The notes beneath the pieces are model-generated. The model had not been told where the DNA came from. It did no database searches and saw only the letters and a program-made list of their open reading frames with translations. From positions 1-36,529 of the forward strand of contig CALXEU010000063.1 in assembly GCA_944387395.1 (NCBI GenBank): DNA of 36,529 nucleotides. Direction: 5' to 3'. Shown piece by piece: positions 1 through 36,529 of this stretch (the first letter of the stretch is position 1; every line of letters begins with the position of its first letter). The position numbers and the translations under genes were made by a program. This DNA is from an uncultured Clostridia bacterium. Lineage in GTDB: Bacteria > Bacillota > Clostridia > TANB77 > CAG-508.

Positions 1-1043
1 GAACATTTCCTACTTCGTAATTTGTTCTATGGTCTTTTACTAATGTGTATGGGCAGAATACATATGAACGAATTTGGCTTCCCCATGCAATGTCCATTTG
101 AACTCCTTTTAGGTCTTCTATTTTTTCTTTGTTTTCCTTTTCTTTTAAGTTTAATAATTTTGATTTTAACATTTTCATAGCAGTTTCTTTATTTTGTGTT
201 TGTGATCTTTGTGTTTGGCATGATACAACAATTCCTGTTGGAATATGAGTTATCCTTATTGCTGAAGAGGTTTTATTTATATGTTGCCCTCCTGCACCAG
301 AAGATCTATATGTGTCAACCCTTAAGTCATCCGGATTAATGTTTATTTCTATATCTTCTGTAATCTCTGGCAATACCTCCAATGAAGCAAATGAAGTATG
401 TCTTCTTCCTCCTGCATCAAATGGAGATATACGTACCAATCTATGAACACCCATTTCTCCTTTTAAATGTCCATAAGCATAATCACCTGAAACTAAAAAT
501 GTTACACTTTTAATTCCTGCTTCGTCGCCTTCTAGATAGTCTAGCTCCTCAACTGAATATCCATTATCTGTAGCCCATCTTGTGTACATTCTATATAACA
601 TTTCTACCCAATCCTGTGCTTCTGTTCCACCTGCTCCAGGATGAAGTGTTAGAATTGCATTATTACTATCATATTTTCCAGACAATAGAGTATCGATTTC
701 TAACTTTTCAATTTCTTTTTCTAATTTATTTGTGCTATTAATTATTTCTAATATTTCGCTTTCTGAATTGTTTTCTCCAATCATTAGATTGTTTAATTCG
801 TATATATAATCAAAATTTTGTTTTGTTTTTTTGTAATTTTCTGTTTTACTCTTTAATAGATTTATTTTTTTTAAAATTTTACTTGATTCTGTTCCATTGT
901 TCCAAAAGTCTGGAGCTGTTGTTTTTTCTTCTAGTTCTTTTAATTCTTTGTCTAGTTTAGCAATGTCAAAGAGAGTCTCCAATTGAATTTAATTTTTTAT
1001 TTAATTCTTGTAATTTGTTGTTATTTTCTTCTAAACTAATCAT
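1..1043 (-). CDS. prfB: Peptide chain release factor 2 (RF2), C-terminus cut by window edge
   Basis: RF2 ends translation at UGA and UAA codons. The sequence encodes the SPF codon-recognition tripeptide (in VRISPFDAGG, near 415-432) and the GGQ peptidyl-tRNA hydrolysis motif (SSGAGGQHIN, near 280-305). At the left edge it reads KDHRTNYEVGNV, a typical RF2 near-C-terminal stretch, so roughly 25-30 residues are missing. The start is ATG at 1041-1043, with an AAAGGA ribosome binding site 8 bases upstream. Codon 26 is an in-frame TGA, and the rest of the protein lies in the +1 frame, so the full product requires the programmed frameshift listed separately. The YgjP-type gene ends 20 bases upstream, and the two are probably cotranscribed. 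Identity is certain from the motifs. Confidence 0.97.
965..980 (-). promoter_or_regulatory. prfB: prfB programmed +1 frameshift site
   Basis: On the minus strand the codons read GGA GAC TCT CTT TGA C. A Shine-Dalgarno-like GGAGA lies just before the CTT-TGA-C slippery stop. Frame 0 ends at TGA (966-968, codon 26), and slipping on CTT to read GAC continues into the rest of RF2. This is the classic autoregulatory arrangement: low RF2 allows slippage, high RF2 stops at UGA. Confidence 0.96.
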
Positions 1044-1062
1044 GTAATGCATCCTTTCTTTT

Positions 1063-1761
1063 TTAACTTTTTAATTCTTTTTTTGCTATTTTATAATCTG
1101 GCATATAATATGCTACCATATTCCAAAATTCTTTTGAATGGTTCATATATTTTAAGTGACATACTTCATGTAGACACACATACTCTATTGCGTGTCTACT
1201 ATAAGCCATTAGATTTTGATTAATACTTATTTTTTTCTTGGAAGAACATATTCCCCAAGTTGCTTTTAAGTTTTTTATATTTATTTCTTTAGCTCTTAGT
1301 CCAGTTTTATTTTGTATATACTCCATTGCAGCTGGAACTTCTTCTCTTGCTATGAATTTATAGTATTTATCTATTTGTTTTTTTATTATTGCATCTTCTT
1401 TTTCGAAATTTTGTTTAATGTTTCCTATCTCACAATATATATTATTATTTTTTATGTATGTTTTATTTTGTTTGCTTTGTACATGAATTATTTTTAATAT
1501 ATATGGTTTTCCTAATACATAAATTATTGAACCTTCTTTATATGTAGTTTGACATCTTCTAGAACATTCCTGTTCTTTGAGTTTTTTTAATATCCAATCT
1601 TTTCTTTTTATCACTAATTGTTCTACATATTCCATACTTGATTTATTAGGTACTTTTATTATAACATCTCCTGATTTAATTTGTATATAGGAATTTTTGA
1701 TTTTTTCGTATTTAATGTTACATTTTATGTTTTCTATACATCTATATTCTTCTCTTATCAT
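1063..1761 (-). CDS. YgjP/SprT-like predicted zinc metallopeptidase (COG1451)
   Basis: A predicted metal-dependent hydrolase of the YgjP family; its substrate is not established. The C-terminal third carries HEVCH followed by NHSKEFW. With the chosen start this gives His198, Glu199, His202 and His208, the expected zincin ligand pattern. The family's ATWGxCS segment is also present (ATWGICSS). I chose ATG at 1759-1761 because AGGAG lies 4 bases upstream. The frame stays open to 1818, but the upstream in-frame ATG (1777-1779) has no ribosome binding site, and the extra residues would be read through a GC-rich hairpin at 1795-1824. The resulting 232 aa suits the family. It lies directly upstream of prfB in the same orientation. 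Confidence 0.85.
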   Translation of the reverse strand: MIREEYRCIENIKCNIKYEKIKNSYIQIKSGDVIIKVPNKSSMEYVEQLVIKRKDWILKKLKEQECSRRCQTTYKEGSIIYVLGKPYILKIIHVQSKQNKTYIKNNNIYCEIGNIKQNFEKEDAIIKKQIDKYYKFIAREEVPAAMEYIQNKTGLRAKEINIKNLKATWGICSSKKKISINQNLMAYSRHAIEYVCLHEVCHLKYMNHSKEFWNMVAYYMPDYKIAKKELKS

Positions 1762-1794
1762 ATATCTCCTGTTTTTCATACTTTTAACATGAAT

Positions 1795-1824
1795 CCCGCC
1801 TTGCCAAAAGTTTGGCAAGGCGGG
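1795..1824. terminator. Perfect GC-rich hairpin downstream of the 1859-2311 gene
   Basis: Two 14-base arms (1795-1808 and 1811-1824) are exact reverse complements around a 2-base AG centre, and 11 of the 14 pairs form an uninterrupted GC-rich block. Neither side has a proper T-run, so it is not a textbook intrinsic terminator. It lies between the stop of the 1859 gene and the start of the YgjP-type gene, where a terminator would be expected. A second, weaker hairpin (arms 1836-1842 and 1862-1868) contains the stop codon of the 1859 gene. Confidence 0.55.
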
Positions 1825-1858
1825 TACGAGGCTTTACTGTTCCTTAGGGAAAGTCCCC

Positions 1859-2311
1859 TTAGAACAGTTGAATCTCGAAGTCGGACGTCACCGATGTCGA
1901 AGTTTCTGTCCAGGTCTCCAGTTTGAAGTCGTCCCCGAACATCCCCTGGATTCTCTCTGAGAAATCCTGATAAGATCTCCCTTCATTTGCTTGCACTAAG
2001 TGCAAACCTAGATAGATTCCTCCGTCACTCTTTTTTTTCAGGCTCACGGTACTACCCTCGAGCCATCCAAAAGATTTCCATCCTTCATCCCAGGAGATCT
2101 TGACTTCCTGGGATTCATAGTCGCTCCACCTTATGCTGCTTGTGATGGCTTGTGCCATCATTTTCAGCATCAACATGTCCGTGTTGCTGGGCTCTGCCCA
2201 TGTGTATGCCATATTGGGCACATTCACATAGGTTGCAGATTGCTCCGCCGGCATCGAATTGCCGGCCATCATCGAGAAAAACATCACAATAGCAAGAATG
2301 AATCCTTCCAT
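1859..2311 (-). CDS. Unrecognised secreted or membrane-anchored small protein in a GC-richer cassette
   Basis: A 150-residue protein that I do not recognise. The N-terminus has a hydrophobic stretch (about residues 4-16, FILAIVMFFSMMA) without the usual basic start, then GNSMPAEQS, so it may be exported or anchored. The remainder is polar and rich in Trp, Ser and Thr, ending DFEIQLF. The start is supported by GGAGG 5 bases upstream and by a perfect consensus promoter (2357-2385). Codon use is clearly unlike the neighbours, with many CTG, GAC, GGC, GTC and TCC codons, and the stretch is much richer in GC, which suggests recent acquisition. It is monocistronic: its own promoter on one side, hairpins on the other. 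A 14-codon frame beginning ATGAAACGG overlaps its start and could couple translation. Confidence 0.7.
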   Translation of the reverse strand: MEGFILAIVMFFSMMAGNSMPAEQSATYVNVPNMAYTWAEPSNTDMLMLKMMAQAITSSIRWSDYESQEVKISWDEGWKSFGWLEGSTVSLKKKSDGGIYLGLHLVQANEGRSYQDFSERIQGMFGDDFKLETWTETSTSVTSDFEIQLF

Positions 2312-2356
2312 AATAGCCTCCGTTTCATTCTAAAGGTGTGTATTCGAACTAATTAT

Positions 2357-2385
2357 ATTATAGTATAATTTAACTAATTTGTCAA
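2357..2385 (-). promoter_or_regulatory. Consensus sigma-A promoter of the 1859-2311 gene
   Basis: On the minus strand the -35 box TTGACA (2380-2385), a 17-base spacer and the -10 box TATAAT (2357-2362) match consensus at all 12 positions. Transcription would begin near 2350, giving a leader of about 40 bases. Confidence 0.85.
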
Positions 2386-2390
2386 TGTTA

Positions 2391-3638
2391 TTAAATTGTA
2401 CCTTTTATAGTATCCTTTAATATGTTTAAACCTTTTAATAATGTTGCATCATCTATTGTTAATGCAGGCATTAATTTTACTACTGAATTATCTCTACCAG
2501 CACGTTCTACTATTAGTCCAGCTTTGAAACATTCTGTAGATATTTTTTTAGCAAGTACTCCGTTATGTGTTTCTATTCCCCAAATTAATCCTATACCTCT
2601 TATTTCAAAATCTTTTGAAATTGGTTTAACTTCTGTTTCTAAGAATTTTTTTACTATTTCTTGTTTTCTTTGTACTTCTTTTTCTATATTATTTTCTTTC
2701 ATAAATTCTAGTCCTGCTTTAGCAGCAACAATTGCAAGTTGATTTCCTCTAAATGTTCCATTATGTTCTCCTGGTAACCATTTATCTAATTCTGGTTTAA
2801 ATAGTGTTAAGGCAAATGGCATTCCATATCCACCTATTGATTTAGAAAGAACTACCATATCTGGTATAATATTTGCCCTTTCAAATGAGAAGAATGTTCC
2901 AGTTCTTGCACATCCAACTTGTATATCATCTACAATAAGTAATATATCATTTTTTGTACAAAATTCTCTTACTCTTTGTAGCCATTCATTTTCAAATACC
3001 CAGATTCCACCTTCAGCTTGGACAGTTTCTAAAATTAGTGCCGCTGGTTTTTCAATTCCTGAATGATCATCATCTAAAAGAGTTTGCATGTATTCTATTG
3101 TGTCTAGGTTTTTAAACATATATGGAGCAGGTATATGGGTTACATTAGAAAGTTCAATTCCTGCACCTTCTCTTGATTCTTTATCAGATGTTAGGGCAAG
3201 TGATCCAAGTGTCATTCCATGGAAGCAACCCATTAGGCACCAGATATTTGATCTTTGTTTTACCTTTCTTGCAAGTTTTAAAGCAGCTTCAACTGCATTT
3301 GTTCCTGTTGGTCCTGGAAATTGTATTTTATAATTTAATTCTCTTGGCTCTAATATTTGTGTTTCAAAATATTCTATAAAATCCTCTTTTGCTTTTGTAT
3401 ACATATCTAATGCATGCATTATTCTATCATTATTCAAATAATTTATTACTTTTTCTTTTATATAATCATTATTATGTCCATAGTTTACTGCTCCAGCTCC
3501 ACAGAAAAAATCTATGTATTCCTTTCCATTTGTATCTTTTATAATTGATCCTTTTGCATAATCTAATACCTCGTTAAATACTCTACAATATGATCTAACC
3601 TCTGATTCATATTTTTCAAAAATTTCTTTTTCTTCCAT
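2391..3638 (-). CDS. Class III aminotransferase, EctB-type diaminobutyrate-2-oxoglutarate transaminase
   Basis: A PLP-dependent transaminase of fold type I, 415 aa. The closest family I recognise is EctB, which makes L-2,4-diaminobutyrate from aspartate semialdehyde and glutamate. Signature stretches are GPTGTNAVEAALKLARK (about 109-125), FHGMTLGSLA (139-148), LLIVDDIQVGCARTGTFF (233-250, cofactor Asp) and LSKSIGGYG, where Lys266 should form the Schiff base, then GEHNGTFRGN. Length is normal for EctB. An AAAGGA ribosome binding site lies about 10 bases upstream of the ATG. No ectA or ectC is nearby, so ectoine synthesis is not supported. The gene follows murT and gatD in the same orientation, 56 bases after gatD, which suggests a cell-wall or specialised amine role. 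Other omega-transaminase substrates remain possible. Confidence 0.85.
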   Translation of the reverse strand: MEEKEIFEKYESEVRSYCRVFNEVLDYAKGSIIKDTNGKEYIDFFCGAGAVNYGHNNDYIKEKVINYLNNDRIMHALDMYTKAKEDFIEYFETQILEPRELNYKIQFPGPTGTNAVEAALKLARKVKQRSNIWCLMGCFHGMTLGSLALTSDKESREGAGIELSNVTHIPAPYMFKNLDTIEYMQTLLDDDHSGIEKPAALILETVQAEGGIWVFENEWLQRVREFCTKNDILLIVDDIQVGCARTGTFFSFERANIIPDMVVLSKSIGGYGMPFALTLFKPELDKWLPGEHNGTFRGNQLAIVAAKAGLEFMKENNIEKEVQRKQEIVKKFLETEVKPISKDFEIRGIGLIWGIETHNGVLAKKISTECFKAGLIVERAGRDNSVVKLMPALTIDDATLLKGLNILKDTIKGTI

Positions 3639-3694
3639 CTTTTTACTGTCCTTTCATATTTAAAATATAAATTTAAGATTAATATAATATAAAA

Positions 3695-4408
3695 TTAATC
3701 ATAAATTGTTTTTGGATTTTCAAACTCTTTTAATCTAATTCTGTAACATTTTGTAACTTCATCTTCAAATGCAAGCTTATCAATTCCAACATTTAACAAG
3801 TTTAATATATACTTACAGAATTGTGGATTTAGAATAAGGATTGGCCCTAATACATAAGTTCCAATAAAGTTGTTGATTCTAACTCCTTCAAATTTTGTTT
3901 GTTTATTTATTCCATCACCTTTTTCTGTTTTAAATAAATAATTTTTACTATTGTCACCAAAACTCATACTAAATTGTGATTTAAATCCTACAATTTTTAT
4001 ATCCTCAATTGTTCCTAAAAATAATGAATTGTATCTATGCATCATATCTCGTTTTGCATACAAATTAGTTATTCCCAAACCTTCTATTTTTGTTCCATCT
4101 TCATTTTCTATATAATCACCAAAAATTTCTAGAGCGTTACCTATTGCAAAAAATATTTTGTTTTCTTCTATTTGATTTTTTATTTCTTGTACATAAGGTT
4201 TTAATTTTTCTATTACTAATTCTTGAGATTTTTCTGTCATTGGTGCTATATATACCATATCTATATTTTCTGTTAAGAATTTAGGCTTGTCTGTTAATGC
4301 TGTTTCAAACACTTCTATTTCATCAGTACATTGTTGTAAGTATTTTATATTGTACATATTTCCATATAAATTACAAATTTCTGGATATAATATTTCTATT
4401 TTAGCCAT
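3695..4408 (-). CDS. gatD: GatD-like class I glutamine amidotransferase with both catalytic residues missing
   Basis: GatD is the glutaminase partner of MurT and supplies ammonia for amidation of D-Glu in lipid II. This 237-aa protein keeps the family scaffold: NLYGNMYNI near the N-terminus, DGTKIEGLGITNLY (104-117) and NNFIGTYVLGPIL (179-191). The nucleophile elbow, normally ICGGYQ, reads AIGNALEIFG (88-97), with Gly90 in place of Cys. The TYLHGPIL motif reads TYVLGPIL, with Leu187 in place of His. The upstream GGG segment (read as APM at 55-57) and the NHGGRT-type segment (read as KSQFSM, 143-148) are also altered. All frames are open, so this is not a decayed pseudogene. murT ends 72 bases upstream. 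The AAAGGA ribosome binding site, about 13 bases before ATG, lies in the dispersed repeat at 4421-4473. Confidence 0.88.
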   Translation of the reverse strand: MAKIEILYPEICNLYGNMYNIKYLQQCTDEIEVFETALTDKPKFLTENIDMVYIAPMTEKSQELVIEKLKPYVQEIKNQIEENKIFFAIGNALEIFGDYIENEDGTKIEGLGITNLYAKRDMMHRYNSLFLGTIEDIKIVGFKSQFSMSFGDNSKNYLFKTEKGDGINKQTKFEGVRINNFIGTYVLGPILILNPQFCKYILNLLNVGIDKLAFEDEVTKCYRIRLKEFENPKTIYD

Positions 4409-4420
4409 TTTTTACTCACG

Positions 4421-4473
4421 TTCCTTTCTTTGGCACAAATCTGGTTGGAAAAGAATTAATTTTTTTAACCTTT
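4421..4473 (-). repeat. Dispersed leader repeat, copy 1 (upstream of gatD)
   Basis: On the minus strand it reads GGTT, an A/T-rich loop with AATTCTTTTCC, AACC, then AGATTTGTGCC and GAAAGGAACG. Near-identical sequence precedes der (17916-17969) and disA (32845-32991). In each case the 3' end supplies the ribosome binding site. The GGTT/AACC ends can pair as a short hairpin. Confidence 0.8.
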
Positions 4474-4480
4474 ACTACTA

Positions 4481-5872
4481 TTAAACTGCTTGATCATTCT
4501 CTTCTATACTAACTTCGTTATTTATTCGATTTTCTATTTTTTTACAAACATCATTTGCTATTGTTTCTGTATACACATCATATAGTACGTAAATATCATT
4601 TTTATTATTTAGTGATAAGTACTCTGCTGTATCTTCTGGCTTTTGGGCACATACAAGTTTCTCTTTATTAACTCCTGCAATTAAAAGTCTTAAGTAAAAG
4701 TCTTGACATCTAGGTCCACCTATTACTATTTTTTCTATGCTTTTTGTATTTAAGAATTCGAAATCACAGTCATATAACCATGTCATATTTTCAGAAGATT
4801 CTTTTGCATCAAAATAGTCATATAGTAAAAGAATTATTTCTTTGCTTCCTTTTTCTTTTTTTATATAGTCAAAAACACATGAACAAGCTATTGGATTTTG
4901 ACCTTTTGATAAATGTTTTATCACATTTATTCCGTTTATATTTTTCTTGCTAAATCTACTTTCTACTATTTTGTGATTTTTGAAATTTTCTTGTAGTTGT
5001 TCTGGTTCTATTCCTATTTCTTGTAGTAACGTTATAACTGCAAGCATGTTATATATATTAAATATACTATCTGATATCATATTGTAATTATAAATTTGTT
5101 TTTCATGTTCAACTGTAATAATATTTTTCTCATAGTCAATATTTGTAATTTTATAATCTGCATCTGGAGATTTGTAGCCACATCCTGGGCAATATGCATT
5201 ACCTATATGATGATATCTTACATAATTATATTTTAACTTTGTACCACATTTTGGACAAATTCTTGCATCGTTAATTATATTTATAGATTCTTTCAAATCT
5301 GTTTCTAGTTTATTTATTCCAAAATATACTTTAGAATTTTCTTTACCTAAATTACTACTTATTAAGTCATCTGCATTTAAAATTAATTTTGTATCCTTTG
5401 AAAGCGCTGAATTTATTATGTTGAATATAAAATCGGCATGTGCGTTTCTTCTAATTGAATCTCTAAATAAATTTATGCATACTAAATATGTAGGTTTTAG
5501 ATAAGGAAGTATTTTTAGTGAACTTCTTTCATCCATTTCTAAAACGGCAATTTCATTTTTAGCTTTATTAAAAAAACTTGCTCCTGAGAGTAGACATGAT
5601 GCTATTCCAGAATTAATATTTGAGCCAAATTTATTACTTATTACATTTTTTCCGTTTGCTTCTAATATTTCCAATATTAAATTACTTACAGTAGTTTTTC
5701 CATTTGTTCCTGTTACTGTGATAATTGTATTTGGTTTTGCTATATATTCTAGAAAATTTGGACAAATCGACAATGCAACTCTTCCTGGTACCTGCGTTGC
5801 ATTTCTATGTAAACACCTTAAAATTGCTTTAACTATTTTTGCTACATAAAAAGCTAAATAAAATCTAATCAT
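4481..5872 (-). CDS. murT: MurT-type lipid II isoglutaminyl synthase, Mur ligase subunit
   Basis: MurT activates the alpha-carboxyl of D-Glu in lipid II with ATP for amidation. The 463-aa protein begins with a hydrophobic segment, then the Mur ligase P-loop GTNGKTT (55-61), a central domain with LNADD (165-169), and the zinc ribbon specific to MurT (Cys206, Cys209, Cys228, Cys231 as CPKC and CPGC). The C-terminal DUF1727 region retains TWLYDCDFE, resembling the family's acidic catalytic segment, but the usual NPxGFN-like stretch reads QNPIACSCVF, so the C-terminal site has diverged. The start is supported by GAGGT 7 bases upstream and by a promoter at 5906-5934. The partner gatD follows in the same orientation. 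Confidence 0.93.
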   Translation of the reverse strand: MIRFYLAFYVAKIVKAILRCLHRNATQVPGRVALSICPNFLEYIAKPNTIITVTGTNGKTTVSNLILEILEANGKNVISNKFGSNINSGIASCLLSGASFFNKAKNEIAVLEMDERSSLKILPYLKPTYLVCINLFRDSIRRNAHADFIFNIINSALSKDTKLILNADDLISSNLGKENSKVYFGINKLETDLKESINIINDARICPKCGTKLKYNYVRYHHIGNAYCPGCGYKSPDADYKITNIDYEKNIITVEHEKQIYNYNMISDSIFNIYNMLAVITLLQEIGIEPEQLQENFKNHKIVESRFSKKNINGINVIKHLSKGQNPIACSCVFDYIKKEKGSKEIILLLYDYFDAKESSENMTWLYDCDFEFLNTKSIEKIVIGGPRCQDFYLRLLIAGVNKEKLVCAQKPEDTAEYLSLNNKNDIYVLYDVYTETIANDVCKKIENRINNEVSIEENDQAV

Positions 5873-5905
5873 TTTCTTACCTCTTTTTTATAAAAATTCA
5901 CAGTC

Positions 5906-5934
5906 ATTATATACTTTTTATATCTTATTGTCTA
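5906..5934 (-). promoter_or_regulatory. Sigma-A promoter for murT-gatD-ectB-like
   Basis: Minus strand: -35 TAGACA (5929-5934), a 17-base spacer and -10 TATAAT (5906-5911). This is 11 of 12 matches to consensus, about 30 bases upstream of the murT ATG. Confidence 0.75.
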
Positions 5935-5973
5935 TAAGTATTTGATATTTTTGTAAATTTATTTTAACATGCA

Positions 5974-6011
5974 AAACAGTGGAGAGTGAAAAAACACACT
6001 CCCCACTGTTT
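5974..6011 (-). terminator. Hairpin terminator of the 6017-6610 gene
   Basis: Arms at 5974-5988 and 5997-6011 pair over 15 positions with a single mismatch, followed on the minus strand by a short TTTT and AT-rich sequence. It starts 5 bases after the TAG stop and lies between that gene and the murT promoter. Confidence 0.75.
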
Positions 6012-6016
6012 TTAAT

Positions 6017-6610
6017 TTAGTCCTCCACGAAGGACTTTGTCAATATGTTGACTTTTTTGTTCTTCGGGATCTCGATAACTGGTAAAACAGATGCTACATC
6101 ACTGATTCTTACCAGCCCTCCATACATTTTTTGCCTTATGATTCCTTTTGGAGAAAATTGTAACAGTCCTCTATTCCAGTGAAACATCTTTTTTTGCTCG
6201 TATTGGGTTGATACCCAATACCTTGTGCTATGAGGCTCGACGAACTCTGCAAGCTCTTCCAACAGAGCTATATCTATGTTTTTGGCTTGCAAGTTCAGTT
6301 CCTTGTTACTATAAAGAGTCCTGCAGGTCTCATTAAGTATATGCGGTCCATTTTTAAACCCTTCCTCTCCGCATAACCACACGGCGTTATTTCTCCATTC
6401 ACTTGTGGAAATCAAAAATAAGCCGTTGTAGAAGGATTCTACGACGCGCCAACACAAATTCTGCGTTGTTAAGAGTTGGCGCTCTTCTTGCATTCCCGTT
6501 TTTTCCCTTGTTAAAGTTATTTCTCTAGAGTCCGGAACATAGTTAATCATCCCTCCCATAGAAATGAATCCCTTTTCGACAGCTTCCCGGATGGACATAA
6601 CAGTTTCCAT
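6017..6610 (-). CDS. Unrecognised protein, possibly DUF6273-like, in a second GC-richer cassette
   Basis: A 197-residue soluble-looking protein. The layout, with WRVVESFYNGLFLIS (about 53-67), GFKNGPHILNETCRTLYSN (about 83-101) and RYWVSTQYE (about 130-138), resembles from memory the DUF6273-type domain of clostridial surface and phage proteins (WRV..LIS, GYNNGVxxLN, YSN, YWLxS). The match is loose and no function follows from it. I chose ATG at 6608-6610 because AGGAGG (6620-6625) lies 9 bases upstream; the earlier ATG at 6626-6628 would place that site inside the gene. GC and codon use are higher than in the flanking genes. It has its own near-perfect promoter (6678-6706) and a strong terminator, so it forms an autonomous unit like the one at 1859-2311. 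Confidence 0.7.
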   Translation of the reverse strand: METVMSIREAVEKGFISMGGMINYVPDSREITLTREKTGMQEERQLLTTQNLCWRVVESFYNGLFLISTSEWRNNAVWLCGEEGFKNGPHILNETCRTLYSNKELNLQAKNIDIALLEELAEFVEPHSTRYWVSTQYEQKKMFHWNRGLLQFSPKGIIRQKMYGGLVRISDVASVLPVIEIPKNKKVNILTKSFVED

Positions 6611-6677
6611 TTGAAATTTCCTCCTCATTCTAGGTTAAAATTTTCTGCTACATTCGTCAAAGACGAAAAGTATATTT

Positions 6678-6706
6678 ATTATACAACTTATTATTATAAT
6701 AGTCAA
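6678..6706 (-). promoter_or_regulatory. Sigma-A promoter of the 6017-6610 gene
   Basis: Minus strand: -35 TTGACT (6701-6706), a 17-base spacer and -10 TATAAT (6678-6683), 11 of 12 consensus matches. It begins 16 bases after the stop of the acetate kinase gene at 6722, and no terminator separates them. Confidence 0.82.
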
Positions 6707-6721
6707 CTATTTTATTTTATG

Positions 6722-7909
6722 TTATTTAATTATGTCTTTAGTATCTCTTGCTATCATTAATTCTTCATTTGTAGGAACTACCCATACTTCTACTTTAGAA
6801 TTTTCAGTAGAAATTCTACCTTCGTCTCTAAATTCGTGGTTCTTTTCCTCGTCTATTTCAACTCCAAAGCATTTTAGGTTTTCACATATTTTTCTTCTTG
6901 CATTAAATTGATTTTCTCCAATTCCTGCTGTAAATACTATTGTGTCTAGTCCTTCCAAAGATACAATATAACTTGCTATATATTGAGCAACTTTATATGC
7001 ATATGCCTCTATTGCAAGTTCTGCTCTTTTATTTCCTTTTGCAGCTTCTGCTTCAATATCTCTAAAGTCAGCAGAAACACCAGATAGCCCTAATATTCCT
7101 GCTTCTTTATTTAGCATTAATTCAGCTTCATCAGGAGTTAAGTTTTCTTTTTTCATTAAATAAGTTACGACTGATGGGTCTAAGTCTCCACTTCTTGCAC
7201 ACATTGGAATTCCTCCAAGAGGTGTTAATCCCATAGTTGTATCTACACTCTTACCACCTTTAACTGCACATAAACTTGCTCCTTGTCCTAAGTGACAAAC
7301 AACAGTTTTTAAATCTTCTACATTTTTTCCAAGTAACGCTGCAATACGGTTTGAAACATATTTATGAGAAGTACCATGGAATCCGTATTTTCGTATTCCA
7401 TATTTCTCATAAAATTTATTTGGTATTGGATACATAAATGCTTTTTCTGGCATAGTTTGATGAAATACTGTATCAAATACTGCAACATTTGGTTTTCCAG
7501 GCATTGCTTCCATAGCAGCTCTAATACCTGTAATTGCAGCTTTATTATGAACTGGAGCAAGTGCTGCACACTCATCTATTTTTCTAATAACTTCTTCATC
7601 AATTAGTACAGATGATGAAAATTTATCTGCTCCTTGTGCAACTCTATGTCCTATTCCATCTATTTCTTCTAAAGATTTTATTGTATTATATTTAGGGTCT
7701 AATAATTGTTCTACCATAAAGTCAATAGCTTCCTTATGATTTTTAACAGGATTATCTAATCTAATTTTTTCTCCATTTACTTTATGTGTTAAAAAAGATT
7801 GTTCTCCTATTCTTTCATATGTTCCCTTTGCAATAACTTCTTCGGTGTCCATATTTATTAATTGATATTTTAAAGATGAACTACCACAATTTAATACTAG
7901 AATTTTCAT
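6722..7909 (-). CDS. ackA: Acetate kinase paralogue with altered acyl pocket
   Basis: Acetate kinase converts acyl phosphate plus ADP to acid plus ATP. The 395-aa protein has the N-terminal ASKHA signature (NCGSSSLKYQL, 7-17), YGFHGTSHKYV (about 175-185), GHLGQGASLCAV-like and TTMGLTPLGG segments, and FTAGIGENQ. Compared with the sister gene at 8236, the GHRVVHGGE motif reads GHRVAQGAD (87-95), FAPLHNP reads LAPVHNK (118-123), and GVAMGSRSG reads GIPMCARSG. Two of these (Ala91, Val120) fall on positions that correspond to the acetyl-pocket residues Val93 and Leu122 of the Methanosarcina enzyme, so a larger acyl substrate is possible. An AAAGGA ribosome binding site lies about 10 bases upstream, and the gene has its own promoter (7942-7970). 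Confidence 0.92.
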   Translation of the reverse strand: MKILVLNCGSSSLKYQLINMDTEEVIAKGTYERIGEQSFLTHKVNGEKIRLDNPVKNHKEAIDFMVEQLLDPKYNTIKSLEEIDGIGHRVAQGADKFSSSVLIDEEVIRKIDECAALAPVHNKAAITGIRAAMEAMPGKPNVAVFDTVFHQTMPEKAFMYPIPNKFYEKYGIRKYGFHGTSHKYVSNRIAALLGKNVEDLKTVVCHLGQGASLCAVKGGKSVDTTMGLTPLGGIPMCARSGDLDPSVVTYLMKKENLTPDEAELMLNKEAGILGLSGVSADFRDIEAEAAKGNKRAELAIEAYAYKVAQYIASYIVSLEGLDTIVFTAGIGENQFNARRKICENLKCFGVEIDEEKNHEFRDEGRISTENSKVEVWVVPTNEELMIARDTKDIIK

Positions 7910-7941
7910 TTATTTTTTTCCTTTCATTTAAAATTTACATT

Positions 7942-7970
7942 AATATATCATTGTATATTTTATATGTCAA
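7942..7970 (-). promoter_or_regulatory. Sigma-A promoter of the 6722-7909 acetate kinase gene
   Basis: Minus strand: -35 TTGACA (7965-7970), a 17-base spacer and -10 TATATT (7942-7947). It is about 33 bases upstream of ATG, so this ackA copy can be expressed independently of pta and the other copy. Confidence 0.75.
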
Positions 7971-8033
7971 TTACATTTCTGTTGTATTTCATACATTATA
8001 AGATAATGGTTTTAATAAAAAAATTCATTAGGC

Positions 8034-8202
8034 AACTCTATATATGTATATTTTCAAACATTTTGCAGTTTGCGTTGCGACTAAACGAGCATTTAATGCG
8101 AGTGCGATTTGGAGAAACCTATTAAAATTAAATTTATTTAATTTTAATTATATGGTTTCGACAACAAAAACAAAAAATGGAAAAATATACATATATAGAG
8201 TT
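8034..8202. repeat. 169-bp element with perfect 21-bp terminal inverted repeats
   Basis: The ends 8034-8054 and 8182-8202 are exact reverse complements over 21 bases. Inside is a nested hairpin: GAAACC (8114-8119) with GGTTTC (8154-8159) enclosing an 11-bp stem (8121-8131 with 8138-8148). There is also a locally GC-richer, CG-rich stretch at 8068-8110. It fills most of the 326-base gap between the two ackA genes (7910-8235). No open frame of note, and I see no clear target-site duplication. It may be a MITE-like element, a structured RNA, or a large terminator of the upstream ackA. Confidence 0.8.
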
Positions 8203-8235
8203 ATTTGAAAATTTTTATTATCTAAAACCTTTATC

Positions 8236-9435
8236 TTACATACTTTGAACTAATTTTAAAGTATCTCTTGCTATCATTAATTCTTCGTTTGTAGGAACTA
8301 CCCAAACTTTTACTTTCGAGTTTGGAGTAGAAATTTCCGCTTCTTGGTCTTTAATTTGATTATTCTTTTCTTCGTCTAATTCAACACCCATAAATCCTAG
8401 CCTGCTACATATATCTAATCTTGTTAAAGGTCCTTTTTCTCCAACTCCTGCTGTAAATGTTATTACATCTACTCCATTCATTGCAACAGCCATTTTTGCT
8501 ACATAAGTAGCAATTATATAATCATATTCTTTTAACGCAGAAATAGCACGTTCATCGCCTTGAGCAATTCCTCTTTCTACATCTCTATTATCAGATGAAA
8601 AACCTGATAAAGCATATAACCCTGAATGTTTGTTTAATATTTTTTCCATTTGTGCTGGGTTCATGTTTTCTTTTTCCATCAAGAATGTTACAACAGATGG
8701 ATCCAAATCTCCGCTTCTAGAACCCATTGCAACACCTCCAAGTGGTGTTAGTCCCATTGTAGTATCTACACTCTTTCCATTTTGGATTGCACATAAACTT
8801 GCTCCTTGTCCTATATGACAATTTATTATCTTTAAATCTTCTATATTTTTTCCAAGTAACTCTGCAATTCTATTTGCAACATATTTATGAGAAGTACCAT
8901 GGAATCCATATTTTCTTACACCATACTTTTCATAATATTCATATGGAATAGGATATAAATATTGTTCCTTTTCCATAGTTTGATGAAATGCTGTATCAAA
9001 TACTGCAATATTTGGTTTTCCAGGTAAATTACTTTCACAAGCTTTAATTCCTTGTAAATGTGCTGGGTTATGAAGTGGAGCAAATTTTATAGCTTCTTCG
9101 ATTCCATGTTTTACTTCTTCGTCTATTATACAAGAATCTTTAAATCTTTCTCCTCCATGAACAACCCTGTGACCTATTGCAGTTATTTCGTCTAAACTAT
9201 TTATAACAGGATACTTTTCATCAGTAAATTGTTTTAAAACAAACTTAATTGCTTCTCCATGATCTCTTGCTATAACATCATATCTATATTTTTGTCCGTT
9301 TACTTTATGTGTTAAAAAAGAATCATATTTTCCTATTTTCTCAAAATAACCTTTTGCAAGTACTTGTTCATTTGACATATCTATTAATTGATATTTAAGT
9401 GATGAACTACCACAATTTAAAACTAAAATTTTCAT
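8236..9435 (-). CDS. ackA: Acetate kinase
   Basis: Canonical acetate kinase, 399 aa, making ATP and acetate from acetyl phosphate. It has NCGSSSLKYQL (7-17), GHRVVHGGERF (88-98, catalytic Arg90), FAPLHNP (118-124), YGFHGTSHKYV, TTMGLTPLGGVAMGSRSGDLDPS-type sequence and FTAGVGEKG. All standard motifs are intact, unlike the sister copy at 6722. An AAAGGA ribosome binding site lies 8 bases before ATG. pta ends 37 bases upstream in the same orientation, so pta-ackA is the likely operon and this copy the housekeeping enzyme. Confidence 0.97.
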   Translation of the reverse strand: MKILVLNCGSSSLKYQLIDMSNEQVLAKGYFEKIGKYDSFLTHKVNGQKYRYDVIARDHGEAIKFVLKQFTDEKYPVINSLDEITAIGHRVVHGGERFKDSCIIDEEVKHGIEEAIKFAPLHNPAHLQGIKACESNLPGKPNIAVFDTAFHQTMEKEQYLYPIPYEYYEKYGVRKYGFHGTSHKYVANRIAELLGKNIEDLKIINCHIGQGASLCAIQNGKSVDTTMGLTPLGGVAMGSRSGDLDPSVVTFLMEKENMNPAQMEKILNKHSGLYALSGFSSDNRDVERGIAQGDERAISALKEYDYIIATYVAKMAVAMNGVDVITFTAGVGEKGPLTRLDICSRLGFMGVELDEEKNNQIKDQEAEISTPNSKVKVWVVPTNEELMIARDTLKLVQSM

Positions 9436-9472
9436 TCTCTTATCCTTTCTTTATGTATTTTATTTTAAAATT

Positions 9473-10474
9473 TTACATATTCTGTGCTTGTACAGCAGTA
9501 ATTGCAACAACTCCAGCTATATCTTCTGCACTGCATCCTCTAGACAAATCATTAACTGCCTTAGAAATTCCCTGGCATAAAGGGCCATAAGCCTGTGCAT
9601 GACCAAATCTTTGTGTTAGTTTATAACCAATATTTCCTGCATCTAAATCTGGGAATATTAAAACATTGGCCTTTCCATCTAATGGACTGTTTGGCGCCTT
9701 GCGATGCGCAACTTCTGGTATAATTGCTGCATCTAATTGAACTTCACCATCACATATTAAGTCTGGTTTTTTCTCTTTTAATAGTTTTGTAGCTTCTATT
9801 ACTTTATCAGTTAGTGGAGAATGTGCACTTCCGTGTGTTGAATATGAAAGCATTGCAACCCTTGGTTCTTCTCCAACTAATTCTTTAAAACTCAAACTTG
9901 ATGATATTGCAATTTCTGAAAGTGCATCTGCATCTGGATATTCGTTTAGTCCACAATCTCCAAATATAAATACTCCTTCTTCTCCAAGTTCTTTATCTGG
10001 TAATACCATAACAAAAAATGCAGATACAAGTTTTGTTCCAGGTGCTGCTTTTAATATTTGCAATGCTGGTCTTAGTGTATCAGAAGTAGGATTAGCAGCT
10101 CCAGATACAAAGCCATCTGCATCACCCTCTTTAACCATCATTGTTGCAAAATATCTACTATTATTTTTTAATAGTTCTTTTGCTTGATCTAGTGTCATTC
10201 CTTTTGCTTTTCTTAACTCATATAAATCATTTGCATATTTGCTAAAACCTTCAAATGTAGCTGGATTTACTATTTGCACTCCTTCTATGTTTATATTATT
10301 ATCTGATGCTTGTTTATTAATAGTATTTGGATCTCCTATTAATATAATATTTGCAAATTCTTCTTTTAGTATCATTTCTGTTGCTTGCAAAATTCTTAAA
10401 TCTTCTGATTCTGGTAATACTATTGTCTTAATATTCTTTTTTGCTTGTGCTTTTATTTTATCTATAAATTCCAT
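9473..10474 (-). CDS. pta: Phosphate acetyltransferase
   Basis: Pta interconverts acetyl-CoA and acetyl phosphate, feeding the acetate kinase encoded just downstream. The 333-aa protein is the short, single-domain form. Typical segments are VLPESEDLRILQAT (19-32), DGFVSGAANPTSDTLRPALQ (about 119-138), FGDCGLNEYPDADALSEIA, MLSYSTHGSAHSPL, and the C-terminal KANVLIFPDLDAGNIGYKL with GYKLTQRFGHAQAYGP. An AAAGGA ribosome binding site lies about 11 bases upstream. The gene diverges from the pseudouridine synthase gene at 10597 across a 122-base promoter region. Confidence 0.96.
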   Translation of the reverse strand: MEFIDKIKAQAKKNIKTIVLPESEDLRILQATEMILKEEFANIILIGDPNTINKQASDNNINIEGVQIVNPATFEGFSKYANDLYELRKAKGMTLDQAKELLKNNSRYFATMMVKEGDADGFVSGAANPTSDTLRPALQILKAAPGTKLVSAFFVMVLPDKELGEEGVFIFGDCGLNEYPDADALSEIAISSSLSFKELVGEEPRVAMLSYSTHGSAHSPLTDKVIEATKLLKEKKPDLICDGEVQLDAAIIPEVAHRKAPNSPLDGKANVLIFPDLDAGNIGYKLTQRFGHAQAYGPLCQGISKAVNDLSRGCSAEDIAGVVAITAVQAQNM

Positions 10475-10507
10475 TTTTGCTATGTTCCTTTCTTATATTA
10501 TGCTATT

Positions 10508-10536
10508 ATTATATATGTAAATTTGAAAAAGTACAA
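10508..10536 (-). promoter_or_regulatory. Probable promoter of pta-ackA
   Basis: Minus strand: -10 TATAAT (10508-10513) with a weak -35 TTGTAC (10531-10536) at 17 bases, about 35 bases before the pta ATG. The -10 is perfect but the -35 matches at only three positions. Confidence 0.5.
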
Positions 10537-10554
10537 TACAAAAAATAATATTTA

Positions 10555-10563
10555 TGCTATAAT
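10555..10563 (+). promoter_or_regulatory. Extended -10 promoter of the pseudouridine synthase gene
   Basis: TGC followed by TATAAT (10558-10563) forms an extended -10 with no convincing -35 box. It lies 34 bases before the ATG at 10597. Confidence 0.6.
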
Positions 10564-10596
10564 GTTTTAGTATATAAAATATACATAGGAGTTATT

Positions 10597-11472
10597 ATGA
10601 TTTTGGAATATATAAAAAAAGAAGATGATAATTATTTAACATTAAGACAGGTTTTAAATAATGAATTTCATATTTCTTATAATTTAAGAGTTAAATTAAA
10701 AAAGAATAAGCGTATATTTGTAAATGATTCAAATACCTATATTGATAAAGTTTTAAATGTTGGAGACGTTGTTAAAGTTTTTGTTGATTTTGAAGAAGAT
10801 AATTCTAATATAGTAGCTACAAATATGGACTTAGATATTTTATATGAAGATGATTTTTTACTTGTTTTAAATAAACCTGCTGGAATTCCAGTACATCCTT
10901 CTGCAAGTCATGTTTATGATACTCTTTCTAATGGTGTTAAGTGGTATTTTGACTCTAAAAATTTACATAGAAAAATTAGAATTATTAATAGATTAGATAC
11001 AAATACTTCTGGTGTTGTGATATTTGCAAAAAATGAATATATACATAGTCTTTTATCTATGCAAATGCAAAATAATATTTTTAAGAAAGAGTATATTGCT
11101 ATATGTGATGGAATTTTTGAGAATAAAATAGGCATAATAGATGTTCCAATAGCTAGAAAAGAAAATAGTGTTATAGAAAGATGTGTAAATTCTAATGGAG
11201 ACAAGGCTATTACTCATTATAAAGTAATAAATGAATTTAAAAACTATTCTGAATTATTAATTAATTTAGAGACTGGTAGGACACATCAAATTAGAGTTCA
11301 TATGGCTTATTTGGGTCATCCTATTATAGGAGATACTTTATATGGTGTTTCTTCTGATTTAATCAATAGACAGGCTTTACATTCTTATAAGGTTTGCTTT
11401 GTTCATCCTTTAAGTAAAAACAATTTATGTATAATAGCTCCATTGCCAAATGATATAAAAATGTTAATATAA
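10597..11472 (+). CDS. RluA-family 23S/tRNA pseudouridine synthase
   Basis: Isomerises uridine to pseudouridine in structured RNA. Residues about 13-65 form an S4-like RNA-binding domain (LRQVLNNEFHISYNLRVKLKK). The catalytic domain follows, with VLNKPAGIPVHPS (90-102), the active-site motif NRLDTNTSG (131-139, nucleophile Asp134) and LETGRTHQIRVHMAYLGHPI with IGDTLYG. The usual His of HRLD is Asn here, a known variation in the family as far as I recall. 291 aa is normal. AGGAG lies 5 bases before ATG. It is the only large plus-strand gene in the window and ends in a bidirectional terminator. The exact target (RluD-, RluC- or YlyB-like) cannot be set from sequence. Confidence 0.93.
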   Translation: MILEYIKKEDDNYLTLRQVLNNEFHISYNLRVKLKKNKRIFVNDSNTYIDKVLNVGDVVKVFVDFEEDNSNIVATNMDLDILYEDDFLLVLNKPAGIPVHPSASHVYDTLSNGVKWYFDSKNLHRKIRIINRLDTNTSGVVIFAKNEYIHSLLSMQMQNNIFKKEYIAICDGIFENKIGIIDVPIARKENSVIERCVNSNGDKAITHYKVINEFKNYSELLINLETGRTHQIRVHMAYLGHPIIGDTLYGVSSDLINRQALHSYKVCFVHPLSKNNLCIIAPLPNDIKMLI

Positions 11473-11477
11473 AAAAT

Positions 11478-11524
11478 AGACTAAGATTTTTAGTATAAAA
11501 CATACTATGAAATCTTAGTCTTTA
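11478..11524. terminator. Bidirectional intrinsic terminator
   Basis: Arms at 11479-11489 and 11510-11520 pair exactly over 11 bases, with an inner TAGTA/TACTA pairing (11491-11495 with 11503-11507). The plus side continues TTTAATTAAT, and the minus side TCTATTTTTT. It separates the converging genes at 10597-11472 and 11535-12272. Confidence 0.85.
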
Positions 11525-11534
11525 ATTAATAATC

Positions 11535-12272
11535 TTATAAATCTATATCTTTTTCTTCTATATGTGTAATCTCTGGTACTTTTCCATTTTTTATTGAGTA
11601 TACATCAACTACTTTCAATCCACATATGGCAGCTACTTGTTCTGGTTTGATATCTGGTTGTGTTCTTAGTAATCTTCTTGCTGTTTGTATTGATTTTTGT
11701 CTTACTATTTGATTTCTCAATTTAACAAATTTGTTAATTTGTTCTCTAAATTCTGGAGCTTCTATACAATCGTTAATCATTCTTAAAGCTTCTTCATATT
11801 TACCATAGCTACAGCATAGAGTAATATAAAATTTAATATTTTTTAATGTAAAGAAGCCCTCTTGCTCAATTATAAATTCTTCAATTGTTTCTATTGCTTC
11901 ATCTGGAATCAAACCTTTTTTTCCTTCATTTTTTTCTATTTTGTAGAGCTCTCTACAATCATCAAATACCCTTCTTCCAGATGCTCTTGTTTTTCTCTTA
12001 TTATCTGCATATCTTTTCAATTCCTTATTTAGACTCTCTTTTAGAGTTTTTTCTCTTTTAGGCGTATCTAGTATTGAGTCATTGTAATTTCTTGTATATC
12101 CTTCACTTATTAGTCGTCCATTTATATAATCTAAAGTGGTATCGTGTATTCCTAATTCTCTTACAATTTGAGTATCGCTATATCCTTTTTCCCATAATTC
12201 TAAAACTTTGTCTTTCCATTTATTATATGTTATATCTTTTTTTGATTCAACAGTCACTTTTAATTTCTCCAT
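11535..12272 (-). CDS. Hypothetical protein with two HTH-like segments, encoded just 3' of rnpB
   Basis: I do not recognise the 245-aa product. The N-terminal part looks like a helix-turn-helix of the resolvase/MarR-like type (about residues 18-60, VLELWEKGYSDTQIVRELGIHDTT). The middle is basic and helical (KREKTLKESLNKELKRYADNK), and the C-terminal part ends in a second HTH-like segment (about 205-232, KPEQVAAICGLKVVDVYSIKNGK). It is probably a nucleic-acid-binding protein. The ATG at 12270-12272 has no ribosome binding site. A GTG at 12255-12257 has GGAGA about 9 bases upstream and may be the true start (240 aa). It lies directly downstream of RNase P RNA without a terminator, so read-through from the rnpB promoter may express it. 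Confidence 0.75.
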   Translation of the reverse strand: MEKLKVTVESKKDITYNKWKDKVLELWEKGYSDTQIVRELGIHDTTLDYINGRLISEGYTRNYNDSILDTPKREKTLKESLNKELKRYADNKRKTRASGRRVFDDCRELYKIEKNEGKKGLIPDEAIETIEEFIIEQEGFFTLKNIKFYITLCCSYGKYEEALRMINDCIEAPEFREQINKFVKLRNQIVRQKSIQTARRLLRTQPDIKPEQVAAICGLKVVDVYSIKNGKVPEITHIEEKDIDL

Positions 12273-12284
12273 TTAAAACAAATT

Positions 12285-12630
12285 TTGAGTAAATCTATAA
12301 GCCGGGTTCTGTCTTGAATGGTCATTTATCTAGTACATATATTACTATATGTCTCAAGCCACCAAATTAGAAGATGACGAGCAGTCTTATCCTTCTTTCT
12401 CGGTGTTGCTCCAAATGGTGTTTACACTGTCCCTATGTGTCACCATATAGGCGGTGAGCTCTTACCTCGCCTTTTCACCCTTACCAATTACTTGGCGGTT
12501 ATTTTCTGTTGCACTTTCCTTAAGGTTACCCTCACTGGACGTTATCCAGCATTATTGCTCTGTGGAGCCCGGACTTTCCTCGTATGCTGTCTTTCGACCT
12601 TGCAGTACGCGACCATTTAATTTACTCTTT
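12285..12630 (-). ncRNA. rnpB: RNase P RNA, bacterial type A
   Basis: Catalytic RNA that trims the 5' leader of precursor tRNAs. On the minus strand it contains GAGGAAAGTCCGGGCTCC near the 5' end, GTGCAACAGAAA, GGTAAGGGTGAAAAGGCG, GGTAAGAGCTCACCGC, TGGAGCAACACC, and the 3' conserved GACAGAACCCGGCTTATAG. P1 pairs GAGTAAAT (12620-12627) with ATTTACTC (12287-12294), which sets the ends. P2 pairs AATGGTC with GACCATT. The layout follows the ancestral type A rather than the Bacillus type B form. The promoter at 12635-12663 places the start at about 12629. Confidence 0.96.
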
Positions 12631-12634
12631 TTAT

Positions 12635-12663
12635 ATTTTACTCCGGATTTACATAAAAGTCAA
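12635..12663 (-). promoter_or_regulatory. Sigma-A promoter of rnpB
   Basis: Minus strand: -35 TTGACT (12658-12663), a 17-base spacer and -10 TAAAAT (12635-12640). The expected start, 6-7 bases downstream, coincides with the P1 helix of RNase P RNA. Confidence 0.85.
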
Positions 12664-12689
12664 ATACTTTTCACCTTTTTATTACATTA

Positions 12690-13583
12690 TTATATATTTT
12701 TTAATTCATTAATTAGATTAATATATTTTAAATAAAATATATCCATATCTTGTTCATTTGCTGATTTTATTAACTCTTTTAGTAATATATAACTTTTATT
12801 AATTTTGGCTTGCTCTATTGAACTACTTACATCTATCGAAGTCGTTAATTCTAGTAACCCTTTATCTGCCTCTGCTAAAAAGTTGTTTACATATTCCCAG
12901 TTTTGTGCCTCTACTATTGAATATGCAGAAATTACATTAGCTTTTATTTTTAGTATTTTTAATTCGTTTTCGTCTTGTGTTATTTTTTCTGCATAGACTG
13001 GTATTAAATTATATAAATTAGCTAAGTTTACTTCTGAGTTTGTTTTATCTTGATTTTTTAATGAAGTTAGTAGTTCATCTAAATAATTGTTGAATGCTAA
13101 TATGTTGTCACTATTTACATTTAGACTATTTAAATCCATAGTTATTGTTGCCCACGCAGAAAATAGTTCTTCTGCTGTTTTTGTTAATCTTTCCCAGTCT
13201 ATAGTATTTCTGTCTCTTAAAAGTATTGAGTTAATTCCTGCAGAGAAATTTTTGTTTTCTTCTTGTGTATTTTCCGAAGATGAACTTTCTCCTTCACTTT
13301 GTTTGTCCGAATTTTCTTTAGAATTACTTTCAGAATCGTCCTTTTTTTCGTCATTGGTGTTAATTGTTGTTTGTATTTTAGCTATATCTGTTTCATGTAA
13401 ATTATTTAGACTATTTATCATAGAAATTATAATTTCTTCTACATATTCAAGTTCTTGCTTAGCTTTTTCTGGAATTTTTTCTTCTGAATTAGCCGTTGAT
13501 TTATTTATAAAAAATACTCCTCCAACAATTATAAGTATGACTAATATTACTGCTATTATATACGCAAGTATGCCATTTTTCAT
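12690..13583 (-). CDS. Hypothetical membrane-anchored protein with acidic/serine-rich linker
   Basis: Unrecognised protein of 297 aa from the chosen start. It has a short basic N-terminus, one transmembrane helix (about residues 5-27, ILAYIIAVILVILIIVGGVFF), a helical stretch, then a low-complexity Ser/Glu/Lys/Asn linker (about 75-110). After that comes a long, largely alpha-helical extracellular domain without cysteines (about 112-297). Topology is N-in, C-out. I prefer ATG at 13581-13583 because the AGAAAGG ribosome binding site directly abuts the earlier ATG at 13593-13595 and lies 12 bases before the chosen one, a spacing seen in other genes here. It diverges from the 13706 gene. The rnpB promoter lies just downstream. 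Confidence 0.75.
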   Translation of the reverse strand: MKNGILAYIIAVILVILIIVGGVFFINKSTANSEEKIPEKAKQELEYVEEIIISMINSLNNLHETDIAKIQTTINTNDEKKDDSESNSKENSDKQSEGESSSSENTQEENKNFSAGINSILLRDRNTIDWERLTKTAEELFSAWATITMDLNSLNVNSDNILAFNNYLDELLTSLKNQDKTNSEVNLANLYNLIPVYAEKITQDENELKILKIKANVISAYSIVEAQNWEYVNNFLAEADKGLLELTTSIDVSSSIEQAKINKSYILLKELIKSANEQDMDIFYLKYINLINELKNI

Positions 13584-13705
13584 ATTTTTTGACATCCTTT
13601 CTAAAATTAATTATATATATTTTGCCAAATAAATTACATTTTATTCTACGTATATTGTTATGAATAATTCTAATAATAAATATAAAATACAAGGAGAATT
13701 TAAAA

Positions 13706-14017
13706 ATGTATTCCAGTGTTAAATTGTATAGTAATAAAGATGGTGAAATTTTTAATTTTTTATCAAGATATATTAAATCTGATAATGATACATCTCAAAA
13801 AACAAGAGATTTAGATGTTTACTTTCATAGTTTAGAATGGGAAAAGATTTATCAAAATCCGATTGAGATTGCAACTATTTTAGGAGTTTTTGTCGATAAT
13901 ATTGATAAATTTGAAATTAAGATGTGGGTATGTCTTGATAAGGGTGTTCTTATTAAAGTTACTTCATATAATGCAGATAATATTATTCGTTATTTGTATG
14001 AAAGATATCCATATTGA
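13706..14017 (+). CDS. Hypothetical small protein, 103 aa
   Basis: Unrecognised. It is a compact, mixed alpha/beta-looking soluble protein with no signal peptide or transmembrane helix, starting MYSSVKLYSNKDGEI and ending RYLYERYPY. It is rich in aromatic residues and includes the segment KFEIKMWVCLDKGVLIKVT. An AAGGAG ribosome binding site 9 bases before ATG supports translation. It is one of the few plus-strand genes and precedes a toxin-antitoxin remnant by about 250 bases; that gap (14018-14263) is AT-rich, and I see no gene in it. Such small orphan proteins are common beside accessory cassettes, but no function can be given. Confidence 0.7.
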   Translation: MYSSVKLYSNKDGEIFNFLSRYIKSDNDTSQKTRDLDVYFHSLEWEKIYQNPIEIATILGVFVDNIDKFEIKMWVCLDKGVLIKVTSYNADNIIRYLYERYPY

Positions 14018-14263
14018 TTAATAGCAAAATTATAATCATTTCAGTCATTTTTTGGTATTTATAAATAGTAAATTTAGACTAAAGCTACTAAGTATAGAGA
14101 AAACTATATATTAAATTTATATAATTATCTTATTAGGTACCTCAACTATTTATACTATGACGTTTCTAATCTAAGAATATGAAAAAATATTAAAATTTTA
14201 TGGAATTTTTAGTAATATTATGATAATATATATTAAGAATGAAGAGAGGTGCTTTTGCAAAGA

Positions 14264-14395
14264 ATGAATATAAATAATAAAGTTTTACATATAGTATGTG
14301 GAGCAAACGAAACCGAATTATGGATAATTACAGCTTACTATCCTAATAATATAAAATGGAAAGATGATTTAAAAACAAGAAAGGAGAAGAATTAA
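14264..14395 (+). pseudogene. Truncated DUF4258-like toxin remnant
   Basis: A 43-codon frame encodes VLHIVCGANETELWIITAYY followed by PNNIKWKDDLKTRKE. From memory this matches the C-terminal half of DUF4258 toxin-like proteins (HVVxx...IITAYxPdxxKWexDfKTRR). The N-terminal half of about 35-45 residues is absent: an in-frame TGA lies at 14240-14242 and no matching sequence was found upstream in the other frames. The antitoxin gene starts one base after its stop, the usual toxin-antitoxin arrangement. Without the N-terminal half it is unlikely to be active. Confidence 0.65.
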
Positions 14396-14396
14396 T

Positions 14397-14627
14397 ATGT
14401 GTTGTTTTATGTGTAAAGGAGATTTAGAAAATAAAAATACAACATTTATGGCAGAATTGGATAATTGTATTATAATTATTAAAAATGTACCATCTCAGGT
14501 ATGTAAACAATGTGGAGAAGTATCATATAGTAATGAAGTTGCAAAACAATTAGAAAAATTAGTAAATTCTGTTAGAAATGCAATTACAGAAATTACAGTT
14601 ATTAATTATACTGAAAAAGTAGCATAG
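14397..14627 (+). CDS. YgiT/MqsA-type zinc-finger antitoxin
   Basis: A 76-aa protein with MCCFMC at the N-terminus and VCKQCGE at 38-44: two CxxC knuckles forming the YgiT-type zinc-binding domain typical of MqsA-family antitoxins. It lacks the C-terminal HTH of full MqsA, as the short YgiT proteins paired with DUF4258 toxins usually do. AAGGAG lies 10 bases upstream, and the gene begins one base after the truncated toxin frame. A terminator follows directly. Since the toxin is broken, this is probably an orphan antitoxin, retained by chance or as protection against a related toxin. Confidence 0.83.
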   Translation: MCCFMCKGDLENKNTTFMAELDNCIIIIKNVPSQVCKQCGEVSYSNEVAKQLEKLVNSVRNAITEITVINYTEKVA

Positions 14628-14629
14628 AT

Positions 14630-14659
14630 AAAAATAGCAAGAATAATCTTGCTATTTTT
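14630..14659. terminator. Bidirectional intrinsic terminator
   Basis: Perfect 12-bp stem (14630-14641 with 14648-14659), loop AATAAT, with T-runs on both strands because the outer pairs are A-T. It serves the antitoxin gene on the plus strand and gpsA on the minus strand. Confidence 0.88.
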
Positions 14660-14682
14660 AAATTATATTCAGTACCATCCTT

Positions 14683-15666
14683 TTATTCACTCTTTTTCTC
14701 TCTAGTCATAAGCATTGCAACCGCATCTTTTGGATTTAGATTATTATATAATATATCATACACTGCATTTACAATTGGCATTTCTACATTATATTTCTTT
14801 GCAAGTTCATAAGCTACATTTATATTATCAATACTTTCTATAACCATTCCTATTTCTTTTTTTGCTTGCTCAACTGTATAGCCTTTACCAATCAATCTTC
14901 CAGCTCTTCTGTTTCTAGAATGTTCACTCATACAAGTAACAATAAGATCTCCTAAACCTGAAAGTCCATAAAAAGTATCATGCTTTCCGCCCATTGCAAC
15001 GCCAAGTCTTGTAATTTCTACTAGTCCTCTTGATACTAGAGCTGCAAAGCTATTATCTCCTAGATTTAATTCTGCAGCAATTCCTGCGCAAAATGCTATA
15101 ATATTTTTAAGTGCACCTCCAAGTTCAACTCCTAAAACATCATCAGATGTGTATACTCTAACTTTTTCGTTCATAAAAGTTTCCTGTACTAAATCTTGAA
15201 CTTCTTTATCTTTTGATGCAATAACAATTGCTGTTGGAATTCCAATAGAAACTTCTTCTGCGTGACTTGGTCCTGAAAAATTTCCATATTTAACATTTGG
15301 CATTTCTTGTTCAATTATTTCACTAAGCGTACATAGTGTATTTTCTTCAAATCCCTTTGCACACATTATTATTGGCTGATTTGTTACATATTCTTTATAT
15401 TTTTGTATTGTTGCTCTTACAAATTTTGATGGAGTTACATGTAAAATCATATCTGAGTCCTTAATTACTTTGTCAATTTCTGTATAGCATGTTATATTTT
15501 CTCCAATTATTGCATTTGGAAGAAATTTGCATTTTCTTTCATTGTTAATTGCATCGGCTTCTTCCTTGGTAAACGACCATATTTTTACATTATTTCCTGC
15601 ATTTGATAAATGTATTGCAAGGGCAACTCCCCATGTTCCGCTTCCTATTATTGCTATATTTTTCAT
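14683..15666 (-). CDS. gpsA: Glycerol-3-phosphate dehydrogenase [NAD(P)+]
   Basis: Reduces dihydroxyacetone phosphate to sn-glycerol 3-phosphate for phospholipid synthesis. The 327-aa protein has the N-terminal dinucleotide fold IGSGTWGVALA (6-16), LHVTPSKFVR, CAKGFE, SGPSHAEEV, GVELGGALKNIIAFCAGI with the catalytic Lys, and the C-terminal GLSGLGDLIVTC with SRNRRAGRLIGKG. Length is standard. GAGG lies about 9 bases before ATG. plsY, whose product uses glycerol 3-phosphate, lies upstream, but a long hairpin and a repeat intervene in the 273-base gap, so the two may be transcribed separately. Confidence 0.97.
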   Translation of the reverse strand: MKNIAIIGSGTWGVALAIHLSNAGNNVKIWSFTKEEADAINNERKCKFLPNAIIGENITCYTEIDKVIKDSDMILHVTPSKFVRATIQKYKEYVTNQPIIMCAKGFEENTLCTLSEIIEQEMPNVKYGNFSGPSHAEEVSIGIPTAIVIASKDKEVQDLVQETFMNEKVRVYTSDDVLGVELGGALKNIIAFCAGIAAELNLGDNSFAALVSRGLVEITRLGVAMGGKHDTFYGLSGLGDLIVTCMSEHSRNRRAGRLIGKGYTVEQAKKEIGMVIESIDNINVAYELAKKYNVEMPIVNAVYDILYNNLNPKDAVAMLMTREKKSE

Positions 15667-15765
15667 AATATTTTCCTCTAAGATATAAAATTTAGGTTTT
15701 AATTTTAGGATATCCTATAACCTATTTATAATATAATAAATTGCTTTATCATATATATTGTTACG

Positions 15766-15827
15766 AGAACAAATCGGAAAGCCTTAAAATTTATGCATTT
15801 TTCTTTGGCTTTCCGTAAATTTGTTCT
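15766..15827 (+). repeat. Dispersed long-hairpin repeat, copy A
   Basis: The left arm AGAACAAATCGGAAAGCC (15766-15783) pairs with GGCTTTCCG, a TAA bulge, and ATTTGTTCT (15807-15827), an 18-bp stem. The same sequence, including the flanking GCGCC, recurs inverted at 21079-21154. Here it lies in the 15667-15939 gap between plsY and gpsA. Confidence 0.8.
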
Positions 15828-15864
15828 GCGCCAAATTTATATAATAAATTTGTGTGCAATACTT

Positions 15865-15902
15865 TATATAATAGAAAGTCATCATGACTTTCCTATTATA
15901 TA
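15865..15902 (-). terminator. Long hairpin downstream of plsY
   Basis: TATATAATAG plus AAAGTCAT (15865-15882) pairs with ATGACTTT plus CTATTATATA (15884-15902), an 18-bp stem with one bulged base and a single-base loop. It starts 38 bases after the plsY stop. There is no clear T-run, so termination is likely but not certain. Confidence 0.55.
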
Positions 15903-15939
15903 ATAGCAATTATACTATCTCATTTAATATTGTACAATT

Positions 15940-16569
15940 TTATTTTGTGCCCTTAAAACTTAATTTATTTTCTTTTCCTTCAAGTAATCTTTGTATATTA
16001 GTTCTATGATTATATAAAACAAATACAGCTAAAATTATTCCAAATATTATATAATTTCCTTGTACTAAGTAATTTGTGTGAATAAATATTGTTAAAACTG
16101 GAAATAGCACTGCTGCTGCACATGAACCTAAAGAAACGAATCTTGTAAGAGCCATCAATAATAATGCAAATACTAAACAAATTAATGCAATTTGCCAATT
16201 TGTAATTAATAAAACTCCTAGAGATGTTGCTACTCCCTTTCCTCCTTTAAACTTAAAGAATATTGGAAATGTATGTCCTACCACAACAAATATTCCTGCA
16301 AGCTGAACAAGTAATGCTGCATCTAAATCTTCCATAATTTTTCCTGCAATGCATCCTAGCAAAACAGCCAAAACTCCTTTTAAACAATCACAAAGTAATG
16401 TAAGTGCAGCTGCTTTTTTTCCTACTGTTCTTAATACATTTGTGCTTCCAGCATTTCCACTTCCCTTCTCTCTTACATCAAATCCACCTATTTTCTTACT
16501 AAAAATAACTGAAAAGCTAATACTTCCTAATAAATATGCAATTACTGCAACTATAATATATGTTGCCAT
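15940..16569 (-). CDS. plsY: Acyl phosphate:glycerol-3-phosphate acyltransferase
   Basis: Membrane enzyme that acylates glycerol 3-phosphate with acyl phosphate, the first step of phospholipid synthesis. The 209-aa protein has about five to seven hydrophobic helices and the PlsY motifs GSGNAGSTNVLR, VVGHTFPIFFKFKGGKG and YNHRTNIQRLLEG near the C-terminus. ATG at 16567-16569 is preferred over an in-frame GTG at 16576-16578, because AAGGAG abuts the GTG but lies 10 bases before the ATG. It begins 5 bases after the der stop, with its ribosome binding site inside der, so der-plsY are cotranscribed. gpsA downstream supplies its substrate. Confidence 0.96.
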   Translation of the reverse strand: MATYIIVAVIAYLLGSISFSVIFSKKIGGFDVREKGSGNAGSTNVLRTVGKKAAALTLLCDCLKGVLAVLLGCIAGKIMEDLDAALLVQLAGIFVVVGHTFPIFFKFKGGKGVATSLGVLLITNWQIALICLVFALLLMALTRFVSLGSCAAAVLFPVLTIFIHTNYLVQGNYIIFGIILAVFVLYNHRTNIQRLLEGKENKLSFKGTK

Positions 16570-16574
16570 AAAAA

Positions 16575-17903
16575 TCACTCTCCTTTTTCTATTTTTTCTC
16601 TTGCTATAATTCTAACTGGTGTTCCTACTAATCCAAACTCTTTTCTTAATTGATTTACTAAATATCTTTCATATGAAAAGTGGAATAGTTTTTTATTATT
16701 TACAAATACTACAAATGTTGGTGGTTTTGTAGACGCCTGTGTCATATAATATAATTTTAGTCTTTTTCCTTTATCTGTAGGCGGCTGAACAACTGCAATT
16801 GCTTCATTTAGTACCTGATTTAAAACTGATGTTGATACTCTAAGTGCGTTTTGACTAGCTACCTTGTTTATTAAATCAAATATTTTTTCTACCCTTTGAC
16901 CTGTTTTTGCAGATATGAATATTATTGGTGCATATGATAAATATGGTAATTTTTCATATACATCTTTTGTATATTTTTCTAATGTTCCATTCTCTTTTTC
17001 ATATTCGTCCCATTTATTAACTGCAATTATAACACCTTTTCCTGCTTCATGCGCCTCTCCTGCGACCTTTGTATCTTGCTCTGTTACTCCTTCATTTGCA
17101 TCTAACATTAATATACAAACATCTGCTCTTTCAATCGCAAGTAGTGTTCTAGCTACGCTATATTTTTCTATTTTTTCACTTACTTTACTATGTCTACGTA
17201 AACCAGCAGTATCTATAAAAATGTATTTTCCATGCTCATTTTCAAAATTTGAATCTATTGCATCTCTAGTAGTTCCAGCTACATTGCTTACAATTAATCT
17301 ATTTTCACCTAAAATTTTATTTATAAGTGACGATTTTCCTACATTTGGCCTTCCTATAATTGCAACTTTTGTCTCTAAGCTTTCTTCTTCATCTTCTTGC
17401 TTTGGAGGTAGTCTATTATATATTTCGTCTAGAACATCACCTATTCCTATTGCATTTACAGAAGATACTCTAAAAGGATCTCCTAATCCCAAATTATAAA
17501 ATTCGTATAATTCAGGAACATCTTTTCCGAAATTGTCTGACTTATTACAAACTAATACAATTGTTTTTTTAGATTTTCTTAACATTTGTGCTATTTCGTA
17601 ATCTTGTGATGTTACTCCTTGTTTTATATCTGTTACAAAAACAATAACATCTGCCATAGCTATTGCAATGTTTGCTTGTTCTTTCATCTGTATAGAAATA
17701 TTATCTGTTTCATCAAATTCTATACCTCCAGTATCTATTAGTGTAAAAAATCTCCCCCTCCAGTTTGCTTCTCCATATACTCTGTCTCTGGTAACTCCTG
17801 GAGTGTCTTCTACTATTGAAATTCGTTTTCCCACTATATAGTTAAAAAATGTGGACTTTCCTACATTTGGTCTTCCAACTATTGCTACCATTGGTTTTGA
17901 CAT
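16575..17903 (-). CDS. der: Ribosome-assembly GTPase Der (EngA)
   Basis: Essential double-GTPase for 50S subunit maturation. The 442-aa protein has two consecutive G domains: the first with GRPNVGKST (10-18), DTGG and NKSD, the second with GRPNVGKSS, DTAG and NKWD. A C-terminal KH-like domain follows, with KRLKLYYMTQAS, PPTFVVFVN and YLVNQLRKEFGLVGTPVRI. Length is typical. The GGAAGGA ribosome binding site about 12 bases upstream of ATG lies inside the dispersed leader repeat (17916-17969). der and plsY are spaced by 5 bases. Confidence 0.98.
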   Translation of the reverse strand: MSKPMVAIVGRPNVGKSTFFNYIVGKRISIVEDTPGVTRDRVYGEANWRGRFFTLIDTGGIEFDETDNISIQMKEQANIAIAMADVIVFVTDIKQGVTSQDYEIAQMLRKSKKTIVLVCNKSDNFGKDVPELYEFYNLGLGDPFRVSSVNAIGIGDVLDEIYNRLPPKQEDEEESLETKVAIIGRPNVGKSSLINKILGENRLIVSNVAGTTRDAIDSNFENEHGKYIFIDTAGLRRHSKVSEKIEKYSVARTLLAIERADVCILMLDANEGVTEQDTKVAGEAHEAGKGVIIAVNKWDEYEKENGTLEKYTKDVYEKLPYLSYAPIIFISAKTGQRVEKIFDLINKVASQNALRVSTSVLNQVLNEAIAVVQPPTDKGKRLKLYYMTQASTKPPTFVVFVNNKKLFHFSYERYLVNQLRKEFGLVGTPVRIIAREKIEKGE

Positions 17904-17915
17904 ATTTTGTTATCA

Positions 17916-17969
17916 TTCCTTCCTCAAGGTACAAATCAGGTTGGAAAAGAATTAAATTTTTCAACCTTT
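17916..17969 (-). repeat. Dispersed leader repeat, copy 2 (upstream of der)
   Basis: The minus strand reads GGTTGAAAAATTTAATTC, then TTTTCCAACC, TGATTTGTACC and GAGGAAGGAATG. GGTTGAAAAA pairs with TTTTCCAACC over 10 positions, one a G-U pair, around an 8-base loop. It is almost identical to the leaders of gatD and disA and contains the der ribosome binding site. Confidence 0.82.
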
Positions 17970-18033
17970 CACCTTCTTTTCTTATTTACGTATATATTCT
18001 ACTATAAAACCTAAAAAATAACAAGTAATTTTT

Positions 18034-19284
18034 TTATCTTTCATTATCTATAGTGTCTTGTTGATTAGAAAATGGTTGTGGCTCTGTAATACCTTCATTA
18101 TATATTTTTTCTTCTTGATATCTATCTTCAAAAAGTTCAGCCATTAATGTCATTTCTGGTAACTTTTCATCATTTTCTAATACATAGATATGATCTAAAT
18201 CAATTACAACAAGTTCACCTTTTTTTAGTACTTCATTTGCACTTCCAATCAATCCTGCTGTATATGGTTCAACATGTAATTCTTTTCCACATAAATTTGG
18301 TTTATTGTCTTTTAGAAGTCTACCAACATTATCATATCTTAAATCTGCACAAATAATGCCATCTTCTCTCAGCTCCTTATATAGCTGGTACAATTGTTCT
18401 CTATCAATTTCTTTTGGTGGGGTTTCTACATAGTCTTGAACTTCTACACAAGCAAATCTTTCATATTTATGTTTTTTTAGTTCTATTCTTAATTCTGGTT
18501 GTAAAATTCTTCTATGATTTGGAATTTTATATGTTGCTCTTGGATGTCCAATTTTAAGTACTTTTTGTCCTATTATATAAACTCGTGAATACGCTCCTTT
18601 ATCTTTGACCCACTCTATATCTATTGGACTTTTATTTTCACTTTCTAATAATTCTTCTAATATGGTTGCTACTAACTGTGAGTTTTCCTTACATGAACTT
18701 TTGAATTCTTGATTATCTGTTTTCTTTTCATCATATGCTAGCACTGTTTCTATCTGCATTAGCATTGCTTCTGAAATAGCATCTAGATTTTTTTCTAACT
18801 TTTTATTTAATAATAAATCTCCTTCTGTTGATATTCCCTTTAGAATTCTTATGCTAGGAAATAATCTTACTGGATCTATATTTTGAATAATAGATTTTAA
18901 ATTTTGCTCTAATATATTTTTTCCATTAGGCACTTTTATAGAAAATTGCTCTAAAAAATCATATGTAGAATTTATATTGCTATCTTTATTTAAATATCCG
19001 ATTATTTTTATTATATTATCAGATATTATTTTATAAAATTCCGGATAATTTAATAGTGCTTCTATTATCCAACAAATATGCTTTTCTTCTGATTCTAGTA
19101 TTTTAAATAAGTTATCTTTTATTATATCTAAAGGGCCTTTCCTATGTATGCTAAAAAAGGTTTTTATTTTATCGACATTTGATTTTCTTGATAAACTTTT
19201 TCCTTCCTCTATGATTTGCATTACCAGAGTATATTTATCTATGTTTTTATCTTTTAATTTTCTTAAAAATTCTATTTGTGTCAT
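18034..19284 (-). CDS. Atypical protein-kinase-like protein with helical N-terminal region
   Basis: 416 aa, not assignable to a named family. Residues 1-215 are helical and look like a repeat or scaffold region. Residues about 225-385 show the order of a kinase fold: GAYSRVY (230-236) as a short glycine loop, VLKIG with Lys244, CADLRYDNVG (312-321) with Asp314 and Asn319 as a catalytic loop, and VVIDLDHI (359-366) with Asp362 as the metal-binding DFG equivalent. The sequence is far from Hanks-type kinases and could be a small-molecule kinase. It overlaps the upstream PF10131 gene by 38 bases, so it is probably translationally coupled; the ribosome binding site is weak (AAGAG). A short acidic, Gln-rich tail ends the protein. 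Kinase activity is an inference. Confidence 0.75.
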   Translation of the reverse strand: MTQIEFLRKLKDKNIDKYTLVMQIIEEGKSLSRKSNVDKIKTFFSIHRKGPLDIIKDNLFKILESEEKHICWIIEALLNYPEFYKIISDNIIKIIGYLNKDSNINSTYDFLEQFSIKVPNGKNILEQNLKSIIQNIDPVRLFPSIRILKGISTEGDLLLNKKLEKNLDAISEAMLMQIETVLAYDEKKTDNQEFKSSCKENSQLVATILEELLESENKSPIDIEWVKDKGAYSRVYIIGQKVLKIGHPRATYKIPNHRRILQPELRIELKKHKYERFACVEVQDYVETPPKEIDREQLYQLYKELREDGIICADLRYDNVGRLLKDNKPNLCGKELHVEPYTAGLIGSANEVLKKGELVVIDLDHIYVLENDEKLPEMTLMAELFEDRYQEEKIYNEGITEPQPFSNQQDTIDNER

Positions 19285-21034
19285 TTTTTCTCTTTTCCAT
19301 TTCCTTATATATAAAAATAATTAATATAATTGCACCTAAAATTGATATGCAGTACGAGGCAAGCATTGCATTTGTTCCTAAATATTTTACTTGTATTTTA
19401 CTGTTATTACAAGCTTTTTCTAGCGTTATTTGAATAAATCCTTTGTCTGATTCTGTATATTTTATTTCATTTCCATCTTGATAAATTCTGTATCCTAAAT
19501 AATATGTATATGGAAGTTCAATAATAGTATTTTCTTCTACATTTGAAATTTCTAGTTGCATATTTGAACCATCTTTTTCATAGTAAGAAATTATAGTATT
19601 TACTTCATTTAATATCATTGGCTCATCTTTTCTATTTGTAACATAATCTAAATTATTAAACATTTTACTTGGCATATATTCCATACTTGCCATTCCAGCA
19701 TGTACTCTACCAGTATTTTCTGTTAGTTTTATTGGCTCTAGTAAGTCTTTTTCTTTATATGTTGTTCCTTCAAAGTCTATTTTGTTTTTATATGGAATTA
19801 TTAACAGTGCTGTTAGAGTTGTAAGTACTATTACATCCTTTATTTTAAAATTTTTAATTAGTACTCCATAGTTTACTGCAGCTATAAGGCTAAAGAAAAA
19901 TGCAGTAAATTCAAACAGTCTAAATGTAAATTGTATCATTGTTAAAATGCTTGGTAGTTTCTCAAATGGGAATATATTTAAAGTCATTATTGTTAAAATT
20001 ATTCCTATTACTAAAAATGTTATATGTATTGTTTTATATTCTTTTGAAACTTTTTTCATTGCAATTGGTGTTAATATTAATCCTATTACTGTTACTAGTC
20101 CAATTTCATAAATCATTGTCTGATTTTTAGTTGTTAAGAATAATTCGTGAAAATTAATTTTATAATATTCTAGTACTTCTATTCTTTGCATTCTTCCAGG
20201 TACAAATACTTCATATGAGTTTGCTAAATAGTGTTCTAAGAGTGGAACCCAATAAAAGCTTGTAATTACTATTGCAAAGAGTATGTTTTGAATTAGTTTT
20301 ATTATTATTTGTAATACCTCTTTTTTAGCTTCTTTATTTAATTTGCTTTTTACTATTTTCTTTATTATAAATATTGTTAGATATATTAAGCATAGAATTG
20401 CAGTGTACATTGTTATTACTGTGTGCGTTAGTATTAGCCCTATTGTTCCTATTGCAAGTCTGTAAGATCTTTTATTTTCGTTTATGATTATATACATACC
20501 TTCAAATATTATTGGTATGAATATAAATGATGTTAGTTCTGCAAGTGCAACTCTAATATACATGTCTGTTATTCTATATGGTGCCAGTATGTATAGTATC
20601 GCAGAAAGTGTAGCTATTTTTTTTATATTGCTTTCATCATTTACAATTTTTGTTCCTTTTAATATTCTTTTTGTAAACTTATACATTGTTATTCCAGATA
20701 TTAATGTTACTATAAACATAAATACTTTTAGTATTTGTATATAACTTAGATTAAATATTTTTAGAAGAAGCGGAACATAGCTTGTAAATGGACTATAAAA
20801 TATGTTCCATGAGTATCCAAAATTGTTACAAAAATTAGACATTATAAGAGGCAAGAATTGTTTTGCCTCTATTGTTTGATATGTTCCTATTAGTCTGCAT
20901 ATATGTTGTATCCCGTCATCTGTACATACATTAAGATCTTTAGAAAATAAAGGAATGCTAATTATTAGTGAACTTATAATAATCATTAAATAATATATAT
21001 AGTTTGTTTTATATTTTTCTTTAAAAGTTTTCAT
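19247..21034 (-). CDS. PF10131-type multi-pass membrane protein, GT-C-like
   Basis: 595 aa with about ten to twelve hydrophobic helices. It resembles the family named 6-pyruvoyl-tetrahydropterin synthase-related membrane domain (PF10131), which is related to YfhO/GT-C glycosyltransferases; the pterin name is misleading. After the first helix comes TDDGIQHICRLIGTY (38-52), with the acidic pair Asp39-Asp40 where GT-C enzymes hold their catalytic Asp, and later the family-type NFGYSWNIFYSPFTSYVPLL. The C-terminal soluble part (about 430-560) is beta-rich, followed by a last helix. GGAG lies 7 bases upstream. It is the tandem paralogue of the gene at 21123 and overlaps the kinase-like gene. Probably a lipid-linked sugar transferase for the cell surface; the substrate is unknown. 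Confidence 0.82.
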   Translation of the reverse strand: MKTFKEKYKTNYIYYLMIIISSLIISIPLFSKDLNVCTDDGIQHICRLIGTYQTIEAKQFLPLIMSNFCNNFGYSWNIFYSPFTSYVPLLLKIFNLSYIQILKVFMFIVTLISGITMYKFTKRILKGTKIVNDESNIKKIATLSAILYILAPYRITDMYIRVALAELTSFIFIPIIFEGMYIIINENKRSYRLAIGTIGLILTHTVITMYTAILCLIYLTIFIIKKIVKSKLNKEAKKEVLQIIIKLIQNILFAIVITSFYWVPLLEHYLANSYEVFVPGRMQRIEVLEYYKINFHELFLTTKNQTMIYEIGLVTVIGLILTPIAMKKVSKEYKTIHITFLVIGIILTIMTLNIFPFEKLPSILTMIQFTFRLFEFTAFFFSLIAAVNYGVLIKNFKIKDVIVLTTLTALLIIPYKNKIDFEGTTYKEKDLLEPIKLTENTGRVHAGMASMEYMPSKMFNNLDYVTNRKDEPMILNEVNTIISYYEKDGSNMQLEISNVEENTIIELPYTYYLGYRIYQDGNEIKYTESDKGFIQITLEKACNNSKIQVKYLGTNAMLASYCISILGAIILIIFIYKEMEKRKNDTNRIFKKIKR

Positions 21035-21082
21035 TGACTCTCTCCAAAGTTTTTTACTTAGTATTTTTTATATAATTGGCGC

Positions 21083-21154
21083 AGAACAAATTTACGAAAA
21101 GCCAAAGAGAAAAACATAAATTTTAATAAATTTTAAAACTTTCCGATTTGTTCT
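21083..21154 (-). repeat. Dispersed long-hairpin repeat, copy B, overlapping a gene end
   Basis: Inverted relative to copy A at 15766-15827 and sharing arms and GCGCC flank; the central loop differs by a short insertion. Bases 21123-21154 also encode the last residues (NKSESFKIY) and stop of the membrane protein gene at 21123-22880. Confidence 0.78.
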
Positions 21155-22880
21155 TATAAAGAATAATATATATTATAAATAAAATCAATGCTATTGCAGA
21201 AATTATATAAGATATTTTTTCCACTATAGTTCCTCTATAACTTACTTCTATTCTAGCCTCTTTAATATCTTCTGGTATCTGTATTGCTACAAACCCATTT
21301 TCTGATTCGAACGTATTTAGTTTTATTGTTTTATTATCAACATATATTGTAGACTCGTATCCAATATAATAAATATATGGTAATTCAAGTACAGTGCCTG
21401 CTCTTATATCCTTTATTATAAATTCTAATTCTAATTTATTTTTTTCTTCATTGCTAATACTTGATTTTCCAGATAAAACATATACTTTATCATCACGGTT
21501 TTGTATATAAGTGTTATCTGCTTTGTCAGGTAAGTATTCTCTATTTATAGAGTAGTGAGATAGTGTTTCTTGTGATAGTACCCATTCTTCATATTCTAAA
21601 TCTTGCATTTCTTTTTGTTCTTCATATTTGTAATTATAATTAATTTTAGTCATACTTAAAATAATTAGAATTATAGATGTTATAAGTAAAATATTCTTTT
21701 TACTTTCTTTGTCTTTTGATATTATTTGTATTAATGTGTATAGATTTATTGCTCCTATTACAGATAATGCAAATTCTAAGAACATTACCATTCTCCATGC
21801 AAATTGTATTGTTGTAAGTAGATTTGGCATTATAAACCATGGAAAAAATCTTGTTGCCATCCATAATGAAATTATTGCTGTTATTAAGAAAAATATATAA
21901 TCTTCTTTTATATTTTCTTCTGTTTTTTTGTATGCAAGTATTCCTATTAATGTTAGTATAATAAGTGGTAGTCCTAATTTAAATGATGTATCTTCTTTTT
22001 CAAAATTATCAAAAAGAAATTGGCGTATGTTTATCCCTGTATTTTGTACATCTGCTCCGTTACTTCTCATTGCAGATGCGGAGAATATACTATACTCACA
22101 AGCTAATCTATTTTCAAATAATGGAATTAAGAAAAATACTGACATTGCTATTATAAAAACTATATTTATGATAATGTTTTTTATCTTTTTTTTATCAACA
22201 TACCAAGTTTTGTTTTCTTTTTTGTAAACTATTTTATTTAGGTATAGAATTAAGTATAGTAATGCAAATATTGCTGTATATTCTGTAGAAATTGTATGTG
22301 TTAAAATTAATCCTGTAGCTCCAATTGCTATAAAATAATGTTTTTTTCCATCACCTTTTAGCAGATTATGAAGTCCTAAAAATACCAATGGTATAAACAT
22401 ATATGCTGAAAATTCGCCTATTGCAAATCTATGGTATATAGTTTCTAATCTGTATGGAATAAATATATATATTATTGCCCCTAATAACGATATTTCACGT
22501 TTTTTAGTAAATTCTAGTATCATTTGGTACATTGTAAATCCAGAAACTAATATTGTAAAAAACGAATAGATTTTTAGTGCATCATAATAGTGTTTTGTAA
22601 ATAATTTAAATATTATAGGTAAGTATGTTACAATTGGTTGGTAAAATATATTTATTCCATATCCAAATCCTCTACAAAATTGTGAGTATATGTATGGAGG
22701 AAAAACTCCTGCTTGTATAATCTTTTCTACTCCAATTGTTCTTAATATATGTATAAATCCATCGTCTGTGCCATATATTCTTAAATTTATTAATGGAATA
22801 GATGCTAAACATGCTGACATTATTATTAAAATGTAGTGTATTATTTTGTCTTTTCTAATTAGTTCTAAAGTTTTATTCAT
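21123..22880 (-). CDS. PF10131-type multi-pass membrane protein, GT-C-like (paralogue)
   Basis: 585 aa, same architecture as the gene at 19247: first helix, TDDGFIHILRTIG (38-50) with Asp39-Asp40, FGYGINIFYQPIVTYLPII, many hydrophobic helices, a beta-rich segment (about 430-550) and a final helix. The conserved acidic pair suggests an intact GT-C-type site. AAGGAG lies 7 bases before ATG, and a promoter fits at 22914-22942. The last nine residues lie in dispersed repeat copy B, so the natural C-terminus was probably altered by insertion of the repeat. It leads a three-gene unit with the paralogue and the kinase-like gene. Function: probable surface polysaccharide or protein glycosylation, substrate unknown. 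Confidence 0.82.
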   Translation of the reverse strand: MNKTLELIRKDKIIHYILIIMSACLASIPLINLRIYGTDDGFIHILRTIGVEKIIQAGVFPPYIYSQFCRGFGYGINIFYQPIVTYLPIIFKLFTKHYYDALKIYSFFTILVSGFTMYQMILEFTKKREISLLGAIIYIFIPYRLETIYHRFAIGEFSAYMFIPLVFLGLHNLLKGDGKKHYFIAIGATGLILTHTISTEYTAIFALLYLILYLNKIVYKKENKTWYVDKKKIKNIIINIVFIIAMSVFFLIPLFENRLACEYSIFSASAMRSNGADVQNTGINIRQFLFDNFEKEDTSFKLGLPLIILTLIGILAYKKTEENIKEDYIFFLITAIISLWMATRFFPWFIMPNLLTTIQFAWRMVMFLEFALSVIGAINLYTLIQIISKDKESKKNILLITSIILIILSMTKINYNYKYEEQKEMQDLEYEEWVLSQETLSHYSINREYLPDKADNTYIQNRDDKVYVLSGKSSISNEEKNKLELEFIIKDIRAGTVLELPYIYYIGYESTIYVDNKTIKLNTFESENGFVAIQIPEDIKEARIEVSYRGTIVEKISYIISAIALILFIIYIILYKNKSESFKIY

Positions 22881-22913
22881 TAGTGCTCTCCTTGATAATT
22901 AATTATTTCTTAC

Positions 22914-22942
22914 ATTTTAACATATTAAATTAGTATACTCAA
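22914..22942 (-). promoter_or_regulatory. Probable promoter of the PF10131 gene pair
   Basis: Minus strand: -35 TTGAGT (22937-22942), a 17-base spacer and -10 TAAAAT (22914-22919), about 34 bases before ATG. It lies just beyond the rpmF terminator. Confidence 0.6.
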
Positions 22943-22953
22943 TATAGATTGAG

Positions 22954-22986
22954 CAAAAAAATAACAATACTGAAAAGTATTGTTAT
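22954..22986 (-). terminator. Intrinsic terminator of rpmF
   Basis: Perfect 11-bp stem (22961-22971 with 22976-22986), 4-base loop, then seven T on the minus strand (22954-22960). It starts 12 bases after the rpmF stop. Confidence 0.92.
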
Positions 22987-22997
22987 AAAAATAATTT

Positions 22998-23183
22998 TTA
23001 TTCTGCTGTATCTACTGATACTACTTTTTTACCATCATAATAACCACAACTTGGGCAAACTCTATGTTGCATCATTTTTTCGTGGCAATGTGGACATTCA
23101 ACTAAGTTTTTGTTTTCTAATTTCCATGTTGATCTTTTTAAATGTGTTCTTTCTTTAGACCATCTTCTTTTTGGTTGTGCCAT
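22998..23183 (-). CDS. rpmF: 50S ribosomal protein bL32
   Basis: Structural protein of the large ribosomal subunit. The 61-aa protein has the bL32 N-terminus (AQPKRRWSKERTHLKRSTWK) and a complete four-cysteine zinc ribbon, Cys30/Cys33 and Cys43/Cys46 (CPHC, CPSCG), so it is the zinc-dependent C+ form. GGGAGGG lies about 9 bases before ATG. It is transcribed alone between a perfect promoter and a strong terminator. The DUF177 (YceD) gene often found upstream is absent here. Confidence 0.97.
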   Translation of the reverse strand: MAQPKRRWSKERTHLKRSTWKLENKNLVECPHCHEKMMQHRVCPSCGYYDGKKVVSVDTAE

Positions 23184-23251
23184 CTTTTATTCCCTCCCTT
23201 GTATTTTGCTTATGTATATATTTTAATATATTTGCGTTTACGTACTTTAAA

Positions 23252-23280
23252 ATTATACTAGCTTTTTCGTGTTTTGTCAA
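23252..23280 (-). promoter_or_regulatory. Perfect consensus promoter of rpmF
   Basis: Minus strand: TTGACA (23275-23280), 17 bases, TATAAT (23252-23257), 12 of 12 matches. The leader to ATG is about 60 bases. Strong expression is expected for a ribosomal protein. Confidence 0.9.
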
Positions 23281-23303
23281 TAGTTGGTCTTGATTTTTTA
23301 TAT

Positions 23304-24182
23304 TTAGCCTAAAGCCACATCTAATAGCATCATTACAGCAAAACCTAGTGCAACTCCTATTGTTGCTACTACATTTTTTTCGCCCTCTTGAGATTCTGGT
23401 ATTAACTCGTTTGTAACAACATAAATCATCGCTCCTGCTGCAAATGATAGTAAATATGGTAATATTGGTACAACTATATTTGTAAGAAGTAGTGTTATAA
23501 TTGCTCCTATTGGTTCCACTATTCCTGATGTTGCCCCATATAAAAATGATTTAAATTTTGTTTTGCCACTTGCTCTTACAGGCATAGATATTATTGCACC
23601 TTCTGGTATGTTTTGTATTGCTATTCCAAGTGCTAGTGCAAAAGCCTCTGCTATTGTTATTCCTGCATTTCCTTGAAGTAAACCTGCATATACAACTCCT
23701 ACTGCCATTCCTTCCGGTATATTATGCAGTGTTACTGCAAGAACAAGCATAGTTGTACTTTTTATTTTTTCTTTTACACTCGTTTTATTTATTTCATTAT
23801 TTAATTCTTTATTTAAAGCTTTTTCTACCTCAAATTTTGAAATTATTTTTGATTTTTTTTCTTTGCTTTTATTTTCTATTCGTTCTGCAAATTTATTTAC
23901 TAGTATTAGTGTAATTATACCTAATAAAAATCCTATTACCGCTGGTACCCAAGCAATTTTTCCTTGTGATTCTGCCATTTCTATAGATGGTATAAGTAAA
24001 GACCATACTGATGCTGCTATCATTACTCCTGCTGCAAATCCTAATAACGATTTTTCTATCCATGGATTTATTCTGTTCTTTAATAAGAATACAAATGAAG
24101 AACCAAGTGTCGTTCCTATAAATGGTATTGCTAATCCTAATACTACTTGACTAATATTATATTCCATTTGTTTTTCTGGCAA
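23304..24182 (-). CDS. ZIP-family divalent metal transporter
   Basis: Imports zinc or another divalent metal across the membrane. The protein (292 aa from TTG) has about eight hydrophobic helices, a charged cytoplasmic loop (about 99-140, Lys/Glu-rich), and the two ZIP pore motifs: HNIPEG (153-158) in helix 4 and QNIPEG (190-195) in helix 5. The first His of the second motif is Gln, as in several bacterial ZIPs of the ZupT/GufA group. The start is uncertain: the TTG at 24180-24182 is 18 bases from a very strong GGAAGGAGGGG, and ATG at 24165-24167 (residue 6) is 33 bases away. An inverted repeat lies just upstream (24215-24245). Metal specificity is not readable from sequence. Confidence 0.92.
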   Translation of the reverse strand: MPEKQMEYNISQVVLGLAIPFIGTTLGSSFVFLLKNRINPWIEKSLLGFAAGVMIAASVWSLLIPSIEMAESQGKIAWVPAVIGFLLGIITLILVNKFAERIENKSKEKKSKIISKFEVEKALNKELNNEINKTSVKEKIKSTTMLVLAVTLHNIPEGMAVGVVYAGLLQGNAGITIAEAFALALGIAIQNIPEGAIISMPVRASGKTKFKSFLYGATSGIVEPIGAIITLLLTNIVVPILPYLLSFAAGAMIYVVTNELIPESQEGEKNVVATIGVALGFAVMMLLDVALG

Positions 24183-24214
24183 ATTTATTTGCTAGATATG
24201 TCCCCTCCTTCCAT

Positions 24215-24245
24215 ATATGTAAATATGTATTTATTATTTACATAT
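24215..24245. promoter_or_regulatory. Inverted repeat upstream of the ZIP gene, operator or leader hairpin
   Basis: ATATGTAAAT (24215-24224) and ATTTACATAT (24236-24245) are perfect 10-bp inverted arms with an 11-base centre, ending 3 bases before the GGAAGGAGGGG ribosome binding site. It could be a metalloregulator site or a hairpin; AT-richness makes chance a real alternative. Confidence 0.45.
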
Positions 24246-24340
24246 TTATCTTTTATATAATATTCAATTCACATAAATTAGTTTACACTTTATTATTTAA
24301 TATTTTATATACTTAGTATACTTTTTTACTTATTAAAATT

Positions 24341-24412
24341 TTTAAAAAAAGATATTTACCTTAACTAACTTATTAAAATTTAAAATATGTTAGTTTAAAT
24401 GTAAATATCTTT
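24341..24412 (-). terminator. Intrinsic terminator after the acyl-CoA synthetase gene
   Basis: A perfect outer 12-bp stem (24348-24359 with 24401-24412) and an inner TTAACTAAC/GTTAGTTTAA stem, then seven consecutive T on the minus strand. It starts 28 bases after the stop at 24440 and lies in the 24183-24439 gap. Confidence 0.85.
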
Positions 24413-24439
24413 ATCTATTTTATTATCCTTTTTTTATTA

Positions 24440-26152
24440 TTACTTCATTATTTTCTTTATTTCTTCTTGTCTTTTTATCTTCTTTGTTGTTGTTTTTATT
24501 AATTCTTCATCAGATAAAATCATATTTTGAATATGCTTGTATCTTGGGAATGTTTTATTTAGTTCTTTAATTTCGTCCCATATAATTTTATATAACTCGT
24601 CCTCGTTTTTATCTTTGTATTTTTCTTTTGCTACTTCTTTATTATATACAACTTTTACAGATAATTTTACGTCATTTTTATCATTTTTATCTGGCATTCC
24701 AAATACCATACATTCTTCAACTAGTTCGATTCTATTTACAAGAGTCTCTAGTTCTTCTGGAAATATTTTCTTTCCATTTTTAAGAACTATCATATTTTTG
24801 CTTCTTCCTGTAATAAATAAATAGCCATCTTTATCTATGTATCCTAAATCTCCTGTATAGAACCAACCGTCTTTTAGTACATTTGCTGTCTCTTCTGGCA
24901 TTTCGTAGTATCCAAGCATTACATTTGGGCCTTTTACTCTTATTTCTCCTATACCATTTTCATCTTTATTAGCTATCTCTATGATGTCATTATTCATTGC
25001 TATTCCTACTGAGCCGCTTCTCATATGATAATCATCTTCTGCAGCAATAACAGGAGAGGTTTCTGTTAGTCCATATCCTTGAACAGTTTTTATTCCTAAA
25101 TTATTAAAACCTTTAGAAATTAATGGATCTGCTGGTGCTCCTCCAGAAATTACAAATCTTAGTTCTCCACCAAGAGCATCTATAATTTGTTTAAATAATT
25201 TTCTTCTTATATCTATTTTAAACAATCTAAGTGCATTACTTACTTTTACAGCTGTTTTAATAACTTTTGTTTTACCTTGTTTTTCAACTTCCTTCATTAT
25301 TGTTTTGTAAATCGCTTCTACAAGAATTGGAACTCCAACGAAGATTGTTACTTTATATTCCTGTAAATTTTGCTTTATATATCGTAATCCATCTGGAAAT
25401 ACAGTTCTTACACCTGATGCTAGCATCACTATTATACAAGTTGAACCAAATATATGATGAAATGGTAAAAATGCTATATTAGTATCTGTATCTCTAATAT
25501 CTTCTACACATTGCATTGCATATATGTTTGATGCTATATTTTTTTGTGATAACATAACTGCTTTAGACTTTGAAGTTGTTCCTGATGTAAATAAAAGTAT
25601 ATTCATCTCGTTGTCGTTTATTTTATTTTCAATATAATCTTTTTCTCCTTTGTTTAATAGCTCTTCTCCTCTTGTTATAAGCTCCTTTACTGATTTAAAA
25701 CCTTCTATAGGGCTCATGCAAATATACTCTTTTAATTGTGTTTTGTTGTTGCTTTTTATCACCGACATCATTGATTCTAATTTTTCATCAAAAATTATAC
25801 AATCAGCCTTACTCCTTATTAAAGAGCTCTCTAATTCGTCATATTGTAAGTCCTTATCTAGTGGAATAGATACGATACTTCCAAGTAGATTTGCTAAATG
25901 AGCTACAACCCACTCGTATCTATTTTTACCAATTACTGCAATTCTCTTTCCTTTCATTCCTAGTTCATAAAGGCTTGTTCCAAGTTTATTTATGTCTTCT
26001 AACAATCTCTTATATGTAATATTTTCGTAATCTACTTTTGTTTTTTCTTGATGTTTTATTACAAAAGCAATTTTGCTACTATATTTTTCAGCAGCTTCAT
26101 ATACGATCTCCTTTATGTTATTTTTTTCTTTAACATTTGTCTGCATTTTCAT
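24440..26152 (-). CDS. AMP-forming long-chain acyl-CoA synthetase-like enzyme
   Basis: Activates a carboxylic acid, probably a fatty acid, as acyl-AMP and then thioester. With the chosen start it has 570 aa. ANL-family motifs: FTSGTTSKSKAVMLS (188-202, phosphate loop), FLPFHHIFGS, ISGGAP, YGLTETSP (360-367), GWFYTGDLGYIDKDG (429-443) and ITGRSKNMIVLKNGKKIFPEELE; the C-terminal KTTTKKIKRQE supplies the adenylation Lys. I chose ATG 26150-26152 because GAAAGGA lies 10 bases upstream; the frame is open to 26200. A TetR gene lies upstream with a palindrome between, so TetR control by acyl-CoA, as for fatty-acid genes elsewhere, is likely. The precise substrate is not evident. Confidence 0.92.
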   Translation of the reverse strand: MKMQTNVKEKNNIKEIVYEAAEKYSSKIAFVIKHQEKTKVDYENITYKRLLEDINKLGTSLYELGMKGKRIAVIGKNRYEWVVAHLANLLGSIVSIPLDKDLQYDELESSLIRSKADCIIFDEKLESMMSVIKSNNKTQLKEYICMSPIEGFKSVKELITRGEELLNKGEKDYIENKINDNEMNILLFTSGTTSKSKAVMLSQKNIASNIYAMQCVEDIRDTDTNIAFLPFHHIFGSTCIIVMLASGVRTVFPDGLRYIKQNLQEYKVTIFVGVPILVEAIYKTIMKEVEKQGKTKVIKTAVKVSNALRLFKIDIRRKLFKQIIDALGGELRFVISGGAPADPLISKGFNNLGIKTVQGYGLTETSPVIAAEDDYHMRSGSVGIAMNNDIIEIANKDENGIGEIRVKGPNVMLGYYEMPEETANVLKDGWFYTGDLGYIDKDGYLFITGRSKNMIVLKNGKKIFPEELETLVNRIELVEECMVFGMPDKNDKNDVKLSVKVVYNKEVAKEKYKDKNEDELYKIIWDEIKELNKTFPRYKHIQNMILSDEELIKTTTKKIKRQEEIKKIMK

Positions 26153-26234
26153 TATAAATCTTTCCTTTCTTAATGCATCATTTTTATTTTTATAATACAA
26201 ATATATTTATATCATAGATTGTTAAAAATGTCTT

Positions 26235-26254
26235 TATACTGATAGGTCAGTATA
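26235..26254. promoter_or_regulatory. Candidate TetR operator palindrome
   Basis: TATACTGA TAGG TCAGTATA: perfect 8-bp arms around a 4-base centre, directly after the stop of the TetR gene and about 80 bases upstream of the acyl-CoA synthetase ATG. Form and place fit a TetR-family operator controlling the synthetase gene. Confidence 0.72.
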
Positions 26255-26821
26255 TTATTTTTTTATTGCTCTTATAACAGTATTTATAAATCCACTATAT
26301 ACCTTTTGAACATCAACTTCTCTATTCATACGTATTCTATAAATTAGACTAGAACATGTTACTCCAAAAATACCTGATGCCATTGCTTCTACATCTCCAT
26401 CATAGAACTCCCCTGCATCAATTCCTTCTTTTATGATTTTTTCTATTTGAGTAACATATTTTAACACAGCTTTCTTACATTTTTGATTTTTAGGTTCATT
26501 TCCCCATATTTGAGAAAGTATTACATTTAGAAAATCTTCATATTTAACTGTGACTTTTATTTGTATAAGAATAATTGCTCTTAATTTTTCTTCAGCTGTT
26601 TTACATTTTCTGGTTTTAATTTCTATATTGTTATTTAAAAGTTTTAATCCTTCCTCTAATAGTAAATCAAATATGTCTTCCTTTTTTGCAAAATGATAGT
26701 ATAATGAGCCTTTTGCAACTCCTGCAAATGCAGTTATTTCTTCTACACTTGTATTATCATAACCTTTTTCAGAAAATAATTTTACTGCTGTATTGAAAAT
26801 TCTCCTTTTTGTTCTATTCAT
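26255..26821 (-). CDS. TetR-family transcriptional regulator
   Basis: 188 aa. The N-terminal HTH (about residues 5-50) has the TetR pattern: RRIFNTAVKLFSEKGYDNTS, VEEITAFAGVAKGSLYYHFAKKEDIF. The C-terminal ligand-binding domain is helical and unassigned. ATG overlaps the stop of the upstream membrane protein gene by one base (TAATG), with AGGAGG 6 bases before it, so translation is coupled. The palindrome at 26235-26254, between this gene and the acyl-CoA synthetase gene, is the obvious binding site. A fatty-acid or lipid signal is likely from context, but not shown. Confidence 0.93.
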   Translation of the reverse strand: MNRTKRRIFNTAVKLFSEKGYDNTSVEEITAFAGVAKGSLYYHFAKKEDIFDLLLEEGLKLLNNNIEIKTRKCKTAEEKLRAIILIQIKVTVKYEDFLNVILSQIWGNEPKNQKCKKAVLKYVTQIEKIIKEGIDAGEFYDGDVEAMASGIFGVTCSSLIYRIRMNREVDVQKVYSGFINTVIRAIKK

Positions 26822-27948
26822 TAATTGCCTCCTGAATCCTCCGTATTTATTCGAATTTGTAATGTATTATAATCATAATATATATTTGTTCCAAATATTT
26901 CATTAAATTTATCTATTCCATAAGAATATAATACAATGTTTTTGCTTAAATCTTCTTTTTTACCTTCTTTATAAGTTTTTCCTTTATATGTTATTACTCT
27001 CTGTCCATTTTCTATTTTTATTGTAGCACCTGGTATAAATTCGAATATAGAAATTGGGATTTTATATTCTCCGTCTATATATATAATTATTGTTTCAGTT
27101 GCTAATCCTTTTTTATCACCATTTATATTTACTTCAGTAATAATCGATGGTCTTGCATATTTTTCTTTTTCCTCTTCTGTGAAATTAGTAAGTTCCACAT
27201 TATTTCTTATATGCCATACTACATCATCTCTTTTTAAAAAGTCTATATTATATTCTATGCTATCCGTTGGACTTGATAATATTACCTGCATATATCCATC
27301 ATGTGAAATTAGAGAAAGCCAATTATTTAGATAATATTCGCCTGCCGAATTTATAAGGTCTATATAAGAGTTTACAGCTTTATCAATTTCGGAAATTTCA
27401 TTAACTTTAGCAATTATTCTATAATCCATAATTCCATTTTCGTCTACACTCTCTTGTGCTTCAAACATAGATTTATTTTCATTATTCCAAGCTTCGAAAT
27501 AGTATTTTAAACTTCTATCCGAATAATCGTCGTTATATTGTCCTCCATCTTTATATACTAAAAATTCAAAATTTCTATTATCATCTACTTTTACTAGATA
27601 TAAACCATTACCTTTTTCATCTACGTCTAACTCTTTTTCTATTTTAAATTTAGCATCATATATTTCCTTTAGCCTCTCTATAAAGTTTACGTCCATTCTA
27701 TCTTGCAAATTTAAGTACATACTCCTTACATATAATATTATTAAAAAATATATAATACCAATTGCAATAAAAAAACCTTTTAATGCTTTTTCTAGATTTT
27801 TATTTATTTTTTCTATTTTCTTTTGTGTTTTTTTATCCACCATCTTTAACTTAGTAATATCCACACCATATTCTGCTTTAATTTTTTCTTCTCTATTTTT
27901 ACAGTCTTGTTCTACTTTTCTCCAATCTTCTTCCTCTTGTGTTCCCAT
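26821..27948 (-). CDS. Hypothetical membrane protein
   Basis: Unrecognised, 375 aa. The first 55 residues are cytoplasmic, charged and likely coiled-coil (EEDWRKVEQDCKNREEKIK; KTQKKIEKINKNLEKALKG). A single transmembrane helix follows (about 57-76, FFIAIGIIYFLIILYVRSMY), then a mixed alpha/beta extracellular domain with many acidic and aromatic residues and only one cysteine in the protein. A GAAAGGA ribosome binding site lies 7 bases upstream. It lies 18 bases downstream of the CNNM gene and overlaps the TetR gene by one base, so these three form one transcription unit. The extracellular domain could sense or bind something, but no homology is visible to me. Confidence 0.75.
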   Translation of the reverse strand: MGTQEEEDWRKVEQDCKNREEKIKAEYGVDITKLKMVDKKTQKKIEKINKNLEKALKGFFIAIGIIYFLIILYVRSMYLNLQDRMDVNFIERLKEIYDAKFKIEKELDVDEKGNGLYLVKVDDNRNFEFLVYKDGGQYNDDYSDRSLKYYFEAWNNENKSMFEAQESVDENGIMDYRIIAKVNEISEIDKAVNSYIDLINSAGEYYLNNWLSLISHDGYMQVILSSPTDSIEYNIDFLKRDDVVWHIRNNVELTNFTEEEKEKYARPSIITEVNINGDKKGLATETIIIYIDGEYKIPISIFEFIPGATIKIENGQRVITYKGKTYKEGKKEDLSKNIVLYSYGIDKFNEIFGTNIYYDYNTLQIRINTEDSGGN

Positions 27949-27966
27949 GCTATATTCCTTTCACAG

Positions 27967-29274
27967 TTAATTATCTTCTTTATTGTTGTTTTTACATGCT
28001 TTAACTTTTAAAATTCTTTTATCTTCCACTTCTTCTATCTTATACGTTACTGTATCTGTTTCTATAATTGAGTTTTCCTCATCTTCAGGAATTCTCTCTA
28101 ATTTTTCTTGTAAAAATCCTGATAATGTATCATAATACCCGTCTGGAATATTGGCTCCTAATAATTTATTTACATCATGGATAGGCATATTTCCTGCTAA
28201 CATATAAGTATTTTCATCAATTTTTTCATAATCTTTTTCTACTTTATCATATTCATCGTAGATTTCCCCAACTAGTTCTTCTAGTATATCTTCCATTGTA
28301 ACTAATCCGGCAGTTCCTCCATATTCATCTACAATAATTGCAATTTGCGTCTTATTTTTTTGTAATTCTTTAAATACATCATTAATTGGTCTGTTTTGTG
28401 AAACAAAATATGCATTTTTTACTGCATTCTTTATTTTAAAAGATTTATTGTTTGCATTTCTTAATACATCTTTTAAATATAATATTCCCTTAATATCATC
28501 AATTGTTTCGTCATATACTGGTATTCTGCTATAACGATATTCTTCTGTTTCTAATTCTTTTAAAAATTCTTGGTTGCTAATGTTTATATCTACTGCAAAT
28601 ATATCTTTTCTATGTCTCATAATTTCTGATACTGTTATATCATTAAATTCAAAGACATTGTTAATTAATTGTTTTTCATCTTCCTTTATTGTTCCATTTT
28701 CTTCTCCTTGGTCAACCATCATTTTTATTTCTTCTTCTGTTACTATTTCTTCTTCATTTTCTTGCACTCCAAATAGTTTTGAAACAGTATTTGTTGTTAG
28801 TGTAAGAAATTTTACAAATGGTAAAGTTATAATTGAAATTCCTCTTATAAGTCCAATAGTTGCAAATGCTATTTTTTCATGATATTTCATTGCTAATCTT
28901 TTTGGTACTAATTCTCCAAATATCAGTGTAAAGAATGATAATATTATTGTAATAATTATAATTGATATACTTTTCCATGTTCCTAATGCGATAAATGGCA
29001 TTGTTTCATATAATAGAGGTGCAAGTTTTTCTGCAAATGTGTCTGATGCAAATGCACTTGATAAAAATCCTGCTAATGTTATTCCTATTTGTATTGTTGC
29101 TAGAAATTTACTAGGATTTTTTAACATTTTTTCTATTTTTTGAGCTTTTTTATTTCCTTCTTTTGCTTGTTTTTCTATTTTGGCATCGTTTAAAGATATA
29201 AATGCGATTTCACTTGCTGCAAAGTATGCATTTATTAAGATTAAAATTACTAGAATTAATAGTTGTGATAACAT
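27967..29274 (-). CDS. CNNM/CorC (HlyC) family membrane protein with CBS pair
   Basis: 435 aa. The N-terminal DUF21/CNNM transmembrane domain (about 1-180) has four hydrophobic segments and NAYFAASEIAFISLN (15-29), typical of the family. Then a CBS pair (about 205-335) with EIMRHRKDIFAVD, YSRIPVYDETIDDIKGILYLKD and VDEYGGTAGLVTMEDILEELVGEI. The C-terminal CorC_HlyC domain follows (about 345-430, MLAGNMPIHDVNKLL). Such proteins handle Mg2+ or other cations; the older hemolysin label is not a function. The ribosome binding site AAGGGG lies about 9 bases upstream of ATG. Confidence 0.93.
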   Translation of the reverse strand: MLSQLLILVILILINAYFAASEIAFISLNDAKIEKQAKEGNKKAQKIEKMLKNPSKFLATIQIGITLAGFLSSAFASDTFAEKLAPLLYETMPFIALGTWKSISIIIITIILSFFTLIFGELVPKRLAMKYHEKIAFATIGLIRGISIITLPFVKFLTLTTNTVSKLFGVQENEEEIVTEEEIKMMVDQGEENGTIKEDEKQLINNVFEFNDITVSEIMRHRKDIFAVDINISNQEFLKELETEEYRYSRIPVYDETIDDIKGILYLKDVLRNANNKSFKIKNAVKNAYFVSQNRPINDVFKELQKNKTQIAIIVDEYGGTAGLVTMEDILEELVGEIYDEYDKVEKDYEKIDENTYMLAGNMPIHDVNKLLGANIPDGYYDTLSGFLQEKLERIPEDEENSIIETDTVTYKIEEVEDKRILKVKACKNNNKEDN

Positions 29275-29388
29275 TAAATTTTACCCCTTATTTAATTATT
29301 AATATTACATTTATTATGTTTTATTTTTTCTCATTCTATCATAAAAGATAATAAAAAGAAAGTACTTTTTTGTACTTAAATAAAATAA

Positions 29389-29425
29389 TTCAAGTAGTAT
29401 AATCTTTTCAATTACACTACTTGAA
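29389..29425 (-). terminator. Hairpin terminator of spoIVB
   Basis: TTCAAGTAGT (29389-29398) pairs with ACTACTTGAA (29416-29425), a 10-bp stem followed on the minus strand by ATTATTTTATTT. It starts 10 bases after the spoIVB stop. A smaller AAGTAC/GTACTT hairpin lies just beyond, at about 29360-29377. Confidence 0.7.
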
Positions 29426-29434
29426 CTTAATCTT

Positions 29435-30613
29435 TTAATCTACACTTCTTATTTGTTTTATGAGTATATCTCCAAACACAGCATAACCTTGTGTTGGGTC
29501 GTTTACAAGTACATTTGTTACAGCTCCTATAAACTTTCCGTTTTGTATTATTGGTGATCCACTCATTCCTTGTATAATGCCACCGGTTTTTTCTATTAGC
29601 TCATTATCTGTAATTTTTATTAACATGCTTTTATTGTTTTCACTATTGTTTAGATAGATTTTTTCTATTTCTATTTTATATATTTTGGTTCCATTATTAT
29701 CTAATTGACAAATTATTTCTGCTTCTCCTTCTTTAATTTCGTCTCTATTTGCTACTTCTACTTCATTTGATTTATTAAGATTTAAATATTGTGTGTTTGT
29801 TACATTTCCATATACGCCAAAAATTGTATTGTTTTGTATATTACCAATTGTATATCCTGAGTCAATTGTACCTTTTATTTCTCCAGGTTTTCCTTTTTCT
29901 CCTTTTACTATTGAAATTATATTTGCAGTGATTAATTCACCATTTGAAATTTCAACTATTTTTCCTGTATCTATATCTGTTATTCCGTGTCCTAATGTAA
30001 TAAACATATTAGTAGATGGTTCGTAAAAAGTAGCTGTTCCGACACCTGCTGCTGCATCTCTAACCCATAATCCAATTTTATATTCTTCTTCTGATTTTAC
30101 AGGAGTTATACTAGTTTCTAGTGTTTCATTATTTCTCTTATATTTGATAGTTATAGATTCTCCATTGCTTTTATTTACTTCTTCTATAAGTTGTTCTGTG
30201 TTTTCTATACTTGAGCCATTTATCGCAATTATTGTATCTCCTTCTTCTATTCCACAGTTTTCATAAGGTTTTATTTTTTCGTTACTATCAGTGTTTATTT
30301 GTGACATTCCAACTACTAATACTCCTTTTGTATATAGTTTCATTCCTATTGCATTTCCTAAAGGTATTACAGTAGTTTTTGGAATTACATTAACATTAAC
30401 CTCTTTTAATGTAATTTTTCCAAAAAGATTTAGATTTAAATTACTGGTTCCGACTTTGTTAGGAACTTCATCTCCAATTGAGCTTGAGGTAAGCATTGTG
30501 TCATAGTCTTTTGTAAAATTTAGACTCAGTCCTTTTGCAATTTTTAGGTTTAATTTTTGTCCCTCAAATAATACAATTGTATTTGGCACAGATTCTACCG
30601 AACAAATATACAT
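29435..30613 (-). CDS. spoIVB: SpoIVB-type sporulation serine peptidase (S55)
   Basis: SpoIVB is secreted from the forespore and triggers sigma-K activation in spore formation. The frame gives 392 aa from ATG: a PDZ domain (about 85-170, GVLVVGMSQI; GIEEGDTIIAING) and the S55 peptidase domain beginning GLWVRDAAAGVGTATFYEP (181-199). His209 (LGHG), Asp336 (ITD) and Ser351 (GMSGSP) have the same spacing as the catalytic residues I recall for Bacillus subtilis SpoIVB (His236, Asp363, Ser378). The family's VTHV reads VTNV. The ATG at 30613 has no ribosome binding site and would omit the membrane anchor: the frame continues upstream as KKALKIATIVILLIIYMYIC to a TGA at 30671-30673. An A7 run (30656-30662) or an ATA start at 30662-30664 may resolve this; see findings. 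Confidence 0.93.
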   Translation of the reverse strand: MYICSVESVPNTIVLFEGQKLNLKIAKGLSLNFTKDYDTMLTSSSIGDEVPNKVGTSNLNLNLFGKITLKEVNVNVIPKTTVIPLGNAIGMKLYTKGVLVVGMSQINTDSNEKIKPYENCGIEEGDTIIAINGSSIENTEQLIEEVNKSNGESITIKYKRNNETLETSITPVKSEEEYKIGLWVRDAAAGVGTATFYEPSTNMFITLGHGITDIDTGKIVEISNGELITANIISIVKGEKGKPGEIKGTIDSGYTIGNIQNNTIFGVYGNVTNTQYLNLNKSNEVEVANRDEIKEGEAEIICQLDNNGTKIYKIEIEKIYLNNSENNKSMLIKITDNELIEKTGGIIQGMSGSPIIQNGKFIGAVTNVLVNDPTQGYAVFGDILIKQIRSVD

Positions 30614-30697
30614 GTAAATTATTAGTAATATTACAATTGTTGCTATTTTTAGTGCTTTTTTTATGGCTTTTCACCTGCCTTTCAATAAAATAAAGGC

Positions 30698-30778
30698 TTT
30701 TAACCAATTATTTTATTAATACTTTTTATATAAATTAAATATATAATTTTTTTATATTTATAAAATAATTGGTTAAAA
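30698..30778. repeat. Perfect 19-bp inverted repeat in the spoIVB upstream region
   Basis: TTTTAACCAATTATTTTAT (30698-30716) and its exact complement (30760-30778) flank a 43-base AT-only interior. The core AACCAATTAT appears again at 30851-30860. It is part of the 30614-30890 gap between the cyclophilin gene and spoIVB. Confidence 0.75.
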
Positions 30779-30802
30779 TAAATTTTAAAGAATTATATTG
30801 TC

Positions 30803-30845
30803 AAAAAAAAATAACAAATAAATTTTTTAAAATTTATCTGTTATT
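30803..30845 (-). terminator. Intrinsic terminator of the cyclophilin gene
   Basis: A stem of 16 pairs with one mismatch (30810-30825 with about 30830-30845), followed by eight T on the minus strand (30803-30810). It begins about 45 bases after the cyclophilin stop. Confidence 0.82.
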
Positions 30846-30890
30846 ATAATAACCAATTATATTTAATTTAAACTAACTTAAATTTCATTA

Positions 30891-31697
30891 TTAGTCAGAA
30901 TATCCATAGTAGTTTTGCATTAGCCATGTATAATAGTCAAAAGGTTCTACAGTTTCTACTTCACCATAATCTACTCCATATGTTTCTACTCTTATACTTT
31001 TGATTATAGGTGGATTTACTGGAGTCTCTTTTACCTCATCTTCTGATGTTTCTTCTGAATTCTCATCTGTATCATCATCTGCAGCTTTTACTTCTACTTT
31101 TGCAATTGCATCTACTACATCTAATCCTTCTATTACTTTTCCAAAGCCAGCATATAGACCGTTTAAATTAGTATTATCTTCTTGCATTATAAAGAATTGA
31201 GAACCTGCTGAATTATATCCTGATGTTGTAAGAGATGAACTTAAGCTAGAATAATCGCTTCTTGCCATAGCAATTACGCCTTTTTCAAATTTTAAAGTGT
31301 TTTTTGTATAGCCATTTGCAATAAATTCTCCTTCTATTGCATATTCTGCATCATCTTCTTCTGAAACATTATCTTTTATATCACTTAAGTATGGTGCACC
31401 TGTTCCGTCTCCGTTTTTATCTCCACCTTGTATCATAAAGCCATCAACTACTCTATGGAATGTTAAGCCATCATAAAATCCTCTATTTGCTAGTGTAATA
31501 AAATTTGTTACTGTATTTGGAGCCATATCTGGATATAATTCTACTTTTATTGTTCCAAAGTTTTCTACTTCTATTGTAGCTACAGGATTATTTACCTTTC
31601 TTGTTAGTTTTAATACATATCCATAGCTCACTGCTCCCATTGCACATATTGCTAAAATTATAAGAATTATTAATAATATTTTATAAAATTTCTTCAT
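30891..31697 (-). CDS. Membrane-anchored cyclophilin-type peptidyl-prolyl isomerase
   Basis: Catalyses cis-trans isomerisation of X-Pro bonds, here probably outside the membrane for protein folding. 268 aa: N-terminal transmembrane anchor (about 5-28; the Cys at 18 is not in a proper lipobox), then the cyclophilin domain with FHRVVDGFMIQGGDKNGDG (79-97), GVIAMARS, SAGSQFFIM and GKVIEGLDVVDAI. An acidic insert (AADDDTDENSEETSEDE, about 207-223) splits off a C-terminal extension ending in Tyr-rich QNYYGYSD. AAAGGA lies 8 bases before ATG. A TTGACA (31753-31758) and an 8-bp inverted repeat (31718-31737) lie in the short gap behind disA and may be promoter and operator parts. Confidence 0.93.
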   Translation of the reverse strand: MKKFYKILLIILIILAICAMGAVSYGYVLKLTRKVNNPVATIEVENFGTIKVELYPDMAPNTVTNFITLANRGFYDGLTFHRVVDGFMIQGGDKNGDGTGAPYLSDIKDNVSEEDDAEYAIEGEFIANGYTKNTLKFEKGVIAMARSDYSSLSSSLTTSGYNSAGSQFFIMQEDNTNLNGLYAGFGKVIEGLDVVDAIAKVEVKAADDDTDENSEETSEDEVKETPVNPPIIKSIRVETYGVDYGEVETVEPFDYYTWLMQNYYGYSD

Positions 31698-31763
31698 TTT
31701 GTTTTTCCTTTCTGAAAGTTATTTAAATATAAATAACATTTTTATTAAAATTTGTCAATATTT

Positions 31764-32834
31764 TTATATTTCATTATCAAATACAAATTGTTCTTGCATT
31801 CTTCTTAGAGATTGCTTTATTGTTCTTGCTCTTACTTCTCCAATTCCATCTACTTCATCTAATCTTTGAATATCTGCATTAAGTATATGTTGAAAAGATT
31901 TAAAAGATTTTACTAGATTTTCCACAATACTACTTGGCATTCTTGGTATTTTACTTAATACTCTGTATCCTTTGGTTAATACTCCGACTTCATCATAATT
32001 ATCAAAATCCTGATATCCTAGAAGTTTGGCAATTGTTTGTGCTTTCATTAAATCTTCGTGACTTAATTTTTTTATCTCTTCTAGAACTTTTTCTGCCGTA
32101 CGTTTTTTATTTGTAATCATATAGTCTTTTACCATTAATAGTTCTTCTGTTCCTAAGTCTCCTATTAATTCTTGCAATTGTAATTCAAGTAATCTTCCAT
32201 CTTCTCCTAACTCAAATATTGCTTTTTGTACTTCGTCTACAACATTCATAACCATTTCTGCTCTTTGTATGCAAACTATAACATTTTCTAATGTTACTAT
32301 GTCATTAAATTCATATTCGTTTAATAAATTTAATTTTCTATCAAATACTTTCATGTATTTTTCTGCTGTCTGTAATGCTTGGTTTGCCTTTGTTATAACT
32401 TTTGAGGTATCTTCTAGAACATATCTATCTTTTCCTTTAAATATAGTTATAATATTTCTCCTTTGCGATATGCTTATTACTATATCTCCTGTCTGTTTTG
32501 CTGTACGTTCAGCTGTTCTATGTCTGGTTCCTGTCTCTACTGTTTCTATTGACGAATCTGGTATTAGTTGAGCATTTGCAAATAATATTTTTTTAAGATC
32601 CGAACTTAAAATTATTGCTCCATCCATTTTTGCAAGTTCATATAATTTTGCTGGGGAATAGTCTACATTTAGAAAAAAACCTCCATCTGCAAGTTCCATA
32701 ACTTCTTGACCATCGCCGACTACAATTAGTCCTCCAGTTTTAGCCTTCAATATATTTTCTAGTCCCTCTCTTATTGAGGTTCCTGGAGCAATTAATTTTA
32801 AAACTTCTAAAATCTCATTATTAATACTTGCCAT
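31764..32834 (-). CDS. disA: DNA integrity scanning protein, diadenylate cyclase DisA
   Basis: Makes c-di-AMP from two ATP and couples its level to DNA damage and sporulation. From the chosen start it has 356 aa: the DAC domain with DGAIIL (Asp71) and GTRHRTAERT (102-111, RHR 104-106), a helical linker, and a C-terminal RuvA-like HhH domain with LDEVDGIGEVRARTIKQSL. ATG at 32832-32834 is chosen because GAAAGGA lies 11 bases upstream; the frame is open to 32861 but that extension runs into the dispersed leader repeat. radA lies directly upstream, the classical gene order in Firmicutes. Confidence 0.97.
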   Translation of the reverse strand: MASINNEILEVLKLIAPGTSIREGLENILKAKTGGLIVVGDGQEVMELADGGFFLNVDYSPAKLYELAKMDGAIILSSDLKKILFANAQLIPDSSIETVETGTRHRTAERTAKQTGDIVISISQRRNIITIFKGKDRYVLEDTSKVITKANQALQTAEKYMKVFDRKLNLLNEYEFNDIVTLENVIVCIQRAEMVMNVVDEVQKAIFELGEDGRLLELQLQELIGDLGTEELLMVKDYMITNKKRTAEKVLEEIKKLSHEDLMKAQTIAKLLGYQDFDNYDEVGVLTKGYRVLSKIPRMPSSIVENLVKSFKSFQHILNADIQRLDEVDGIGEVRARTIKQSLRRMQEQFVFDNEI

Positions 32835-32844
32835 TTTTATAACA

Positions 32845-32991
32845 TTCCTTTCTAGGCACAATCTGTTTGGAAAAGAATTAAATTTTGACTAGGAAAACGA
32901 GTTTGAAATTTATGAGGCGTACTCCTTGTACGTTGATTAAATTTCAAATGAAGTTTGACAACGTCAAAATTGTAATTATTTTTCAACCTTA
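32845..32991 (-). repeat. Dispersed leader repeat, copy 3, with nested palindromic insertion (upstream of disA)
   Basis: The two halves of the leader repeat flank about 90 extra bases at the position of the hairpin loop. The insert has nested inverted repeats: AATTTTGAC (32881-32889) with GTCAAAATT (32963-32971), TTTGAAATTTA (32902-32912) with its complement (32938-32948), and CGTAC/GTACG at the centre (32918-32922 with 32928-32932). The right half (disA side) contains the disA ribosome binding site. Confidence 0.75.
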
Positions 32992-33014
32992 TTCCCCTAA
33001 AATTATAATTAATC

Positions 33015-34376
33015 TTAATTTAAAGTCTTTTGAACAGCCTCTCTTATTGTCTTCACTCCTATTATATCTATTTTGTAATTATCTTTCAATAGTTTTTTGT
33101 TAGTTTCTGGAATTATGCAAGTTTTAAATCCCATTTTTTCTGCTTCCTTTATACGCTTGTCTATCATGTTTACAGCTCTTATTTCACCTGTTAAACCAAC
33201 TTCACCAATTGCAACTAAGTCTTTTTGCAGAGGTATATTTTTAAAAATAGATGCAATAGCAAGTACTGTTCCTAAATCTACTGCTGGTTCTACAAGTCTT
33301 ATACCACTTACAACATTTAGATAAATATCTTGCGAACCTAGTGGAATACTTGCCTTCTTTTCCAAAACTGCAATTAACATTGTTAATCTGTTATAATCAA
33401 TTCCATTTGCAGCCCTTCTTGGTAGTCCATAAACACTAGGTGTTGTTAAGGCTTGTAGTTCTATTAATAAAGGCCTGGTTCCTTCCATACTTGCTACAAT
33501 TATTGATCCTGGTGGATTATCATCTCTCTCGGATATTAGTATTTTGGATGGATTTGTTATCTCTACCATTCCTTCATTTTTCATTTCAAACATTCCTACT
33601 TCATTTGTTGAGCCAAACCTGTTTTTTACACTTCTTAAAATTCTATATGAGAAATATCTTTCGCCTTCTAAATAAAGAACTGTATCTACCATATGTTCTA
33701 AAACTCTAGGACCTGCTATATTTCCATCTTTTGTTACATGTCCTATAATTATTGTTGTTATTCTATGTCCTTTAGATATGCGCATTATTCTTGCTGTAAT
33801 TTCACGAACCTGACTGACAGTACCTGCAGCTGAAGTTATTTCGCTTGAATACATTGTTTGTATTGAATCTATTATTACTAATTTTGGTTTTATTTCTAAT
33901 ATTGTCTCTTCGATTGCATCTATATCTGTCTCTGCTAAAAATAATATATTATTGTTTTTTATTCCTAGTCTATCTGCCCTTATTTTAACTTGTTCTGCAG
34001 ATTCTTCGCCAGAAACATACAAAACTTTTCCGGTTCCTGTTATTTTATCACATAGTTCTAATATAAGAGTGGATTTTCCTATACCAGGTTCTCCTCCTAG
34101 AAGGACTAAAGATCCATTAACAAGACCTCCTCCTAGTACTCTATTTAACTCTGGAATTCCTGTATCTACCCTTGATTCGTTCTTTCCAATAACTTCATCT
34201 AATACCTGCGTAACGGCTTTTTCTTTTACTTTGTTTGCAATTCCTGTACCTTTATTTTCAACAACTTTTTGTTCAAAAAATGTATTCCAACTATTACATG
34301 CAGGACACCTCCCAAGCCATTTTGGTGATTCGTATCCACATTCGTTGCAAACGAAAACTGTTTTTGCTTTTGCCAT
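33015..34376 (-). CDS. radA: DNA repair protein RadA
   Basis: RecA-like ATPase and branch-migration helicase in recombinational repair. The 453-aa protein has an N-terminal zinc finger (Cys10, Cys13, Cys24, Cys27), Walker A GGEPGIGKST (94-103), a Walker B-type LVIIDSIQT, the RadA-specific KNRFG motif (251-255), and the C-terminal Lon-like domain with SIPLGSQDIYLNVVSG, LGTVLAIAS and AIGEVGLTGEIR. AAAGG lies 6-7 bases before ATG. It is followed by disA. Confidence 0.98.
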   Translation of the reverse strand: MAKAKTVFVCNECGYESPKWLGRCPACNSWNTFFEQKVVENKGTGIANKVKEKAVTQVLDEVIGKNESRVDTGIPELNRVLGGGLVNGSLVLLGGEPGIGKSTLILELCDKITGTGKVLYVSGEESAEQVKIRADRLGIKNNNILFLAETDIDAIEETILEIKPKLVIIDSIQTMYSSEITSAAGTVSQVREITARIMRISKGHRITTIIIGHVTKDGNIAGPRVLEHMVDTVLYLEGERYFSYRILRSVKNRFGSTNEVGMFEMKNEGMVEITNPSKILISERDDNPPGSIIVASMEGTRPLLIELQALTTPSVYGLPRRAANGIDYNRLTMLIAVLEKKASIPLGSQDIYLNVVSGIRLVEPAVDLGTVLAIASIFKNIPLQKDLVAIGEVGLTGEIRAVNMIDKRIKEAEKMGFKTCIIPETNKKLLKDNYKIDIIGVKTIREAVQKTLN

Positions 34377-34429
34377 TCTTCTTCACCTTTCTTAAGTTAT
34401 ATATTCAGTTTAATCTTTTATCTTAAAAT

Positions 34430-36529
34430 TTAACTATTTCTTACGGCACATCCTGTCTTTGTTAAGTTAACTATTATCTTTTCAAGAATCGTATTTATTT
34501 CTTCATCTTGCAATGTTCTGTCGTTTGTTCCAAATGTTAATGTAAATGCTAAACTCTTTTTTCCTGGTTCTATACCTTTTCCTTTATATTCGTCAAAAAC
34601 TTGACTTTCGATTAAAAGTGAACCTGCTGCCTTTTTTATTTGTTTTGCAATATCTTGTGATTGTGTATCTTCATTAACTATAACACTTAAGTCTTTTTTT
34701 ACAGTTGGATATTTAGATATTTCTTTGTATTTCATTTTTCCAGTTTTTTTTGCAAGTAATCTATCTAAGTTAATTTCCATAACAAATACATCTTCATTTG
34801 TTATCTTTGGATGTACTTTTCCTATTATTCCTACAATGTCATTGTTTACAGAGATTTCTGCTGTTTGACCTGGATGAAATTCCTTTGGCATGTTTTTTGG
34901 TATTACAAAACTGTATCTTCCATTATATCCTAGAAAATCTAATAATTCTTCTGCAATTCCTTTTATTATGTAAAAGTCTACTTGTTTTTTAGAATTTATT
35001 CCAAAATAGTAGTTTCCTGTCATTAAGCATGCTATTTTATTTTCCTCTATGTAATTTTCTCCATTTTTGCAGAATGTTTTTCCTATTTCAAATATAGAAA
35101 CATCTTTGTTGTAATGTGCTAGATTATATTCATATATTTTATATAAAGAAGGAATTATGCTACATCTTAATGTACTTCTTTCTTCTGTTAGAGGTGCTAA
35201 TAGTTTTATTGGTGTTTCTTCATCTCTTGCTGTAAAGTTTTGAGCTTCATTTTCATTGACTAAAACGTATGATAATGTTTCATTAAGTCCTAAGTTCATC
35301 ATTTTGTGTCTTATTTCTCTTGTAGTTTTATCGAAGTTTCCAGATTTTATAGGCATTACTGGAACTTTTCCTTCTATATTGTCTACACCATAAATTCTAC
35401 CTACTTCTTCTATTAGATCCTCTTTTATAGAAATATCTAATCTTCTTCTAGGAACTGATACCTCTGCACTTTCGCCTTTGTCTTCATATTTAAATCCCAA
35501 TCTTCTAAATACATCTAAAACCGAGTCTTTTGCTATGTTTGTTCCTAAAACATCATTTATTTTTTTGTATGTAATTTCTATTTTTCTATCTGATAAATCT
35601 TCTGTATTAAATTCTGAAATTCCACCTACAACTGTTCCTTCTGCATATTCTGAAAGTAACTTTGCAGCTCTTTTTACTGCCATATATGTTCTATTTGGAT
35701 CTAGTCCTTTTTCAAATCTGTTACTTGCTTCGCTTCTTACTATTTTTTGTGATGTTTTTCTTACCTTTACAGAATTAAATATAGCAGATTCTATTATTAC
35801 ATTCTTTGTACTATCTGTAATTTCTGTATCTAGTCCACCCATAACTCCTGCTAATCCTATTGCTTTTTCTCCATCAGATATTACAATATCATCACTACTT
35901 AATACTCTTTTTATATTATCTAGTGTTGTTAACTCTTCTCCTTCTTCTGCCATTCTTACTTCTATACAATTTTTTAATTTATCTGCATCGTAGAAGTGTA
36001 ATGGTTGACCAAGTTCCAACATTACATAATTGCTTATGTCTACTACATTATTTATTGGCCTTATTCCTGAGGCAATTAATCTATTTTTTATAAATGTTGG
36101 GCTTTCCTTAATTTGCACATTTTTTACTTTTTTTGCTAAAAATATTGTACAATTATCTGTTTTTACATTTATCTTAAAAGAATCATTTATATCTTCATTG
36201 TTTTCTTTAAGCGATAAATCTACTTCTTTTACATTTTTATTGTAGATTGCTCCTACTTCATATGCCATTCCTAGAATACTTAATAAATCTCCTCTGTTTG
36301 CTGTTAGATCAAAATCTATAACCTCATCATCCATTTGCATATATTTAATTGGATCTTCTCCAACCGGTGCATCTTTTGGAAGTTCATGTATTCCTTCTAT
36401 ATCTTCTGGTTTTAAGAATTTTTGTTCTAGTCCTAATTCTTTTATTGAGCATAACATTCCATTCGATTCTTCGCCACGTATTGTTCCTCTTTTTATTTCT
36501 TCTCCTGGTAGTTTTGCTCCTGCGAGAGC
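34430..36529 (-). CDS. pheT: Phenylalanyl-tRNA synthetase beta subunit, N-terminus cut by window edge
   Basis: The beta subunit charges tRNA-Phe with the alpha subunit (PheS, expected beyond the right edge). The frame runs to the window end: upstream of an internal Met at 36457 it continues as ALAGAKLPGEEIKRGTIRGE and ESNG, the B2 tRNA-binding domain, so about 100 residues are missing. Following domains: B3/B4 (HFYDADKLK; GVMGGLDTEI; SRFEKGLDP-like SNRFEKGLDPN), B5, and the C-terminal anticodon-binding ferredoxin-like domain (KYPTVKKDLSVIV; DRTLQDEEI). 699 codons are visible. radA lies 53 bases downstream. Confidence 0.97.
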   Translation of the reverse strand, partial: ALAGAKLPGEEIKRGTIRGEESNGMLCSIKELGLEQKFLKPEDIEGIHELPKDAPVGEDPIKYMQMDDEVIDFDLTANRGDLLSILGMAYEVGAIYNKNVKEVDLSLKENNEDINDSFKINVKTDNCTIFLAKKVKNVQIKESPTFIKNRLIASGIRPINNVVDISNYVMLELGQPLHFYDADKLKNCIEVRMAEEGEELTTLDNIKRVLSSDDIVISDGEKAIGLAGVMGGLDTEITDSTKNVIIESAIFNSVKVRKTSQKIVRSEASNRFEKGLDPNRTYMAVKRAAKLLSEYAEGTVVGGISEFNTEDLSDRKIEITYKKINDVLGTNIAKDSVLDVFRRLGFKYEDKGESAEVSVPRRRLDISIKEDLIEEVGRIYGVDNIEGKVPVMPIKSGNFDKTTREIRHKMMNLGLNETLSYVLVNENEAQNFTARDEETPIKLLAPLTEERSTLRCSIIPSLYKIYEYNLAHYNKDVSIFEIGKTFCKNGENYIEENKIACLMTGNYYFGINSKKQVDFYIIKGIAEELLDFLGYNGRYSFVIPKNMPKEFHPGQTAEISVNNDIVGIIGKVHPKITNEDVFVMEINLDRLLAKKTGKMKYKEISKYPTVKKDLSVIVNEDTQSQDIAKQIKKAAGSLLIESQVFDEYKGKGIEPGKKSLAFTLTFGTNDRTLQDEEINTILEKIIVNLTKTGCAVRNS

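Follow-up and report, generated by a model that had tools for sequence, protein, structure and literature searches.

The usual role of MurT is to activate the D-Glu alpha-carboxyl in lipid II so that ammonia derived from GatD can attack it. In group B peptidoglycan, a diamino acid is carried on this same carboxyl, and in classic B-type walls MurE is not known to be of the DAP type. In the meso-DAP walls of Selenomonas and Veillonella, the D-Glu alpha-carboxyl bears cadaverine or putrescine. The MurT-GatD pair is an antibiotic target and is essential in pneumococcus (PMC6085368), and the C94A, H189A, and R128A forms of Staphylococcus aureus GatD are devoid of glutaminase activity (PMC5871853). 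Eubacterium has been listed with B2alpha (PMC11382707), and the wall of E. limosum contains Lys, Orn, and Ser (PMC4791908).

The locus described here lies in a 36,529-nucleotide stretch of DNA from an uncultured Clostridia bacterium, here referred to as the window. Compared with the MurT-GatD lipid II isoglutaminyl synthase of S. aureus and S. pneumoniae, it has the same protein pair, gene order, folds, MurT catalytic motifs, and Gln-capturing Arg, but its GatD is without the catalytic Cys and His, a loop of MurT is changed, and ectB is part of the operon.

The murT-gatD-ectB module and its pseudo-glutaminase

The original prediction had placed murT, a gatD without catalytic residues, and ectB one behind the other, and both the identities of these genes and their arrangement on the minus strand were confirmed (Table 1), with gaps of 72 bases (murT-gatD) and 56 bases (gatD-ectB). 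One promoter-like site before murT and the absence of terminator-like sites inside the module were also found as predicted, in consensus scans that constitute weak evidence (34 promoter sites were found versus 26 expected in shuffles). The genome containing the window (1.24 Mb, 86 contigs) has no MurT_C gene besides the murT of the module. As the murT-gatD-ectB order was repeated in 2 other genomes of the same genus, the module is no assembly accident. Two ORFs of high GC content, without a Pfam or NCBIfam match, flank the module (GC of the window, 0.283), and a perfect promoter consensus lies just beyond the end of ectB, before one of these ORFs. The window also contains tandem acetate kinase-like genes with a phosphotransacetylase-like gene upstream.

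Table 1. Positions of the module genes and surrounding features in the window
Feature	Position	Strand	Remarks
murT	5872-4481	-	463 aa
gatD	4408-3695	-	237 aa; pseudo-glutaminase
ectB	3638-2391	-	415 aa; predicted diaminobutyrate-2-oxoglutarate transaminase
Promoter-like site upstream of murT	5934-5906	-	TAGACA-17-TATAAT, 11/12 consensus matches
Perfect promoter consensus beyond ectB	2357-2385	-	TTGACA-17-TATAAT
Flanking ORF	1859-2311		GC 0.475
Flanking ORF	6017-6628		GC 0.408
Acetate kinase-like gene	6722-7909		tandem
Acetate kinase-like gene	8236-9435		tandem

The window GatD has lost the catalytic dyad with the fold and the capturing Arg kept. The equivalent of Cys94 is Gly (then Asn) and that of His189 is Leu (AIGNALE and GTYVLGPIL, respectively), and the equivalent of the Gln-capturing Arg128 is present as R125; N91 and R125 were invariant in 53 window-type GatD sequences. 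The score against the NCBIfam GatD equivalog was 66.8 (cut-off, 400). An AlphaFold model with a mean pLDDT of 94.7 matched S. aureus GatD with a TM score of 0.79 to 0.86 and a Z score of 27.6, and the GATase fold is related to those of solved GatDs. Cys and His were both missing in 30/30 of the closest GatD loci in the window's family, all of them beside intact MurTs; the dead GatD characterises the lineage and does not reflect decay. Other genomes of the family had either the canonical GatD, with both Cys and His, or a GatD of a third type that is without Cys, His, and Arg.

Several further GatD variants were observed. An ornithine racemase gene (near cut-off) adjoins the third-type GatD in loci L175 and L177, and the third-type locus L253 also contains an Orr-like gene. 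In L163, L218, L235, L241, and L303, Cys was lost and His kept, and these GatDs may be intermediates or separate losses. Natural MurT-GatD fusions of ~740 to 760 aa with a dyad-less GatD part were found in L296, L297, and L301 (Actinomycetota); our guess, by GC content and neighbouring genes, is that the seven window-type genomes L295 to L301 of the Actinomycetota set resemble Coriobacteriia more. In L302, from a high-GC actinomycete, a gene for an alanine-racemase-fold protein (5339-6454) lies 3' of a dyad-less murT-gatD.

Most of the window MurT could be aligned to its S. aureus and S. pneumoniae counterparts, and it retains the P-loop, the zinc Cys4, the MurT_C domain, and the Asp349 motif. 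The loop that faces GatD reads FRDQLDRYGE in intact pairs and RDSxxRNAH in dyad-less pairs and is of the dyad-less type in the window MurT (FRDSIRRNAH). Asp141 of this loop was present in 67/67 intact pairs and is lost in the dyad-less type. Also lost are Asp359, Gly360, Asp362, and Ser364, which showed little or no variation among intact pairs. MurT has changed in coordination with the loss of the GatD dyad. On a 174-row MurT tree, made with FastTree only and containing some long branches, the presence or absence of the dyad needed only 2 changes, and the dyad-less GatDs go with one or two old clades of MurT, mostly without EctB.

Such pairs might take free ammonia, abundant in the gut, to amidate D-Glu, with GatD as a scaffold and EctB unrelated. 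The S. aureus pair uses ammonia directly in vitro at pH 8.5, with GatD still required (PMC6085368), and dyad-less pairs without EctB are common. However, the rewritten GatD-facing loop and the other altered MurT residues are not obviously needed for plain ammonia, and both EctB and ornithine racemase are repeatedly linked to dyad-less pairs; we consider use of free ammonia unlikely.

Identity of EctB and its linkage to murT-gatD

The window EctB scored 582.7 bits against TIGR02407 (cut-off, 552.2) and was close to solved EctBs; from its sequence it is predicted to be a diaminobutyrate-2-oxoglutarate transaminase, of the same family as EctB of the ectoine pathway (curated model and solved relatives). 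It differs from the latter in that ectB lies with cell wall genes and in that its carriers (19 genomes) are without ectoine synthase. EctC had no match in the window genome and none over cut-off in the 19 EctB carriers, in which a convincing diaminobutyrate (Dab) decarboxylase was not found either; ectoine and polyamine roles of EctB were rejected on these grounds. An ectoine pathway elsewhere that draws on the transaminase, which the original prediction had named as a refutation, was thus not encountered. A role of EctB in ectoine, polyamine, siderophore, or NRPS metabolism, with a location next to murT-gatD due to chance, would be in line with G459 and G593 of the class sample, in which EctB lies between NRPS or PKS genes. 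However, genes of none of these four kinds were seen near the window module, and the adjacency of ectB recurs; together with the absences in the 19 carriers, this leaves the already disfavoured explanation highly improbable.

A scan of named genomes yielded 80 EctB loci (59 to 86% identity) in Clostridia, Coriobacteriales, and Bacilli-like MAGs. Pseudoruminococcus massiliensis and Eubacterium sp. MSJ-21 are carriers available in culture. The commonest arrangement was murT-gatD-ectB, and ectB-murT-gatD was found in Coriobacteriales; in the window's family, ectB stands before murT in genera g20 and g28 and behind gatD in genera g1 and g9. Among 183 murT-gatD loci tallied, many of them found via EctB itself, 26 (2 of which were second copies of genomes already counted) had EctB at a distance of no more than 1.5 kb, and each of these 26 was without both catalytic residues. 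The other 157 loci, without nearby EctB, comprised 79 intact, 71 dyad-less, and 7 mixed pairs (Fisher P = 4e-8 for EctB link versus dyad loss, with the 7 mixed loci excluded and kinship uncorrected). On the EctB tree, the link was present in 24/72 loci and needed 9 changes, 7 of which were forced by supported branches. EctB was present in 7 genomes of the 291-genome class sample; besides the window, four further carriers from this sample had a dyad-less GatD (4/4), compared with 8/36 Cys-less GatDs in a one-per-family sample (P = 0.005). The co-occurrence called for by the original prediction, EctB adjacent to murT and a Cys-less gatD, was therefore borne out far above chance and in several lineages, and ectB is recurrently linked to this wall ligase. 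In L142, ectB lies 3' of an aspartokinase-like gene, and in some EctB loci the partner is an ATP-grasp protein (PF14397), which is found next to murT-gatD in other places.

The original prediction had further held that Dab made by EctB would account for the dead glutaminase. This part failed, since the dyad changed only twice on the MurT tree and 71/97 dyad-less pairs had no EctB alongside; with dead GatDs in old MurT clades mostly without EctB, EctB alone is rejected as the explanation. The part in which MurT would couple an amine such as Dab gained partial support from the EctB linkage, by adjacency to murE (see below), and by the failure to find ectoine and Dab decarboxylase pathways. Because the dyad state changes just twice, the tree offers few independent tests of the correlation between EctB and dyad loss, and an independent-pairs test had no power. 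As most dyad-less pairs are without nearby EctB, Dab cannot be the general substrate, and the substrate of those pairs must differ or be imported.

EctB near murE and the DAP pathway

Linkage of ectB to other wall genes was also seen. In G003, ectB lies between pyrBI and the ftsI-murE-mraY genes of the dcw cluster, two genes from murE, and in G654 and G670 it lies directly 3' of a murE with the specificity motif EDP and not DNPR. DapB and DapF were missing in the window genome; several close relatives were without DapF, close relatives were without DapB, and DapB was below cut-off in 7/8 EctB carriers of the window's family. Given the lack of both enzymes in the window genome, Dab could serve elsewhere in the wall. 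EctB might feed Dab to MurE, to be used instead of DAP at stem position 3, with murT-gatD a mere neighbour in a set of wall genes, and the murE-ectB pairs and the DapB scores are in line with such a role. With DapB and, in several genomes, DapF missing yet MurE of the DAP type, Dab at position 3 is conceivable. However, MurE of the window genome and of the other members of the family that were tested, among them EctB carriers, kept the DAP-type DNPR motif, DapB was likewise missing in members of the window's genus that do not carry EctB, and murT-gatD, not murE, was the commonest neighbour of ectB; we think it improbable that EctB serves position 3. Loss of DAP as a clean explanation of EctB was rejected, as the DapF and DapB patterns follow EctB poorly. 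Second MurE matches in G001, G064, G131, and G143 were open frames of 781 to 789 aa with matches to DAP epimerase as well as MurE and are probably fusions.

Proposed amino acid ligation by dyad-less MurT-GatD and comparison with known walls

Dyad-less MurT-GatD pairs form a pseudo-glutaminase clade, some members of which occur in a recurrent operon with Dab synthesis. Our preferred reading, to which we give an even chance, is that MurT and pseudo-GatD couple an amino acid to the D-Glu alpha-carboxyl, this being Dab, made by EctB, where EctB is present. EctB would convert aspartate semialdehyde and glutamate to L-2,4-diaminobutyrate for the cell wall, and MurT would activate the D-Glu alpha-carboxyl of lipid II with ATP, like the known enzyme. 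GatD would be a noncatalytic partner that makes no ammonia and, with its amino-acid-capturing Arg kept, would either hold the incoming amino acid or shape the MurT site. Either Dab itself or a compound made from it would then be joined to the D-Glu alpha-carboxyl, resulting in a branched or B-type-like peptidoglycan. We infer Dab as the nucleophile, and likewise the reacting amino group and the role of GatD. As the Arg is kept and diamino acid genes repeatedly lie beside dyad-less pairs, amino acid ligation is the simplest reading. In the open literature, no paper combining MurT, GatD, peptidoglycan, and diaminobutyrate was found.

Somewhat short of even odds, in our judgment, is the broader proposal that dyad-less MurT-GatD pairs may be a so far unrecognised family of lipid II amino acid ligases. 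They would load the D-Glu alpha-carboxyl with diamino acids, namely Dab where EctB is present and D-Orn where ornithine racemase is, and may be the enzymes still missing for group B peptidoglycans and branched ones related to them. GatD was dyad-less in G489, likely Acetobacterium woodii and one species only, the wall of which is reportedly of the B type, and this would fit the reading of amino acid ligation.

Loss of the ammonia-making site, together with repeated linkage to diamino acid genes, suggests that, in the window bacterium and many of its relatives, the enzyme pair adds a diamino acid to the wall in place of ammonia. A large clade with a conserved pseudo-enzyme GatD would mean that the MurT-GatD scaffold has been reused for attaching amino acids. 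If so, the pair would be a testable candidate for diamino acid delivery to the D-Glu alpha-carboxyl, and many common gut bacteria would be predicted to have unusual wall chemistry, which might affect host sensing of wall fragments. The predicted product would have its amino acid on the same carboxyl as group B peptidoglycan, but the window MurE is of the DAP type. The likeness to Selenomonas and Veillonella, in which the substituent is a decarboxylated diamine, would be that a meso-DAP wall carries an amine at the D-Glu alpha-carboxyl.
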